NCBI RefSeq assembly: GCF_017315735.1 | Contig: NZ_JAFLRK010000004.1 | Location: 1-64,000 of the forward strand | DNA: 64,000 bases | Direction: 5' to 3' | Origin: Paracoccus shandongensis | Lineage (GTDB): Bacteria > Pseudomonadota > Alphaproteobacteria > Rhodobacterales > Rhodobacteraceae | In this document: one piece after another, positions 1 through 64,000 of the stretch | Numbering within the stretch: the stretch's first letter is position 1 | How the letters are laid out: each line of letters opens with the position of its first letter | The notes under the pieces: generated by a model | Databases searched by the model: none | What the model was told of the DNA's origin: nothing | Seen by the model: only the letters and a program-made list of their open reading frames with translations | Position numbers and translations under genes: made by a program

Positions 1-1
1 C

Positions 2-517
2 GCGGCCCCCGAGGGCGAGGGCAACGGCCGCCGCCGCCGCTCGCGGTCGCGCAACCGCCGCCGGGGCGGCGACCTGCCGCAGGCCGAGGGGCTGCCCGAG
101 GTCGTCGATCTGCAGGATGCGCCCGGCGACCAGGCCGAATCGCTGCCCGGCCTGAACGCCCGGCCCGAGCCGGCCCTGCCCGCCGAGGAGGAAGGCGAGA
201 TCGTCCCCCTGTCCGAGATCGCGTCCGAACCCCAGGCCGCCGAGGCCGAGCCGCAGGCCGAGGCTTTCGTGCCCGCCGAGGTGGTCGCGGTGCATGTCGA
301 GGAAACGGTGATCGAAGCCCTGGTGGTCGAAACGGACCGGCCCGAAGGCGCCGAGCCGGAGAGCGCCCGGACCGACGCGCCCCAGGAACAGCATGCCACC
401 GCGCCCGAACCCGAGGCCGAACCGGCGGTGGAAGCCCCCGCCGAGCGCGAGCCCGAGATGGCCGAGGCCGAGGCCGAGCGGCCCAAGCGCCGCGGCTGGT
501 GGTCGGGCAACCGCTGA
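2..517 (+). CDS. rne: Ribonuclease E/G, C-terminal fragment (partial)
   Basis: The reading frame is open from the window edge to a TGA at 515-517, so only the last ~171 residues are present. What is visible is a low-complexity tail. It begins with an arginine-rich patch (RRRRSRSRNRRR), continues as a long Glu/Ala/Pro-rich acidic stretch, and ends in PKRRGWWSGNR. RNase E proteins of alphaproteobacteria carry this kind of disordered basic and acidic scaffold after the catalytic domain, and a short basic KRRGWW-like end is typical in Rhodobacteraceae. The catalytic S1/RNase domain lies outside the window, so the name rests on composition, the terminal motif and the ccdA neighbour. Another acidic, disordered protein is possible. 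Confidence 0.65.
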   Translation, partial: AAPEGEGNGRRRRSRSRNRRRGGDLPQAEGLPEVVDLQDAPGDQAESLPGLNARPEPALPAEEEGEIVPLSEIASEPQAAEAEPQAEAFVPAEVVAVHVEETVIEALVVETDRPEGAEPESARTDAPQEQHATAPEPEAEPAVEAPAEREPEMAEAEAERPKRRGWWSGNR

Positions 518-524
518 TGACAGG

Positions 525-553
525 AAGGGCGCGGGGCAACCCGCGCCCTTTTC
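525..553 (+). terminator. Rho-independent terminator after rne
   Basis: An 11-bp perfect stem (AAGGGCGCGGG at 525-535 paired with 540-550) closes a GCAA tetraloop and runs into TTTT at 549-552. It lies 8 bp after the rne stop and ends transcription before ccdA. Confidence 0.85.
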
Positions 554-612
554 GCAGGAACGTGACGCAATGACCCATGGCCTGCCGCCCCGCAAAAGGT
601 AAGCTGCGCGCC

Positions 613-1356
613 ATGTTGGGAATCGAACTCGCCACCGCCGCCTTCCTGCCCGCCGCCCTTGTGGCGCTGCTGGCGGGCGTCCTGTCCTTTCTGTCGCCCT
701 GCGTGCTGCCCATCGTGCCGCCCTATCTGGCCTACATGACCGGGGTGGGGGTGAACGGGCTGCGCGCGCAGGAACGCAGCGCCGTGCTGCCCGCGCTGTT
801 CTTCGTGCTGGGCCTGTCCACGGTGTTCCTGATCATGGGCTTTGCGGCATCGGCATTCGGCCGGGCCTTCCTGCAATACCAGGACATGCTGGCCAAGATC
901 GCGGGCGGCGTGGTGATCGTGATGGGGCTGCATTTCCTGCACGTGATCCGCATCCCCTTCCTGGATCACGAGGCGCGGATCGACGCCGGCCAGCAGGGCG
1001 GCGGCGCGGTGGGGGCCTATGTGCTGGGCCTGGCCTTCGCCTTTGGCTGGACCCCCTGCATCGGCCCGCAGCTGGGCATGATCCTGTCGCTGGCCGCCAC
1101 CGGGGGCGAGATGTCGCGGGGCACGGCGCTGCTGGCCGTTTATGCGCTTGGCCTGGGGATCCCGTTCCTGCTGGCCGCCATTTTCATCAACCGCGCCATC
1201 GGGTTGATGAACCGCATCAAGCCCTGGCTGCACGTGATCGAGCGCGTGATGGGTGCCCTGCTGCTGGTCGTGGGCACGATGCTGCTGACCGGGGCCTTCT
1301 CGGCCTTTTCCTACTGGCTTCTGGAAACCTTCCCGGGACTGGCCAGCCTGGGCTGA
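613..1356 (+). CDS. ccdA: Cytochrome c biogenesis protein CcdA
   Basis: A 247-residue polytopic inner-membrane thiol-disulfide transporter of the DsbD/CcdA family. It passes electrons from cytoplasmic thioredoxin to periplasmic thiol proteins that keep apocytochrome c haem-binding cysteines reduced. Two family cysteines are visible: Cys30 in LSPCVLP (first membrane segment) and Cys149 in GWTPCIGP (fourth segment). About six hydrophobic helices are predicted, and the length is normal for CcdA. I start at the ATG at 613 because MLGIELATAAF resembles family N-termini and an AAAAGG element lies about 12 bp upstream. The frame is also open from 577, but that extension is short and basic. The gene sits alone between the rne terminator and ftsW. 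Confidence 0.93.
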   Translation: MLGIELATAAFLPAALVALLAGVLSFLSPCVLPIVPPYLAYMTGVGVNGLRAQERSAVLPALFFVLGLSTVFLIMGFAASAFGRAFLQYQDMLAKIAGGVVIVMGLHFLHVIRIPFLDHEARIDAGQQGGGAVGAYVLGLAFAFGWTPCIGPQLGMILSLAATGGEMSRGTALLAVYALGLGIPFLLAAIFINRAIGLMNRIKPWLHVIERVMGALLLVVGTMLLTGAFSAFSYWLLETFPGLASLG

Positions 1357-1461
1357 ACCGCCCGCGCAATCCCCAGTAGCGCCCACCCGATTTTCCCGCT
1401 ATGCTGACCGGCAGACCCGGAAAAACCGGGCAGGATCAGAGGCAGTGACGGCGGTATCCCC

Positions 1462-2625
1462 ATGACCGAGATGGTCTTTGGCACGACGCCCGTGCGGGCG
1501 GGCGACCCGATTCTTCCACGCTGGTGGCGCACCCTGGACAAGTGGTCGCTGGCCTGCGTGCTGGGGCTGTTCGCCATCGGCATCCTGCTGGGGCTGGCGG
1601 CATCCGTTCCCCTGGCGGAAAAGAACGACCTGCCGCGCTTCTATTATGTCCAGCGGCAGGGGGTCTTTGGGGCGATGGCGCTGGTCATCATGCTGGTGAT
1701 CTCGATGATGTCGCCGCGCCAGATCCGGCGCATCGGCGTGATGGGCTTTGCCGCGGCCTTCGTCCTGATCCTGCTCTTGCCCTTCATCGGCGAGGATCAC
1801 GGCAAGGGCGCGACCCGCTGGCTGTCCGTCGCTGGGATTTCCATGCAGCCGTCCGAGTTCCTCAAGCCCGGCTTTGTCGCCATCTGCGCCTGGTTCATGG
1901 CCGCGGCCCAGATGGTCGGCGGCCCGCCGGGCAAGCTTTATTCCTTCATCACCGCCATGGTGGTGGTGATCCTGCTGGCCCTGCAGCCCGATTTCGGACA
2001 GGCGTCGCTGGTGCTGTTTTCCTGGCTGGTGATGTTCTTCATCGCCGGGGCGCCGATGCTGTTCCTGATATCGGTGGCGGGGTTGGCCCTGGTGGGCGGC
2101 GTCTTCGCCTATGGCGCCTCCGAACACTTCGCCCGCCGCATCAACGGCTTCCTGAACCCGGAAATCGACCCGCGCACGCAGATCGGCTATGCCACCAAGG
2201 CCATCCAGGACGGCGGCTTCTTCGGCGTCGGCGTGGGCGAGGGCAGCGTGAAATGGTCGCTGCCCGACGCGCATACCGACTTCATCATCGCGGTCGCGGC
2301 CGAGGAATACGGCACCGTCATGGTGCTGCTGGTGATCGCGCTTTACTGCACCATCGTGGTGCGGTCCCTGCTGCGGCTGCTGCGGGAACGCGATCCCTTT
2401 GCCCGCATCGCGGGGGCGGGGCTGGCCTGCGCCTTCGGCGTGCAGGCGCTGATCAACATGGGCGTGGCCGTGCGCCTGCTGCCCGCCAAGGGCATGACGC
2501 TGCCCTTCGTCAGCTATGGCGGATCGTCCGTGATCGCGTCCGGCATCGCCGCCGGGATGCTGCTCGCGCTGACCCGGACCCGCCCCCAGGGCGAGCTGGC
2601 CGAGATCCTGCGGCGGGGACGCTGA
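1462..2625 (+). CDS. ftsW: SEDS peptidoglycan polymerase FtsW
   Basis: A 387-residue polytopic protein of the SEDS family, the septal peptidoglycan glycosyltransferase that works with the class B penicillin-binding protein FtsI in the divisome. About ten hydrophobic segments can be read, with typical motifs: [26 protein letters not shown], the loop [14 protein letters not shown], and the C-terminal [10 protein letters not shown]. The predicted start gives a short cytoplasmic N-terminus before the first helix. Its stop overlaps the murG start by one base (TGATG at 2623-2627), so the two are probably translationally coupled. It opens the division and wall operon in this window. Confidence 0.96.
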
Positions 2626-3725
2626 TGGCCCGCGACCTGAACACGGCCCCCCTGGCCCTGATCGCCGCCGGAGGCACCGGCGGCCACATGTTCCCCGCGC
2701 AGGCCCTGGCCGAACTGCTGCTGGCCGAGGGCTGGCGGGTGAGGCTTTCCACCGACGACCGGGGCGCGCGCTATGCGAACGGCTTTCCGGATGCGGTGGA
2801 ACGCAGCATCGTGCGGTCCGCCACCACGGCGCGCGGCGGGCTGGCGGGCAAGCTGACCGCGCCCTTGAAGATCGCGGCGGGCGTGCTGGCGACCCGAGGC
2901 GCCTTTCGCGGGGACCGGCCCTCGGTCGTGATCGGCTTTGGCGGCTATCCGACGATCCCGGCCATGTCGGCGGCGCTGTCGCTGGGCGTGCCGCGCATGA
3001 TCCACGAACAGAACGGCGTGATGGGGCGGGTCAACGGCCTCTTTGCCCGCCGCGTCCATCGCGTGGCCTGCGGCACCTGGCCCACGGCCCTGCCTGCGGG
3101 CGTCACCGGCATCCATACCGGCAACCCGGTCCGCCAGGCGGTGCTGGACCACGCCGCCACCCCCTATGCCCCGCCGGGTGACGGTCCGCTGCACCTGCTG
3201 GTGATCGGCGGCAGCCAGGGCGCGCGCGTGCTGTCGGACGTGGTGCCCGAAGCCATCGCGGCCCTGCCCGACGACATGCGCGCCCGCCTGCATGTCAGCC
3301 ACCAGGCCCGGGCCGAGGACGGGGCGCGCGTGACGCAGGCCTATGCAGATGCGGGGATCGCGGCTGATGTGCAGCCCTTCTTCACCGACGTTCCCGAACG
3401 GCTGGCCCGCGCGCAACTGGTGATCAGCCGCTCGGGTGCATCATCCCTGGCCGACATCACCGTGATCGGGCGGCCCGCGATCCTGATCCCCTATGCCGCC
3501 GCCACCGGCGATCACCAGACCGCCAATGCGCAGGCCCTGGCCGAAACCGGGGCCGCGCTGATCCATCCCGAATCGGTGCTTGACGCCCCGGGCCTGACGC
3601 GCGACATCCGCGCGATCCTGAACGACCCCGCGCGCGCCGCCCAGATGGCCGCCGCCGCCCTGTTCCTGGCCCGGCCCGATGCGGCGCGGCGCCTGTACGA
3701 CCTTGTCACGGAGATTGCCCGATGA
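2625..3725 (+). CDS. murG: UDP-GlcNAc transferase MurG (lipid II synthesis)
   Basis: A 366-residue glycosyltransferase (GT28, GT-B fold). It adds GlcNAc from UDP-GlcNAc to lipid I, making lipid II on the cytoplasmic face of the membrane. The N-terminal glycine loop GGTGGH is at residues 16-21, IHEQNGVMG in the middle, and the UDP-sugar region [11 protein letters not shown] at about residue 267 with RPAILIPY after it. The ATG at 2625 overlaps the ftsW stop, and the end overlaps murC by 4 bp (ATGA). Length and order match the dcw cluster of other alphaproteobacteria. Confidence 0.96.
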
Positions 3726-5149
3726 ACGCCGCCACCAAACTGCCGCACGAGCTGGGGCCGATCCACTTCATCGGCATCGGCGGCATCGGCATGTCGGGCA
3801 TCGCCGAGGTGCTGTTGACCCTGGGCTATGACGTGCAGGGCAGCGACGCGAAGAAATCCAAGATCACCGACCGGCTGGAAACCCTGGGCGCCCGCGTCTT
3901 CGAGGGCCAGCGGGCCGAGAATATCGGGGCAGCGGGCGTGGTGGTGATTTCCACCGCCATCAAGAAGGGCAACCCCGAGCTTGAGGAAGCGCGCCGCCGC
4001 GGCCTGCCCGTGGTCCGCCGGGCCGAGATGCTGGCCGAACTGATGCGGATGAAGTCCAACATCGCCATTGCCGGGACGCATGGCAAGACCACGACCACCA
4101 CCATGGTGGCGACGCTGCTGGACGCGGGCGGGCTGGATCCGACCGTGATCAACGGGGGCGTGATCCATGCCTATGGGTCCAACGCCCGGGCGGGCGCGGG
4201 TGAATGGATGGTGGTCGAGGCCGACGAATCCGACGGCAGCTTCAACCGCCTGCCCGCCGACATCGCCATCGTGACGAACATCGACCCGGAACATATGGAG
4301 CATTGGGGCAGCTTCGACGCGCTGCGCCAGGGGTTCTACAACTTTGCGTCCGGCATCCCGTTCTATGGCCTCGCCGTCTGCTGCACCGACCACCCCGAGG
4401 TGCAGGCGCTGGTCGGCAAGCTGACCGACCGGCGCGTCGTGACCTTCGGCTTCAACGCCCAGGCCGATGTGCGCGCGATGAACCTGCGCTACGACAACGG
4501 CATCGCGCATTTCGACATCGCGCTGCAGGGCGAAGGCCCCACGGAAACCGGCGATGTCGAGATGATCGAGGGCTGCAGCCTGCCCATGCCGGGCGATCAC
4601 AACGTCTCGAACTGTCTGGCCGCCGTGGCGGTGGCGCGGCACCTGGGCATCAAGAAGGCCGAGATCCGCGAGGCGCTTGCCAAGTTCGGCGGCGTCGGAC
4701 GGCGCTTTACCCGCGTGGGTGAAATCAACGGCGTCACCATCATCGACGATTACGGCCATCACCCGGTGGAAATCGCCGCCGTGCTGAAGGCCGCGCGCCA
4801 GGCCACCAAGGGCCGCGTGATCGCCGTCCACCAGCCGCACCGCTTTTCCCGCCTGTCCAACCTGTTCGACGACTTCTGCACCTGCTTCAACGAGGCCGAT
4901 GTGGTCGCCATTGCCGAGGTTTATGCGGCGGGCGAGGATCCGATCCCCGGCGCGACCCGCGACGACCTGGTGGCGGGGCTGATCGCCCACGGCCATCGCC
5001 ATGCCCGCGCGATCCTGGATGAAAACGACCTGGAGCGGCTGGTCCGCGAACAGGCCCGGCCCGGCGACATGGTGGTCTGCCTTGGGGCGGGCACAATTTC
5101 CACCTGGGCGAACGGCTTGCCGGAACGCCTGCAGGGGCGCGCCGCATGA
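3722..5149 (+). CDS. murC: UDP-N-acetylmuramate--L-alanine ligase MurC
   Basis: A 475-residue cytoplasmic Mur ligase that joins L-alanine to UDP-MurNAc using ATP. The Rossmann-like N-terminal loop GIGGIGMSG is at residues 18-26. The ATP-binding P-loop GTHGKTTT is at 118-125, followed by the central-domain motif EADESDGSF and the C-terminal-domain motif DDYGHHPVE. The start ATG overlaps the murG stop (ATGA) and the end overlaps the next gene in the same way, so the gene lies within a coupled string. Nothing is missing compared with the family. Confidence 0.97.
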
Positions 5150-5391
5150 TCCATTCGGCGGTTCTTGCGCTGGCGGTGGTGGCGGGCTGGCTGATCCTGG
5201 CCCGCCTTGCCCGCAGCCTGCGCAGGCGCCAAAGGCAGCGCGCCCTGTGGGCCCTGGTCGCCACGGGCGTCCCGATCCTGGGCTGGCTGACCTATACCTG
5301 CGGTCCCTGGGCGGGCATCGCCTTCTTGTCGGTGGGCGTGCTTGTGCTGGTCCGCCTGCCGCTGCGGAGCCGGACCCGGGCCGCCCCGTGA
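5146..5391 (+). CDS. DUF2484 family small membrane protein
   Basis: An 81-residue protein with two hydrophobic segments and a basic linker (LRRRQRQR). The patch [16 protein letters not shown] matches my memory of DUF2484, a family of unknown function found between murC and murB in Rhodobacteraceae. The start overlaps the murC stop by 4 bp (ATGA) and the end overlaps the next gene by 4 bp (GTGA), so all three are likely co-translated. The position suggests a role tied to wall synthesis or division, but nothing in the sequence gives a mechanism. Confidence 0.8.
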
Positions 5392-5756
5392 TCCCCTTCT
5401 ATCTGGCCATCGCCCTTGTGGTGCTGTGGTCCGTCTGGACCGGGGCCACGCGCATGGCCGCGCGATCCTTTCGCCCCCTGCTGGCCGCGCTTGCCGTGCT
5501 GCTGGCGGGGGCAGGGGCCTGCTGGCTGATCGGGGCGCAAAAGTCCGACTATTCCGCCCTCTTCGCCACAATGATTGCCTTGCTGCCGCTGCTGGCCGCC
5601 GGGTCCGTCGCCTTTGGCGCGGCGCTGCGATGGGTGCATGACGTGACCCGCCGCCGCATCGCCTCTGATCCCGACTGGCCCCCGGCGCGTCCCTGGGACG
5701 TATGGGGCCTTTGCGCGCTGTCCGCCCTTTCGGTGATCGCCGCCCTTCTGGTCTGA
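5388..5756 (+). CDS. Hypothetical inner-membrane protein in the mur cluster
   Basis: A 122-residue protein with about four hydrophobic segments (roughly residues 2-18, 30-50, 58-78 and 103-122). A cytoplasmic-looking basic stretch ([17 protein letters not shown]) precedes the last one. The start is a GTG whose last bases overlap the upstream stop (GTGA at 5388-5391). No ATG in this frame would keep the first helix. I do not recognise a named family. It lies between the DUF2484 gene and murB in a tight operon, which suggests an envelope role by association only. Confidence 0.7.
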
Positions 5757-5800
5757 CCCGCCGGTTGACCCAAGGCCGCCCTCTGGCTACCACATCCGCC

Positions 5801-6742
5801 ATGATGACCGATCTTCCCCCCGTTCGCGGTACCCTGACCCCCGACCGCCCCCTGGACAGCCTGACCTGGCTGCGCGTGGGCGGCCCCGCCGACTGGCTGT
5901 TCCAGCCCGCCGACGAGGACGACCTGGCGGGTTTCCTGCGCGACCTGGACCCTTCGGTGCCGGTCTTTCCCCTGGGCGTCGGCAGCAACCTGATCGTGCG
6001 CGACGGCGGCATCCGGGGCGTGGTGATCCGCCTGGGCCGGGGCTTCAACGCCATCACGGTGGACGGGGACCGCGTGACTGCAGGCGCCGCCGCGCTGGAT
6101 GCGCATGTCGCCCGGCGGGCGGCGGACGGGGGGCTGGATCTGACCTTCCTGCGCACCATTCCCGGCAGCATCGGCGGGGCGGTGCGCATGAACGCGGGCT
6201 GCTATGGCAGCTATGTCGCCGACCAACTGGCCGAGGCGCGCGCCGTCACGCGCGCGGGCGAGCGAATCGTCCTGACCCCCGCCGACCTGCGCTTCGCCTA
6301 TCGCCATGCCGACTTGCCCCCGGGCTGCGTGCTGACCGAGGCGACATTCCGCGCAGCCGCCGGAGACCCTGATTCCCTGCACGCGAAGATGACCGACCAG
6401 CTTGCCCGGCGCGACGAGACGCAGCCCACCCGGGAACGCAGCGCCGGATCCACCTTCCGCAACCCTGCGGGGTTCAGCTCCACCGGGCGGGCGGATGATG
6501 TCCACGACCTCAAGGCCTGGTCGCTGATCGACCGGGCGGGCTTGCGAGGGCACAGCTGGGGTGGCGCGCAGATGTCGGAAAAGCATCCGAACTTCCTGCT
6601 GAACACCGGCGGCGCGACGGCTGCCGAACTGGAAGCCCTGGGCGAACTGGTCCGCCGCCGCGTGCGTGAGGACAGCGGCCACGACCTGCAATGGGAAGTG
6701 ATCCGCGTCGGCGAACCCTTGGCACAACCACAAGCTGATTAA
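5801..6742 (+). CDS. murB: UDP-N-acetylenolpyruvoylglucosamine reductase MurB
   Basis: A 313-residue FAD enzyme that reduces UDP-GlcNAc-enolpyruvate to UDP-MurNAc with NADPH in the cytoplasm. The FAD-binding motifs [12 protein letters not shown] and [18 protein letters not shown] are visible. The catalytic serine is in [11 protein letters not shown] (Ser217), and the C-terminal region has [14 protein letters not shown]. The length fits the shorter type IIa-like MurB of alphaproteobacteria. Two adjacent ATGs at 5801 and 5804 are possible starts; a further in-frame ATG at 5702 would overlap the previous gene and looks unlikely. There is no strong ribosome site. A 152-bp gap follows, so ddl may have its own promoter. 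Confidence 0.95.
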
Positions 6743-6894
6743 CGAATTACCCAACAATCTTTGGCAGATAGCGAAAATTACCCTTTTGTGATTTTCCTGC
6801 ATCAGCTATCCTTTCGTCCAAGGGCAGGACCGGGGCAAACCCGGCTGCGCGGGGACAGAAAATCCCGGGTCAACCGGGACGAAAGGCGAAAAAC
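6743..6894 (+). promoter_or_regulatory. Leader between murB and ddl with a hairpin before the start
   Basis: This is one of the few real gaps in the dcw cluster (152 bp), and its first half is AT-rich. A stem of TCCCGG (6863-6868) and CCGGGA (6874-6879) with a 5-nt loop stands 15 bp before the ddl start codon, next to the AAAGG ribosome site. It has no T-tract, so it is not a simple terminator. It could affect ddl translation or be incidental. A promoter in the AT-rich half is likely, but I cannot place one with confidence. Confidence 0.35.
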
Positions 6895-7830
6895 GTGGCG
6901 GGCAGGTCGAGCAGGACAGCCCATACCGTAGCCGTTCTGATGGGCGGACCCTCGGCTGAACGAGAGGTCTCGCTGTCATCGGGGCGCGAATGCGCGAATG
7001 CGCTGCGGGTGGCGGGCTATGAGGTGATCGAGGTCGAGCTTGGGGCCGATCGCGGCGGCGACCTGGTCGCGCGCCTGGCGGGCCTGCGCTGCGATGTCGT
7101 CTTCAATGCCCTGCATGGCCGGTTCGGAGAGGATGGCTGCGTCCAGGGCATCCTGGAATGGCTGGACCTGCCTTATACCCATTCGGGGGTGCTGGCCTCG
7201 GCCCTGGCGATGGACAAGACACGCGCCAAGAACGCGCTGCGGGTGGCCGGTCTGCCGGTGGTGGACAGCGTCATCGCCTGCGCGGACGAGGTGCGCGCTC
7301 GCCATGTCCTGCCGCCGCCCTATGTGGTCAAGCCGAACGACGAGGGTTCCTCGGTCGGGGTCTATATCGTCCATGACGGCGCCAACCAGCCGCCGCAGCT
7401 GGCCCCCACCATGCCCGCGCATGTGATGGTGGAAACCTATGCGCCGGGCCGCGAGCTGACGACCGCCGTGATGGGCGACCGCGCCCTGGGCGTGACCGAG
7501 ATCGTGACCGAGGGCTGGTACGACTATGCCGCCAAGTATTCCGTGGGCGGCTCGCGCCATGTGATCCCCGCCGGGATCCCGGCGGACATCGCGCAGGCCT
7601 GCCTGGATTACGCGGTGCGCGCCCACCGGGCGCTTGGCTGCCGGGGCCTGTCGCGCACCGATTTCCGCTGGGACGAATCGCGGGGCCTTGACGGGCTGAT
7701 CATCCTGGAAGTGAACACGCAGCCCGGCATGACGCCCACCTCGCTGGCCCCCGAACAGGCCGCCCATGCGGGCATCGACTTTCCCGCCCTGATGCGCTGG
7801 ATGGTGGAGGATGCGCTGTGCCCGAGGTGA
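6895..7830 (+). CDS. ddl: D-alanine--D-alanine ligase
   Basis: A 311-residue ATP-grasp enzyme making D-Ala-D-Ala for the peptidoglycan pentapeptide. The family start motif [16 protein letters not shown] is at about residues 14-29. The ATP-binding [11 protein letters not shown] lies near residue 145, the substrate and serine loop region [11 protein letters not shown] near 220, and the metal and ATP end EVNTQPGMT near 272. The GTG at 6895 is chosen because it follows an AAAGG element and gives a normal short N-terminus. The next ATG would cut into the first strand. The end overlaps ftsQ. Confidence 0.96.
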
Positions 7831-8768
7831 TCGATCACCGCCCGAACCGGGCCCTGCTGCCCGCTGACCGCATCAGGCGCGACCCCGCGCCGTCGCGCCT
7901 GCAATACCGGCTGGAACGCATGTGGCTGCGCCCGATCTGGCGGCGCGCGGTGCGGATCGGCGTCCCGGCCGCCCTGGCCATCCTGATCGGGGGCCTCTGG
8001 CTGGCGGACCCGGACCGCCGCGCGCTGCTGTCCGACGGCGTGCAGCAGGTCATGGACAAGATCCAGAACCGCAAGGAATTCCAGGTCACGACCATGGTGG
8101 TCGAGGGGGCCTCGCCCGTGGTGGACGCGGCGCTGCGCCAGATGCTGCCGGTCGATCTGCCGGCCTCATCTTTCGACATCGACCTGGCGGCGCTGCGGCT
8201 GCAGGTGATGCAGCTGGACGTGATCGAATCGGTGGACCTGCGCATCAAGCCGGGCGGCATCCTGTCCGCCGTGGTGAAGGAACGCGAGCCCGCCATCTTG
8301 TGGCGCCATGCCCGGGGGATCGAGATCCTGGACCGGACCGGCCACCGCGTCGCCTCGGTCACGTCGCGCGACGTGCGCGCCGACCTGCCGTTGATCGCGG
8401 GCGAGGGCGCGGATCTGGCGGTCCCCGAGGCGCTGTCGCTGATCGACGCCGCAGGCCCGATCCTGCCCCGCGTGCGCGGCCTGGTCCGCAAGGGCGAGCG
8501 CCGCTGGGATCTGGTGCTGGATCAGGGGCAAAAGATCATGCTGCCCGCGACGGGCGCGGTGATCGCGTTGCAGGCCGCGATGGCGCTGGACAAGGCGCAG
8601 GACATGCTGGGCCGCGACATCACGACGGTCGATCTGCGCGACCCGTCGCGCCCGGTGCTGCGGCTTGGCATGGACGCGCGCAACACCATCCGCGAGGCGC
8701 GGGGCCAGGCCCTGCTGGGGCCGGACGGCAAGGTCATCATTCCTGAAGACGACAAGAAGGGGGGCTGA
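7818..8768 (+). CDS. ftsQ: Cell division protein FtsQ
   Basis: A bitopic divisome protein of up to 316 residues. It has a basic cytoplasmic tail, one membrane helix at about residues 51-68 ([15 protein letters not shown]), a POTRA domain just after it ([17 protein letters not shown]), and a periplasmic FtsQ beta domain with [18 protein letters not shown]. It links the FtsL/FtsB complex to other divisome parts. Two GTG starts fit: 7818 (13 bp inside ddl) and 7827 (a 4-bp GTGA overlap with the ddl stop). Both leave all domains intact. The gene is followed 3 bp later by ftsA. Confidence 0.93.
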
Positions 8769-8771
8769 ACG

Positions 8772-10106
8772 ATGGCGGAACTTTATCAAACGCAACGCGC
8801 GATGCGCAACATCCGCCGGGCCGCCCTGCAGCGTGGCGTGATCGGCATCCTGGACATCGGCACGTCCAAGATCGCCTGCCTGGTGCTGCGCTTCGACGGC
8901 ACCGGCACCTTCCGCGAAACCGACGGCGTGGGGCCCATGGCGGGGCAGGTGAACTTCCGCGTGATCGGCGCCGCCTCGACCCGGTCGCGCGGGATGCGCC
9001 GGGGCGAGATCGACGTGATGGCCGAAACCGAACGCGCCATCCGCACGGTGGTCGCCGCCGCGCAAAAGGTCGCGGGCGTGCGCGTGGACCACGTCATCGC
9101 CTGCCTGTCGGGCGGGCGCCCGGCCTCATACGGATTGGCGGGCGAGATCACGCTGGAGTCGGGCCGCGTCCACGAACATGACGTGGCCCGCGTGCTGGCC
9201 GCCTGCGACGCGCCCGATTTCGGCCGGGGGAGAGAGGTGCTGCACGCCCAGCCGGTCAACTTCGCCGTGGACAACCGCAGCGGCCTGGGCGATCCGCGCG
9301 ACCATGTGGGCAACCGGCTGGCCTGCGACATGCACCTGCTGACGGTCGATGGCGACGTGATCGGCAACCTGGTCCAGTGCATCCGCCGCTGCGACCTGGA
9401 ACTGGCGGGCATCGCCTCGGCCTCCTACGCCTCGGCCCGCGCGGCGCTGGTCGAGGATGAACAGGAACTGGGCTCGGCCTGCATCGACTTTGGCGGCGGC
9501 GGCACGGGCGTGTCGATTTTCGTCAAGAAACACATGATCTTCGCCGACAATGTTAAGATCGGCGGTCAGCTTGTCACCCAGGATATCGCGCAAGGGTTGC
9601 GGGTGCCGCTGCCGGTGGCGGAACGCCTCAAGACCCTGAACGGCGGGGTCGAGGCGACGGGCCGCGACGACCGCGACATGCTGGACCTGGGCCCCGACGC
9701 GTCAAGCTGGGACGGCGAGCGCCGCGCGGTCAGCCGCGCCGACCTGATCGGCATCATGCGCCCCCGGGTCGAGGAAATTCTGGAAGGCGTCCGCGAAGTC
9801 CTTGATGCGGCAGGATTTGATTCGATGCCCAGCCAGCAGATCGTTTTGACCGGCGGGGGCAGCCAGATCCCCGGCCTGGACGGGCTGGCCGCGCGCATCC
9901 TGGGGCCGAACATCCGCTGCGGGCGTCCGCTGCGCATCGACGGGCTGGCCCACCAGTTCACCGATCCCGGCTTTTCCAGCGCGGTCGGGCTGGCCTTGTT
10001 CGCCGCCCATCCCCAGGACGAATGGTGGGATTTCGAGACGCCCGCCGACAGCTATCCGACCCGCAGCCTGCGCCGCGCCTACCGCTGGTTCAGGAACAAC
10101 TGGTAA
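8772..10106 (+). CDS. ftsA: Cell division protein FtsA
   Basis: A 444-residue actin-like ATPase that anchors FtsZ filaments to the membrane. Visible features are the phosphate-1 strand IGILDIGTSKIACLVL near residue 25, the 1C domain region with VIACLSGG, phosphate-2 ACIDFGGGGTGVSIF near 238, the adenosine motif IVLTGGGSQIPGLDGL near 358, and a short basic aromatic end (RRAYRWFRNNW) that fits the amphipathic membrane-targeting helix. An N-terminal extension before the first strand is typical of alphaproteobacterial FtsA. It sits directly downstream of ftsQ. A 221-bp gap then separates it from ftsZ. Confidence 0.96.
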   Translation: MAELYQTQRAMRNIRRAALQRGVIGILDIGTSKIACLVLRFDGTGTFRETDGVGPMAGQVNFRVIGAASTRSRGMRRGEIDVMAETERAIRTVVAAAQKVAGVRVDHVIACLSGGRPASYGLAGEITLESGRVHEHDVARVLAACDAPDFGRGREVLHAQPVNFAVDNRSGLGDPRDHVGNRLACDMHLLTVDGDVIGNLVQCIRRCDLELAGIASASYASARAALVEDEQELGSACIDFGGGGTGVSIFVKKHMIFADNVKIGGQLVTQDIAQGLRVPLPVAERLKTLNGGVEATGRDDRDMLDLGPDASSWDGERRAVSRADLIGIMRPRVEEILEGVREVLDAAGFDSMPSQQIVLTGGGSQIPGLDGLAARILGPNIRCGRPLRIDGLAHQFTDPGFSSAVGLALFAAHPQDEWWDFETPADSYPTRSLRRAYRWFRNNW

Positions 10107-10327
10107 GTCCTTGAGGGCAAATATGTGGCAGCCCGGCCAGGGCCACCATATCCTGTCGCATTGGCAAGATACCGCCGAAATCACCTGCGAATACGGCCAG
10201 ATTTTGCGGTTTTTGCGAGTTTTTTTGGTGACGGAATACTGGCTGCCCGCTAGGATTGAGACTGGCACGAGGGATTCGACGGGCGGCAGGTCATGACCCG
10301 ATCGACATAGCAAAAACAGGCGGACTC
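10107..10327 (+). promoter_or_regulatory. Upstream region of ftsZ
   Basis: A 221-bp gap inside the cluster, AT-richer than its surroundings (T-runs near 10207-10226), so ftsZ probably has its own promoter. One weak candidate is TTGCGA followed 17 bp later by ATACTG. No full CtrA site (TTAA-N7-TTAA) was seen. The gap encodes no convincing protein. Confidence 0.35.
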
Positions 10328-11914
10328 ATGAACCTCAATCTGATGATGAACGACGAGGATGAACTCAAGCCCCGGATCACCGTCTTCGGGGTTGGGGGCG
10401 CGGGCGGCAACGCGGTCAACAACATGATCGAGAAGAAGCTCGACGGGGTCGAGTTCGTGGTCGCCAACACCGACGCGCAGGCCCTGGCCGGGTCGCGCGC
10501 GACCAGCCGCATCCAGATGGGTCCGAAGGTCACCGAAGGCTTGGGCGCGGGCGCCAAGCCCGTCATCGGCGCCAAGGCCGCCGAGGAAACGATCGAGGAC
10601 ATCGTCGATCACCTGATGGGCGCGCATATGTGCTTCATCACCGCCGGCATGGGCGGCGGCACCGGCACGGGCGCGGCCCCGATCATCGCCCAGGCCGCGC
10701 GCGAGATGGGGATCCTGACCGTTGGCGTCGTGACCAAGCCCTTCCAGTTCGAGGGCACCAAGCGGATGCGCCAGGCCGACGAGGGGATCGAGGCCCTGCA
10801 CAAGGTCGTGGACACGCTGCTGATCATTCCCAACCAGAACCTGTTCCGCATCGCCAACGAAAAGACCACCTTCACCGAAGCCTTCGCGATGGCCGACGAC
10901 GTGCTGTACCAGGGCGTCAAGGGCGTGACCGACCTGATGGTCAAGCCGGGCCTGATCAACCTCGACTTCGCCGACGTGCGGTCGGTCATGGACGAGATGG
11001 GCAAGGCCATGATGGGCACCGGCGAGGCCTCGGGCGAGAACCGCGCCCAGGAAGCCGCCGAACGCGCCATCGCCAACCCGCTTCTGGACGAGGTCAGCCT
11101 GAACGGCGCCAAGGGCGTGCTGATCAACATCACCGGCGGCTATGACATGACCCTGTTCGAGCTGGACGAGGCCGCGAACGTCATCCGCGACAAGGTGGAC
11201 AGCGACGCCAACATCATCGTGGGCTCGACCCTGGACCCCGACATGGACGGGTCCATCCGCGTGTCGGTCGTGGCGACCGGCATCGACGCCGCCGCCGCCG
11301 TGGCCGAAGTCCCGGCCCCCCGCCGCAGCATGGCCGAACCCCTGACCCAGAACCCGCCCGTCTCGCAGCGGGTCGAGATCGCGCCCCAGGGCGACGACCT
11401 GCCGCCGCGCCGCGTGGCCCCGCCGCTGGGCGAAACCCGTCCGGCCGCGCCTGCGCCTGCCCCCCGGGCCGAGGATGACATGCCGGCCCCGGCCTACCAG
11501 CGCAAGGAACCCGCGCAGCCTGCGATGCTGAACGTCCGCGAGGATGCGGGCTTCATCGCGCCGCGCGCCCCGCAGGGCGCCACGCCGCGCGGCCACGCCT
11601 CGCCCGAAACGCTGGAGCGTCTGCGCCGTGCGGTCGAACACAAGGGCGAACGCAACCAGCAGCCCACGCCGCAGCCCGAACCCGTTCGCGCCCACAGCCG
11701 TATGGCGGGTCTTGGCCGGATGCTGGAACGGATGGCGGGCCATGCCGACGCCTCGGCGCCCAAGCCTGCCCCGTCCTCGATCTCGGAACGGGTGAACGAC
11801 CGCGTGGCGGTCCGCGCCCGCCAGCAGGAAGCCGATTTCGACGACCTGGCCAGCCCTGATGCGGCAGGCGACAATGTCGAAATTCCCGCCTTCCTGCGCC
11901 GCCAGGCGAACTGA
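10328..11914 (+). CDS. ftsZ: Cell division GTPase FtsZ
   Basis: A 528-residue tubulin-like GTPase that forms the cytokinetic ring. The GTP-binding signature GGGTGTG is at residues 109-115, [14 protein letters not shown] near 19-32, and the T7 synergy loop [11 protein letters not shown] near 214. The globular core ends near residue 318. A roughly 195-residue Pro/Ala/Arg-rich linker follows, then the conserved C-terminal peptide [12 protein letters not shown] that binds FtsA and other partners. Long linkers are normal in alphaproteobacteria. The ATG at 10328 gives [17 protein letters not shown], the usual family start; the open frame upstream is non-coding leader. A strong terminator follows. 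Confidence 0.98.
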
Positions 11915-11937
11915 GGCGGTCACAACTCGGATCCGGG

Positions 11938-11968
11938 AAAAGGCCGCGTTGCGCGGCCTTTTTCTTTT
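11938..11968 (+). terminator. Rho-independent terminator after ftsZ
   Basis: A 10-bp perfect stem, AAAGGCCGCG (11939-11948) with CGCGGCCTTT (11952-11961), closes a 3-nt loop and is followed by a T-rich run to 11968. It ends the division operon 24 bp after the ftsZ stop. Confidence 0.92.
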
Positions 11969-12135
11969 GCATTGTCAAGGTGCGTAGCCGTTTCGGCCCC
12001 CTTGGCGCAGGGCGGTCCCCGCGATTGTTTCATGCCGTCACAAAACGTTAATTGAAGGATCGGCACCCTGGGCCTAGGTCACTCGTTACTCCGGTGGACG
12101 ATGTCGTTCCGGTTCAGGATGAAGGCGGGAAAGCC

Positions 12136-13065
12136 ATGCAGGCGACGTTGAAGAAGATGGTGACCTTTGGGGGCGTGGGGCTGCATTCCGGCGCGCCCGC
12201 GCGGCTGGAGATCCGTCCCGCGCCCGCAGGCCACGGCATCGTCTTCCGCCGCGGCGACCTGAAGCCCGCGGTGGACATCCCCGCCCGCTGGGACCATGTG
12301 ACGCCCTCGAAGCTGTGCACGCTGCTGGACGACGGCAAGGGCACGACGCTGTCCACGGTCGAACATGTCATGGCGGCACTTGCGGGCACGGGGATCCACA
12401 ACGCCCTTGTGATCGTGGATGGCCCCGAGGTTCCGATCCTCGACGGGTCGGCCGCGCCCTTCGTGCGGGGCATCCTGCGCGCGGGCATCGCGATGCAGAC
12501 GGCCCCCCTGCGCGCCATCCGCGTGCTGCGCCCGGTCGAGGTCCGCGAGGGCGAGGCCTTTGCCCGCCTGTCCCCCGCCGATCACCTGGAGATCGACTTC
12601 CAGATCGACTTCACGGATGCGGCCATCGGCCACCAGGAAAAGCGGCTGGACATGGCCAACGGCGCCTTCCTGCGCGAACTGGCCGACAGCCGCACCTTCT
12701 GCCGCCAGGCGGACGTGGACGCGATGCGCCGCAACGGGTTGGCCCTGGGCGGCACCTATCTGAACGCCGTGGTCGTGGACGGCGCGCGCGTGCTGTCGCC
12801 CGGCGGCCTGCGCCACCGGGACGAGGCCGTGCGCCACAAGATGCTGGACGCCATGGGCGATCTGGCGCTGGCGGGCGCGCCGCTGCTGGCGCGCTATACC
12901 GGCCATCGCGCGGGTCATGCGATGACCAACCGGCTGCTGCGCGCGCTGTTTGCCGATCCGGCGGCCTGGCAATGGGAAACCTGTTCCCCCGCGCTGGAAG
13001 ATCGCCTGCCGGGCGCGGGCGTCGCGGCCTATGACCTGGCGGCCACCGCCTGGGCCGCCGCCTGA
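12136..13065 (+). CDS. lpxC: UDP-3-O-acyl-N-acetylglucosamine deacetylase LpxC
   Basis: A 309-residue zinc amidase that carries out the committed step of lipid A synthesis. Zinc ligands are visible as His77 (STVEHVMAAL), His234 and Asp238 (RHKMLDAMGD). The catalytic base is His261 in GHRAGHAMTN. The motif LDGSAAPFV is also present. The length matches the family. The ATG at 12136 is chosen because MQATLKKMVTFGGVGLHSG is the normal start and GGCGGGAAAG lies just upstream; the longer frame back to 12052 adds residues unlike the family. It has its own transcription unit after the ftsZ terminator. Confidence 0.96.
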   Translation: MQATLKKMVTFGGVGLHSGAPARLEIRPAPAGHGIVFRRGDLKPAVDIPARWDHVTPSKLCTLLDDGKGTTLSTVEHVMAALAGTGIHNALVIVDGPEVPILDGSAAPFVRGILRAGIAMQTAPLRAIRVLRPVEVREGEAFARLSPADHLEIDFQIDFTDAAIGHQEKRLDMANGAFLRELADSRTFCRQADVDAMRRNGLALGGTYLNAVVVDGARVLSPGGLRHRDEAVRHKMLDAMGDLALAGAPLLARYTGHRAGHAMTNRLLRALFADPAAWQWETCSPALEDRLPGAGVAAYDLAATAWAAA

Positions 13066-13218
13066 GGCGGCCTTTCGCGGCCTCAAGCATGGTCCCGGAA
13101 ACGCACGCGACATTCAACGGATTGCCATTTTGCGCCCCCTGATGTTCTGTGCTAGTGGGTTCGGGCAGCGCGGCCCGAAGGTGTCGGCTGCAAGGAAGAA
13201 GTCTTAGGCAGGGTGAAG

Positions 13219-14067
13219 ATGGCGCGCTCCAAAATTTCGGCTTCCGTGATGGCGGCGGTGCTGGCGGGTCTGGTGCTGACCGGCTGCGGGCGCGGCGGAA
13301 CCGATTCCGACAAGCGCAACCTGGACCGCTTCACGGCCGAGGAAATCTACAAGCGCGGCGAGTTCGAGCTGGAAAACAGCCGCAAGCCCGAGGATGCGGT
13401 CTTCTATTTTTCCGAGGTCGAGCGGCTTTATCCCTATTCCGAATGGGCCAAGCGCGCGCTGATCATGCAGGCCTATTCCAACCACCGCGCCCAGAATTAC
13501 GAGGAAGCGCGCGGGGCCGCGCAACGCTTCATCGACACCTATCCGGGCGATGAGGACGCGGCCTATGCGCAATACCTGCTGGCCTTGTCCTATTACGACC
13601 AGATCGACGAGGTGGGCCGCGACCAGGGCCTGACCTTCCAGGCGCTGCAATCCCTGCGCACCGTGATCGAGCAATATCCCGACAGCGAATATGCCCGCAG
13701 CGCCATCCTGAAATTCGACCTGGCCTTCGACCACCTGGCCGCCAAGGAAATGGAGATCGGGCGCTATTACCTGAAAAAGGGGCATTACAGCGCCGCCATC
13801 AACCGTTTCCGCGTCGTGGTCGAGGAGTTCCAGACCACCGGCCAGACGCCCGAGGCGCTGCTGCGCCTGGTCGAGGCCTATCTGGCGCTTGGCCTGACGG
13901 ACGAGGCGCAGACGGCGGGCGCGATCCTGGGCCACAACTTCCAGTCCTCGCCCTTCTATCAGGACGCCTATCGCCAGTTGCGCGGGCGCGGGCTGTCGCC
14001 CGACGCGCGCGGCGACAACTGGCTGATGAACGTGTATCGCCAGATGATCCAGGGTCGGTGGTTGTGA
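13219..14067 (+). CDS. bamD: Outer-membrane assembly lipoprotein BamD
   Basis: A lipoprotein of about 282 residues with tetratricopeptide repeats. It is part of the BAM complex that folds beta-barrel proteins into the outer membrane. A basic N-terminus and hydrophobic stretch end in the lipobox LTGCG, giving lipidated Cys23. TPR-like helices follow (ERLYPYSEWAKRALIMQAY, AAQRFIDTYPGDEDAAYA, IEQYPDSEYARSA). The ATG at 13219 follows an AGGCAGGG element. A GTG at 13213 adds two residues and cannot be ruled out. The order lpxC-bamD-recN is common in Rhodobacterales. Confidence 0.94.
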   Translation: MARSKISASVMAAVLAGLVLTGCGRGGTDSDKRNLDRFTAEEIYKRGEFELENSRKPEDAVFYFSEVERLYPYSEWAKRALIMQAYSNHRAQNYEEARGAAQRFIDTYPGDEDAAYAQYLLALSYYDQIDEVGRDQGLTFQALQSLRTVIEQYPDSEYARSAILKFDLAFDHLAAKEMEIGRYYLKKGHYSAAINRFRVVVEEFQTTGQTPEALLRLVEAYLALGLTDEAQTAGAILGHNFQSSPFYQDAYRQLRGRGLSPDARGDNWLMNVYRQMIQGRWL

Positions 14068-14102
14068 CGGTGGGGTGAAACCCCACCCTGCGGGGATTGC
14101 CG

Positions 14103-15749
14103 ATGCTGAGATCGCTGGATATTCGGAACATGCTGCTGATCGACCGGCTGGATCTGTCCTTCGGCCCCGGTCTCAACGTGCTGACCGGAGAGACGGGGGC
14201 GGGCAAGTCGATCCTGCTGGATTGCCTGGGTTTTGTCCTGGGCTGGCGCGGGCGCGCCGATCTGGTGCGCCAAGGGGCCGCGCAGGGCGAGGTGACGGCG
14301 GTCTTCGACCTGCCCGCCGGCCATCCCGCGCGCGGCATCCTGACCGATGCCGGGATCGAACTGGATGACGACGACCTGATCCTGCGGCGCGTGAACGGGG
14401 GCGACGGGCGCAAGACCGGCTTTGTCAACGACCGCCGCGTCTCGGGCGAGGTCTTGCGGCAGTTGTCGGACACGCTGGTCGAACTGCACGGCCAGCATGA
14501 CGACCGTGGCCTGCTGAACCCGCGCGGCCACCGCGCCCTGCTGGATGCGTTCGGGGCTATCGACCTTGGCCCCGTCCGTGCGGCCTGGGCGGCCCGCCGC
14601 ACCGCCCGCCGCGACCTGGAGGGGGCCGAGGCCCGCCTGACCGCCGCGCGCGCCGAGGAAGATTTCCTGCGCCACGCCGTCAAGGAACTGGACGACCTGA
14701 TGCCCGAGGCGGGCGAGGAAGCGATGCTGGATACCCGCCGCCGCGCCATGCAGGGGGCCATCCGCATCCGCGAGGATGTGGCGCGCGCGCTGAAGATGCT
14801 GGGCGGCGAGGGGGCCGAAGGGGCGATGGTCGATGCCGCCCGCTGGCTGGAAGGCGCCGCCGACAAGGCCGAGGGGCGGCTGGACGAGCCCATCGCCGCG
14901 CTGTCCCGCGCCCTGGTCGAACTGGGCGAGGCGCATCGCGGGGTCGAGGATGCGTTGTTCGCGCTGGACGTGGATCCCGCCGCGCTTGAGGCGACCGAGG
15001 AACGGCTGTTCGCCCTGCGCGCGCTTGCCCGCAAGCACAATGTCCTGGCGGACGATCTGGCGGGCCTGGCGGACGAGTTGCGCGGCCGCCTGGGCCAGAT
15101 CGACGCGGGCGAGGCGCAGATCGCCGCCCTGCGGCGGCAGGTCGAGGACGCCGAGGCCCGCTATGACGCCGAAGCCGAGGAAGTGACGCGCGCACGGACG
15201 GAAGCCGCCACCGCCCTGGACCGCGCCGTCACCGCCGAGCTTGCGCCGTTGAAGATGGAACGCGCGGTGTTCCGAACGCTTGTGACACCGGGGGAACCCG
15301 GTCCCGACGGGCGCGACGACGTGGCCTTCACCGTCGCCACCAACCCCGGCGCGCCTGCGGGGGCGTTGGACAAGATCGCCTCGGGCGGGGAGTTGTCGCG
15401 GTTCCTGCTGGCGCTGAAGGTCTGCCTGGCGCGCGGCAACGACGCGCTTGTGCTGATCTTCGACGAGATCGACCGGGGCGTGGGCGGGGCCACTGCCGAT
15501 GCCGTGGGGCGGCGGCTGAAGCGGCTGTCCGAGGATGCGCAGGTGCTGGTCGTCACCCATTCCCCGCAGGTCGCGGCGCTTGGGGCCAATCATTTCCGGG
15601 TGTCGAAGTCGGTCCATGACGACATGACGACATCCACCGTGGCGGCGCTGTCCGCGCCCGAACGGGTCGAGGAAATCGCCCGGATGCTGTCGGGCGACCG
15701 GATCACCGATGCCGCGACGGGCGCGGCACGGGCGCTGTTGCAGGGCTGA
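14103..15749 (+). CDS. recN: DNA repair protein RecN
   Basis: A 548-residue SMC-like ATPase acting early in double-strand-break repair. Walker A GETGAGKS is at residues 29-36. The coiled-coil arms (charged helices about 160-345) flank the middle. The C-terminal ABC signature ASGGELSRFLLALK and Walker B LIFDEIDRGVGG complete the head, followed by VVTHSPQVAA. The ATG at 14103 gives MLRSLDIRNMLLIDRL, the usual start; the TTG at 14097 is less likely. The stop lies only 3 bp from the convergent cysA stop, so neither gene has room for its own terminator. Confidence 0.95.
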   Translation: MLRSLDIRNMLLIDRLDLSFGPGLNVLTGETGAGKSILLDCLGFVLGWRGRADLVRQGAAQGEVTAVFDLPAGHPARGILTDAGIELDDDDLILRRVNGGDGRKTGFVNDRRVSGEVLRQLSDTLVELHGQHDDRGLLNPRGHRALLDAFGAIDLGPVRAAWAARRTARRDLEGAEARLTAARAEEDFLRHAVKELDDLMPEAGEEAMLDTRRRAMQGAIRIREDVARALKMLGGEGAEGAMVDAARWLEGAADKAEGRLDEPIAALSRALVELGEAHRGVEDALFALDVDPAALEATEERLFALRALARKHNVLADDLAGLADELRGRLGQIDAGEAQIAALRRQVEDAEARYDAEAEEVTRARTEAATALDRAVTAELAPLKMERAVFRTLVTPGEPGPDGRDDVAFTVATNPGAPAGALDKIASGGELSRFLLALKVCLARGNDALVLIFDEIDRGVGGATADAVGRRLKRLSEDAQVLVVTHSPQVAALGANHFRVSKSVHDDMTTSTVAALSAPERVEEIARMLSGDRITDAATGAARALLQG

Positions 15750-15752
15750 CCG

Positions 15753-16472
15753 TCACGCGCTGATGAAGTCGCGCACGAAGGGGGTCGCGGGCTTGGCGCG
15801 GATGTCCTGCGGCTTGCCGATCTGTTCGATCCGGCCCATCGACATGACCACCACCAGGTCGGCCAGTTCCATCGCCTCGTCCTGGTCATGGGTCACGAAG
15901 ACCGTGGTCAGGCCGGTTTCGTCATGGATGTCGCGCAGGCCTTGGCGCAGCTCCTTGCGCACCTTGGCGTCCAGCGCGCCGAAGGGTTCGTCCAGCAGCA
16001 GCATCCGGGGCTCGATGGCAAGCGCGCGGGCCAGGGCCACGCGCTGCCGCTGGCCGCCGGACAGTTGCGTGGGATAACGCCCCGCGATGTCCGGCAGCTG
16101 GATCAGGTCCAGCAGCCTGGTCACGCGGCGGGCGATTTCGGCCTTGGGCGGACGCTGGCCGCGGGGGCGGGCGCGCAGGCCATAGGCGATGTTGTCAAAG
16201 ACCGTCATGTGCCGGAACAGCGCATAGCTTTGGAACACGAAACCCGCGCGGCGGTCCTGGACCGTCATGCCGGTCGCGTCCTGCCCGTTGAACAGCACCC
16301 GCCCCGAGGTCGGGAATTCCAGCCCGCCCAGAATGCGCAGCAGCGTGGTCTTGCCCGAGCCGGACGGCCCCAGCAGCGCGACCAGCGCGCCCGAGGGGAT
16401 GTTCAGCGACACCGGCAGCAGGGCCGTTGTGCCGCCGAAACTCTTGGCGATTTCGTCGATGTCGATATGCAA
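15753..16472 (-). CDS. cysA: Sulfate ABC transporter ATPase CysA, short form without regulatory domain
   Basis: A 239-residue ABC ATPase that energises sulfate (and thiosulfate) import. Walker A GPSGSGKT is at residues 35-42, the signature LSGGQRQR at 137-144, Walker B LLLDEP at 158-163, and the switch histidine follows in FVTHDQ. I start at a TTG (16472) because AGGAGG lies 6 bp upstream and MHIDIDEI is the family start; the longer frame runs back into cysW. CysA proteins usually run to about 340-360 residues with a C-terminal TOBE-type domain. Here the protein stops just after the ATPase core ([10 protein letters not shown]), right against recN. The core motifs are intact, so it is probably active. 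Confidence 0.9.
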
Positions 16473-16482
16473 GGCGGCCTCC

Positions 16483-17346
16483 TCAGTGGCGGCGGATGGC
16501 GGCAAGCTGGTCGGCATGGGTGACCTCCAGCAGGGTTTTCAGAAGCAGGGTGACAAGCGCAAGCGCGGTCAGCAGGGCGGCCATGCTGAAGGCCGCGACG
16601 GACAGGTATTCGTTGTACAGCATCTCGATCGTGATCGGCATGGTGGCGGTCTGGCCGCGGATCTTGCCCGACACGACCGCGACCGCGCCGAATTCGCCCA
16701 TGGCCCGCGCGGTGCAAAGCAGCGTGCCATAGAGTAGCGCCCAGCGGATGTTGGGCAGCGTCACCGTGCGGAAGGTCCGCCAGCCGGATGCGCCCAGGGT
16801 CAGGGCGGCTTCCTCCTCGGCCCGGCCTTGTTCGATCATCACAGGGATCAGTTCGCGCGCGACAAAGGGGAAGGTCACGAAGATCGTCGCCAGCACGATG
16901 CCGGGAATGGCGAAGACGATGGGCCAGCCATGCGCCACCAGCCAGCCGCCCAGGACGGAATTGGCGCCGAACAGCAGCACGATGCACAGGCCCGCCACGA
17001 CCGGGCTGACCGAAAACGGCAGGTCGATCAGGGTGATCAGGAAGGCCTTGCCGCGAAAGTCGAACTTGGTGATGAACCAGGCCGCCGCGATGCCGAAGGC
17101 GGCGTTCGCGGGCACGGCGATGGCGGTGATCAGCAGCGTCAGATGGATCGCGGAACGGGCGTCGCGGTTGCCCAACGATTGCACGGCGACCAGCCAGCCG
17201 TCCTTCAGCGCCTCGGCAAAGACGACGATCAGGGGGGCGAAGACCAGCACGGTCAGGCCCGCTACGGCGATGCCGATCAGGGCTGCGCGCAGCAGCGGCG
17301 CTTCCTCGGTCGCCGCGCGGAACCGGGGCAGGGTGGCGTCAGACAT
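16483..17346 (-). CDS. cysW: Sulfate ABC transporter permease CysW
   Basis: A 287-residue inner-membrane permease with about six hydrophobic helices and the cytoplasmic EAA loop ([23 protein letters not shown]) that contacts Cys[13 protein letters not shown] and [15 protein letters not shown] are typical of CysW. The start overlaps the cysT end by 8 bp, and the stop is followed by the cysA ribosome site. It pairs with CysT to form the sulfate channel. Confidence 0.94.
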
Positions 17347-18178
17347 GGCCCATCTTCCTTCGGCTGATGATCTGGATCAGGTTGATCGCCAGCAGCATGG
17401 CGAAGGAGATCACCAGCATGGCGATGCCGATGGCGGCTGCGGCGTCATAGTTGAATTCCTCAAGCTGGATCACGATCAGCAGGGGGGCGATTTCCGTGCG
17501 CAGGGGGATGTTGCCCGCGATGAAGATCACCGATCCGTATTCGCCGACCGCGCGGGCCAGCGACAAGGCAAACCCGGTCAGTGCGGCGGGCATCAGCATC
17601 GGCAGGATCACATGGCGCAGCGTGTAAAGGCGGGATGCGCCCAGGGTGGCCGACGCCTCCTCGACCTCCTGCTCGATTTCCTCGATCACCGGCTGGACGG
17701 TGCGGGTGACGAAGGGCAGGCCCACGAAGACCAGCGCGATGAAGATGCCCATCTGGGTATAGGCGATCTTCCAGCCGATGCTTTGCGCCAGGCTGCCGAA
17801 GGTGCCGTTCGGGGCGTAAAGCGCGGTCAGCGCGATCCCCGCCACGGCAGTCGGCAGGGCGAAGGGCAGGTCCACGGCGGCGTCCAGCAGCCGCTTGCCC
17901 GGAAAGCGGTAACGGACCAGCACCCAGGCCAGCAGCACGCCGAAGACCAGGTTGAACAGGGCCGCCAGCAGCGACAGCTTGAAGGACAGGACCAGCGAGG
18001 CCGTGACGCGTTCGCGGCCCACCACCTCAAGCACGTTGGACAGGCCGAAACTGGCGCCCTTCATCAGAAGGGCGCCGATCGGCAGCAGGACGACGATGGA
18101 CAGCATAGCGATCGTTATGCCCGCCGACAGGCCCAGGCCGGGCATCGCCGTCTTGTGGACCAGGGGACGCGCGGTCAT
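17339..18178 (-). CDS. cysT: Sulfate ABC transporter permease CysT
   Basis: A 279-residue inner-membrane permease, partner of CysW. The EAA loop EEASATLGASRLYTLRHVILP is present, together with DLPFALPTAVAGIALTALY and LARAVGEYGSVIFIAGN, which mark the sulfate-permease branch. The ATG at 18178 gives MTARPLVHK; a GTG at 18184 two codons upstream overlaps the previous stop and is an alternative. About six helices can be read. The gene follows the binding-protein gene almost without a gap. Confidence 0.94.
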   Translation of the reverse strand: MTARPLVHKTAMPGLGLSAGITIAMLSIVVLLPIGALLMKGASFGLSNVLEVVGRERVTASLVLSFKLSLLAALFNLVFGVLLAWVLVRYRFPGKRLLDAAVDLPFALPTAVAGIALTALYAPNGTFGSLAQSIGWKIAYTQMGIFIALVFVGLPFVTRTVQPVIEEIEQEVEEASATLGASRLYTLRHVILPMLMPAALTGFALSLARAVGEYGSVIFIAGNIPLRTEIAPLLIVIQLEEFNYDAAAAIGIAMLVISFAMLLAINLIQIISRRKMGHV

Positions 18179-18180
18179 GG

Positions 18181-19170
18181 TCACTTCGCCGTATAGATCT
18201 GGTCGAAGATGCCGCCGTCACCGAAATGTTCGGGCTGCACCTTCTTCCAGCCGCCGAAATCCTCGATGCTGACCAGATCCAGCTTGGGGAAGCGTGCGAC
18301 ATCCTCGGGGGCGGCGGCGCTGGTGTCCCAGGCACGGTAGTAATGCTTGAAGGCCAGCGCCTGTCCTTCGGGGGAATAGAGGAAGTCAAGGTAAGCCGTC
18401 GCCAATTCTCGCTGCGCGTCGCTGGCGATGTTGCCCTCGACAATCGCGACCGGCGGTTCGGCCAGGACGCTGACCGAGGGCACGACGATGTCGAACTGAT
18501 CCTCGCCGATTTCCTTCAGCGCCAGATAGGCCTCGTTTTCCCAGGCCAGCAGCACGTCGCCGATGCCGCGCTGCGCAAAGGTGGTGGTGGAACCGCGCGC
18601 GCCGGTGTCCAGCACGGGGACATGGGTGTAAAGCTGGCCCACGAAGGCCTGCGGATCCTGGCCGTTCTTTTCCGCCCAAGCCCAGGCGGCCAGATAGTTC
18701 CACCGCGCCCCGCCCGAGGTCTTGGGGTTCGGCGTGATCACCTCGACCCCGTCCTTGACCAGATCGCCCCAGTCGGCGATGCCCTTGGGGTTGCCCTCTC
18801 GCACCAGGAACACGATGGTCGAGGTATAGGGGCTGGAATTGTGCGGCAGTTTCCCCTGCCAGTCGGCGGGCAGCTTGCCGGCCTCGGCGATGCGGTCGAT
18901 GTCGGAGGCCAGGGCAAGCGTCACCACCTGCGCGTTCAGCCCGTCCATCACCGCGCGGGCCTGCGCGCCGGAACCGCCATGGCTCGTCTCGATGGTGGGG
19001 GCCTCATGACCCTCGGCAGTCCATTTCTGGGCAAAGGCCGCGTTCACGTCGCGATAGAGTTCCCGCGTGGGGTCATAGCTGACGTTCAGCAGCGTCTCGG
19101 CGCTGGCTGGGGCGGCGAGTGCCAGCCCCAGCAGCAGGGCACCGGCGCGGCTGGAATTCGATCGGAACAT
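18181..19170 (-). CDS. sbp: Periplasmic sulfate-binding protein
   Basis: A 329-residue secreted solute-binding protein. A signal peptide (hydrophobic [13 protein letters not shown], likely cut after ASA near residue 24) is followed by the mature start [17 protein letters not shown]. Sbp/CysP motifs are clear: [61 protein letters not shown] and ENEAYLAL. It delivers sulfate (possibly thiosulfate) to CysTWA encoded just downstream. Whether it is Sbp or CysP cannot be settled from sequence alone. Confidence 0.92.
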
Positions 19171-19194
19171 TTAACCGTCTCCTGAAGGGATTCG

Positions 19195-19413
19195 TCATGG
19201 GTGGGTGCGGGTGGCCAGCGGTTCGATCCGCGCCTCCCACAGGGCGGGGTCGCGGCCTTCCAGCAGGGACGCGGCGGCGGCCTGGGGCTCCCGGCTCAGC
19301 GCCAGAAGGGGGGCGCCGTTGACGCGGTGGACCTGGCCCGTGCGGCGGTCGAACAGGCGCACCGAATAGAGCGGGGGCGTTTTTGCGTCGATGGACTGGC
19401 TGATGTTCGTCAT
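19195..19413 (-). CDS. Small hypothetical protein leading the sulfate-transport operon
   Basis: A 72-residue soluble protein beginning MTNISQSIDAK, with YSVRLFDRRTGQVHRVNGAP in the middle and no signal peptide, cysteine or membrane segment. The ATG at 19413 is chosen because AGGAG lies about 9 bp upstream; the frame stays open to 19533, but that part lies in the AT-rich control region. The gene is 24 bp before sbp in the same direction. I do not recognise the family. Its place as first gene suggests a role linked to sulfur supply, but this is association only. Confidence 0.6.
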   Translation of the reverse strand: MTNISQSIDAKTPPLYSVRLFDRRTGQVHRVNGAPLLALSREPQAAAASLLEGRDPALWEARIEPLATRTHP

Positions 19414-19534
19414 CTGCGTCGCTCCTGCGGTGGGCCGATCCGTATGCCACAAATAACGACAGACAAAGTCGTGTTTAGCAAGAGCAGAGATTTGCTGAAA
19501 ATGCGGGTAGCAAGAGAAGATTATTCCCCCCATG
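19414..19534 (-). promoter_or_regulatory. Promoter/operator region of the sulfate-transport operon
   Basis: A 121-bp AT-rich region between the aminotransferase terminator and the small leader gene. It holds two inverted repeats: ACGAC/GTCGT at 19456-19460 and 19468-19472, and AGCAA/TTGCT at 19477-19481 and 19492-19496. These could be an operator for a sulfur regulator such as a CysB/Cbl-type LysR protein. The regulator is not encoded nearby, and I could not fit a known riboswitch. Confidence 0.4.
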
Positions 19535-19562
19535 AAAAAGGCCCGCCGTCCAGGCGGGCCTT
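19535..19562 (-). terminator. Rho-independent terminator of the aminotransferase gene
   Basis: A 10-bp stem, AAGGCCCGCC (19538-19547) with GGCGGGCCTT (19553-19562), closes a 5-nt loop. Read on the minus strand it is followed by TTTTTC. It lies about 21 bp past the stop of the class V aminotransferase. Confidence 0.9.
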
Positions 19563-19583
19563 ACAAGTGGCGTGGCGGTCGCG

Positions 19584-20714
19584 TCAGGCTGGGATCACCT
19601 TGTCTAAGACCGCCCGAAGCCGGGCCAGGGTGCCGTCCACGTCACCCAGCTTGTCCAGCCCGAACAGGCCCAGGCGGAAGGTGGAAAAGGCGTCGCCCTC
19701 GTTCACCGCCAGGGGCACGCCCGCCGCGATCTGCATCCCTTCGGCGGCAAACTTTTTGCCATTCTTGATGTCAGGATCGTCGGTATAGCTGACCATCACC
19801 CCCGGCGCGGCGAAACCGGGCGCGGCCACCGACCGCACGCCGCGCTGCGCCAGCATCTCGCGCACCGCATTGCCCAACCGCCATTGCGCATCGCGCGCGG
19901 CGTCGAATCCCATCGCGCGCGTTTCCTCCATCGCGTCGCGCAGGCCCAGCAGGGCGTCGGTCGGCATGGTGGCGTGATAGGCGTGGCCGCCGTCCTCATA
20001 GGCCGCCATGATCGCGCGCCATTTCTTCAGATCCAGCGCAAAGCTGTTGCTGTCGGTCGCGGCCAGCCGCTCCGCCCCGCGTTCCGACAACATCACCAGG
20101 CCGGCGGCGGGGGACGCCGACCAGCCCTTCTGCGGGGCCGAGATCAGCACGTCCACGCCGGTGGCCGCCATGTCCACCCAGACCGCGCCCGAGGCGATGC
20201 AGTCCAGCACCATCAGCGCGCCCACGTCATGCGCCGCCTGGGCAAGCGCGCGGATATAATCGTCGGGCAGGATCAGCCCGGCCGAGGTTTCGACATGGGG
20301 CGCAAAGACGGCATCGGGCCGGGCCTCGTGGATCCTGGCCACGACCTCCTCGATCGGCGGGGGCGCATAGGCGGGCTGCGGCTCGTTCCCGGCGGGGCGG
20401 GCCATCACCACGCTCGTCTCGCGGGCAAAGCCGCCCATGTCGAAGATCTGGCTCCAGCGGTAACTGAACCAGCCGTTGCGCACGATCAGCGCATGGCCGG
20501 TGCCGAACTGGCGGGCGACCGATTCCATCGCATAGGTGCCGCCGCCCGGCACGATGGCAACCTGATGCGCGCCGTAAACCTCGCGCAGGGTGGCGGACAG
20601 GTCGCGCATCACCCCCTGGAACCGCTGCGACATGTGGTTCAGCGAACGGTCGGTGAAGACGACCGAGAATTCATCTAGGCCCTCGGGGTCGATATGGGGG
20701 TGCAGATGGGGCAT
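19584..20714 (-). CDS. Class V PLP aminotransferase (alanine--glyoxylate type)
   Basis: A 376-residue cytosolic PLP enzyme, fold type I, class V. The PLP phosphate loop PGGGTYAMES is at about residues 56-65. Asp171 in VLDCIASG contacts the pyridine nitrogen, and Lys196 in ISAPQKGWSASP forms the Schiff base. Relatives include serine--, alanine-- and phosphonoethylamine--pyruvate/glyoxylate aminotransferases, and the sequence alone does not fix the substrate. The gene has its own terminator and a 75-bp gap before the LysE-type gene upstream. Its neighbours give no clear pathway. Confidence 0.85.
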   Translation of the reverse strand: MPHLHPHIDPEGLDEFSVVFTDRSLNHMSQRFQGVMRDLSATLREVYGAHQVAIVPGGGTYAMESVARQFGTGHALIVRNGWFSYRWSQIFDMGGFARETSVVMARPAGNEPQPAYAPPPIEEVVARIHEARPDAVFAPHVETSAGLILPDDYIRALAQAAHDVGALMVLDCIASGAVWVDMAATGVDVLISAPQKGWSASPAAGLVMLSERGAERLAATDSNSFALDLKKWRAIMAAYEDGGHAYHATMPTDALLGLRDAMEETRAMGFDAARDAQWRLGNAVREMLAQRGVRSVAAPGFAAPGVMVSYTDDPDIKNGKKFAAEGMQIAAGVPLAVNEGDAFSTFRLGLFGLDKLGDVDGTLARLRAVLDKVIPA

Positions 20715-20789
20715 CGCGTTCTCCTGTCCAAGCCGGGATCAGCCTAGCGTCCGGCAGGGGTCTGCGCCAGACAGCCAAAGGCCGCAGGG

Positions 20790-21386
20790 TCAGGCCGGGA
20801 CCAGCGCGCTTGCCCCGACCGCGATCATCGCGCCCGCCGTGACGTAGCGCAAAAGGCGCGCCGTCCCGAATGTCCTGCCGCGCAGGGCGGTTGAAAACAG
20901 GATCGCCAAGGATGAATACCATAAAAGGCTTTGCAGGATAATCAGCGCGAATATCCGCGCATAATGATGATCAGGCGCGGTCGCGGGGATTGCCGCCAGA
21001 AAGGTGCCCAGCCAGAAGGCCATGGAGAAGGGGTTGGCGAGCGCCGTCAGAAGCCCGAGGATGAACGGCTGCCCCCCGCCCAGGCCCTTGCGCGGAACTG
21101 CGGGCGCGGCCAGCATCCGCAGGCCGATCCAGATCAGATACAGCGCCGCCACGACCCGAAGACCCAGGAAAAGCTGGTGATTCCAGGCAACCACTTTGCC
21201 CGCGCCGAACAGCGCGATGCCGATCCACAAGCCCGTCGCCGTCACCACGCCCGCTGCCGCGGACAATCCGTCCCGGCGCGATCCGGTGCTTGCCACCCAG
21301 CAGACCGCAAAAGTATTGGGACCGGGCGTCATCGCCACGGCAAGATGCAATCCTGAAACAAGAAACATATTCGATAAAAGATCCAT
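20790..21386 (-). CDS. LysE/RhtB family amino-acid exporter
   Basis: A 198-residue inner-membrane protein with about six hydrophobic helices. The N-terminal motif AMTPGPNTFAVCWVAS is the mark of the LysE/RhtB family, and the mid-protein GLLTALANPFSMAFWLGTF matches the second conserved block. Members export amino acids or their analogues. It is divergent from the polyamine operon across an AT-rich gap, but the exported compound cannot be told from sequence. Confidence 0.87.
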   Translation of the reverse strand: MDLLSNMFLVSGLHLAVAMTPGPNTFAVCWVASTGSRRDGLSAAAGVVTATGLWIGIALFGAGKVVAWNHQLFLGLRVVAALYLIWIGLRMLAAPAVPRKGLGGGQPFILGLLTALANPFSMAFWLGTFLAAIPATAPDHHYARIFALIILQSLLWYSSLAILFSTALRGRTFGTARLLRYVTAGAMIAVGASALVPA

Positions 21387-21555
21387 TTCGCAAATCCCGC
21401 CGGATCATTCCATATTAAATAAAATCACGATAATTGATATTTTTATTATTTGCGCCATATTCGGGACTTGCACGAAAATGGCGAAAAACGCCCCCTTGCG
21501 GCCCACCCGTCCGGGCGACTACCTTCTGGCCTGACAGCAACATCGCAGGTTCTTC
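21387..21555. promoter_or_regulatory. AT-rich divergent control region between lysE-type gene and polyamine operon
   Basis: A 169-bp gap with the lowest GC content of the surrounding kilobases (about 21410-21465 is mostly A and T). It must hold the promoters of both flanking genes, and it encodes no convincing protein. Confidence 0.6.
21434..21461 (+). promoter_or_regulatory. Candidate sigma-70 promoter of the polyamine operon
   Basis: TTGATA (21434-21439, 5 of 6 to consensus) and CATATT (21456-21461, 4 of 6) are separated by 16 bp, about 95 bp upstream of the amidotransferase start. It was found by eye only. Confidence 0.4.
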
Positions 21556-22254
21556 ATGCGCATCGGCATCCTTCAATGCGGCCAGGCGCCCGCCGAATTG
21601 AAGCAGGACATGGGCGATTATCCCGATATGTTCGTCCGGCTTCTGGACGGGCGCGGCTTCGATTTCCGCACCTTTCACGTCGAGGCGATGGAGTTTCCCG
21701 CATCCGTCCATGACGCCGACGGCTGGCTGCTGACCGGATCGCGCCACGGCGCGTACGAGGATCACGCCTTCATCCCGCCGCTGGAACGCTTCATCCGCGA
21801 CGCCTATGACGCCGCCGTCCCCATGGTCGGCATCTGCTTCGGCCACCAGATCATCGCGCAGGCGCTTGGCGGCACGGTCGTCAAGCATCCGGGCGGCTGG
21901 TCGGTGGGCACGCATGACTATGACTTCGGTGGGGAAACCGTGCGGCTGAACGCCTGGCACCAGGATCAGGTGGTGGTCCTGCCCAAGGACGCGCAGGTCG
22001 CCGCCCGCACCGAATCCTGCGAAAACGCCGCGCTGGTCTATGGCGACCGGGCCTTCACCGTGCAGCCGCATCCCGAATTTTCCGACGCTTTCATCCAGGG
22101 CCTGATGGACAAGCGCGGCAAGGGCCTGGTCCCGCAGCCGCTTCTGGACCGCGCGTCCGACCGCATGGGCGAGCCGAAAGGATCCGCCGCCATCGCCGAC
22201 CGGATCGAGGCCTTCTTCAAGCAGCCCCGCGCCATCGCCAAAGGTGCCGCATGA
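21556..22254 (+). CDS. Class I glutamine amidotransferase-like hydrolase (PuuD-like role)
   Basis: A 232-residue protein with a full class I amidotransferase triad: Cys94 in GICFGHQ, His172 and Glu174 in QPHPEF. The fold resembles the GMP-synthase-type glutaminase domain. There is no synthase partner domain, so it is a free hydrolase. It overlaps by 4 bp with a PuuA-type gamma-glutamyl ligase and is co-transcribed with a PuuB-type oxidase. In Escherichia coli the puu pathway uses the class I hydrolase PuuD to release GABA from gamma-glutamyl-GABA, so this protein may take that step. That is inferred from context, as its sequence looks closer to GMP-synthase-like proteins than to PuuD. Confidence 0.82.
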   Translation: MRIGILQCGQAPAELKQDMGDYPDMFVRLLDGRGFDFRTFHVEAMEFPASVHDADGWLLTGSRHGAYEDHAFIPPLERFIRDAYDAAVPMVGICFGHQIIAQALGGTVVKHPGGWSVGTHDYDFGGETVRLNAWHQDQVVVLPKDAQVAARTESCENAALVYGDRAFTVQPHPEFSDAFIQGLMDKRGKGLVPQPLLDRASDRMGEPKGSAAIADRIEAFFKQPRAIAKGAA

Positions 22255-23606
22255 GCGACTGGATCGACAGGCTGCCCCAGGCCGCCCGCGACTTCGTGGC
22301 CGGCCGCCGGCTGGACGAGGTCGAATGCATCCTGGCCGACATCGCGGGCGTCGCGCGCGGCAAGGCCATGCCCGCGTCGAAATTCGCGCGCCAGGACAAG
22401 TTCTATCTGCCCAATTCCATCTTCCTGCAGACGATCACGGGGGAATGGGCCGACAACCCGGCGGGGGCCTTCACCGAACCCGACATGATCCTGACGCCCG
22501 ATTTCAGCACCGCGACCGCCGCGCCCTGGACCGCCGACTGGACGCTGCAGGTGATCCACGACGCCCATGACCAGCAAGGCAACCCGGTGCCCATCGCCCC
22601 GCGCAACGTGCTGAAGCGGATCGTGGCGCTTTACGCCGAAAAGGGCTGGAAGCCGGTCGTCGCGCCGGAAATGGAGTTCTTCCTGGTCGCCCGCAACATC
22701 GACCCGAACCAGCCGATCATTCCGCCGATGGGCCGCACGGGCCGCAGGGCGGCAGCCAAGCAGGCCTATTCGATGAGCGCGGTCGATGAGTATGGCAAGG
22801 TCATCGACGACATCTATGACTTTGCCGAGGCGCAGGGTTTCGAGATCGACGGCATCCTGCAGGAAGGCGGCGCGGGGCAGGTGGAAATCAACCTGAACCA
22901 CGGCGATCCTGTCGCGCTGGCCGACGAAATCTTCTATTTCAAGCGCCTGATCCGCGAAGCCGCGCTGCGCCACGACTGCTTCGCCACCTTCATGGCCAAG
23001 CCCATCGAGGGCGAGCCGGGCAGCGCCATGCACCTGCACCATTCGATCATCGACGCGAAAACGGGGCGGAACATCTTTTCCGATGAAAGGGGCGCGGAAA
23101 CCCCGCAGTTCCTGCATTTCATCGCCGGGATGCAGAAGCACCTGCCCGCCGCCGTGGCGCTGCTGGCGCCCTATGTGAACAGCTATCGCCGATACGTCCC
23201 CGACTTCGCCGCGCCCATCAACCTGGAATGGGGCCGCGACAACCGCACCACCGGCCTGCGCGTGCCGATTTCACCGCCCGAGGCGCGGCGGGTGGAAAAC
23301 CGGCTGGCGGGCATGGATTGCAACCCCTATCTGGGCATCGCCGCCAGCCTCGCCTGCGGCTATCTGGGCTTGGTCGAGGCCGAGAACCCTCGCGCGGAAT
23401 GCCTGGGCGACGCCTATATGTCCGAGGACGAGCTGCCCTATAACCTGGGCGACGCCTTGGACATTATGTCCGAAAGCGCCCCCATGCGCGGCGTTCTGGG
23501 CGAGGAGTTCACCGCCGTTTACGAATCCGTGAAACGCAACGAATACAAGGAATTCCTGCAGGTCATCAGCCCCTGGGAACGCGAACATCTGCTGCTGAAC
23601 GTATGA
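22251..23606 (+). CDS. puuA: Glutamine synthetase-family gamma-glutamyl-amine ligase (PuuA-like)
   Basis: A 451-residue glutamine-synthetase-fold ligase. The N-terminal beta-grasp region has VECILADIAGVARGKAMP. Catalytic-domain motifs include PEMEFFLVARN (metal site), GGAGQVEINLNHGDP, AMHLHHSI (ATP and metal histidines), NSYRRYVPDFAAPINLEWG and RVENRLAGMDCNPYLGIAA. There is no adenylylation NLYDLPPEE loop, unlike the true glutamine synthetase at 41890. The family glutamylates putrescine or other amines at the expense of ATP. Its coupling to a PuuB-type oxidase supports the PuuA role; the exact amine is not known. Confidence 0.88.
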   Translation: MSDWIDRLPQAARDFVAGRRLDEVECILADIAGVARGKAMPASKFARQDKFYLPNSIFLQTITGEWADNPAGAFTEPDMILTPDFSTATAAPWTADWTLQVIHDAHDQQGNPVPIAPRNVLKRIVALYAEKGWKPVVAPEMEFFLVARNIDPNQPIIPPMGRTGRRAAAKQAYSMSAVDEYGKVIDDIYDFAEAQGFEIDGILQEGGAGQVEINLNHGDPVALADEIFYFKRLIREAALRHDCFATFMAKPIEGEPGSAMHLHHSIIDAKTGRNIFSDERGAETPQFLHFIAGMQKHLPAAVALLAPYVNSYRRYVPDFAAPINLEWGRDNRTTGLRVPISPPEARRVENRLAGMDCNPYLGIAASLACGYLGLVEAENPRAECLGDAYMSEDELPYNLGDALDIMSESAPMRGVLGEEFTAVYESVKRNEYKEFLQVISPWEREHLLLNV

Positions 23607-24910
23607 AGCTGCTTTACGCCAACGACCGGCGCGGGGAATATCCGCCCAGCCTTTACGCCGAGACCTGCGCGCCCCTGAACCGCCTGTCCCCGCTGAAGGG
23701 GGAAACGCGGGCCGATGTGGCGGTGGTGGGCGGGGGCTATACGGGCCTGTCCGCTGCGCTGCATCTGGCGCGGGCAGGGCGCGACGTGGTGCTGGTCGAT
23801 GCGCATCGGGTGGGCTTTGGCGCATCGGGGCGCAATGGCGGGCAGATCGGATCGGGCCAGCGGCAAGAGGTGGACTGGCTGGAACGCCAGTTCGGCCGCG
23901 ACACCGCCCGCAGGTTGTGGGATCTGGCCGAGGAGGCCAAGGCCCTGGTCCGGTCGCTGGCGGCGGAAAGCGGCGTGCCCATCCGCGACGGCGTGGCCCA
24001 TGCCTGCCGCAGCGGGGCCGAGGTTGCCCATGCCGCCCGGATGGCCGAACATCTCGCCGCGCATTACGGCTATGACAAGGTGCAGCCCCTGGACCGGGGC
24101 GCCTTGGTGGCGCATCTGGGAAGCCACGCCTATCTGGGCGGCGATGTGGACTGGGGCGCGGGGCATGTCCATCCGCTGAATCTGGCCTTGGGCATGGCGC
24201 GGCTGGCCTTGGCGGCGGGGGTGCGGATCCACGAGGGCACGCATGTCCACCGCATCGAACACGGGACCGCCACCACCAGGACCCGCGTGTTGTGCGACAC
24301 CGGCAGGATCCTCTGCGATCACGTCATCCTGGCGGGGAACGGCTATCAGGGGCGGCTGGACGCGCGCGTCGCGGCGCGGGTGATGCCGATCAACAACTAT
24401 ATCGTCGCGACCGAACCGCTGGGCGATGACTTCCCCGAGATCCTGCCCCGGCATACCGCCGCCGCCGACACCAAGTTCGTGGTGAACTATTGGCGGCTGG
24501 ACGACGACCGCCGCCTGATCTTCGGCGGGGGCGAGACCGCGACCTATCGGTTCCCGAAAGACATCGCCGCCCTGGTGCGCCCGCATCTGCTGTCGGTCTA
24601 TCCGCAGCTGCGCGAGGTGGGCATCACCCATGCCTGGGGCGGCACGCTGGCGATCACCATGAACCGGATGCCGCATTTCGCCCGGCCCGCGCCGAACTGC
24701 CTGTCGGCGGGCGGTTACAGCGGGCATGGGGTGGCGATGGCGACGCTGGCGGGCAGGCTGATGGCCGATGCGGTGGGGGGGCAGGCGGACGGATTCGACG
24801 CCATGGCCGCGATCCCGTCGCGGCCCTTTCCGGGCGGGTCGATGCTGCGCAGTCCGCTGCTGGTCGCCGGGATGGCCTGGTACGGATTGCGCGACCGGCT
24901 GGGCTTCTAG
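23603..24910 (+). CDS. puuB: FAD-dependent gamma-glutamylputrescine oxidase-like protein (PuuB)
   Basis: A 435-residue D-amino-acid-oxidase-family flavoprotein. The dinucleotide-binding loop VVGGGYTGLSAALHLARAG is at about residues 40-58, followed by VLVDAHRVGFGASGRNGGQIG, both typical of PuuB/OrdL proteins. The C-terminal FAD region includes NRMPHFARPAPNCLSAGGYSGHGVAMA. It would oxidise the gamma-glutamylated amine to an aldehyde with oxygen as acceptor. The ATG at 23603 overlaps the puuA stop by 4 bp. The expected aldehyde dehydrogenase (PuuC) is not next to it. The stop codon overlaps the convergent TerB-like gene. Confidence 0.87.
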   Translation: MKLLYANDRRGEYPPSLYAETCAPLNRLSPLKGETRADVAVVGGGYTGLSAALHLARAGRDVVLVDAHRVGFGASGRNGGQIGSGQRQEVDWLERQFGRDTARRLWDLAEEAKALVRSLAAESGVPIRDGVAHACRSGAEVAHAARMAEHLAAHYGYDKVQPLDRGALVAHLGSHAYLGGDVDWGAGHVHPLNLALGMARLALAAGVRIHEGTHVHRIEHGTATTRTRVLCDTGRILCDHVILAGNGYQGRLDARVAARVMPINNYIVATEPLGDDFPEILPRHTAAADTKFVVNYWRLDDDRRLIFGGGETATYRFPKDIAALVRPHLLSVYPQLREVGITHAWGGTLAITMNRMPHFARPAPNCLSAGGYSGHGVAMATLAGRLMADAVGGQADGFDAMAAIPSRPFPGGSMLRSPLLVAGMAWYGLRDRLGF

Positions 24911-25353
24911 CGTCCGGCGGCGATGCGCCGGCGTTCAAGGGCCGAGTCGCGGTCGTTCACGCCCAGAAGGCCGGACACCAGCCGGATCGCCGTTTCCTCG
25001 TTCGCGGCGCGGTGGTTGTCGGCCAGCGAAATCTCCCACATCGCGCCGACGATGGCGGCCCGGTCGTCCAGCGAGACGCGGTCCTTGATCAGCCGCGTGA
25101 AGCGCACGGTGTCGGGGGCCTCGGCCTCGATCATCTCGGCCACGGATCGGCGTTCGGCCGCGTCGGCCAGGCCAAGGCCGTGCATCCGGGCCAGAACCTG
25201 GTCGATGCGGCGCTTTTCGGCGCTGTGGTAATGGTCATCCGCACGCGCCACCCGCACCAGCAGGGCGGCCACCGCAATCTCGGCATCGTCCGTGGCCAAG
25301 GGCCTCGGATCGGGGTCTTCGGTGAAAAGACGGTTCAGAAGATTGCGGAACAT
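24907..25353 (-). CDS. TerB-like (tellurite resistance TerB family) protein
   Basis: A 148-residue helical acidic cytosolic protein. The segment AVAALLVRVARADDHYHSAEKRRIDQVL matches the TerB metal-binding helical fold, with acidic pairs in the first two helices. The second half repeats the pattern (MWEISLADNHRAANEETAIRLVSGLLGV). TerB-fold proteins occur in stress and metal-related contexts, but stand-alone copies like this one are uncharacterised and need not confer tellurite resistance. It converges on puuB with overlapping stop codons. Confidence 0.75.
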   Translation of the reverse strand: MFRNLLNRLFTEDPDPRPLATDDAEIAVAALLVRVARADDHYHSAEKRRIDQVLARMHGLGLADAAERRSVAEMIEAEAPDTVRFTRLIKDRVSLDDRAAIVGAMWEISLADNHRAANEETAIRLVSGLLGVNDRDSALERRRIAAGR

Positions 25354-25440
25354 GCAACCAGTGTAAGGCTTCGGCGGCAGTATTCAAGGAAGAAGAGCCA
25401 ACCTGATCTTTGTTAAACCGCACGTTGAGGAACCCGCCCC

Positions 25441-26346
25441 TCAATATCGTTGCGGCACGTAAAGATCGCGGGCGATGACCTCGCGTTCATAATCCGGGTT
25501 GAAGACGCGGTCGGGCAGCGTCACCTCCTCGTGCGGGACATCCGCATAGGGGATCAGGCTCAGCAGGTGGCTCATGCAGTTCAGGCGGGCGCGCTTCTTG
25601 TCGTTGGCGGGCACGATGTACCAAGGCGCCTCGGGGATGTTGGTGTGTTCCAGCATGTCCTCTTTCGCCTTGGTATAGGCTTCCCAGCGGACGCGGGATT
25701 GCAGGTCCATGGGCGACAGCTTCCATTGCTTCAGCGGATCGTGGATGCGCATCAGGAAGCGAAGCTGCTGTTCCTCGTCGGTGATGGAAAACCAGTATTT
25801 CACCAGCCGGATGCCGGACCGGACCAGCATCCGCTCGAACTCGGGCACGTCCAGGAAGAACTGGTCCACCTCGTCCTCGGTGGCAAAGCCCATCACGCGT
25901 TCCACGCCCGCGCGGTTGTACCAGCTGCGGTCGAACAGAACGATTTCCCCGCCCGCGGGCAGGTGGGGGACGTAGCGCTGGAAATACCATTGGGTCTTTT
26001 CGCGGTCCGACGGGGCGGGCAGGGCCACGGTGCGCACCACGCGGGGGTTCAGGCGCTGCGTGATGCGCTTGATCGCGCCGCCCTTGCCGGCGCTGTCGCG
26101 GCCCTCGAAGATCACCACAACCTTTTCCTTGGTATGGGCGACCCAGTCCTGCAGCTTGATCAGTTCGGTCTGCAGCCGCAGCAATTCGCGGAAATACAGC
26201 TTCCGGTCCATCTGCTCGGGCCGGTTCTCGCGATAGATGCGCCGGATCTCCTCGGACAGGACGGCGTCTTCCAGCTCGATCTCGTAATCCTCGTCCAAGG
26301 TTTCCATAAGCTCGGCTTCCAGCCAGTCCTTGGGTTCGTCAGTCAT
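25441..26346 (-). CDS. ppk2: Polyphosphate kinase 2
   Basis: A 301-residue P-loop kinase of the PPK2 family, which moves phosphate between polyphosphate and nucleotides. Walker A GRDSAGKGG is at residues 82-90 and the Walker B/lid motif DRSWYN at 139-144, with VERVMGF, RLVKYWFSI and LSPMDLQSRVRWEAY downstream. It has one PPK2 domain, as in class I. An acidic N-terminal arm (about 40 residues) precedes it. The ATG at 26346 is preferred over the upstream ATG at 26406 because GGAGGGAACC sits just before it. Class I enzymes usually favour ADP phosphorylation; this is family knowledge, not shown here. Confidence 0.92.
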   Translation of the reverse strand: MTDEPKDWLEAELMETLDEDYEIELEDAVLSEEIRRIYRENRPEQMDRKLYFRELLRLQTELIKLQDWVAHTKEKVVVIFEGRDSAGKGGAIKRITQRLNPRVVRTVALPAPSDREKTQWYFQRYVPHLPAGGEIVLFDRSWYNRAGVERVMGFATEDEVDQFFLDVPEFERMLVRSGIRLVKYWFSITDEEQQLRFLMRIHDPLKQWKLSPMDLQSRVRWEAYTKAKEDMLEHTNIPEAPWYIVPANDKKRARLNCMSHLLSLIPYADVPHEEVTLPDRVFNPDYEREVIARDLYVPQRY

Positions 26347-26406
26347 GGTTCCCTCCGGCAATGCAGCGGTTGGTTCTAGGGCGGACTTGTAGCGATGAGG
26401 CGGCAT

Positions 26407-26871
26407 TCAGCGCCCAAAGCGCGCGGCGCAGGCGGGGGTGACGGCCAGCACGAAGTCGGCGCGCCCGCCATCCACAGTGCCGCACCACTGGCCGGTGACG
26501 GTGAACAGGCTGCGCGTGCCGCCCGCCGGGCGATAGGCGATACGGCGGCCTGTCACGTCGAACAGGTTCAGCACGCCGCCGGCATTGGGGGCGTAATAGC
26601 CCAGCACGCCCCCGTCGGCGGTGATGATCAGCCGACCTTCGTTGTCGGGGTTAGACGGGCGGTTCTGCCAGGTGCTGCCCGCATTGGCGGGATTGCCCGA
26701 GGAATTCCACGCGGCGTTGGGCGAATTGGCGGGGCTGGCCGGGTTGTTCGACGGATGGCCCGGCCCCAGGTCGAAGGGCAGGCGGGTCTGGTCCAGCACG
26801 ATCAGCGGCGCATCGGCCTGGGCGGCATTGGCTGCCAGGACCAGGGCAATCACGGCGGACAGGCTGCGCAT
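26407..26871 (-). CDS. Secreted hypothetical protein with Asn/Pro/Ser-rich segment
   Basis: A 154-residue protein with a clear signal peptide (LSAVIALVLAANAAQA, cut near residue 19). A low-complexity stretch rich in Asn, Pro, Ser and Ala (about residues 37-77) follows, then a short beta-rich C-terminal part (GRLIITADGGVLGYYAPN; LFDVTGRRIAYRP) with two cysteines (in QWCG and PACAARF) that could form one disulfide. It starts 1 bp after phaG, so it is probably the last gene of the antiporter operon. I do not recognise the family; the placement suggests an envelope protein made with the antiporter. Confidence 0.7.
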   Translation of the reverse strand: MRSLSAVIALVLAANAAQADAPLIVLDQTRLPFDLGPGHPSNNPASPANSPNAAWNSSGNPANAGSTWQNRPSNPDNEGRLIITADGGVLGYYAPNAGGVLNLFDVTGRRIAYRPAGGTRSLFTVTGQWCGTVDGGRADFVLAVTPACAARFGR

Positions 26872-26872
26872 C

Positions 26873-27250
26873 CTATTCCCCCGGGGCGTTCTTTTCGGGC
26901 CGGGCCAGAAGGCCGGGGGGCAGGGCGTCCGATCCCTCGGCCCGGTCGCGGTGCAGGGCGGCGCGGGCCAGCATCATCAGCGTCACGGGCGTGGTCACGA
27001 CGATGCAAAGGCCGATCACGAATTCATGGATCACCGCCCGCCCCTCGAGGACGCTGAACATCAGGGCGGATGCGATGATGATCCCGCCCGTGCCCCAGCT
27101 GGTCGCCAGCGTCGGGGCGTGAAGCCGGTCATAGAAGCTGGCCAGCCGCGCGAAGCCAAGCGCCCCGATCAGCGTCAGGGTGGACCCCAGCACGACCAGG
27201 ATGGCGACGGGGATGGCGATCCACAGGGGCACGGCCTCAAGCGGGCTCAT
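26873..27250 (-). CDS. phaG: Na+(K+)/H+ antiporter subunit G
   Basis: A 125-residue membrane subunit of the Mrp/Pha/Mnh cation-proton antiporter. Three hydrophobic helices are visible with the family patch [26 protein letters not shown]. The C-terminal tail is a longer, charged extension ([25 protein letters not shown]) than in minimal MrpG. The ATG at 27250 overlaps the stop of subunit F by 4 bp. Confidence 0.92.
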
Positions 27251-27528
27251 TCGATCACCTCGCCCCGGAACAGGAACTTCGCCAGCGCGACCGAGGTGAC
27301 AAAGCCCATGATCGCGACCACGGTCGCCGCCTCGAAGAAGAAGGCGGTGCCAAGCTGCATTCCCGTGACCAGGAACAGAAGCATGATCGAGACATACAGC
27401 GCATCCAGCGCCAGCACCCGGTCCTGCGCGCGCGGGCCGCGCAGGATCCGCGTGCCGACCAGGCAGCCCGCCAGCGCCAGGGCCACCTGGGCATAGCCCA
27501 GGGCGATGGTCAGGATCGTCGCGCTCAT
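27247..27528 (-). CDS. phaF: Na+(K+)/H+ antiporter subunit F
   Basis: A 93-residue membrane subunit with three hydrophobic helices and the MrpF motif [18 protein letters not shown]. It is coupled to subunits E and G by 4-bp ATGA overlaps. In the Mrp complex this small subunit contacts the proton-conducting module. Confidence 0.92.
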
Positions 27529-28010
27529 TCAAAGATCTCCATCAGCATGGGTTCATAGATCTGGCCGATCATCTCGCGGTAATGGGCCTCTTGCGCGGCA
27601 TCGAAGATGTGCAGCGTCAGCGTGCCGGTTTCCACGACATATTCAAGCCAGGCGGTGCCAGGGGTCGCGGTCAGGATGATCGCCAGCACGGCCAGGGCGT
27701 TTTCGTCGGTGATGGTCAGGGGAACCTGGATGAAGGCCGACCGGCGCGTGCCCCGCCCCTCGATCAGCAGCAGGCGGGCGACGGTGATGTTGGACTGGAC
27801 GATGTCCCGGAACAGGGTGGCGGCCAGGCGCGGAATGGCGCGCCAGCGCCTGACGCGGGGCTTGGCCGGATGCAGCGCCGAATAGGCCCGGCCCGCGACC
27901 AGCGACAGCGCGGTGCCCAGGATCAGGTAGCCCAGCGAAAAGCGCGTCAGCATCAGCCACAGCATCACCATCGAAAGCGACAGCACGGGATGGGGGATCA
28001 GCCTGGTCAT
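27525..28010 (-). CDS. phaE: Na+(K+)/H+ antiporter subunit E
   Basis: A 161-residue subunit with two or three N-terminal membrane helices and a cytoplasmic domain. The MrpE pattern shows in [16 protein letters not shown] and in [23 protein letters not shown], read here as overlapping motifs. Starts and stops overlap with subunits D and F by 4 bp. Confidence 0.92.
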
Positions 28011-29644
28011 GGCTGGGCGTCCTCCTCGGGGCGGTCGGCGACGCGGGGGGTCGCGAAGACGCCATAGGCATAGGCGACGGTGTCATGCAGCGCGGCGGCG
28101 GTGCCCCCGGTATAGCGCAACATCGCCTCGGCCTTGAAGCTGGTCAGGGCCAGGACGACCAGCAGCGCGACCACCGGGGCGATTTCCAGCGCCAGCACGC
28201 GGGGCAGGACCGAATCGCCCGCCCAGAAGGTCTGGATGCCGATCCGCGCCATGCCGATCAGCGTGGCAAAGCCCGACACGACCAGCAAGGCGATGAAGGC
28301 CCAGGCCAGGCCCGCGGGCAGGGCGGTCTGCGCGATCAAGGCCTGCACCATTGCCAGCTTGCCGATGAATCCCGGCAGCGGCGGCAGCCCCGCCAGCATC
28401 AGCACGCAAAGCGCAAAGCAGATGCCCAGCACGGTCATGGTGGCGGTGATCGCCAGGCCCGTATCCGGCACCTCGTCCAGGTCTTCGGAATCCAGGCCAT
28501 AGGCGTCGGCGGTCAGGGCCAGCATCGCGGCGATGCCGCCATCCTCGCGGTTCATCGGCTCGATCAGCAAAAACAGCGCGCCCGTCGCCAGGACCGAGCC
28601 GATCAGGTAATACAGCGCCCCCGCCAGCATCGCGGGGCCCCCGCCCGCCAGCGCAAAGCCGGTGATGCCCAGCACCGTGCCCGAGGAGATCAGCACCGAA
28701 TGCGCCGCCATCCGCCCCAGGCTTTGCGAGGACAGCACCCCCAGAAGGCCGAACAGCACCGTGGCCATCCCAAGGATGATCAGGATGCTGGCGCCGAAGC
28801 CCGCCGAGGCCCCGCCGGTTTCCCCGAACAGCAGCATCGACAGGCGCAGGATCGCGTAAACGCCGACCTTGGTCATGATCGCGAACATCGCGCCCACGGG
28901 CGCTGCGGCGGCCATATAGGCGGTGGGCAGCCAGAAGGACAGCGGCCAGCTGCCCGCCTTGACCAGGAAGGCCACCGCCAGCACGGCCGCGCCCGCGTGC
29001 AGCAGGGGCCGGTCCTCGACCGAGACGGCCGAGACGAGGTTTGCCAAGTGCGCCATGTTCAGCGTGCCGGTGACGCCATAGATCAGGCTGACGCCGATCA
29101 GGAACAGCAGCGATGCCGCCAGGTTCATGGCGATGTAATGCATCCCCGCCCGCACCCGCAGCTGCCCCGAGCCGTGCAGCAGCAGGCCATAGGACGCGGC
29201 CAGCAGGATCTCGAAAAAGACGAACAGGTTGAACAGGTCGCCCGTCAGGAAGGCGCCGTTCAGGCCCATCAGCAGGAACTGGAACAGGGAATAGTAATGC
29301 GGGCCCTGCCGGTCCCACCCCGCATGGGCATAGACCAGCGACGGGATCGCCAGCAGCGCGGTCAGCACCAGCATCATCGCGGCCAGCCGGTCCAGCACCA
29401 GCACGATCCCATAGGGCGCGGCCCAGTCCCCCAGCAGATAGAAGCTGATCCCTTCCGCGTCGCTGATGTCGCCGCCGGTCTTGGCGCGGACCACCAGTTC
29501 CACCGCGATCAGCAGCTGCGCGGCGGCCGAGACGATGGACAGCCAGAACTTCGCCTCGCGCCGCTGCCGGTCGTCGTAAAGCAGCATCAGGGCGCCAGTG
29601 ACGAAGGGGATCAGGATCGGCGCGATGATCAGGTGTTCGTTCAT
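28007..29644 (-). CDS. phaD: Na+(K+)/H+ antiporter subunit D
   Basis: A 545-residue polytopic subunit, homologous to the NuoM/NuoN proton-channel subunits of complex I. About fourteen hydrophobic helices are visible. Key motifs are NLFVFFEILLAASYGLL (glutamate in helix 5), LVKAGSWPLSFWLPTAYMAA (lysine in helix 7) and GLPPLPGFIGKLAMV (lysine in helix 12). The ATG at 29644 overlaps the subunit C stop. The open frame upstream is non-coding in this phase. Confidence 0.95.
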   Translation of the reverse strand: MNEHLIIAPILIPFVTGALMLLYDDRQRREAKFWLSIVSAAAQLLIAVELVVRAKTGGDISDAEGISFYLLGDWAAPYGIVLVLDRLAAMMLVLTALLAIPSLVYAHAGWDRQGPHYYSLFQFLLMGLNGAFLTGDLFNLFVFFEILLAASYGLLLHGSGQLRVRAGMHYIAMNLAASLLFLIGVSLIYGVTGTLNMAHLANLVSAVSVEDRPLLHAGAAVLAVAFLVKAGSWPLSFWLPTAYMAAAAPVGAMFAIMTKVGVYAILRLSMLLFGETGGASAGFGASILIILGMATVLFGLLGVLSSQSLGRMAAHSVLISSGTVLGITGFALAGGGPAMLAGALYYLIGSVLATGALFLLIEPMNREDGGIAAMLALTADAYGLDSEDLDEVPDTGLAITATMTVLGICFALCVLMLAGLPPLPGFIGKLAMVQALIAQTALPAGLAWAFIALLVVSGFATLIGMARIGIQTFWAGDSVLPRVLALEIAPVVALLVVLALTSFKAEAMLRYTGGTAAALHDTVAYAYGVFATPRVADRPEEDAQP

Positions 29645-29988
29645 TGCTGGCTGCGTTCCTTCCCGTCCACATGGTCGGTGCCGGTCATCCCGCGCGAGGC
29701 GATCATCACCACCAGGAACAGCGCCGTGGTGGCGAAGCTGATGACGATGGCGGTCAGGACCAGGGCCTGCGGCACGGGATCGGCGTAAAGCGTGGGGTCG
29801 ATGAAGCCGCCCTTGGGCATGATCGGCGGCGCGCCCGGCGTCAGGCGGCCCATGGAAAAGATGAACAGGTTCACCGCATAGGACAAGAGGCACAGCCCGA
29901 TCACCACCTGGAAGCTGCGCGGGCGCAGCACCAGCCAGATGCCGGATGCCGACAGGATGCCGATGGCTGCGGACAGGATGATCTCCAT
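29641..29988 (-). CDS. phaC: Na+(K+)/H+ antiporter subunit C
   Basis: A 115-residue NuoK-like membrane subunit with three helices. The motif VVIGLCLLSYAVNLFIF includes the position where NuoK relatives carry a conserved acidic or polar residue, and DPVPQALVLTAIVISFATTA is the family signature. Start and stop overlap the flanking genes. The symbol refers to the antiporter subunit and not to the polyhydroxyalkanoate synthase of the same name. Confidence 0.93.
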   Translation of the reverse strand: MEIILSAAIGILSASGIWLVLRPRSFQVVIGLCLLSYAVNLFIFSMGRLTPGAPPIMPKGGFIDPTLYADPVPQALVLTAIVISFATTALFLVVMIASRGMTGTDHVDGKERSQQ

Positions 29989-32867
29989 CAGGCGGCCTCC
30001 TTCCGGGGGGCGTCGTCGATCTCGCGCCGGCGGCTGGCGCGCAGCGACTGGTGGGCGATGGCGACCAGCATCAGGACGACCGCGCCCATGACGGTGGCAA
30101 AGACGCCGATGTCGAACAGCATCGCGGTGGCCGCCGGGACATCGCCGATCAGGGGAACGTGGACATAGCGCGCGTGCGCGGTCAGGAAGGGATAGCCGAA
30201 CAGCCAGGCCCCCATGCCGGTCGCGCCCGCGATCAGCAGGCCGATGCCCATCCAGCGGATCGGCAGCACGGTGATGCGCGATTCCACCCAGCGGACATTG
30301 GTGCCGATATACTGGATCAGGAAGGCGATGGCCAAGGTGACGCCCGCAGCGAACCCTCCGCCCGGCAGGTCGTGGCCGCGGAAGAAGAAGTAACCCGAGA
30401 CCATGATCAGCACCGGGAACATCCAGACCATGATGACCGAGGGGACGTAGAGATAATCGTCCAGCGACGGGCCGCCCACGGTCTGCTGGTCTGGCGCGGC
30501 GATGCTTTCGGGGGCGGGGCGGAAGCGGCGCAGCAGCGCATAGACGGTCAGCGCGACGATCGCCAGGACGGCGATTTCGCCGAAGGTGTCGAAGGCGCGG
30601 AAATCCACCAGGATGACGTTCACGACATTGGTGCCGCCGCCTTCGTAATAGGCGTTGCCCAGGAACCAGTCGCCCACATTGGTGATCACCGGCCGCGTCA
30701 TCAGTGCGAAGGCGATGGCCGCGATGCCAAGGCCACCCGCAATGGCGATGACCAGGTCGCGCCCGCGCCGGATCTTGGCGGGCAGCAGCTTGTCCTCGGC
30801 GATCTCGGACCGGCGCTTGGGCAGCCAGCGCAGGCCCAGAAGCAGCAGGACGGTGGTCGCCACCTCGACCAGCAGCTGCGTCAGCGCCAGGTCGGGCGAG
30901 GAAAACCAGGCGAAGGTCAGGCAGGTCACGACCCCCGCGCCGCCCAGCAGGACCAGGGCCGCAAAGCGGTGATACTTGGCCTGCCAGGCCGCGCCGACGG
31001 CGCAGGCCGCGCCCACCAGCCACAAGAGCGCAAAGGCCGGGTTCGGCGCGTGCAGCCGCAGGTCGGATGCAAAGGTCAGCGCCCCCCACAGCGACCCGCA
31101 GGCGACCGCGATGGCCGTCAGCACCAGCAGGCGCAACTGCGGCTGCAACGCTTCGGTCGAGAAGATGCGCAGCGCCAGGCGCGGCAGGCGCCAGGTCAGG
31201 CGGAACAGGATCCAGTCGTAAACCCGCTGGCCCCGGATGCGGTGCAAAAGGAACGGGCCCTCGGGGCCATGCGGGATGGCCTTGGCGCTGAAGGCATAGA
31301 TCAGCGTGCCCACCGCCAGCGCGATCAGGCTGAGGATCAGGGGCGCGTTGACCCCGTGCCAGACCGCGATATGGTAATAAGGCATGTGGGCCCCCGCGAC
31401 GGACCGGGCGGCGGTGTTGATGATCGGCCCCAGCGTCAGCGCCGGAAAGATGCCCACCAGCAGGCAGATCAGGACCAGCAGTTCCACCGGGCGGCGCATC
31501 CAGGCAGGGGGCTCGTGTGGTGCTTTCGGCAGGTCGGTGGCCTGCGGGCCGAAGAAGACGGTGGCGATGAAGCGCAGCGAATAGGCGACCGACAGGCTGC
31601 TGCCGACGATGGCGAAATAGGGCAGGGCGTTGTCCAGCCAGGTGCCGTTGTGCCAGTCCACGGCCTCGGCCAAAAACATCTCCTTCGACAGGAAGCCGTT
31701 CAGCAGCGGCACCCCGGCCATGGCTGATGCCGCGACGATGGCCAGCAGCGCGGTGAAGGGCATGGGCCGGAACAGCCCCGACAGGCGGCGCATGTCGCGG
31801 GTGCCCGTTTCATGGTCGATGATGCCGGCGGCCATGAACAGCGACGCCTTGAAGACCGCGTGGTTGCAGATGTGAAAGATCGCGGCCAGGATCGCCACCG
31901 GCCCGCCGATCCCGGCCAGCGCGGTGATCAGGCCCAGGTGGCTGATCGTGGAATAGGCCAGCAAGCCTTTCAGGTCGTGGCGATAAAGCGCGACCGCTGC
32001 CCCCAGGATCAGCGTGATGCAGCCCGCGCCGGTGACGGTGAAGAACCAGGCCTCGGTTCCGCCCAGGACGGGCGAGAATCGGACCAGCAGGAACACGCCC
32101 GCCTTCACCATGGTCGCGGAATGCAGGAAGGCCGACACCGGCGTGGGCGCGGCCATGGCGCCGGGCAGCCAGAAATGGAACGGGAACTGCGCCGACTTGG
32201 TGAAGGCGCCCAGCAGGAACAGCGCCAGCATCGGACCATAGAGCGGATGCGCCCGCACCCGGTCGCCCGCCCGCAGGATCATCCCCAGGTCGTAACTGCC
32301 CGCCGCATGGCCCAGCATCAGCATCGCCACCAGCAGGCACAGCCCCCCGAAGGCCGTGATGATCAGCGCCGTGCGCGCCCCGTCGCGCGCCGCCGCACCC
32401 TGGTGCCAGAAGCCGATCAGCAGGAAGGACATGAAGGAGGTCATTTCCCAGAAGACCACCATCACCAGCACGTTGCCGGATATCAGGATGCCCTGCATGG
32501 CCCCGGTAAAGGCCATCAGCAGCGCATAGAAACGCGGCAGGCTGTCGCTTTCGCCCATGTAGTAGCGCGCATAGATCACCACCAGGACGCCGATGGACAG
32601 GACCAGCGTGGCGAACAGCCAGGCAAAGCCGTCCATCCGCAGCGCCATGTTCATCCCCAGCGAGGGCACCCATTCCATGCTGGCGCGCAGGACATTGCCC
32701 GCCTGGATGCCGGGCAGGAAACCGGCCAGCACCGCCAGCCCGCCCGCCAGCGACAGGGCCGACAGCCAGGTCGAGGCTCCGCGCGCCCTTGGCGGCAGGG
32801 TCAGCAGGATCAGCGAAGTCGCGAAGGGAAGGCAGGCCAGCAACAGGAACAGATTGTGTTCGGCCAT
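29988..32867 (-). CDS. phaAB: Na+(K+)/H+ antiporter subunit A/B fusion
   Basis: A 959-residue polytopic protein in which the NuoL-like subunit A (about residues 1-770) is fused to subunit B (about 800-940). The A part shows VFWEMTSFMSFLLIGFW, TKSAQFPFHFWLPGAMAAPTPVSAFLHSATMVKAGVF as neighbouring blocks, and GVPLLNGFLSKEMFLAEA. The C-terminal part has VNVILVDFRAFDTFGEIAVL and PGGGFAAGVTLAIAFL, marks of the MrpA C-terminus and MrpB. Fused AB subunits define the group 2 (Pha-type) operon of rhizobia and relatives, exporting Na+ or K+ for proton uptake under alkaline or salt stress. It is the first gene of the operon. Long motifs cited here are read as overlapping shorter ones. Confidence 0.94.
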   Translation of the reverse strand: MAEHNLFLLLACLPFATSLILLTLPPRARGASTWLSALSLAGGLAVLAGFLPGIQAGNVLRASMEWVPSLGMNMALRMDGFAWLFATLVLSIGVLVVIYARYYMGESDSLPRFYALLMAFTGAMQGILISGNVLVMVVFWEMTSFMSFLLIGFWHQGAAARDGARTALIITAFGGLCLLVAMLMLGHAAGSYDLGMILRAGDRVRAHPLYGPMLALFLLGAFTKSAQFPFHFWLPGAMAAPTPVSAFLHSATMVKAGVFLLVRFSPVLGGTEAWFFTVTGAGCITLILGAAVALYRHDLKGLLAYSTISHLGLITALAGIGGPVAILAAIFHICNHAVFKASLFMAAGIIDHETGTRDMRRLSGLFRPMPFTALLAIVAASAMAGVPLLNGFLSKEMFLAEAVDWHNGTWLDNALPYFAIVGSSLSVAYSLRFIATVFFGPQATDLPKAPHEPPAWMRRPVELLVLICLLVGIFPALTLGPIINTAARSVAGAHMPYYHIAVWHGVNAPLILSLIALAVGTLIYAFSAKAIPHGPEGPFLLHRIRGQRVYDWILFRLTWRLPRLALRIFSTEALQPQLRLLVLTAIAVACGSLWGALTFASDLRLHAPNPAFALLWLVGAACAVGAAWQAKYHRFAALVLLGGAGVVTCLTFAWFSSPDLALTQLLVEVATTVLLLLGLRWLPKRRSEIAEDKLLPAKIRRGRDLVIAIAGGLGIAAIAFALMTRPVITNVGDWFLGNAYYEGGGTNVVNVILVDFRAFDTFGEIAVLAIVALTVYALLRRFRPAPESIAAPDQQTVGGPSLDDYLYVPSVIMVWMFPVLIMVSGYFFFRGHDLPGGGFAAGVTLAIAFLIQYIGTNVRWVESRITVLPIRWMGIGLLIAGATGMGAWLFGYPFLTAHARYVHVPLIGDVPAATAMLFDIGVFATVMGAVVLMLVAIAHQSLRASRRREIDDAPRKEAA

Positions 32868-33150
32868 CGTCGCCTTGCCCTCACCCCAATGAAATATGTC
32901 ACCTTTCCCGGCACATGACGGCGCAACCTTGTTGCTTCATGCAAAGAAAACGGACCATGCCGGACGTGCGGGGGCAAGACCCGAATGCCTTCCGGGCCGA
33001 TCAAGTTCAAGGCCAGATTGCCCGCAACGCCGGGATTTATCCAACATTTCCGTTATCGGCGCCAACAAGGCGGGCTTGGCCTGCGGCAGATCGTCCCGGC
33101 GGTGAACCGGGACGGGGGCGCCGTCGTTGGGGAACGGCCCGCGCGCGCGC
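32868..33150. other. Intergenic region between phaAB and the betaine reductase gene
   Basis: A 283-bp stretch holding the phaAB promoter region and the 3' end of the minus-strand reductase unit. A hairpin CGTCCCGG (33092-33099) with CCGGGACG (33107-33114) lies 37 bp past the reductase stop but lacks a T-tract. A plus-strand frame crosses the region, but its composition is not coding-like. I see no other feature. Confidence 0.5.
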
Positions 33151-34242
33151 TCAGACCTCGACGGCGATGGGGCCCATGGGATGGGAACAGCAGGCAAGGA
33201 TATAGCCGTCCGCGATGTCGTCGTCGCTGATGCCGCCGTTGTGGACCATATGCACCTCGCCCGAGATCTTCTTGATCCGGCAGGTGCCGCAAAGCCCGAA
33301 GGTGCAGCCCGAGGGGATGTTCAGCCCCGACCGCTTGGCGACCGCCAGAACCGTGTCGGTTTCCGCGCAAGGCGCGGTGACGCCGCTGGCGGCGAAGGTG
33401 ATCTGGGCCTTGGCGCCTTCCTCGGGGGCGACATCGTCGATCACCGGGGCGTCGGCCTCGGTCTTGATGGGAGCGCCGAAGCTTTCCTGGTGGTAATGGT
33501 CCATGTCGAAGCCCAGCGACACCAGCATGTCGCGGACCGCGTGCATGAAGGGCTCGGGGCCGCAGCAGAAGACCTCTCGCTCCAGATAGTCGGGGGCCAT
33601 CAGGCCCAGCATGATCGCGTTCAGCCGCCCGCGATAGCCGGGCCAGGCCCCGAAGGCGTCCTGTTCCTCGACCGTGAAATGCAGCTGCAAGCCAGGGGTG
33701 CGGCTGGCGAACTGTTCCAGGCGGCTGCGGAAGATGATGTCGGACGGACGCCGTGCGGCATGGACAAAGGCGATGTCCGGCGCCTCGCCCGAATCCCATG
33801 CCCAGGTGGTCATGGACATCATCGGCGTGATGCCCGACCCGGCGGAAATGAACAGGTATTTCCGGGCCGGATGCCTGTGGAAGCTGAAGATGCCCGACGG
33901 CCCGAACGCCTTGATCCGCACCCCCGGTTTCAGGTGGTTCAGCATCCAGCGCGTGCCCACCGACAGGGGCTGCGCCTTGACCGTGACCGAGATGGACAAG
34001 GGCCGCGATGGCGAGGACGAGATCGTGTAGGTCCGCTGGACATTGCCCGCCGGGCCGCGCGCGGGATCGACGGGCAGGTCCAGCGTCAGGAACTGCCCGG
34101 GCTGGTAATCGAACCACGCCCCCGATGGCGCCCGGAAGGTGAAGGTGGCGGTGTCGGGCGTTTCCGGCACGACCATCGTGCATTCCAGGGGTTCGTCGTC
34201 GGACCAGGGCTCGGCCGCCCAGTTCAGGCGTGGTTTCTTCAT
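33151..34242 (-). CDS. gbcB: Glycine-betaine-type demethylase reductase (FAD/2Fe-2S)
   Basis: A 363-residue electron-transfer protein with a ferredoxin-NADP+ reductase module followed by a plant-type [2Fe-2S] domain. FAD binding is seen in RTYTISSSPS near residue 90 and NAD(P)H binding in FISAGSGITPMMSM and CCGPEPFMHAV. Iron-sulfur ligands lie in SGCTFGLCGTCR (CX4CX2C) and LACCSHP. The gene is 7 bp downstream of a Rieske oxygenase. This pairing matches GbcAB, the enzyme that removes a methyl group from glycine betaine to give dimethylglycine. A related substrate such as stachydrine or carnitine cannot be excluded. Confidence 0.85.
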   Translation of the reverse strand: MKKPRLNWAAEPWSDDEPLECTMVVPETPDTATFTFRAPSGAWFDYQPGQFLTLDLPVDPARGPAGNVQRTYTISSSPSRPLSISVTVKAQPLSVGTRWMLNHLKPGVRIKAFGPSGIFSFHRHPARKYLFISAGSGITPMMSMTTWAWDSGEAPDIAFVHAARRPSDIIFRSRLEQFASRTPGLQLHFTVEEQDAFGAWPGYRGRLNAIMLGLMAPDYLEREVFCCGPEPFMHAVRDMLVSLGFDMDHYHQESFGAPIKTEADAPVIDDVAPEEGAKAQITFAASGVTAPCAETDTVLAVAKRSGLNIPSGCTFGLCGTCRIKKISGEVHMVHNGGISDDDIADGYILACCSHPMGPIAVEV

Positions 34243-34249
34243 CGGTTCC

Positions 34250-35482
34250 TTACTCCGCCGCGACGCTGGTGGGGGTCAGGCGGCGCGACATCAGCCCGCA
34301 ATACCAGTCGATCAGGTGGATCACGCCCGCTTCCTGCGTCGGCGAATAGGGGCCGGGCTGGTAGGCGGGCGACAGGATCCCGCGCTGGTTTTCCTCGACC
34401 ACCTGGCGGTCCTCGTCATTGGTGTTCAGCCAGACCTCGGTCAGGGCCTTCAGGTCATAGTCCTTGCCCTCGACCGCGTCCTTGTGGACCAGCCATTTCG
34501 ACGTGACCTCGGTTTCCGTGGGGCTGATGGGCAGCACGCGGAAGACGATGGCATGGTCGGGCAGGAAGTGGTTCCAGCTGGACGGGAAGTGATAGAACAT
34601 CAGGCTGCCCGCGTCGTTCCAGGGGATGGTTCCCATGCGGCGCGACACGGCGGCCTTGCCCGACATGGTGAAGCTTTCCTGATTGTCCATCAGCGGCACG
34701 CGGGCCATGCGCCACTGCATGTCGGGCGTGTTGGTGAACCGCGCAGGCAGGCCCGCCGCATCGCAGCGCGCCCAGTGGTCGAGGATCTCGGGGGACGCCG
34801 AGTTCGGACCCTCCATCACCGTCATCAGCGGATCGTCCGAATAGGTCCGGCAGAGCGAGGGGTGGGAACCGCCGCAGTGATAGCATTCGCGGTTGTTCTC
34901 CATCACCAGCTTCCAGTTGCCCTTCTCGATGATGGTCGAGGTGAAGGCGACCTTGCTGTCGGCGATGGCGCTTGGGGCGACATAGCGCGTCAGGTTCGCG
35001 GCCAGGTCGTTGATCGCGGGCGGGATCTGGGCCAGGCAGATGAAGACCATGCCGCCCAGATCGACGCAATGGACCGGCTTCAGCCCGTATTTGCCGGCGT
35101 CGAAATCGTCGCCCATGTCGCGGGCATACAGCAGCTTGCCGTCCAGGTCATAGGTCCACTGGTGATAGGGACAGACCAGTTTCGGGTTGGACCCGTTCGT
35201 CTTGGCGCAAAGCCGCTGGCCGCGATGGCGGCAGACGTTGTGGAAGGCGCGCACGCGCCCGTCGCCGCCGCGCACCACGATCACCGGATAGGCGCCCACG
35301 TTCAGCGTGACGAAGTTGCCGGTCTTGGGGATCTCGCACGAAGGCAGCGCGAAAAGCCATTCGCGGTACCAGATCTGTTCCAGGTCGTCCTGGAAGGCCT
35401 GCTGGCCGCAATACAACTCGCGGGGCAGGGAAAAGCCGGGGATGCGTTCGGCGATCAGGCTGGCGGTCGAGGTCGTGTTCAT
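34250..35482 (-). CDS. gbcA: Rieske non-haem iron oxygenase, glycine betaine monooxygenase type
   Basis: A 410-residue aromatic-ring-hydroxylating-type oxygenase alpha subunit. The Rieske [2Fe-2S] cluster ligands are Cys84, His86, Cys104 and His107 (VCRHRG and CPYHQW). The mononuclear iron histidines are His202 and His207 in NRECYHCGGSHPSLC. It catalyses O2-dependent N-demethylation with electrons from the neighbouring reductase. The ATG at 35482 gives MNTTSTASLIAERIPG; an ATG four codons upstream (35494) is possible, and neither has a strong ribosome site. The later demethylation genes (dimethylglycine and sarcosine steps) are not in this window. Confidence 0.86.
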   Translation of the reverse strand: MNTTSTASLIAERIPGFSLPRELYCGQQAFQDDLEQIWYREWLFALPSCEIPKTGNFVTLNVGAYPVIVVRGGDGRVRAFHNVCRHRGQRLCAKTNGSNPKLVCPYHQWTYDLDGKLLYARDMGDDFDAGKYGLKPVHCVDLGGMVFICLAQIPPAINDLAANLTRYVAPSAIADSKVAFTSTIIEKGNWKLVMENNRECYHCGGSHPSLCRTYSDDPLMTVMEGPNSASPEILDHWARCDAAGLPARFTNTPDMQWRMARVPLMDNQESFTMSGKAAVSRRMGTIPWNDAGSLMFYHFPSSWNHFLPDHAIVFRVLPISPTETEVTSKWLVHKDAVEGKDYDLKALTEVWLNTNDEDRQVVEENQRGILSPAYQPGPYSPTQEAGVIHLIDWYCGLMSRRLTPTSVAAE

Positions 35483-35909
35483 GTCTGGACCCATGGAGGT
35501 GCTGGCTGCTATGGGGTGCAAACTAGCCCGATTGTGGCGGAGCCGTGGCAAAATTGCGACCTTGCAGGGCGCGATTGAGACATGGGCCAAATCAGCGTCC
35601 TTGGGGCCGCCGGATCGCTTGGGAAAGTTATCCACAAGGAATTTGGCGAAGACTCTGGAACCTCATCCGCCTTCCATATATTGTTGGGGTGAAGATGATT
35701 TGCCCCAGATGATGTGGTTGCAACGATTTGTGGTTGTTCCGCAACAGATGGGAAAACGTCTGAACCGGATGGAAAGACACCGTTTGCCTGCCCTTGGCGG
35801 TTGCGGCAGTCTGACAGGAAAACGACACCGGGCAGGCCTGACAAAGCAGTTCGCGGGACTTCGTCCTGCGGCCTGTCCGGCCCTGCCCAAAGCAGAAGGA
35901 GCAGTGGGC
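35483..35909. promoter_or_regulatory. Divergent control region of gbcA and the nrdHIEF operon
   Basis: A 427-bp gap without a convincing gene. It has a consensus DnaA box (listed separately), a partial NrdR-box-like element CCATATATTGTTGG (35674-35687), and two direct repeats TGTGGTTG (35713-35720 and 35729-35736, 16 bp apart). Adjoining these are the palindrome GTTGCAAC (35717-35724) and the arm pair GTTG/CAAC around 35733-35745. These sites would control the ribonucleotide reductase operon; the gbcA promoter must lie in the left part. Only the sequences are seen; the regulators are inferred. Confidence 0.5.
35628..35636 (+). promoter_or_regulatory. DnaA box upstream of nrdHIEF
   Basis: TTATCCACA matches the strict DnaA consensus at every base, 274 bp before the nrdH start. 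In Escherichia coli, DnaA boxes upstream of nrdAB tie nucleotide reduction to replication, so a similar role is plausible. One 9-mer can also occur by chance. Confidence 0.45.
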
Positions 35910-36131
35910 ATGACCATCACCGTTTATTCCAAACCTGCCTGCGTGCAATGCACCGCGACAACGCGCGCGCTGGATGCGCGGGGGCTGTCCTATGACGTGA
36001 TCGACCTGACCGAGGACGAGGCCGCGATGGCCCGTGTCGTGGCGCTTGGCTATCGCCAAGCCCCGGTGGTCATCGCGGGGGATGCGCATTGGGCGGGCTT
36101 TCGGCCCGACATGATCGGCCGGCTGGGCTGA
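35910..36131 (+). CDS. nrdH: Glutaredoxin-like protein NrdH
   Basis: A 73-residue thioredoxin-fold redox protein, the electron donor of class Ib ribonucleotide reductase. The CXXC active site is Cys11-Val-Gln-Cys14, followed by RGLSYDVIDLTED and the end motif WAGFRPDMIGRL typical of NrdH. The ATG at 35910 is preceded by an AGAAGGAG element. It is the first gene of nrdHIEF. Confidence 0.95.
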   Translation: MTITVYSKPACVQCTATTRALDARGLSYDVIDLTEDEAAMARVVALGYRQAPVVIAGDAHWAGFRPDMIGRLG

Positions 36132-36138
36132 TCGGCTC

Positions 36139-36552
36139 ATGGCGGGGCTGGTCTTCTTCTCCTCGGCCTCGGGGAACACGGCGCGCTTTGTGGCGCGCCT
36201 TGGCCTGCCCGCGCTGCGGATCCCGATCCGGCCCACCGATCCGATGCCGGGCGTTGACGCGCCCTTCGTGCTGATCTGCCCGACCTATGCGGACGGTCAG
36301 GGGCGCGGCGCGGTGCCCAAGGCCGTGATCCATTTCCTGAACGATCCCCGCCGCCGCGCCTTGCTGCGTGGCGTGATCGGCGCGGGCAACCGCAATTTCG
36401 GCGCGACCTTCGCGCTGTCGGCCCGCGTGATCGCGGAAAAATGCAACGTCCCCGTGCTGTGGCGGTTCGAGCTGGCGGGGACGGACACCGATATTCAAAA
36501 GGTCCGCACGGGCCTTCATCAATTCCGGGGGTTGGAATGCTTGACGGCCTGA
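36139..36552 (+). CDS. nrdI: Ribonucleotide reductase flavodoxin NrdI
   Basis: A 137-residue FMN protein that supplies oxidant for making the dimanganese-tyrosyl radical of NrdF. Typical motifs are [15 protein letters not shown] at the start (phosphate loop), [19 protein letters not shown] and [11 protein letters not shown]. The end overlaps nrdE by 16 bp. Its presence implies that the NrdF partner is the manganese-using type. Confidence 0.94.
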
Positions 36553-38660
36553 AGCCAGAGCTTGATTACCACGCGCTGAACGCGATGCTGAACCTGTATG
36601 ACGCCGACGGGCGCATCCGGTTCGAAGCCGACCGCATGGCCGCGCGGCAATATTTCCTGCAGCACGTCAACCAGAACACCGTCTTCTTCCATTCCCTGGA
36701 CGAGAAACTGGATTACCTGGTCGAGGAAGGCTATTACGAGCCGGAAGTCCTGGACCAGTATTCCCGCAATTTCCAGCGCGCGATCTGGGACGCGGCCTTC
36801 AAGCGCAAGTTCCGCTTTCCGACCTTCCTGGGCGCGTTCAAGTATTACACCAGCTATACCCTGAAGACCCGCGACGGGCAGCGTTATCTGGAACGCTATG
36901 AGGACCGCGTGGTCATGGTCGCCCTGACGCTGGCGCGGGGGGACGAGGCGCTGGCCATGCGCTTCATGGAGGAGATGCTGTCGGGCCGCTTCCAGCCCGC
37001 CACGCCGACCTTCCTGAACGCCGGCAAGGCATCGCGGGGCGAGCTGATTTCCTGCTTCCTCTTGCGGCTGGAAGACAACATGGAGTCCATCGGCCGCTCG
37101 ATCAATTCCGCCCTGCAACTGTCCAAGCGCGGCGGCGGCGTGGCCCTGATGCTGACCAACCTGCGCGAGGCAGGCGCGCCCATCAAGGGGATCGAGAACC
37201 AGTCCTCGGGCGTGATCCCGGTGATGAAGCTGCTGGAAGATTCGTTCAGCTACGCCAACCAGCTTGGGGCGCGGCAGGGGGCGGGGGCGGTCTACCTCAA
37301 CGCCCATCATCCCGACATCATGCGTTTCCTGGACACCAAGCGCGAGAACGCGGACGAGAAGATCCGCATCAAGACGCTGTCCCTGGGCGTGGTGATCCCG
37401 GACATCACCTTCGAGTTGGCCAAGAAGAACCAGGACATGTACCTGTTCTCGCCCCATGACGTGCAGAAGGTCTATGGGGTGCCGTTTTCCGAGATCTCCG
37501 TCACGGAAAAATACGCCGAGATGGTGGACGACAAGCGCATCAAGAAGCGCAAGATCAACGCCCGAGAGTTCTTCCAGACCATCGCCGAGATCCAGTTCGA
37601 AAGCGGCTATCCCTATATCATGTTCGAGGACACGGTGAACCGCGCCAATCCCGTGCATGGCCGCATCACCATGTCGAACCTGTGCAGCGAAATCCTGCAG
37701 GTGAACGAGGCCTCCGAGTTCAACGAGGATCTGAGCTATTCCCACCTGGGCACGGATATTTCCTGCAACCTGGGGTCGCTGAACATCGCGGCGACGATGG
37801 ACGGCCCCGATTTCGGCGGCACGGTCGAGGCCGCGATCCGCGCCCTGACCGCCGTGTCGGAAATGTCGGCCATCGACGCCGTGCCGTCCATCCGCCGCGG
37901 CAATGACGAGGCGCACGCGGTCGGCCTGGGCCAGATGAACCTGCACGGCTTCCTGGCGCGCGAGCGGATCCATTACGGCAGCCCCGAGGGGGTCGAGTTC
38001 ACGTCCGTCTATTTCGCCGCCGTGGCCTTCCACGCGATCCGCGCGTCGAACCTGCTGGCGCGGGAACATGGCCGGACCTTCAAGGACTTCGAGAAGTCGA
38101 AATACGCGGACGGGTCGTTCTTCCACAAATATACGGATCGTGACTGGCTGCCCACGCTGCCGGATGTGGCGCGCGTCTTCGAGGGTGTGACCCTGCCCAC
38201 GCGCGACGACTGGGCCGCGCTGAAGGCCGAGGTGATGAAGCACGGTCTTTACAACCGCAACCTTCAGGCGGTGCCGCCGACCGGGTCGATCAGCTATATC
38301 AACAACTCGACTAGTTCGATCCACCCGATCGTGTCCAAGATCGAAATCCGCAAGGAGGGCAAGATCGGCCGGGTCTATTACCCCGCCGCCTTCATGTCGA
38401 ACGAGAACCTGGAATACTATCGCGACGCCTATGAGATCGGTCCCGAGGCGATCATCGACACCTATGCCGCCGCGACCGAGCATGTGGACCAGGGGCTGAG
38501 CCTCACGCTGTTCTTCCCGGCCGAGGCCACGACGCGGGACATCAACCGCGCGCAGATCTACGCGTGGAAGAAGGGCATCAAGACGATCTACTACATCCGC
38601 CTGCGCCAGACCGCGCTGGAGGGGACCGAGGTCCAGGGCTGCGTGTCCTGCACGTTGTAA
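36537..38660 (+). CDS. nrdE: Class Ib ribonucleotide reductase catalytic subunit NrdE
   Basis: A 707-residue large subunit that reduces ribonucleoside diphosphates to deoxy forms. The N-terminus lacks the ATP-cone of class Ia, as expected for class Ib. Active-site regions include [10 protein letters not shown] (redox cysteine), [10 protein letters not shown] (radical cysteine) and [18 protein letters not shown]. The C-terminal swinging pair is CVSC at the very end (QGCVSCTL). The ATG at 36537 lies inside the end of nrdI, preceded by a G-rich element; the frame is open further upstream but unlike the family. An intergenic repeat pair follows before nrdF. Confidence 0.96.
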
Positions 38661-41810
<3,150 letters not shown>

Positions 41811-41889
41811 CACAACAAGAACCATCCCAACAGGACTATCGCGCCCGGCACCGGAATGGCCGGGCCGCATCTACGCAGAAAGGGAAGAG

Positions 41890-43296
<1,407 letters not shown>

Positions 43297-43317
43297 TCCT
43301 TCGGGACAGCGACATGG

Positions 43318-43342
43318 AAAGCCGCCCTTCGGGGCGGCTTTT
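43318..43342 (+). terminator. Rho-independent terminator after glnA
   Basis: A 10-bp stem, AAAGCCGCCC (43318-43327) with GGGCGGCTTT (43332-43341), closes a stable TTCG tetraloop, with TTTT at the end. Its near symmetry means it may also stop the convergent lysR transcript, whose stop codon lies 2 bp away. Confidence 0.92.
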
Positions 43343-43343
43343 C

Positions 43344-44225
43344 CTATGACAGCCGCAGGCCCGCCGCGAAATCCAGGAAGCTGCGCATGGCCCCCGTCAT
43401 CAGCTTGCCGGATGGATAGACCAGGTTCACCGGCAGGTCGGGCAGGGCGTAATCCGTCATCAGCACGGACAGCCTGCCCGCCGCGATGTCGTCGCCCACG
43501 ATGAATTCCGGCAGCAGCGCCAACCCCCTGCCGTTCAGCGCCATGGAATGCAGCAGTTCGGTGTTGTTCGAGGAAAAGCTGGGCCGGACCGGCTGGCGGA
43601 TGGTCCGGCTGCCGCGCCGCAGGGGCCAGGTCAGGTTGCCGGGCAGGTTGGTGTAGTGCAGGCAATCGTGGCGCAAGAGGTCGGCGGGCTTTTCAGGGCG
43701 CCCGCTGCGGCCCAGGTAATCGGGCGCGGCGACCAGCAGGATCCGCACTGAATGCAGCCGCCGGGCGTGCAGCGTCGAATCGCTCAGGTTGCCGATGCGG
43801 ATCACCGCGTCGAAGCCGTCGCCCACGATGTCGCTGGCGCCGTCGTCCAGCACGACCTGCAACTGGATGTCGCGGAACCGCTCCATGAAGTCCAGCAGGT
43901 GCGGTTGCAGCACCTTCAGCGTGTAGAAGATCGGGCTGCCGATCTTCAGCGCGCCGGACTGGCTGGTGGTGGTCGCCTTGACGGCCTCGGTCGCGCCGTC
44001 CAGCCGGGCCAGGATGTCGCGCAGATCCTGGCTGTAGGCGAGGCCCGCGACGGTCGGCGTCACCTTGCGCGTGTTGCGCACCAGCAGGCGCACGCCCAGA
44101 TGCGCCTCGAGATCGGCGACATGCTTGCTGCACAGGCTGCGGGAAATGCCCATGCGCCCAGCGGCGGCGGCAAAGCTGCCCTCGTCCACGACGCTGACGA
44201 AGGTCCGAAAGACATTGGTATCCAT
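43344..44225 (-). CDS. LysR-family transcriptional regulator
   Basis: A 293-residue regulator with an N-terminal winged helix-turn-helix (TFVSVVDEGSFAAAAGRMGISRS, read as overlapping motifs) and a C-terminal effector-binding domain (SGALKIGSPIFY, RLHSVRILLVAAPDYLGRSG). The pattern is closest to the large LTTR group that includes DsdC- and LrhA-unrelated regulators of unknown target. Starts at 44225 (MDTNVF) or 44237 (MVASMDT) both fit; neither has a strong ribosome site. A divergent target is not evident, since the next gene upstream runs in the same direction. Confidence 0.88.
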   Translation of the reverse strand: MDTNVFRTFVSVVDEGSFAAAAGRMGISRSLCSKHVADLEAHLGVRLLVRNTRKVTPTVAGLAYSQDLRDILARLDGATEAVKATTTSQSGALKIGSPIFYTLKVLQPHLLDFMERFRDIQLQVVLDDGASDIVGDGFDAVIRIGNLSDSTLHARRLHSVRILLVAAPDYLGRSGRPEKPADLLRHDCLHYTNLPGNLTWPLRRGSRTIRQPVRPSFSSNNTELLHSMALNGRGLALLPEFIVGDDIAAGRLSVLMTDYALPDLPVNLVYPSGKLMTGAMRSFLDFAAGLRLS

Positions 44226-44256
44226 GGACGCCACCATGCACCGGGGGGTGAAAAAG

Positions 44257-44281
44257 GAAAACCGCCCCCGGATGGGGGCGG
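44257..44281 (-). terminator. Terminator of the small secreted-protein gene
   Basis: An 8-bp stem, CCGCCCCC (44262-44269) with GGGGGCGG (44274-44281), closes a 4-nt loop. On the minus strand it is followed by TTTTCCTTTTT. It lies 26 bp past the stop of the gene at 44308-44559. Confidence 0.85.
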
Positions 44282-44307
44282 CGTCCGAAAGGCCGGGGCC
44301 TGCGCGA

Positions 44308-44559
44308 TCAGCGGGTATAGGTCGAGCGCGGGCCGGGGGCGGAAAAATCGCTGACGGTCAGTTCCGCATCGGCGGACAGGCCGCGCTTGGCAAGTTCCTT
44401 GCCGGACAGCACATTGCCCGCCTTCACCTGCACCGGGTTCTGCGCGGTGACGGGCGCGGTCGGCATGTCGTTGTGGCGGTTGGTCTCGTTCAGGCCGGAG
44501 GCCTGGGCCGCGCCCGCCGCCAGAACCAGTGCGCCGATGAGGGTTGCGAGGTTTTTCAT
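44308..44559 (-). CDS. Small secreted hypothetical protein
   Basis: An 83-residue protein with a signal peptide (LIGALVLAAGAAQA, cut near residue 20) and a short hydrophilic mature part starting SGLNETNRHND. No cysteine or clear repeat is present. An AGAAGGAAT element stands before the ATG, and a good terminator follows, so it looks like a real single-gene unit. I do not recognise the family; it resembles many small periplasmic proteins of Rhodobacteraceae in size only. Confidence 0.7.
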   Translation of the reverse strand: MKNLATLIGALVLAAGAAQASGLNETNRHNDMPTAPVTAQNPVQVKAGNVLSGKELAKRGLSADAELTVSDFSAPGPRSTYTR

Positions 44560-44675
44560 CGGGTCATTCCTTCTGTCTTAGTTCGATGATGGACAGATAA
44601 GCCCCTGAAAAGGCGATGATTAGCCCGGCTTTGCTGGCTTCAGTGTTCAACGATGCTGCACAATCGTCCTGCGGG

Positions 44676-45185
44676 TCAGCCTAGGTCCAGCAGGCGCACG
44701 GCTTGGGCCACCTGATCCTGGGGCGGCAGCGTCATGTCGATCACCGCGCCGTCCTCGTCCGGTGCCAGCGGCTCCAGCGTCGCCAGTTGCGAATCCAGCA
44801 GTTGGGGCGGAAAGAAATGCCCCGCGCGGTGGTTCAGCCGATCCGCCAGCAGGTCGCGCGTGCCGTGGACATGCAGGAACCGGACGCGCGGCGCGCCCGT
44901 GCGCAGGATGTCGCGATAGGCGCGCTTGAGCGAGGAACAGCCCAGGACCGAGCTTTCGCCCCGCGCCTCGGCCGCCGCGATCTGGTCGGCCAGGGCGCGC
45001 AGCCAGGGCGCGCGGTCGGCATCCGTCAGGGGCGTGCCATGGGCCATCTTGTCCACGTTCGCCTGCGGGTGAAAGGCGTCACCCTCGACAAAGGGCCAGC
45101 CCAGATGGGCGGCAAGCGCCAGGCCCGTGGTGGTCTTGCCCGCGCCCGACACGCCCATGACGACGATGTGCTGAACCCCGGTCAC
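44676..45185 (-). CDS. gntK: Gluconokinase
   Basis: A 169-residue P-loop kinase that phosphorylates gluconate to 6-phosphogluconate. Walker A GVSGAGKTT is at residues 11-19; FVEGDAFHP and VLGCSSLKRAYRDILR are typical GntK motifs. The start is a GTG overlapping the permease stop (GTGA), so the kinase is translated together with its transporter. The length equals the family norm. Confidence 0.94.
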   Translation of the reverse strand: MTGVQHIVVMGVSGAGKTTTGLALAAHLGWPFVEGDAFHPQANVDKMAHGTPLTDADRAPWLRALADQIAAAEARGESSVLGCSSLKRAYRDILRTGAPRVRFLHVHGTRDLLADRLNHRAGHFFPPQLLDSQLATLEPLAPDEDGAVIDMTLPPQDQVAQAVRLLDLG

Positions 45186-46558
45186 AGCAGCCACCAGCCC
45201 AGCAGGGCAAAGGCAAAGGCGGTCAGGCCGATGGTCGTTTCCATCACGGTCCAGGTGCGCAGGGTGGTCGCCTCGTCCATTTTCAGAAAGCGCCCGACCA
45301 GCCAGAAGCCCGAGTCGTTGAAATGGCTGAGAACCGTCGCCCCACCCGCGATGGCGATCACCAGGAAGCACAGGTCGAAGTCGGACAGCCCTTGGGTCGC
45401 GGCGACGGTGGGGGCGATCAGGCTGGCGGTGGTGGTCAGCGCCACCGTGGCCGATCCTTGCGCGACGCGCAGCGCCGTGGCGATCACGAAGGCCGCCACG
45501 ATCAGCGGCAGGCCCACCGATTGCAGGCTGCCCGCCAGGGCCTCGCCGATGCCGCTGGCGCGCAGCACGCCGCCGAACATGCCGCCCGCCCCGGTGACCA
45601 GCACGATGGCGCAGATCGGCCCAAGCGCGCCGTCCACGATCTTTTCCATCCGTGCCGGGTCGTTGCCGCGCCCCAGCAGATACAGCGCGATCAGCAGCGT
45701 GATCAGCAGCGCGACCGGGGTCTGGCCCAGCATCCGCAGCAGGCTGACCCAACCGGCATCGCCATCCACGACGCCCACCGTCGCCAGCGCGTTCAGGCCG
45801 GTGTTCAAAAAGATCAGCCCCAGCGGCAGCAGCAGGATCAACAGGACGGTGCCGAAGGCCGGCGGCTCGCCCGTCAGGTGGTGTTCGTCATTCGCGCCCA
45901 GCAGTTCGGGCACCGGCACGTTGAAGCGCCGCCCCAGCACCATCGAGACCAGGTAGCTGCCGATATACCAGGTGGGCAGCGCCACGATGGTGCCGACGAT
46001 CAGCAGCAGGCCGATGTCCGCGCCCAGCAGATCGCCCGAGGCCACGGGCCCGGGATGCGGCGGCACCAGCGCGTGCATGACGGCAAAGGCCCCGGCGGCG
46101 GGCAGGGCGTAAAGCAGGACCGATCCGCCGAACCGCAGCGCCACGCTGAAGATGATGGGCAGCATCACCATCAGGCCCGCGTCGAAGAAGATCGGAAAGC
46201 CGAACAGCAGCGAGGCCACGCCAAGCGCAAAGGGCGCGCGGCGTTCGCCGAACTTGTTGATCAGCCGGTCGGCCAGCACCTGCGCGCCGCCCGTCACCTC
46301 CAGCAACCGCCCGATCATCGCGCCAAAGCCCACCAGCAGGGCGACGGTGGCCAGGGTGTTGCCAAAGCCGGTCAGCAGGGTGGGCACCACATCGGCCAGG
46401 GGGATGCCGGTCGCAAGCGCGGTCAGCAGGCTGACCAGCACCAGCGCGATGAAGGCATGGATCTTGAGGCGCATGATCAGCACCAGCAGCACCGCGACGG
46501 CACCAGTGGCGACCGACAGCAGGAACAGGGTGCCGTGGACGGCTTCGACGTTTTCCAA
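45182..46558 (-). CDS. gntT: Gluconate permease (GntP family)
   Basis: A 458-residue inner-membrane proton symporter with about twelve helices. Family motifs include GFGNTLATVALLVGFGAMIG, GFPIFFDAGLMVMLP, LVPPHPGPVA and HFNDSGFWLVGRFL. A TTG at 46558 is the likely start because GAGGGGG lies 6 bp upstream and MENVEAVHGTLFLL suits the first helix; the frame continues to 46639 without family likeness. It is coupled to gntK and supplies gluconate to the Entner-Doudoroff or pentose phosphate pathway. Confidence 0.92.
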   Translation of the reverse strand: MENVEAVHGTLFLLSVATGAVAVLLVLIMRLKIHAFIALVLVSLLTALATGIPLADVVPTLLTGFGNTLATVALLVGFGAMIGRLLEVTGGAQVLADRLINKFGERRAPFALGVASLLFGFPIFFDAGLMVMLPIIFSVALRFGGSVLLYALPAAGAFAVMHALVPPHPGPVASGDLLGADIGLLLIVGTIVALPTWYIGSYLVSMVLGRRFNVPVPELLGANDEHHLTGEPPAFGTVLLILLLPLGLIFLNTGLNALATVGVVDGDAGWVSLLRMLGQTPVALLITLLIALYLLGRGNDPARMEKIVDGALGPICAIVLVTGAGGMFGGVLRASGIGEALAGSLQSVGLPLIVAAFVIATALRVAQGSATVALTTTASLIAPTVAATQGLSDFDLCFLVIAIAGGATVLSHFNDSGFWLVGRFLKMDEATTLRTWTVMETTIGLTAFAFALLGWWLL

Positions 46559-46663
46559 GAGATCCCCCTCGTTCTGATGCCTTCGGGACAACCGCCGGTT
46601 TTGCGGCGGCACCAGGGTGCAAGTCCCCTGGCGGGACACGGGTTCCCTGCGGCGGGGGAAAGG

Positions 46664-47542
46664 TCAGTCCTCGGCCAGGATATCGACGCTGTGGCTGCCC
46701 GATTGCGACCCGGCCAGGCGCATGGATCCCGTGACGGGGGCCACGTCGCTGTAGTCGCGGCCATAGCCGATGGTGACGTGGTCCGCGGCCACGAAGCAGG
46801 CGTTGGTGGGGTCGTATTCGCACCAGCCCGCCTCGGCCCCGGTCCAGGCGCGGACCCAGGCGTGCATGGCGTCCGCCCCCTCCAGCCGGGGCTTGCCGGG
46901 CGGCGGGACCGTGCGCAAAAAGCCCGACACATAGGCCGCCGGAACGCCGATGCCGCGCAGGCCCGAGATCATGATCTGCGAGAAGTCTTGGCAGACGCCG
47001 TGCCGCCCGGCGAAGGCCTGGGCGATGGGGGTGTCCACCTCGGTGGCGTCGGCGTCGAAGCGCATGTGCGCGTGCAGCGCGCGGCCCAGGGCCTCGACCG
47101 CCTCGCGCACGGTCGCGGCATCGGCGCAGGCCTTGCGGGCGAAATCGGCGATGGGCGCCAGCAAGGGGATCCGGGGCGAGGCGCGCAGGAAATGATGGGG
47201 CGAATGGGGACCAAGGTCGGTGATGTCGTCGAGATCCTGGGGCAGGCGGTCCAGGCTGGCCGACAGGTCCAGTTCCGTTTCATCCGCAAGCCGCAGCACC
47301 CGGCCCGCCATGTCGAAGCGGATCTGCGTCAGCCCGGCGGGCAGGACCAGTTGCGTCACCTCGGTCCCGAAGAAATCGGTGAAGCGGCTGCGTTCCACGG
47401 GGGGCGGGGTGATGGTGATGCTGGTCTGCTGCACCTCTTGCACGCCGGGCAGGTCGGCGGGGCTGATGCGCAGAAGCTGCCGCCCCGCGCCGGTGGGGCG
47501 GGCGAAGTCATAGCGGATGGACAGGCGCAGGCGATACAGCAT
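46664..47542 (-). CDS. Transglutaminase-like cysteine protease-fold protein
   Basis: A 292-residue cytosolic protein: an N-terminal beta-rich bacterial transglutaminase domain (YRLRLSIRYDFARP) followed by a transglutaminase core. The catalytic triad is intact: Cys184 in GRHGVCQDFSQ, His227 in DAMHAWV and Asp244 in WCEYDPTN. There is no signal peptide. It overlaps by one base with the ATP-grasp/alpha-E gene, so it is the last gene of a three-gene operon. Such proteins were predicted in comparative genomic work to act with ATP-grasp ligases on peptides; whether this one cuts or joins amide bonds is not known. Confidence 0.85.
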   Translation of the reverse strand: MLYRLRLSIRYDFARPTGAGRQLLRISPADLPGVQEVQQTSITITPPPVERSRFTDFFGTEVTQLVLPAGLTQIRFDMAGRVLRLADETELDLSASLDRLPQDLDDITDLGPHSPHHFLRASPRIPLLAPIADFARKACADAATVREAVEALGRALHAHMRFDADATEVDTPIAQAFAGRHGVCQDFSQIMISGLRGIGVPAAYVSGFLRTVPPPGKPRLEGADAMHAWVRAWTGAEAGWCEYDPTNACFVAADHVTIGYGRDYSDVAPVTGSMRLAGSQSGSHSVDILAED

Positions 47543-49929
47543 CAGGACAGATAGCTGGCGGTCAGCAGGTCCGACAAGGCCGCGATCCGCCCGCGCAACT
47601 GCCACAGGGCATCGGTGGTCAGGCTGTCGGGATCGGTGGTGGCCAGCTTCGCGTGCAGGCGCAGAACCTCTCGGGCCAGGGGGGACAGGGCGCCGTGGTC
47701 GTTGGCGGCGGGCAGCATGTCCACCTGTTCGCGCAGGCTGTCGATCTGGTGGCGCAGCGCGCGCGGGTTCAGCGGATCCAGCGCCAGAAGGTCGATCACC
47801 GTCCCACGCGAGGCGCTGAAGGAAAAGCGGCGGCGGTGGGTCAGCACGCTGTCGCCGACCTCGATGGCCAGGTCCAGCGCGCCTTCGGGGGCGGCGGGGT
47901 CGCACAAGACCGCCAGCAGCGCGGCCGTGCCCATGGCGCGTTCGTGCAGCCGCCCGATGGTCAGGAAGCGCCAGCCGACGAAGCGGTACATGTTTTCATG
48001 CACCAGGCCCGAGATCCCCGCCAGCTTGCGCAGCAGCCTGGACAGCGCCCGGGCCGCGTCGTCGCCGGGCGCGACCCTGGGCGCCATGGCCCGTGCGGTG
48101 CGGTCGATGTCGTGCAGCGCGGACCAGGCGTCGGGGGAAAAGCGGTCGCGCACGCTGCTGGCGCTGCCGATGGCGGCGGCCAGGTTGTCCAGCAGCCTTT
48201 GCGGAATGGCCTGGGCGGGATCGATGCCCATCTGGCGGAACAGGGGATCGAACCCCGCCAGCAGGGGGCCGCCCGCCTTGCCCGATTCGGCCAGGCGGGT
48301 GTGATAGGCGCGCATCAGGCGCACGACCCCCTCGGCCCGTTCGGCATAGCGGCCCAGCCAGAACAGGTTGTCGGCCGCCCGCGCAGGCAAGCCGCCGGGC
48401 ACCAGGCGCTTTTCCGCGGCGGTGGCCTGGCGCGCCATGGTGATGGCCGGCACGGGACAGGGGCTGACGACCCAGACATCCGCCGCAGCGCCACCTTCCT
48501 GCATGGCGATGGCCGACACATCGTCGCCCGTCCCGATGCGCGCAAAGCCGCCCGGCATCACCGCCCAGCCATCGGCGGTGCGCGCCAGATAGACGCGCAG
48601 GGTCATGGGGCGCGGCACCAGCCTGCCTTCCACCAGGGCGGGGGTGGTGGACAGCGTTACGGCCTCTTGCGCGACAAGATCGCCGCCACCCTCGGCCAGC
48701 CGCCGGTCCAGCACGTCGGCGGGCAGTCCGACGGCGCGGGTCAGGTCGTCCTTGGGATCGAAGGGCAGGCGCGTGGTCAGCGCGTCGGCCAGCACCATCC
48801 GGCGCGGGCTGGCGCGCACCGCCGCGCGGGCGGATGGATCGCCGCACCACCAGGTCGCGATATTGGGCATGGCCAGGGGCGCGCGCACCAGTTCGGGCGC
48901 AAGCTGCGGCAGGAATGCCATCAGCGCCCGCGTTTCCAGGACGCCCGAGCCCAGGCAATTGACCATCGTCACCGATCCCGCCCGCAGCGCCGCGACCATG
49001 CCGGGCGTGCCGATGCGGGACGCGGGGTTCAGTTCCAGCGGATCGGCGTAATGCGCGTCCAGCCTGCGCCACAGCACATCGACCTGGCGCATCCCCTGGA
49101 CCGTGCGCACCATCAGCCGGTCGCCCGCCACGCCCAGGTCGTCGCCTTCCAGCAGGGCAAAGCCCAGGTAGCGCGCGATATAGGCGTGCTCGAAATAGGT
49201 CTCGTTCATGGGGCCGGGGGTCAGGATCGCGATGCGGCTGTCCGTGTCGCGGGCCTGGCCCTGCAAGGCGTCGCGGAAATCGCGGAAGAACCCGGCCAGG
49301 CGGTGGACATTCTCGTCCGGGTAGAATTCCGAAAACGCCCGCGCGGTGGCGACGCGGTTTTCCAGGGCATAGCCCGCGCCCGAGGGCGCCTGCGTCCGGT
49401 CGGCCAGCACCCACCATTCGCCGTCCGGGCCGCGCCCCAGTTCGAACGCCAGGAAATGCAGGAAATGCCCGCCCCGGGGCCTGACCCCCACCAAGGGGCG
49501 CAGCCATTCCGGGTTGCCCGCCACCAGCGCCGCAGGCAGCCGCCCCGAGGCGACCAGTTCGTTCGGGCCGTAAAGATCGGCCATCACCGCTTCCAGCAGG
49601 TCGGCGCGCTGGCGCAGGGCGCGGCTGATCCTGGACCATTCCTCCTCGGCCAGAAGGACGGGGATATGGCTCAGCGGCCAGGGACGCTCGACCGATTCGC
49701 CGCCGCCGTATTGGCGATAGAAGACGCCGCTATCCAGCAGGTGGCGGTCGGCGCGCGACAGGTCGCGGGTCAGGTCGTCGTCCGACAGCGCGTCCAGATG
49801 CGCCACCATCCGCCGCCACAACGGGCGGATGGTGCCGTCGGGGGCGATCATCTCGTCCGGGACGCCGGGCAGGGGGCGATAGCCCGCCGTGCGCGAGCGC
49901 CGCATCGCCGGGGCCGGCCCGCCCGCCAT
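47542..49929 (-). CDS. Circularly permuted ATP-grasp ligase fused to alpha-E domain
   Basis: A 795-residue protein with two modules. Residues about 1-505 are a circularly permuted ATP-grasp domain (DUF404/DUF407 type), with DLYGPNELVASG, RIAILTPGPMNETYFEHA, FALLEGDDLGV and LMVRTVQGMRQVDVLWRRLD. Residues about 510-795 are the helical alpha-E domain (DUF403), starting RAADNLFWLGRYAERAEGVV. ATP-grasp enzymes usually join a carboxylate to an amine. No carrier or substrate is obvious. It overlaps its neighbours by one base on each side (TGATG), showing tight coupling. In other genomes the two modules are often separate genes. Confidence 0.87.
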   Translation of the reverse strand: MAGGPAPAMRRSRTAGYRPLPGVPDEMIAPDGTIRPLWRRMVAHLDALSDDDLTRDLSRADRHLLDSGVFYRQYGGGESVERPWPLSHIPVLLAEEEWSRISRALRQRADLLEAVMADLYGPNELVASGRLPAALVAGNPEWLRPLVGVRPRGGHFLHFLAFELGRGPDGEWWVLADRTQAPSGAGYALENRVATARAFSEFYPDENVHRLAGFFRDFRDALQGQARDTDSRIAILTPGPMNETYFEHAYIARYLGFALLEGDDLGVAGDRLMVRTVQGMRQVDVLWRRLDAHYADPLELNPASRIGTPGMVAALRAGSVTMVNCLGSGVLETRALMAFLPQLAPELVRAPLAMPNIATWWCGDPSARAAVRASPRRMVLADALTTRLPFDPKDDLTRAVGLPADVLDRRLAEGGGDLVAQEAVTLSTTPALVEGRLVPRPMTLRVYLARTADGWAVMPGGFARIGTGDDVSAIAMQEGGAAADVWVVSPCPVPAITMARQATAAEKRLVPGGLPARAADNLFWLGRYAERAEGVVRLMRAYHTRLAESGKAGGPLLAGFDPLFRQMGIDPAQAIPQRLLDNLAAAIGSASSVRDRFSPDAWSALHDIDRTARAMAPRVAPGDDAARALSRLLRKLAGISGLVHENMYRFVGWRFLTIGRLHERAMGTAALLAVLCDPAAPEGALDLAIEVGDSVLTHRRRFSFSASRGTVIDLLALDPLNPRALRHQIDSLREQVDMLPAANDHGALSPLAREVLRLHAKLATTDPDSLTTDALWQLRGRIAALSDLLTASYLS

Positions 49930-52900
49930 CACACACCCGGGGCGCGCCGCAGATCCAGCGTCAGCGGGAATTCGCGGTGGATGCGCTCGGGCTGGATCCT
50001 TTGGTCGTGGCCGGGGCGGTGGCCATGGGGGCTGAAGCGGGCCAGCCTGCGCGCCTCGGCCTCGTTTCCGTTCACGGGGAAAGTGTCGTAATTGCGCCCG
50101 CCCGGATGGGCGACGTGATAAACGCAGCCGCCAAGGGGGCGGCCCGACCAGGTGTCGAAGATGTCGAAGGTCAGCGGCGCATCGACCGGCAGCACCGGGT
50201 GCATGGCCGATGCGGGCTGCCAGGCCTTGTAGCGCACCCCCGCCACGGATTCCCCCGCACCGATGGGGGTCAGCGGCACCGGGCGGCCATTGCACAAGAC
50301 CTGATAGCGCACGGGATCCGCCGCCGCCAATTTGACCTGCAACCGTTCGGTGGAACTGTCGGTATAGCGCACCGTGCCGCCGATCGCGCCGGTCTCGCCC
50401 AGGACGTGCCAGGGTTCCAGCGCCTGGCGCAGTTCCAGGTGGACGTTCTCGACCTCGACCTCGCCGCAGAAGGGAAAGCGGAACTCGGCCTGGGCCTTGA
50501 ACCAGTCCTCCTGCATGGGAAAGCCGTGGTCCGTCAGGTCGCGCAGCACGTCGCGGAAATCCCCCCACACGAAATGCGGCAGCATGAAGCGGTCGTGCAG
50601 CGCGGTGCCCCAGCGGGTCAGGTCGCCCGTCGCGGGTTCGCGCCAGAACCGCGCGATCAGCGCCCGCAGCAGCAGTTGCTGGGCCAGGCTCATCCGCGCG
50701 TCGGGGGGCATCTCGAAGCCCCGGAACTCGACCAACCCCAGGCGGCCGGTGGGGCCGTCGGGGGAATACAGCTTGTCGATGCAGATTTCCGCCCGGTGGG
50801 TGTTGCCGGTCACGTCGGTCAGGATGTTGCGCAGCAGCCGGTCGGTCAGCCAGGACAGGGGCGGCGTGCCTGCGCCGGGCGCGGGGATCTGCGCCAGCGC
50901 GATTTCCAGTTCATAAAGCGAATCGTGCCGCGCCTCGTCGATGCGCGGCGCCTGGCTGGTCGGCCCGATGAACAGGCCCGAGAACAGGTAGGACAGCGAG
51001 GGATGCCGGTTCCAGTGCCGGATCAGGCTGGCCAGCAGGTCGGGTCGGCGCAGGAAGGGGCTGTCGTTGGTGGTCGCACCCCCCACGACGACATGGTTGC
51101 CGCCGCCGGTGCCGGTATGCTTGCCGTCGATCATGAACTTTTCCGCGCCAAGCCGCGACTGGCGCGCGTCCTCGTAAACCCCTTGCGTGATCGCCACGCA
51201 GTCGTCCCAACTGGCGGCGGGGTGGATGTTCACCTCGATCACGCCGGGATCGGGGGCCACGCGGATCACGTTCAGGCGCGGGTCGTGGGGGGGCGCATAG
51301 CCTTCGACATGGACCTTCAGGTTCAGGCGCAGGGCCGCCGCCTCGACCGCGTGCAGCAGGTCCAGGTATTCCTCCAGCGTGGCCACGGGGGGCATGAAGA
51401 CGCAAAGCCGCCCACCTTTCGGTTCCACCGACAGGGCGGTGCGGACCATGCCCTGCAACTCGGCCTCTCCGGTGGGGGCGACCTGCTGCACCACGTCCTG
51501 GCCCGGCGTGTTGGCGACAAAGCTTGCCATGGCCTGGGTCTTGCGGTCGGGCGCGATGCTTCCCGGCTGGGCCAGGGGCGCGCGGTCCACCGTGGGATCG
51601 GTCGGGTTGATATAGGGATAAACCGATTCCGGCAGATGCGGCAGCGAGGCCAGGGGCAGCCGGTATCCGACGGGGCTGTCGCCTGGCACCAGGAACACAT
51701 GGCCCCGCCGCAACTGCCAGCGTTCGGAATGCCATTGCAGGCCCGCGCGCGACTGCCAGGCCTGGATCGGCAGCACGAAGCCCGTGGGCGTGGTCAGGCC
51801 GCGGTTGAAGACGGCGGCCAGGCGGTGGCGGGCCTCGGGGTCGGTCAGTTCGCTGTTTTCCGGCGTGACATTGGCGGGAAGGTTCGCTTCCTTGACCAGC
51901 CATTCGGCGGGATCCTCATAGGCGGGCAGCACGTTGTCGTCGGAAACGCCCAGTTCGGCGGCCATTTCCCGCAGCAGTTCCTGCGCCTGCAAGGGCGTCG
52001 CCGCGCCGGTGTCGGCTTCCCGCGCGATCAGGTCGGGGTTTTGCCAGACCGGCTGGCCGTCGCGCCGCCAGTACAGCGAGAAGGTCCATCGCGGCAGCGT
52101 CTCGCCCGGATACCACTTGCCCTGGCCGTAATGCAGAAAGCCGTTCGGGGCGAAGCGGTCGCGCAGCTTGCGGATCAGCACGTCGGCGCGGTCGCGCTTG
52201 GTCGGCCCCACGGCGTCGGTGTTCCACTCGGAGGCCTCGAAATCGTCGATGGACACGAAGGTGGGTTCGCCCCCCATGGTCAGCCGCACATCGCCTTCGC
52301 GCAGCGCCGCATCGACCTGGTGGCCCAGGCGGTTCAGGTCCGCCCAAGCCTCGTCGCTGAAGGGCCTGGTGATGCGCGGATGTTCGGCCACGCGGCGGAC
52401 CTGCATGTCGAAATGGAAATCGACCTCGGCAAAGCTGGCCGCGCCCGAGATCGGCGCGCAACTGCGGTAATGCGGCGCGGCGGCCAGCGGGATATGGCTT
52501 TCCCCCGCCAGCAGGCCCGAGGTCGGGTCCAGCCCGATCCAGCCCGCGCCGGGGATATAGACCTCGGCCCAGGCGTGCAGGTCGGTGAAGTCGTGGGCGG
52601 TCCCCGACGGACCGTCCAGCGCCTGCAGGTCGGGCTTCAACTGGATCAGGTATCCCGAAACGAACCGCGCGGCGAAGCCCAGGTGGCGCAGCGCATGGAC
52701 CAGCAGCCAGGTGGAATCGCGGCAGGATCCGCTTTTCGCGGTCAGCGTTTCCTCGGGCGTCTGCACGCCCGGCTCCATGCGGATCGTGTAAGCCGTGTCG
52801 CCCGCGATGCGGGCGTTCAGCGCCACGATGAAATCCACGGTGCGGGTCTTGGTCTTCGGGATGCTGTCCAGCAGCGCGCGCAGCATCGGCCCGGGGGTTT

Positions 52901-53261
52901 CGGTGGCGCGATAGGGGATCAGCTCCTCGGCCAGTTCGGGGGCATAGTCGAAGGGCCAGGTTTCGGCGCTGTCCTCGACGAAGAAGTCGAAGGGGTTGTA
53001 GACGGTCATGTCCGCGACCAGATCGACCTCGATCTTCAATTCGCGCACGGGTTCGGGAAAGACGAAGCGGGCCAGCCAGTTGCCGAAGGGATCCTGCTGG
53101 TGGTTCACGAAATGGCCGCCGGGCGCGACCTTCAGCGAATGGGACAGGACGCGGGTGCGCGAATGGGGCGCGGGGCGCAGGCGGATCACCTGGGGGCCAA
53201 GGACCACCGGGCGGTCGTACCTGTAATGCGTCAGGTGATAGATGCTGGCCTTGATCGACAT
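49929..53261 (-). CDS. Transglutaminase / DUF2126 putative amidoligase fusion
   Basis: A 1110-residue cytosolic protein. The N-terminal 290 residues are a transglutaminase module with an intact triad: Cys180 in SGSCRDSTW, His229 in DLHAWAE and Asp245 in GLDPTSG. The remaining ~800 residues are DUF2126, annotated in Pfam as a putative amidoligase, beginning [18 protein letters not shown] with [37 protein letters not shown] and [23 protein letters not shown]. The start at 53261 is the first ATG giving the family N-terminus [16 protein letters not shown]. It is the first gene of the operon with the ATP-grasp/alpha-E and second transglutaminase genes. The Anbu-type protease often seen with this set is not nearby. 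Confidence 0.87.
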
Positions 53262-53336
53262 GCGCGCCGCCTTCCGTGGTCTTTGTCCCAGCTTACACAA
53301 TGTGGACTGCGGCGCGAGGGATCCCGGGGCCCTTGC

Positions 53337-54257
53337 CTAAATTTCGCGCAAGGCGGCCGACAGGCGGTCCCATTCGTCGCGGGTCGCGGGAATGCCGAGG
53401 CGCAGGCAGGCGTTCGATACGCGCCGCGCCCTGATGCGCGCCCGGGCCAGCCGGTCCTGCGCCGCCCGCGCGTCGCCTGTGTCAAACAGCCGGAACAGAT
53501 GCGTGCCCCCTGCCGGGTGCCATCCCGCGCGGACGGCGATGCGGTCCAGGCGCAGCGCGGCCTCGGCATGGTAAAGGATCGTGTCCTCGGCCCAGGTCCG
53601 GTCGGCCAGCGCCAGCGCGCCAAGATGCAGCACGCGGTCATCGGCGGGGGCATCGGACAGGCGGGCGAGAAGCGCGGGATGCGCCAGCACAAAGCCAAGC
53701 CGCAGCCCCCAGAGGGGCCGCAGGCTGCGCAGCACCACCGCGTTCGCGGGCAGGGCAGGGGCCAGGGACAGGTCAGGCCGGGCATCGGCCAGGCATTCGT
53801 CCACGACCAGATGCCCGACGCGGCGCGCCAGCCGGGCCAGCGCCTCGGGCGGCCAGTCGCGGCCGTCGGGGTCGCGGGGGTTGGCGAGGACGGCCAGGTC
53901 GGCGCCCTCCATCTCCTCGACCGTTCCGGCCTGGGCCACCTGCCAGCCTGCCGCCCGCAGGATGGCGGCGTGGCGGGTGCAGCCGGGGGCCATGACCGCG
54001 GCGCGGCCCGCCGGACGCAGGCGGGGGACCAGCCGCATCGGCGGGCAGCCGACCGGCAGAACCTGGGCCGGCGGGCAGCCAAACCATCCGGCGGCAGCCC
54101 GGACAAGCCGGTCCATCGCCGCCCGCCCGTCCCCGCCGTCAGGCGGATCGGGCAGGGGCCAGGGGCGGCGGTTGATGCCTTGGGACAGGTCGATCCAGCC
54201 GTTCGGGGCAGGCCCTGCCGCCGTCCTGTCGATATCGCCGCGCTGGTCTTGGGGCAT
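53337..54257 (-). CDS. CobC/CobD-like PLP-fold protein lacking the catalytic lysine
   Basis: A 306-residue protein of the L-threonine-O-3-phosphate decarboxylase branch (cobalamin aminopropanol arm). The N-terminus GWIDLSQGINRRPWPLP matches CobC, and VVDECLADARPDLSL holds the PLP-contacting Asp153. However, where relatives carry the Schiff-base lysine (RS-x-GKFFGLAG-x-RLGF), this protein reads RSLRPLWGLRLGF: three residues shorter and without lysine. The usual NPNNPDG is NPRDPDG, and the ring-stacking Tyr region reads APGCTRHA. It may be a pseudoenzyme or do something else. The ATG at 54257 avoids an atypical basic extension. No cobalamin gene lies next to it. Confidence 0.75.
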   Translation of the reverse strand: MPQDQRGDIDRTAAGPAPNGWIDLSQGINRRPWPLPDPPDGGDGRAAMDRLVRAAAGWFGCPPAQVLPVGCPPMRLVPRLRPAGRAAVMAPGCTRHAAILRAAGWQVAQAGTVEEMEGADLAVLANPRDPDGRDWPPEALARLARRVGHLVVDECLADARPDLSLAPALPANAVVLRSLRPLWGLRLGFVLAHPALLARLSDAPADDRVLHLGALALADRTWAEDTILYHAEAALRLDRIAVRAGWHPAGGTHLFRLFDTGDARAAQDRLARARIRARRVSNACLRLGIPATRDEWDRLSAALREI

Positions 54258-54459
54258 GGGCTTCGCTGCTTTCGGGGACGGTCGGCGCGACTTAGCCTGT
54301 TGCCGGGTTTTCCACAATCTTTTCAGGAAATCCGCTTTACAGCGGCCCAAATCGCGACCACGATGATGGGGGAACATTCCGGCACCATGCCTGGTCTTGT
54401 TCTGGAACAAAGGGTTTGCGGCGACAGAATCGCTTCCCGATCGAGGGCAGGACGCAGGA

Positions 54460-54963
54460 ATGGCACAAACGGAAGCAATAATTCCGACCGATGAGATTCA
54501 TCCCATCGACATCGTCGAACTGGTGGCGGCCCATCACGACTGGGATTTCGACCGCCTGACCGACGACCAGATCGCCATGACGGTGGAGGGACAGTGGCGC
54601 AGCTATTCGCTGACGCTGGCCTGGTCCGCGCGAGAGGCGGTGCTGCGGCTGATCTGCACCTTCGATCTGGACCCGCCCGCCGACCGGATGCCCCCGCTTT
54701 ACGAGACGCTGAACCTTGCCAACGACCAGGTCTGGGACGGCGGCTTCACCTTCTGGTCCAAGCAGCGGCTGATGGTCTGGCGCTATGGCCTGGTGCTGGC
54801 GGGCGACGCCGTCGCCTCGGCCGAGCAGGTGGACCAGATGATCAGCAACGCGCTGGTCTCGTGCGAGCGGTTCTATCCGTCCTTCCAACTGGTTGCCTGG
54901 GGCAACAGCAGCCCCGCCGCCGCGCTGGACATCGCCCTGGGCGAGGCCTACGGACGGGCGTAA
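54460..54963 (+). CDS. YbjN domain-containing protein
   Basis: A 167-residue soluble protein with the YbjN fold, related to type III secretion chaperones. Recognisable parts are HPIDIVELVAAHHDWDFDRL, WRSYSLTLAWSAREAVLRL and ETLNLANDQVWDGGFTFWS. The function of stand-alone YbjN proteins in alphaproteobacteria is not established. The ATG at 54460 follows GCAGGA. In this family of bacteria the gene is commonly next to proC, as here. Confidence 0.85.
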   Translation: MAQTEAIIPTDEIHPIDIVELVAAHHDWDFDRLTDDQIAMTVEGQWRSYSLTLAWSAREAVLRLICTFDLDPPADRMPPLYETLNLANDQVWDGGFTFWSKQRLMVWRYGLVLAGDAVASAEQVDQMISNALVSCERFYPSFQLVAWGNSSPAAALDIALGEAYGRA

Positions 54964-54998
54964 GGGGCGCATGGCCCCGCTGTGACATGGGGGACCGG

Positions 54999-55811
54999 AT
55001 GGGCGATTTCGACGATATCAACGCGCGCGGGCTGGTGCTGGTCGGCTGCGGCCGGATGGGCGGCGCGATGCTGCGCGGCTGGCTGGCGCGGGGGCTTCGG
55101 GCGGATGCGGTCACGGTGATCGACCCGCGCCTGGCCCCCGAATGGCAGGACAAGGGCCTGCGCGTGAACGCCGCGCTGCCGGGCAATCCCGCCGTGCTGG
55201 TCCTGGCCGTCAAGCCGCAGATGATGGCGGATGCGCTTGGCACCCTGCCGGTGCTGGGCGACACGCTGGTCCTGTCGGTCGCCGCAGGCACCACCATCGC
55301 GACCTTTGAAACGGCCTTCCCCGGCGCCCCCATCGTCCGCGTCATGCCGAACACCCCCGCCGCCATCGGCCAGGGCATCAGCGCCATGATCGGCAACAGC
55401 CGCGCCACGCCCGCCCATCTGGATCTGGCCCAGACGCTGATGGCCGCCGTGGGCCGCGTGGTGCGGCTGGAGTCCGAGGACCAGATGGACGCGGTCACCG
55501 GCCTGTCGGGCAGCGGCCCGGCCTATGTCTTCCACCTGATCGAGGCGATGGCCAAGGCGGGCGAGGCGCAGGGCCTGCCCGCCGCCCTGTCCCTGGAACT
55601 CGCGCGCATGACCGTGGCGGGCGCGGGCGCGCTGGCGGTTCATGCCGACGAGGATCCGGCGAGCTTACGCGAAAACGTCACCTCGCCCGGGGGCACGACC
55701 GCCGCGGGGCTCAAGGTTCTGATGGACCCCGACACCGGCCTGGCGCCGCTGATGGCGCGCACGATTGCCGCCGCCACCGAACGCGGGCGCGAACTGGGGC
55801 GCGCGCAATGA
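54999..55811 (+). CDS. proC: Pyrroline-5-carboxylate reductase
   Basis: A 270-residue NAD(P)H enzyme, the last step of proline synthesis. The dinucleotide loop is VLVGCGRMGGAMLRG near residue 12, followed by AVKPQMMADAL, RVMPNTPAAIGQGISAM and the C-terminal substrate region VTSPGGTTAAGLKVL. I choose the ATG at 54999 because GGGGGA lies just before it; the ATG at 54987 adds four residues. The end overlaps the next gene by 4 bp. It runs opposite to the proline-catabolic putA further on. Confidence 0.95.
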   Translation: MGDFDDINARGLVLVGCGRMGGAMLRGWLARGLRADAVTVIDPRLAPEWQDKGLRVNAALPGNPAVLVLAVKPQMMADALGTLPVLGDTLVLSVAAGTTIATFETAFPGAPIVRVMPNTPAAIGQGISAMIGNSRATPAHLDLAQTLMAAVGRVVRLESEDQMDAVTGLSGSGPAYVFHLIEAMAKAGEAQGLPAALSLELARMTVAGAGALAVHADEDPASLRENVTSPGGTTAAGLKVLMDPDTGLAPLMARTIAAATERGRELGRAQ

Positions 55812-56140
55812 CCATCAGCTTCGACGACTTCCTGAAGGTGGATATCCGGGTGGCGACCATCACCCGCGCCGAACCCTTCCCCGAGGCGCGAAAGCCCGCG
55901 ATCAAGCTGTGGCTGGACCTGGGGGACATGGGGGAACGCAAGTCCTCGGCCCAGATCACGCGGCATTACGAACCCGGCGCGCTGGTGGGCCAGCAGGTCT
56001 TGTGCGTGGTGAACTTTCCGCCCCGCCAGATCGGCCCCGTCCGGTCCGAGGTTCTGGTGCTGGGCGTCCCCGACCCGGACGGAGAGGTCGTGCTGATCCG
56101 CCCCGACAAGGACGTGCCGAACGGAGGAAGGCTGTTCTGA
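55808..56140 (+). CDS. CsaA-like tRNA-binding protein
   Basis: A 110-residue OB-fold protein. The start FDDFLKVDIRVATITRAEPFPEARKPA and KSSAQITRHYEPGALVGQQVLCVVNFPPRQIG match the CsaA/EMAP-II tRNA-binding domain. In Bacillus, CsaA has been described as a secretion-related chaperone; in alphaproteobacteria the role is unclear. It is coupled to proC and overlaps the next gene by one base, suggesting one mRNA. Confidence 0.92.
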   Translation: MTISFDDFLKVDIRVATITRAEPFPEARKPAIKLWLDLGDMGERKSSAQITRHYEPGALVGQQVLCVVNFPPRQIGPVRSEVLVLGVPDPDGEVVLIRPDKDVPNGGRLF

Positions 56141-57087
56141 TGAAGCTGCTTGTGACCCGCCGGATGACCGATCGCGCCACCCAGGCGATCCGCGACCGTT
56201 TCGACGTGACCTTCGGCGACGAGACCCCCCTGGGCCCGTCCGAGGCCGCGCAGGCCCTGGCGGATTACGACGCCATCATGCCGACCCTGGGCGACGCCTT
56301 TCCGGCGCAGGCCTTCCAGGGCCAGCCGCGCTGCCGCATCATCGCCAATTTCGGCGCGGGCCATAACCATATCGACGTGAAGGCCGCCGCCGCCGCCGGG
56401 GTGGTCGTCACCAACACGCCCGATGTCGTGACCGACGCCACCGCCGACATCGCCCTGACGCTGATCCTGATGACGATGCGCCGCGCCAGCGAGGGCGAAC
56501 GGATCCTGCGGCGCGGCGAATGGACCGGCTGGAAGCCCACGCAGTTCCTGGGCGGGCATGTGACCGGGCGGACCCTGGGCATCGTCGGCATGGGCCGCAT
56601 CGGCCGCGCCGTGGCCCGGCGCTGCCACTATGGCTTCGGGATGGATGTGGTGTTCTTCAACCGCTCGCCCGTCACCGACCTGGACTTTCCGGCCCGCCAG
56701 ATCCCCGACCTGAACGCGATGCTGGAACAGGCCGACGTGGCGGTGGTGGCCGTTCCGGGCGGGGCTGGCACGCGCCACCTGATCGGGGCCCCGCAGATGG
56801 CGGCGCTTGGGCCGCAGGGCTATCTTGTCAACATCGCCCGCGGCGACGTGGTGGACGAGGCCGCGCTGATCGAGGCGCTGACCAGCCGCCGCATCGCGGG
56901 CGCGGGGCTTGACGTTTACGAACGCGAACCCTTCGTTCCGCAGGCCCTGCTGGACGCGCCGAACGCCACGCTTCTGCCGCATCTGGGGACCGCCACCGAT
57001 GACGTGCGCACCGACATGGGGCTGCGCGCGCTGTCGAACCTGGTTGCCTTTGCCGAAGGGCGCGAGCCCGGGGACCGTGTGGCCTGA
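56140..57087 (+). CDS. D-isomer-specific 2-hydroxyacid dehydrogenase
   Basis: A 315-residue NAD(P) enzyme of the glyoxylate/hydroxypyruvate reductase group. The nucleotide loop GIVGMGRIGRAVARR is near residue 148. Catalytic residues fall in VNIARGDVVDE (Arg), GLDVYEREPFVP (Glu) and LLPHLGTATDDVR (His). The substrate could be glyoxylate, hydroxypyruvate or another 2-oxoacid. TGATG coupling ties it to the csaA-like gene. Confidence 0.93.
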   Translation: MKLLVTRRMTDRATQAIRDRFDVTFGDETPLGPSEAAQALADYDAIMPTLGDAFPAQAFQGQPRCRIIANFGAGHNHIDVKAAAAAGVVVTNTPDVVTDATADIALTLILMTMRRASEGERILRRGEWTGWKPTQFLGGHVTGRTLGIVGMGRIGRAVARRCHYGFGMDVVFFNRSPVTDLDFPARQIPDLNAMLEQADVAVVAVPGGAGTRHLIGAPQMAALGPQGYLVNIARGDVVDEAALIEALTSRRIAGAGLDVYEREPFVPQALLDAPNATLLPHLGTATDDVRTDMGLRALSNLVAFAEGREPGDRVA

Positions 57088-57150
57088 AGGGAACCCTTTC
57101 AAGTTGCGGAATGTTAGTTTTCCATGACGCAACTTCGAAAGGAGGCATCC

Positions 57151-57354
57151 ATGAACTGGGACATCATCCAGGGGAAATGGAAACAGGTCCAGGGCTCGGT
57201 CAAGGAAAAATGGGGCGACCTGACCGATGACGAGCTGACCCAGATCGACGGCAACAAGGACCGCCTGGCGGGCAAGTTGCAGGAAAAATACGGCTGGACC
57301 AAGAACGACGCCGAACGCGCCATCGACGATCACTTCCGCGACCACAAGATCTGA
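57151..57354 (+). CDS. CsbD-family stress-response protein
   Basis: A 67-residue hydrophilic protein with the CsbD pattern MNWDIIQGKWKQVQGSVKEK and GKLQEKYGWTKNDAER, read as neighbouring motifs. CsbD proteins rise under general stress, but their molecular role is unknown. The ATG at 57151 has a perfect AAAGGAGG ribosome site 6 bp upstream, so the longer frame from 57124 is unlikely. A terminator follows. Confidence 0.93.
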   Translation: MNWDIIQGKWKQVQGSVKEKWGDLTDDELTQIDGNKDRLAGKLQEKYGWTKNDAERAIDDHFRDHKI

Positions 57355-57377
57355 GGCGGCCTGCGGACAGAACGGAA

Positions 57378-57403
57378 GGGGGTGCCATTCCGGCACCCTT
57401 TTT
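57378..57403 (+). terminator. Rho-independent terminator after csbD
   Basis: A 7-bp stem, GGGTGCC (57380-57386) with GGCACCC (57392-57398), closes a 5-nt loop and is followed by TTTTT at 57399-57403. Confidence 0.87.
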
Positions 57404-57457
57404 CTTTGTCCCCCGCCGCGCTACCAAGGCCGCAGGTCAGCGCCGGGGTTCGCTTCC

Positions 57458-58420
57458 ATGATGTATTCCTATGTCATCCGCCAGGGCCGCATCGCGCGCC
57501 AGGACAAGGACGCCCCCCTGGCGGATGCGATCTGGATCGACCTGATCGCCCCCGACAAGGACGAGACCGCCCGCCTGCGCGACCTGGGCGTCGATGTCCC
57601 CACCCTTGCCGACATGGAGGAGATCGAGATCTCGAACCGCCTCTATCGCGAGGCGGGGATGGACACCATGACCGCCGTGCTGCCGGGCGAACGCGGCGAC
57701 GGCACCCGCGTGGCGATGCCGGTCAGCTTCATCCTGTCGCCGCAGCGCCTGGTGACGGTGCGCCACCATTCCCCGCGCCCCTTCCTGACCTTTCCCGAAC
57801 GCGGAGAGCGGTCCACGCTGGGCTGTTCCACCCCCCACCGCCTGTTCATCGGCCTGGTCGAGGAGATCGTCGCCCGCTTGGCCGATATCCTGGAAGGCTC
57901 GGGCCGGCTTCTGGACGACACCACGCTGATGATCTTCGAGACGCAAAGCCGGCGCGGCCAGAGCGACCGGCTGCAGGCCGCGCTGCGCCAGGTGGGCCGC
58001 GAGGCCGAGGCCATGGCCCGCATCCGCCTGGGCCTGCTGACGATCGAGCGGATGCTGGCCTTCTATATCGCCACCATCGACGAACAGCCCGAGGCCGCCC
58101 GCCTGCGCCCGGTCGTCAAGGGCCAGCTGCGCGACGTGCAGGCGCTGGAGGTCCATGCCGATTTCCTGGGATCGCGCGTCAGCCTGGCCGTGGACACGAC
58201 GCTGGGCATGATCACCCTGGAACAGAACAACACCGTGCGCATCCTGTCGGTCGTGGCCGCGCTGTTCCTGCCGCCCACGCTGATCGCCAGCATCTATGGC
58301 ATGAACTTCGACGTGATGCCCGAACTGCACAAGGCCTGGGGCTATCCCATGGCCCTGGTGCTGATGGCGGCGACCGCCGGGGCGACCTGGCTGGTCCTGC
58401 GCTGGAAACGCTGGCTTTAG
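57458..58420 (+). CDS. CorA/ZntB-family divalent metal transporter
   Basis: A 320-residue pentameric-type channel: a long cytoplasmic N-terminal domain with coiled helices, then two C-terminal membrane helices. The GMN filter motif is at residues 281-283 in IYGMNFDVMPEL, just after the first helix, and the acidic post-GMN residues are present. The closing WKRWL is basic, as in the family. CorA members import Mg2+ while ZntB members handle Zn2+; the sequence here does not decide. Two tandem ATGs (57458, 57461) are possible starts. Confidence 0.9.
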   Translation: MMYSYVIRQGRIARQDKDAPLADAIWIDLIAPDKDETARLRDLGVDVPTLADMEEIEISNRLYREAGMDTMTAVLPGERGDGTRVAMPVSFILSPQRLVTVRHHSPRPFLTFPERGERSTLGCSTPHRLFIGLVEEIVARLADILEGSGRLLDDTTLMIFETQSRRGQSDRLQAALRQVGREAEAMARIRLGLLTIERMLAFYIATIDEQPEAARLRPVVKGQLRDVQALEVHADFLGSRVSLAVDTTLGMITLEQNNTVRILSVVAALFLPPTLIASIYGMNFDVMPELHKAWGYPMALVLMAATAGATWLVLRWKRWL

Positions 58421-58433
58421 CTGCCGGAGGCCG

Positions 58434-61400
58434 TCAGCCCGCCAGCAACGCGGCGTTTCCGCCCGCTGCGGTGGTATCGACGCAAAGATGGCGTTCATGG
58501 GCCACATGGGCAAGGTCGGGCAGGCCGGTGACAAGCTGCACGATCTCGCCATCCCGCGCGGCAAGGGCATTGGCATAGGCGCGGCCCTGCGCCTCGTCCC
58601 CCCACCAGAGAACGGCGGCCATGGCGGGCAGGCGGGTCAGGGCATCAGGCGGCAGGATGCCGTCCACGCCCACGGCATCCCCGCCAAGCGCCGCGACGGC
58701 GGCGACCTGTGCCGCGACCGTTTCCGAACCGGGCCCAAGGCAGAGGACCGGCGGTCGGGTATGCGCGGTCAGGCGGTTCAATTCCCCCGTGGGGCCGGGC
58801 ATCAGCCGCTCATCGATCTTGCGCGACACATGGGCGGCCAATTGGGCGCGGATGCGGTCCTCGCTGGCCTGGCCTTGCCAGTTGCCGCCCCCTGCCGCAG
58901 GCGTTTGTGGCGCAAAAAACCGGGGGACATAGCGCGGCCCGCCCGCCTTGGGTCCGGTGCCCGACAGCCCCTCGCCGCCGAAGGGCTGGCTGCCCACCAC
59001 CGCGCCGATCTGGTTGCGGTTCACATAGATGTTGCCGACATGGATCGCGTCCGAAACCTCTTGCACGCGCGAGTCGATGCGGGTGTGCAGCCCGAAGGTC
59101 AGGCCGAAGCCACGCGCGTTGATCTCGGCCACGACCTGGTCCAGCTTGTCGCCCTTGAAGGTGGCGACATGCAGGACAGGCCCGAAGATCTCGCGTTCCA
59201 GATCACTGATGCCGCCCACCCGCAGCATGGTCGGCGGGATGAAGGTGCCCTGCGCGGGCACGTCCAGCTTGTGGATCACGCGGTTGCCATTGGCGGCGAC
59301 ATAGCCCGCGATGTCGCCCTGCGCCGTGCTGTCGATCACCGGGCCCAAGTCGGTCGCCAGATCCCACGGATCGCCCACCACCAGTTCGTCCATCGCGCCC
59401 CGGATCATCTCGATCACATGGGGGGCGATGTCCTCCTGCACGTAAAGGCAGCGCAGGGCGGAACAGCGCTGCCCGGCGGACCGGAAGGCGCCGTTCACGA
59501 TGTCGCGCACTGCCTGTTCGGGCAGGGCGGTCGAATCGACGATCATCGCGTTCAGCCCGCCGGTTTCCGCGATCAGCGGCGTGCCGGGCGTCAGGTTCGC
59601 GGCCATGGTGCGCGCGATGGTCTGGGCGGTCGCGGTCGAGCCGGTGAAGACCACGCCCTTCACGCGGCGGTCCCGGGACAGGGCCGTGCCCACCACGCTG
59701 CCGCGTCCCGGCAGCAGTTGCAGCGCAGGCAGCGGCACGCCCGCCTGGTGCAGCAGCTTGACGCCCAGGGCCGCGATGATCGGGGTGGCCTCGGCAGGCT
59801 TGGCGATCACCGCATTGCCCGCCATAAGCGCCGCCGCGATCTGGCCGGTGAAGATCGCGAGCGGGAAGTTCCACGGGCTGATCGCGCCGACGATGCCGCG
59901 CGCGTGGCCAGAGTTCGTCTCGCCCTCAGCCGCGTAGTAGCGCAGGAAATCCACCGCCTCGCGCAGTTCGGCCACGGCGTCGGCCAGGGTCTTGCCCGCT
60001 TCCTTCGCCAGGATGCCGAAGATCGGGCCGAAGTTTTCCTCGTAAAGGTCGGCCGCGCGGCGCAGGACGGCGGCGCGATCCGCGGCGGGGGCGTCCCAGG
60101 GGCGGGCATCGTCTATGGCGCGGGCGGCGGTCGCGGCATCGGCCATCATCACCGTGGCCAGCCTGTCGCCCGTGGCGGGGTTCACCACGTCCTGCACCTG
60201 ACCCGCAGGCGGGGACACCGTTAGCGGCACCACATCGGACGGGGCCACGTCGCGGGCCGCGTTGATCCGGGCCAACGTCTGTTCGTCCGACAGGTCGAAC
60301 CCTGCCGAATTGCGCCGCGAGGCCCCGAACAGATCGGCGGACGCCAGCAGCGAGGCCGGAGCCTTGGCCGTCGCCAGCGCGTCAAAGGGATCGCGCGCGA
60401 CCTCCTCGGGCGTCACGCTTTCATCGACGATCTGGTTCACGAAACTGCTGTTGGCGCCGTTTTCCAGCAGGCGGCGCACCAGATAGGCCAGCAGGTCGCG
60501 ATGCGCGCCCACCGGCGCATAGATGCGGCAGCGGCCGCCCGTTTCGCGCAGCACGATGTCGTGCAGGCGTTCGCCCATGCCGTGCAGGCGCTGGAATTCG
60601 AAGCGGATGTCGCCCGCCATTTCAAGGATCGCGGCGACGGTATGGGCGTTGTGGGTGGCGAATTGCGGATAGATGCGGTCGGCATGGTCGATCAGCTTGC
60701 GGGCATTGGCGATATAGCTGACATCGGTCGCGACCTTGCTGGTGAACAGGGGGAAACCCGGATGGCCGTCCACCTGGGCGCGCTTGACCTCGCTGTCCCA
60801 ATAGGCGCCCTTGACCAGCCGCACCATGATGCGGCGGTCAAGCCGCACCGCCAGGTCGTGCAGCCAGTCGATGGTCTGGCCCGCGCGCTTGCCATAGGCC
60901 TGCACCACGACGCCAAACCCGTTCCAGCCGGCCAGAGAGGGGTCCGACAGAACCGCCTCGATCACCTTCAGCGACAGGACCAGCCGGTCCTGTTCCTCGG
61001 CGTCGATGTTCATGCCCATGTTCGCGGCCTTGGCGGCCTGCGCCAGCCGCAGCACCACCGGCACCAGCTCGCGCATCACGCGGGCCTCTTGTGCAACCTC
61101 GTAACGCGGATGCAGCGCCGACAGCTTGATCGAGATGCCGGGGTTCTGTTCGACCGACCCCTTGTCGCAGGCCTTGGCGATCGCCGCTATGGCATCGGCA
61201 TAGGCGCGTGCGTAACGCGCGGCATCCGCCCCCGTCATCGCCGCCTCGCCCAGCATGTCATAGCTGTAGGTGAAGCCCTGTTTTTCGCGCGCCCTCGCGC
61301 GGTCCAAGGCGTCGGTGATGGTCTGGCCCAGCACGAACTGGCGGCCCATCTCCTTCATCGCCCGGCCCACGGCGGTGCGGATCACGGGTTCCCCGAGGCG

Positions 61401-61832
61401 GCGGACCATGCGGCGCAGCGTGCCCGCCTGGTCGTCGTCCAGCACCTTGCCGGTCAGCATCAAGGCCCAGGTCGAGGCGTTGACCAGCGACGAGGACGCC
61501 TCGCCCAGGTGCTTGCCCCAGTCGGAGGGGGCGATCTTGTCCTCGATCAGGGCGTCGATGGTGATCTTGTCGGGCACGCGCAGCATCGCCTCGGCCAGGC
61601 ACATCAGGGCCACGCCCTCGCGGGTGGACAACCCGTATTCGGCCAGGAAATGCTCCATCAGCGAGGGGCGCGCCTTTGCCCGGATCTGGCGGACCAGGTC
61701 GGCGGCGCGGGCGGTGATGGCGGCGCGTCGGTCGGGGGACAGGGCGGCCCCTGCCGTCAGGCGTTCCAGAAGCTGCCTTTCATCCGCGAACTTGGCTTCG
61801 GTGGAAAAGACGCTGGAAGCAACGGGGGCCAT
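58434..61832 (-). CDS. putA: Bifunctional proline dehydrogenase / P5C dehydrogenase PutA
   Basis: A 1132-residue flavoenzyme that oxidises proline to glutamate in two steps. The PRODH barrel covers about residues 70-460 (GINIDAEEQDRL-like region reads GMNIDAEEQDRL; VRLVKGAYWDSEVKRA). The aldehyde dehydrogenase covers about 520-1000, with the catalytic cysteine in SAGQRCSALRCLYV and SGTGPKAGGPRYVPRF near its end. A further C-terminal domain follows, as in longer PutA types. No N-terminal ribbon-helix-helix DNA-binding domain is present, so the protein is not its own repressor. The ATG at 61832 follows AAGGAGA. It diverges from an Lrp-type gene. Confidence 0.96.
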   Translation of the reverse strand: MAPVASSVFSTEAKFADERQLLERLTAGAALSPDRRAAITARAADLVRQIRAKARPSLMEHFLAEYGLSTREGVALMCLAEAMLRVPDKITIDALIEDKIAPSDWGKHLGEASSSLVNASTWALMLTGKVLDDDQAGTLRRMVRRLGEPVIRTAVGRAMKEMGRQFVLGQTITDALDRARAREKQGFTYSYDMLGEAAMTGADAARYARAYADAIAAIAKACDKGSVEQNPGISIKLSALHPRYEVAQEARVMRELVPVVLRLAQAAKAANMGMNIDAEEQDRLVLSLKVIEAVLSDPSLAGWNGFGVVVQAYGKRAGQTIDWLHDLAVRLDRRIMVRLVKGAYWDSEVKRAQVDGHPGFPLFTSKVATDVSYIANARKLIDHADRIYPQFATHNAHTVAAILEMAGDIRFEFQRLHGMGERLHDIVLRETGGRCRIYAPVGAHRDLLAYLVRRLLENGANSSFVNQIVDESVTPEEVARDPFDALATAKAPASLLASADLFGASRRNSAGFDLSDEQTLARINAARDVAPSDVVPLTVSPPAGQVQDVVNPATGDRLATVMMADAATAARAIDDARPWDAPAADRAAVLRRAADLYEENFGPIFGILAKEAGKTLADAVAELREAVDFLRYYAAEGETNSGHARGIVGAISPWNFPLAIFTGQIAAALMAGNAVIAKPAEATPIIAALGVKLLHQAGVPLPALQLLPGRGSVVGTALSRDRRVKGVVFTGSTATAQTIARTMAANLTPGTPLIAETGGLNAMIVDSTALPEQAVRDIVNGAFRSAGQRCSALRCLYVQEDIAPHVIEMIRGAMDELVVGDPWDLATDLGPVIDSTAQGDIAGYVAANGNRVIHKLDVPAQGTFIPPTMLRVGGISDLEREIFGPVLHVATFKGDKLDQVVAEINARGFGLTFGLHTRIDSRVQEVSDAIHVGNIYVNRNQIGAVVGSQPFGGEGLSGTGPKAGGPRYVPRFFAPQTPAAGGGNWQGQASEDRIRAQLAAHVSRKIDERLMPGPTGELNRLTAHTRPPVLCLGPGSETVAAQVAAVAALGGDAVGVDGILPPDALTRLPAMAAVLWWGDEAQGRAYANALAARDGEIVQLVTGLPDLAHVAHERHLCVDTTAAGGNAALLAG

Positions 61833-61942
61833 GGCCTGTCTCCTTGACTGATCGGGGCTTTATATCAAAGGTCTGCTAGGCCGTGCGGCTAAAGATCACG
61901 CCCACCATGGGCGGATGGGATATTCTGGAAGGGATTTGCAGG
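61833..61942. promoter_or_regulatory. Divergent putA / lrp-type control region
   Basis: A 110-bp gap between divergent genes, with an AT-rich patch TTTATATCAAAGG near 61859-61871. Lrp-type regulators next to putA commonly bind here to activate putA when proline is present. I could not define exact sites by eye. Confidence 0.45.
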
Positions 61943-62407
61943 ATGAACGTCAAGCTGGATGCCCTGGACCGCAAGATCCTGGCCGAACTGACCCGCAACG
62001 CCCGCATCCCGGTCGCGGAACTGGCCCGTACCGTGGGCCTGTCCAAGACCCCCGTCGCCCTGCGCATCAAGCATCTGGAGGAGATCGGCCTGATCACCGG
62101 ATACCGCGCGATCCTGTCGCCCGTCAGGCTGGGCCTGACCCATGTCACCTATGTCGAGGTCAGCATGAGCGACACGCGCGAGGCCGCCCTGCAACAGTTC
62201 AACGCCGCCGTCCGCGCCATCCCGGAAATCGAGGAATGCTACATGATCGCGGGGGGCTTCGATTACCTGATCAAGGTGCGGTCGCGCGACATGGCCGATT
62301 TCCGGCGCATCATGGCCGAACGCATCTCGGGCCTGCCGCACATCAGCAACACGTCGAGCTATGTGTCCATGGAGGCGGTGGTCGAGCAGACCTTCACCTT
62401 CAGCTGA
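61943..62407 (+). CDS. Lrp/AsnC-family regulator (PutR-like)
   Basis: A 154-residue regulator: an N-terminal helix-turn-helix (LDRKILAELTRNARIPVAELA; VGLSKTPVALRIKHLEE) and a C-terminal RAM effector domain (GFDYLIKVRSRDMADFRRIM). It is divergent from putA, which in Agrobacterium and Rhodobacter is activated by an Lrp-type PutR; the same role is inferred here. The ATG at 61943 is preceded by GCAGG and gives the normal N-terminus MNVKLDALDRK. The end overlaps the convergent cyclodeaminase gene by 8 bp. Confidence 0.9.
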   Translation: MNVKLDALDRKILAELTRNARIPVAELARTVGLSKTPVALRIKHLEEIGLITGYRAILSPVRLGLTHVTYVEVSMSDTREAALQQFNAAVRAIPEIEECYMIAGGFDYLIKVRSRDMADFRRIMAERISGLPHISNTSSYVSMEAVVEQTFTFS

Positions 62408-63332
62408 GGCTGTCGATGATCCAGGACGCGATCATCAGGTCCAGATGCGCGCCGCCGCCGTTCTTGAAGACGGTGATGTCCGCATCCGACTGCCGCCCCC
62501 GCGCGCCGGGGCGCAGCAGGTCGTAGAGATCGCCCCGGACGCTTGCGGGCGTGATCGCGCCGGACGCCAGGGGCATCAGCAACTCGCCGATATGCGCGGT
62601 GGTTTCGCGGCTGTCCACGAACAGGCGCGCGCGGGCCATCAGCGCGTCGTCAGCCTCGCGCATGTCGGCCTTGTAGGCGCCGATCAGGTCCAGATGGGTG
62701 CCGGGACGGACCCATTCGCCAAGGATCACCGGATCGCGGGCCATGGTCGTGGTGGCGACGATGTCGGCCCGGCCCACCGCGTCCTGCAGGTCGGTTGCGA
62801 CGGCCAGGCGGGCGGGGACTTCAAGGCGGTCCACCAGCGCCTGCGCCTGTTCCGGCCGCCGTGCCCAGACCGTCACATGATCAATGCCCGGCAGGACCGC
62901 CGGATAGGCCCCCACAAGACTGGCCGCGACCGTGCCCGCGCCGACGACCAGCAGGTGGCGGCTGTCGGGCCGGGCCAGCAGGCTGGCGCCCAGCACCGAA
63001 TCCGCCGCCGTCTTCCAGGCGGTCACAAGCCCGCTGTCCACGACCGCCCGCAGATGCCCGTCGTCCTTGTCGAAGACCAGCATCGCCCCCTGCACCGTGG
63101 GCAGGCCCTTCGCGGCATTCGCGTCAAAGACGGTAAAGGGCTTGGCGCCATAGCCAAGGCCAGGAATGAAGGCCGACCGCGTCATCATCGTGCCCGTGGC
63201 GGGGCCAAGGAAAGTGTCGGCGATCTCGGCGCGCGGCAGGGCATGACCCGCCTTCAGCGCGGCAACCGCGCCCGGCCAGTCCAGCCGCCCGGCGGCGTCG
63301 TCACGGGTGATGAAAGGGGGAATGTCCCGCAT
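62400..63332 (-). CDS. Ornithine cyclodeaminase / mu-crystallin family protein
   Basis: A 310-residue NAD(P)-binding protein of the OCD family. The Rossmann loop reads LLVVGAGTVAASLVGAY near residue 128, with TVQGAMLVFDKDDG and DLIGAYKADMREADDAL as family motifs. Members include ornithine cyclodeaminase (ornithine to proline) and various imine reductases and dehydrogenases. Placement beside putA favours a proline-linked step, but the substrate is not proven. The ATG at 63332 follows a GTGCG-rich region without a strong ribosome site; an upstream ATG at 63362 is possible. Confidence 0.84.
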   Translation of the reverse strand: MRDIPPFITRDDAAGRLDWPGAVAALKAGHALPRAEIADTFLGPATGTMMTRSAFIPGLGYGAKPFTVFDANAAKGLPTVQGAMLVFDKDDGHLRAVVDSGLVTAWKTAADSVLGASLLARPDSRHLLVVGAGTVAASLVGAYPAVLPGIDHVTVWARRPEQAQALVDRLEVPARLAVATDLQDAVGRADIVATTTMARDPVILGEWVRPGTHLDLIGAYKADMREADDALMARARLFVDSRETTAHIGELLMPLASGAITPASVRGDLYDLLRPGARGRQSDADITVFKNGGGAHLDLMIASWIIDSLS

Positions 63333-63374
63333 CGTGCAAACCACCGTTGGACGTTCGCGCAAGGGAATGGATCA

Positions 63375-63464
63375 TGGCGGAGAGGGTGGGATTCGAACCC
63401 ACGGAACCCGTGAAGGCTCAACGGTTTTCGAGACCGCCGCATTCGACCACTCTGCCACCTCTCC
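63375..63464 (-). tRNA. tRNA-Ser (anticodon CGA)
   Basis: A 90-nt tRNA with a class II long variable arm. The acceptor stem GGAGAGG (63464-63458) pairs with CCTCTCC at 63379-63385. The anticodon loop reads CTCGAAA, giving CGA for the UCG serine codon. The T-arm has GGTTCGAATCC, and the discriminator G is followed by an encoded CCA (63377-63375). It is single and unlinked to other RNA genes. Confidence 0.96.
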
Positions 63465-63555
63465 GCGTCGTGGTGAGGCGGGGATTTAGAGGGGTGGGGG
63501 TTGAAGCGCAAGAGGTTTTAGCGAAAAAAACGCCTATACGCGGAAAGGATGCCGG

Positions 63556-64000
63556 ATGCTGCGGTTTTTGTGTCTAAGCCTGCTGATCGCCCTGGCCGGG
63601 CCCGCCGCCGCGCAGCCGCAAACGCCGCTGCCGCAGCACCGGCAGGCCGCCGATGCGGTGTGGGACGTGATGGACCTGGACAGCCTTGCGCCCATCCTGC
63701 AAGCCGAGGCGGTGGCCGAGGGCGAGGAGATGGCCGCCACCCTGTTCCAGGGGCGCGGGACGGGCCGCTGGCTGGACCGGGTGGGCGCGATCCACCACCC
63801 CGCCCGTATCAAGGCCTTGTTCCTGGCCGGGATGGCCGCCGCTATGCCCGGGGCCGATCCCGCCCAGGTGAAGGCGGGTCTGGATTTCTATCGCACGGGC
63901 TTCGGGCAGCGGATGCTGGCGCTGGAAAGTTCGGCCCGGGTGGCGATGCTGGACGGGGATGTCGAGGACGCGGCCCGCGACGCCCTTGCGCAGGCCCGCA
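63556..64000 (+). CDS. Secreted DUF2059-like protein (partial, runs off window)
   Basis: The first 148 residues of a protein that continues past the edge. A signal peptide (FLCLSLLIALAGPAAAQ, cut near residue 19) is followed by an alpha-helical mature part with DVMDLDSLAPILQAE and FYRTGFGQRMLALESSARV, which resembles the DUF2059 pattern. The ATG at 63556 has GAAAGGATG just upstream; another ATG at 63549 is out of frame. The role is unknown, and the family call is from memory of the motif. Confidence 0.7.
   Translation, partial: MLRFLCLSLLIALAGPAAAQPQTPLPQHRQAADAVWDVMDLDSLAPILQAEAVAEGEEMAATLFQGRGTGRWLDRVGAIHHPARIKALFLAGMAAAMPGADPAQVKAGLDFYRTGFGQRMLALESSARVAMLDGDVEDAARDALAQAR

What the first reader, a model, noticed from the sequence alone, without database searches (positions are those of the whole stretch)
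46664..53261. Three-gene transglutaminase / ATP-grasp / amidoligase operon of unknown product
Seen: three genes joined by one-base overlaps, together carrying two transglutaminase cores with complete Cys-His-Asp triads, one circularly permuted ATP-grasp module, one alpha-E module and one DUF2126 module. Known: comparative genomics predicted that such sets build or modify peptides through amide-bond chemistry, but no product is established that I know of. Inference: the set makes a peptide tag or small peptide metabolite, with the transglutaminase parts trimming or transferring it. It is the strongest candidate here for an undescribed pathway.
Basis: partly seen in the sequence, partly recalled or inferred. 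Interest (0 to 1): 0.7.

Follow-up and report, generated by a model that had tools for sequence, protein, structure and literature searches.

The report
Amide-ligase operon with dead ATP-grasp
Three linked bacterial genes carry two protease-like domains, one intact-looking amide-bond-making enzyme and one ATP-grasp enzyme whose active site has been lost, and they appear to depend on a second, intact gene set elsewhere in the genome that is switched on by nitrogen starvation in some other bacteria.

Summary
The three genes are real and placed as described (46664-53261, minus strand, TGATG overlaps). The gene set is a known, predicted and uncharacterised kind. What changes the reading is that the circularly permuted ATP-grasp half of the middle protein is probably not a working ligase. 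It keeps the glutathione-synthetase fold but has lost the metal- and ATP-binding residues of its standalone paralog: none of 107 fused homologues examined keeps the key Asn or more than 3 of 8 catalytic markers, while 44 of 45 standalone homologues keep all 8. The window's genome carries that standalone paralog on another contig, in a canonical ATP-grasp/alpha-E/transglutaminase/Anbu operon. All 120 DUF2126-positive genomes among 398 proteobacteria have a CP-ATP-grasp gene; 114 have two or three. Outside the window's class both sets often sit side by side. Sigma-54-type promoters precede 12 of 46 standalone ATP-grasp genes, though not this strain's; published work shows NtrC control elsewhere. 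Best reading: an add-on to the Anbu-type system in which DUF2126 (glutamine-synthetase-like) and the distant standalone ATP-grasp do the ligation, the dead ATP-grasp/alpha-E is a non-catalytic partner, and the transglutaminase-like domains cleave or transfer. Product unknown.

The parts
49929..53261 (-). Protein 1: transglutaminase-like domain + DUF2126 (1110 aa)
52524..52874 (-). Transglutaminase core of protein 1 (residues 130-246; C180, H229, D245)
   Evidence: fold match 3isr Z 21.8
49947..52430 (-). DUF2126, predicted glutamine-synthetase-like amidoligase (residues 278-1105)
47542..49929 (-). Protein 2: CP-ATP-grasp fused to alpha-E (795 aa)
48535..49662 (-). ATP-grasp half (residues 90-465), catalytic residues lost (A176, R178, R334, A381, R387, K393, A475, A483 at the eight marker columns; the last two lie just past the Pfam boundary)
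47548..48390 (-). Alpha-E half (residues 514-794), W524/R527/R531 invariant in the 51 rows of alignment A3
46664..47542 (-). Protein 3: stand-alone transglutaminase-like protein (292 aa; C184, H227, D244)

Best explanation
The operon is an add-on module to the Anbu-type ATP-grasp/alpha-E/transglutaminase system. DUF2126 is an ATP-dependent ligase of the glutamine-synthetase/gamma-glutamylcysteine-synthetase kind. It joins an amino acid or amine to a carboxylate of a peptide or protein and works together with the intact standalone ATP-grasp encoded elsewhere (contig C7 in this genome). The fused ATP-grasp/alpha-E protein is a pseudoenzyme: it keeps the glutathione-synthetase fold but no longer forms an acyl-phosphate, and serves as a binding or regulatory partner (for example a heteromer with the standalone ATP-grasp/alpha-E pair, or a holder of the acceptor peptide). 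The two transglutaminase-like domains cleave or transfer the amide product, and Anbu, where present, finishes its breakdown. In Burkholderia cenocepacia and Pseudomonas putida the system is switched on by nitrogen limitation. Shown here: gene order, domain content, loss of catalytic residues, co-occurrence and linkage, promoter enrichment. Inferred: the pseudoenzyme's role, the substrate, and the division of labour.
For: Residues: 8 markers of the standalone family (E161, N163, K322, K369, G375, G376, N460, K468, numbering of the C7 protein): 44 of 45 standalone rows keep all 8 (the other, cut short, keeps 6); of 90 fused rows 46 keep 0, 28 keep 1, 15 keep 2, 1 keeps 3. A second set of 17 fused proteins keeps 0-3, and two standalone ones from the same fetch keep 8. 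N163 is lost in 90 of 90 and 17 of 17 (rows are not all independent). Fold: the model (pLDDT 89.9) matches 3n6x (Z 42.3) and glutathione synthetases (Z about 24). Clade: 50 of the 90 fused rows and all 45 standalone rows each form one side of a branch, SH-aLRT 100. Dependence: 398 proteobacterial genomes, DUF2126+ 120: one CP-ATP-grasp gene in 6, two in 107, three in 7, none in 0; DUF2126- 278: none 180, one 87, two 11. 190 alphaproteobacteria: 27 of 29 DUF2126+ genomes also have the standalone type; the two misses are 84% and 74% complete. Linkage: for the 88 of 120 genomes whose standalone place was listed, it lies within 10 kb of DUF2126 in 27 of 47 outside the window's class; also in Burkholderia multivorans and Acidithiobacillus caldus. 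DUF2126: Z 8-9.4 to many glutamine synthetases; E676, N678, H723, R773, E845, R847 invariant in 50 of 50. Regulation: sigma-54-like sites score >=7 of 8 before 12 of 46 standalone genes, 0.23% in shuffles; NtrC/sigma-54 control of I35_5080-83 in B. cenocepacia (PMC5491218, passages); nitrogen induction and likely NtrB/NtrC control of PP_2685-2688 in P. putida (PMC7801951, passages).
Against: No biochemistry was found for any DUF2126 or fused protein. The fused protein keeps R276 (87 of 90), R431 (89 of 90), D469 (89 of 90) and the fold, so an unusual chemistry is not excluded. Marker equivalence to characterised glutathione-synthetase-fold enzymes rests on motif spacing and fold: profile alignment to E. 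coli Gss failed. The glutamine-synthetase match of DUF2126 is modest (Z 8-9.4 on a model of pLDDT 77.9; hhalign E 0.0032 but probability 9.9%). Co-occurrence counts are not corrected for phylogeny. 7 of 29 DUF2126+ alphaproteobacteria have no fused gene and 5 of 27 fused genes occur without DUF2126, so neither strictly needs the other. In the window's own class the two sets are rarely neighbours: 0 of 41, 5 of 29 in the other class sample. No sigma-54 or NtrC-like site was found before the window operon or its C7 partner, so nitrogen control is not shown for this strain; before DUF2126 itself only 8 of 100 starts score >=6.
Confidence: 0.6

Rival explanations
1. One reading: the operon by itself is a peptide-tag or small-peptide pathway driven by its own ATP-grasp.
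For: The glutathione-synthetase fold is kept, and the ATP-grasp protein of the Yersinia bercovieri Anbu operon, which I take to be a standalone-type relative (not tested), releases phosphate from ATP (PMC6376114, passages).
Against: Catalytic residues are lost in all 107 fused homologues examined; all 120 DUF2126 genomes in the phylum sample carry a CP-ATP-grasp match in the standalone score range; no small conserved tag gene beside the operon: largest small-ORF cluster 7 of 79 loci.
Confidence: 0.1
2. The fused ATP-grasp is active with a rebuilt site: the conserved motif around residues 175-184 (D-R-T-Q-A-P-S-G type) replaces E-x-N and supports a different reaction or nucleotide.
For: The replacement motif is itself conserved (R at the N163 column in 79 of 90, Q at the R165 column in 71 of 90), which neutral decay would not give.
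Against: The glycine-loop region is variable in sequence and length, and its lysine is gone in 78 of 90 rows; the model is less sure there (residues 391-400, mean pLDDT 64; blocks 1-10, 71-80, 471-480 and 501-510 are low too).
Confidence: 0.12
3. The system is catabolic: under nitrogen limitation it breaks down peptides or proteins for nitrogen, and ligation is secondary or absent.
For: Anbu, transglutaminase-like (papain-fold) proteins and, in 12 of 104 sources searched, a Peptidase_Mx metallopeptidase gene lie in these regions; the Anbu structure paper favours degradation (PMC5666114, passage); nitrogen induction.
Against: DUF2126 and the standalone ATP-grasp both keep ligase-type residues, and the standalone ATP-grasp is more tightly tied to DUF2126 than Anbu is (27 of 29 against 21 of 29).
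Confidence: 0.15

Closest known systems
Anbu operon (ATP-grasp, alpha-E, transglutaminase-like, Anbu)
   Same: Same domain families; the window's genome also has this operon on contig C7.
   Different: Window operon has no Anbu, fuses ATP-grasp to alpha-E with the active site lost, and adds a DUF2126 ligase and a second transglutaminase-like protein.
Rv2566-type transglutaminase + carboxylate-amine ligase proteins (DUF2126; PMC2588565, passage)
   Same: Protein 1 has the domain architecture described there.
   Different: No difference in architecture seen; residue conservation, dependence on the standalone ATP-grasp and linkage were added here. Rv2566 itself was not fetched.
Glutathione / homoglutathione synthetase, Gsp synthetase, YgiC/YjfC, Cp1B (E-64 ligase)
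   Same: Fold of the ATP-grasp half (Z about 19-25).
   Different: The E-x-N metal motif and glycine-loop lysine that I equate with those of this family are missing in the fused protein.
Methylobacillus flagellatus Mfla_0391, PDB 3n6x
   Same: Closest solved structure (Z 42.3).
   Different: 3n6x carries the intact standalone motifs EDNxRxPSG, KEVxGSGGYG and NSSQGGGTKDTW (alignment).

Membership tests
Anbu operon | ATP-grasp, alpha-E and transglutaminase-like domains encoded together | tested here: met
Anbu operon | Anbu gene in the same operon | tested here: not met
   The next gene after 46664 is a GntP permease; the only Anbu match of the genome is on C7
Active CP-ATP-grasp ligase | Glutathione-synthetase-type ATP-grasp fold | tested here: met
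Active CP-ATP-grasp ligase | E-x-N metal residues, glycine-loop lysine and GG, N..K of the standalone family | tested here: not met
Glutamine-synthetase-like carboxylate-amine ligase (DUF2126) | Pfam DUF2126 profile | tested here: met
   1320 bits
Glutamine-synthetase-like carboxylate-amine ligase (DUF2126) | Glutamine-synthetase fold | tested here: inconclusive
   Many glutamine synthetases at Z 8-9.4, model pLDDT 77.9; hhalign E 0.0032, probability 9.9%
Glutamine-synthetase-like carboxylate-amine ligase (DUF2126) | ATP-dependent amide formation | not testable with these tools
   needs purified protein
Transglutaminase-like superfamily | Cys-His-Asp triad | tested here: met
   50 of 50 and 73 of 73 rows
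Pup-like protein tagging | Small conserved tag protein encoded beside the ligase | tested here: not met
   Small ORFs of 25-120 aa within 1.2 kb: no cluster in more than 7 of 79 loci; a tag encoded elsewhere is not excluded
Sigma-54/NtrC regulon | -24/-12 site or NtrC palindrome before the operon | tested here: not met
   No sigma-54 site with up to 1 mismatch within 2 kb upstream of 53261 (nearest 55393; 4 in the window, 6.1 expected); C7 gene not among those scoring above 4; no NtrC palindrome with 9 or more of 12 matches within 400 bases of either. Met for 12 of 46 standalone ATP-grasp genes

The most novel reading that the evidence does not exclude
A nitrogen-stress-induced peptide-tagging machine without a gene-encoded tag: two different active ligases (DUF2126 and the standalone ATP-grasp) build an isopeptide mark on proteins, the dead ATP-grasp/alpha-E fusion is the adaptor that presents substrate or gates the active ATP-grasp, the transglutaminase-like domains edit the mark, and Anbu destroys marked protein.
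Probability: 0.1. Interest if true: 0.92.

Novelty: new variant of a known kind. Interest (0 to 1): 0.55.

Why it matters
Anbu was named in 2008, and the two structure papers of 2017 that I saw in passages still list no substrate or confirmed role for its operon (PMC6376114, PMC5666114). If the ATP-grasp of the window's operon is a pseudoenzyme and the set depends on the standalone ATP-grasp, then single-protein activity tests on the fused protein are aimed at the wrong component. The right test is a reconstitution of DUF2126 with the standalone ATP-grasp/alpha-E pair, guided by nitrogen limitation. That makes a long-standing open question directly testable.

Tried and rejected
Own ATP-grasp as the driver: rejected on residues. 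A gene-encoded small tag beside the operon: not found. Conserved flanking genes as clues: the largest cluster of neighbouring ORFs spans 29 of 80 loci, on both sides and strands, and looks like an ABC-transporter ATPase by its first letters; the 30 printed clusters were not annotated further. One recurrent neighbour is a Peptidase_Mx metallopeptidase, in 12 of 104 sources. Sigma-54 or NtrC site before the window operon: none. Profile alignment of both ATP-grasp families to E. coli Gss for residue numbering: no usable match. Search of solved structures with the standalone profile gave 3n6x and one chance match. Alpha-E fold: helical-bundle matches only (NasR, bd oxidase, Z about 9), not taken as a relationship. 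NCBIfam gave no family for the three proteins. The 2009 comparative-genomics paper (Iyer et al., doi 10.1039/b917682a) and Valas & Bourne 2008 were not held, so I cannot say whether the inactivity was noted there; searches on DUF2126 (0 papers), alpha-E/ATP-grasp/transglutaminase (3 papers), the DUF names (51 papers, 40 listed, listings only) and 'inactive ATP-grasp' with related names, two terms at least (0 papers) turned up no such statement in what I saw. A Caulobacter NtrC paper mentions only an unrelated transglutaminase homologue, hvyA (PMC10274813, passage). Outside Proteobacteria the residue test was not made.
Full report
OBSERVATION. The window carries three minus-strand genes at 53261-49929, 49929-47542 and 47542-46664, joined by TGATG. 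Pfam gives Bact_transglu_N + Transglut_core + DUF2126; CP_ATPgrasp_2 (and CP_ATPgrasp_1) + Alpha-E; Bact_transglu_N + Transglut_core. At E <= 0.1 the only PDB sequence relatives were 3n6x for protein 2 and 6g49/6g4h for protein 1. Both transglutaminase triads are invariant.

CONSERVATION. In one search, 69 of 80 hold DUF2126, fused ATP-grasp/alpha-E and transglutaminase in this order, 6 are cut by a contig end, and 5 lack the partners although sequence is there. Gaps between the genes are usually small (median 13 bases, 70 loci; median 1.5, 68 loci; largest 634 and 253). Within the window's genus DUF2126 is patchy: 22 of 81 genomes, one of them in pieces.

THE ATP-GRASP IS DEGENERATE. The window's genome has a second CP-ATP-grasp gene, standalone, on contig C7, followed by alpha-E, a transglutaminase-like gene and Anbu. 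Aligning the two types shows that many residues invariant in the standalone family are lost in the fused family (31 standalone rows, 70 fused rows). With a larger set (45 standalone, 90 fused; the fused proteins of L178 and L194 were not picked up by that script), 44 of 45 standalone rows keep all eight markers and one cut-off row keeps 6; fused rows keep 0 (46), 1 (28), 2 (15) or 3 (1). A further 17 fused proteins from alphaproteobacterial genomes, four of them from genomes without a DUF2126 match, keep 0 to 3; two standalone ones from the same fetch keep 8. N163 is missing from all 107; some of these rows are near relatives of each other. Motif spacing equates E161-x-N163 with the E-x-N of the glutathione-synthetase fold. 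In Cp1B, alanine substitution of R139, D141, E163 or N165 abolished or significantly weakened activity (PMC12568646, passages), and in T. brucei glutathione synthetase K363 and K428 (human K305 and K364) are expected to bind the ATP phosphates (PMC2845819, passages). The equation is inference: profile alignment to E. coli Gss failed. The fold itself is kept (model pLDDT 89.9; 3n6x Z 42.3; glutathione synthetases about 24), and in a tree of 50 of the 90 fused and the 45 standalone rows each type is one side of a branch. So this is an old, maintained pseudoenzyme rather than recent decay; that it has a function is inferred from its conservation.

DUF2126. The model (pLDDT 77.9) matches 3isr over the transglutaminase part (Z 21.8) and a long row of glutamine synthetases over about 296-1057 (Z 8 to 9.4). 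A profile comparison with 17 glutamine synthetase proteins placed PGVIEVN against the EVAPSQHELG region and GTGGGNHV against GSGMHV (E 0.0032 but probability 9.9%). The DUF2126 residues concerned are invariant in 50 of 50 rows. This agrees with the 2008 assignment of the family to the carboxylate-amine ligase superfamily (PMC2588565, passage).

DEPENDENCE. In 398 proteobacterial genomes, 120 have DUF2126; all 120 have at least one CP-ATP-grasp gene and 114 have two or three. Of 278 without DUF2126, 180 have none, 87 one, 11 two (5 of the 218 genomes with a match are below Pfam's cut-off and were counted). The best match in each of the 120 has E <= 4.4e-157, in the standalone range (the strongest fused match in the class set was 2.5e-154), but residues were not checked genome by genome. 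In 190 alphaproteobacteria, with fused and standalone told apart by frame length and score: DUF2126 29, fused 27, standalone 68, Anbu 54; DUF2126 with standalone 27 of 29 (misses G099 and G127, 84% and 74% complete); fused with standalone 24 of 27 (third miss G069, 78% complete); DUF2126 with fused 22 of 29; DUF2126 with Anbu 21 of 29; Anbu with standalone 54 of 54. Relatedness was not corrected for.

LINKAGE. It lies within 10 kb of DUF2126 in 27 of 47 genomes outside the window's class and in 0 of 41 inside it. In the other class sample it is near in 5 of 29 (G035, G042, G091, G157, G169). I fetched 20 DUF2126 loci (one from the class, 19 from elsewhere in the phylum); they were picked after, 12 of them among the 27 near ones, so they show anatomy, not rate: 20 of 20 have the fused gene and the transglutaminase genes, and 14 of 20 hold the standalone ATP-grasp and/or its alpha-E, two with Anbu. 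Burkholderia multivorans has standalone ATP-grasp, alpha-E, transglutaminase, DUF2126, fused gene and transglutaminase in a row. Acidithiobacillus caldus mpAca1.1 has DUF2126, standalone ATP-grasp and alpha-E, two Anbu-like genes (one found by Pfam, the other by BLAST only) and ntrC and glnL in one stretch, and no fused gene there.

REGULATION. Sigma-54-like sites scoring >= 7 of 8 lie within 300 bases upstream of 12 of 46 standalone ATP-grasp genes (6 of 31 class loci, 6 of 15 loci linked to DUF2126; the own-genome gene is counted twice as L006 and L136, and L116 and L117 are near-identical); shuffles give 0.23%. Published: in B. cenocepacia the cluster I35_5080-83 falls 2^6 to 2^9.4-fold in an ntrC mutant (PMC5491218, passages). 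That I35_5083, called a large transglutaminase-like protein, is DUF2126 is my inference from the B. multivorans order. In P. putida PP_2686-2688 rise under nitrogen limitation and are thought to be under NtrB/NtrC (PMC7801951, passages). No such site was found for the window operon or the C7 operon. glnA lies 3.4 kb from the operon (41683-43296), which may be coincidence.

MECHANISM. Most likely DUF2126 and the standalone ATP-grasp make an amide bond on a peptide or protein, the fused pseudoenzyme holds or gates, and the transglutaminase-like domains edit. Shown: parts, residues, co-occurrence. Inferred: roles and substrate. The only biochemistry seen for the wider system is phosphate release from ATP by the Y. 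bercovieri ATP-grasp, with no stable complexes and no Anbu peptidase activity found (PMC6376114, passages), and a report that recombinant Rv2569c has protease activity, inhibited as a serine and not as a cysteine protease (PMC11081392, passages; that Rv2569c is a transglutaminase-like homologue is recalled, and the inhibitor result speaks against a Cys triad there).

VERDICT. I could not check whether the 2009 comparative study already noted the inactivity.

Noticed in passing
L006 5099-9267 (own genome contig C7:39098-43266): Canonical operon of standalone ATP-grasp, alpha-E, transglutaminase-like and Anbu genes in the window's own genome.
   Followed up: yes
window 41683-43296 (+) and 22251-23606 (+): Two glutamine synthetase family genes in the same window as the operon; a PutA-type proline dehydrogenase (58434-61832) and a pyrroline-5-carboxylate reductase (54594-55811) are close too.
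   Followed up: no
L072 8721-9896, L045 13328-14473 and ten other loci: A zinc-ribbon Peptidase_Mx metallopeptidase gene lies in the same locus as DUF2126 in 12 of 104 sources; the window's genome has one on another contig (C56:81559-82263).
   Followed up: partly
L197 (Acidithiobacillus caldus mpAca1.1, record 15477-36182): ntrC and glnL genes, two Anbu-like genes, an amidase and transposases surround a DUF2126 locus in which the transglutaminase and DUF2126 parts are separate frames.
   Followed up: partly
G608 C1 (genus search): A broken DUF2126 copy in pieces at two places of one genome of the same genus.
   Followed up: no
L244-L247 (G012, G057, G044, G073): The degenerate fused ATP-grasp/alpha-E gene with a transglutaminase gene but no DUF2126 match in the genome.
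   Followed up: partly
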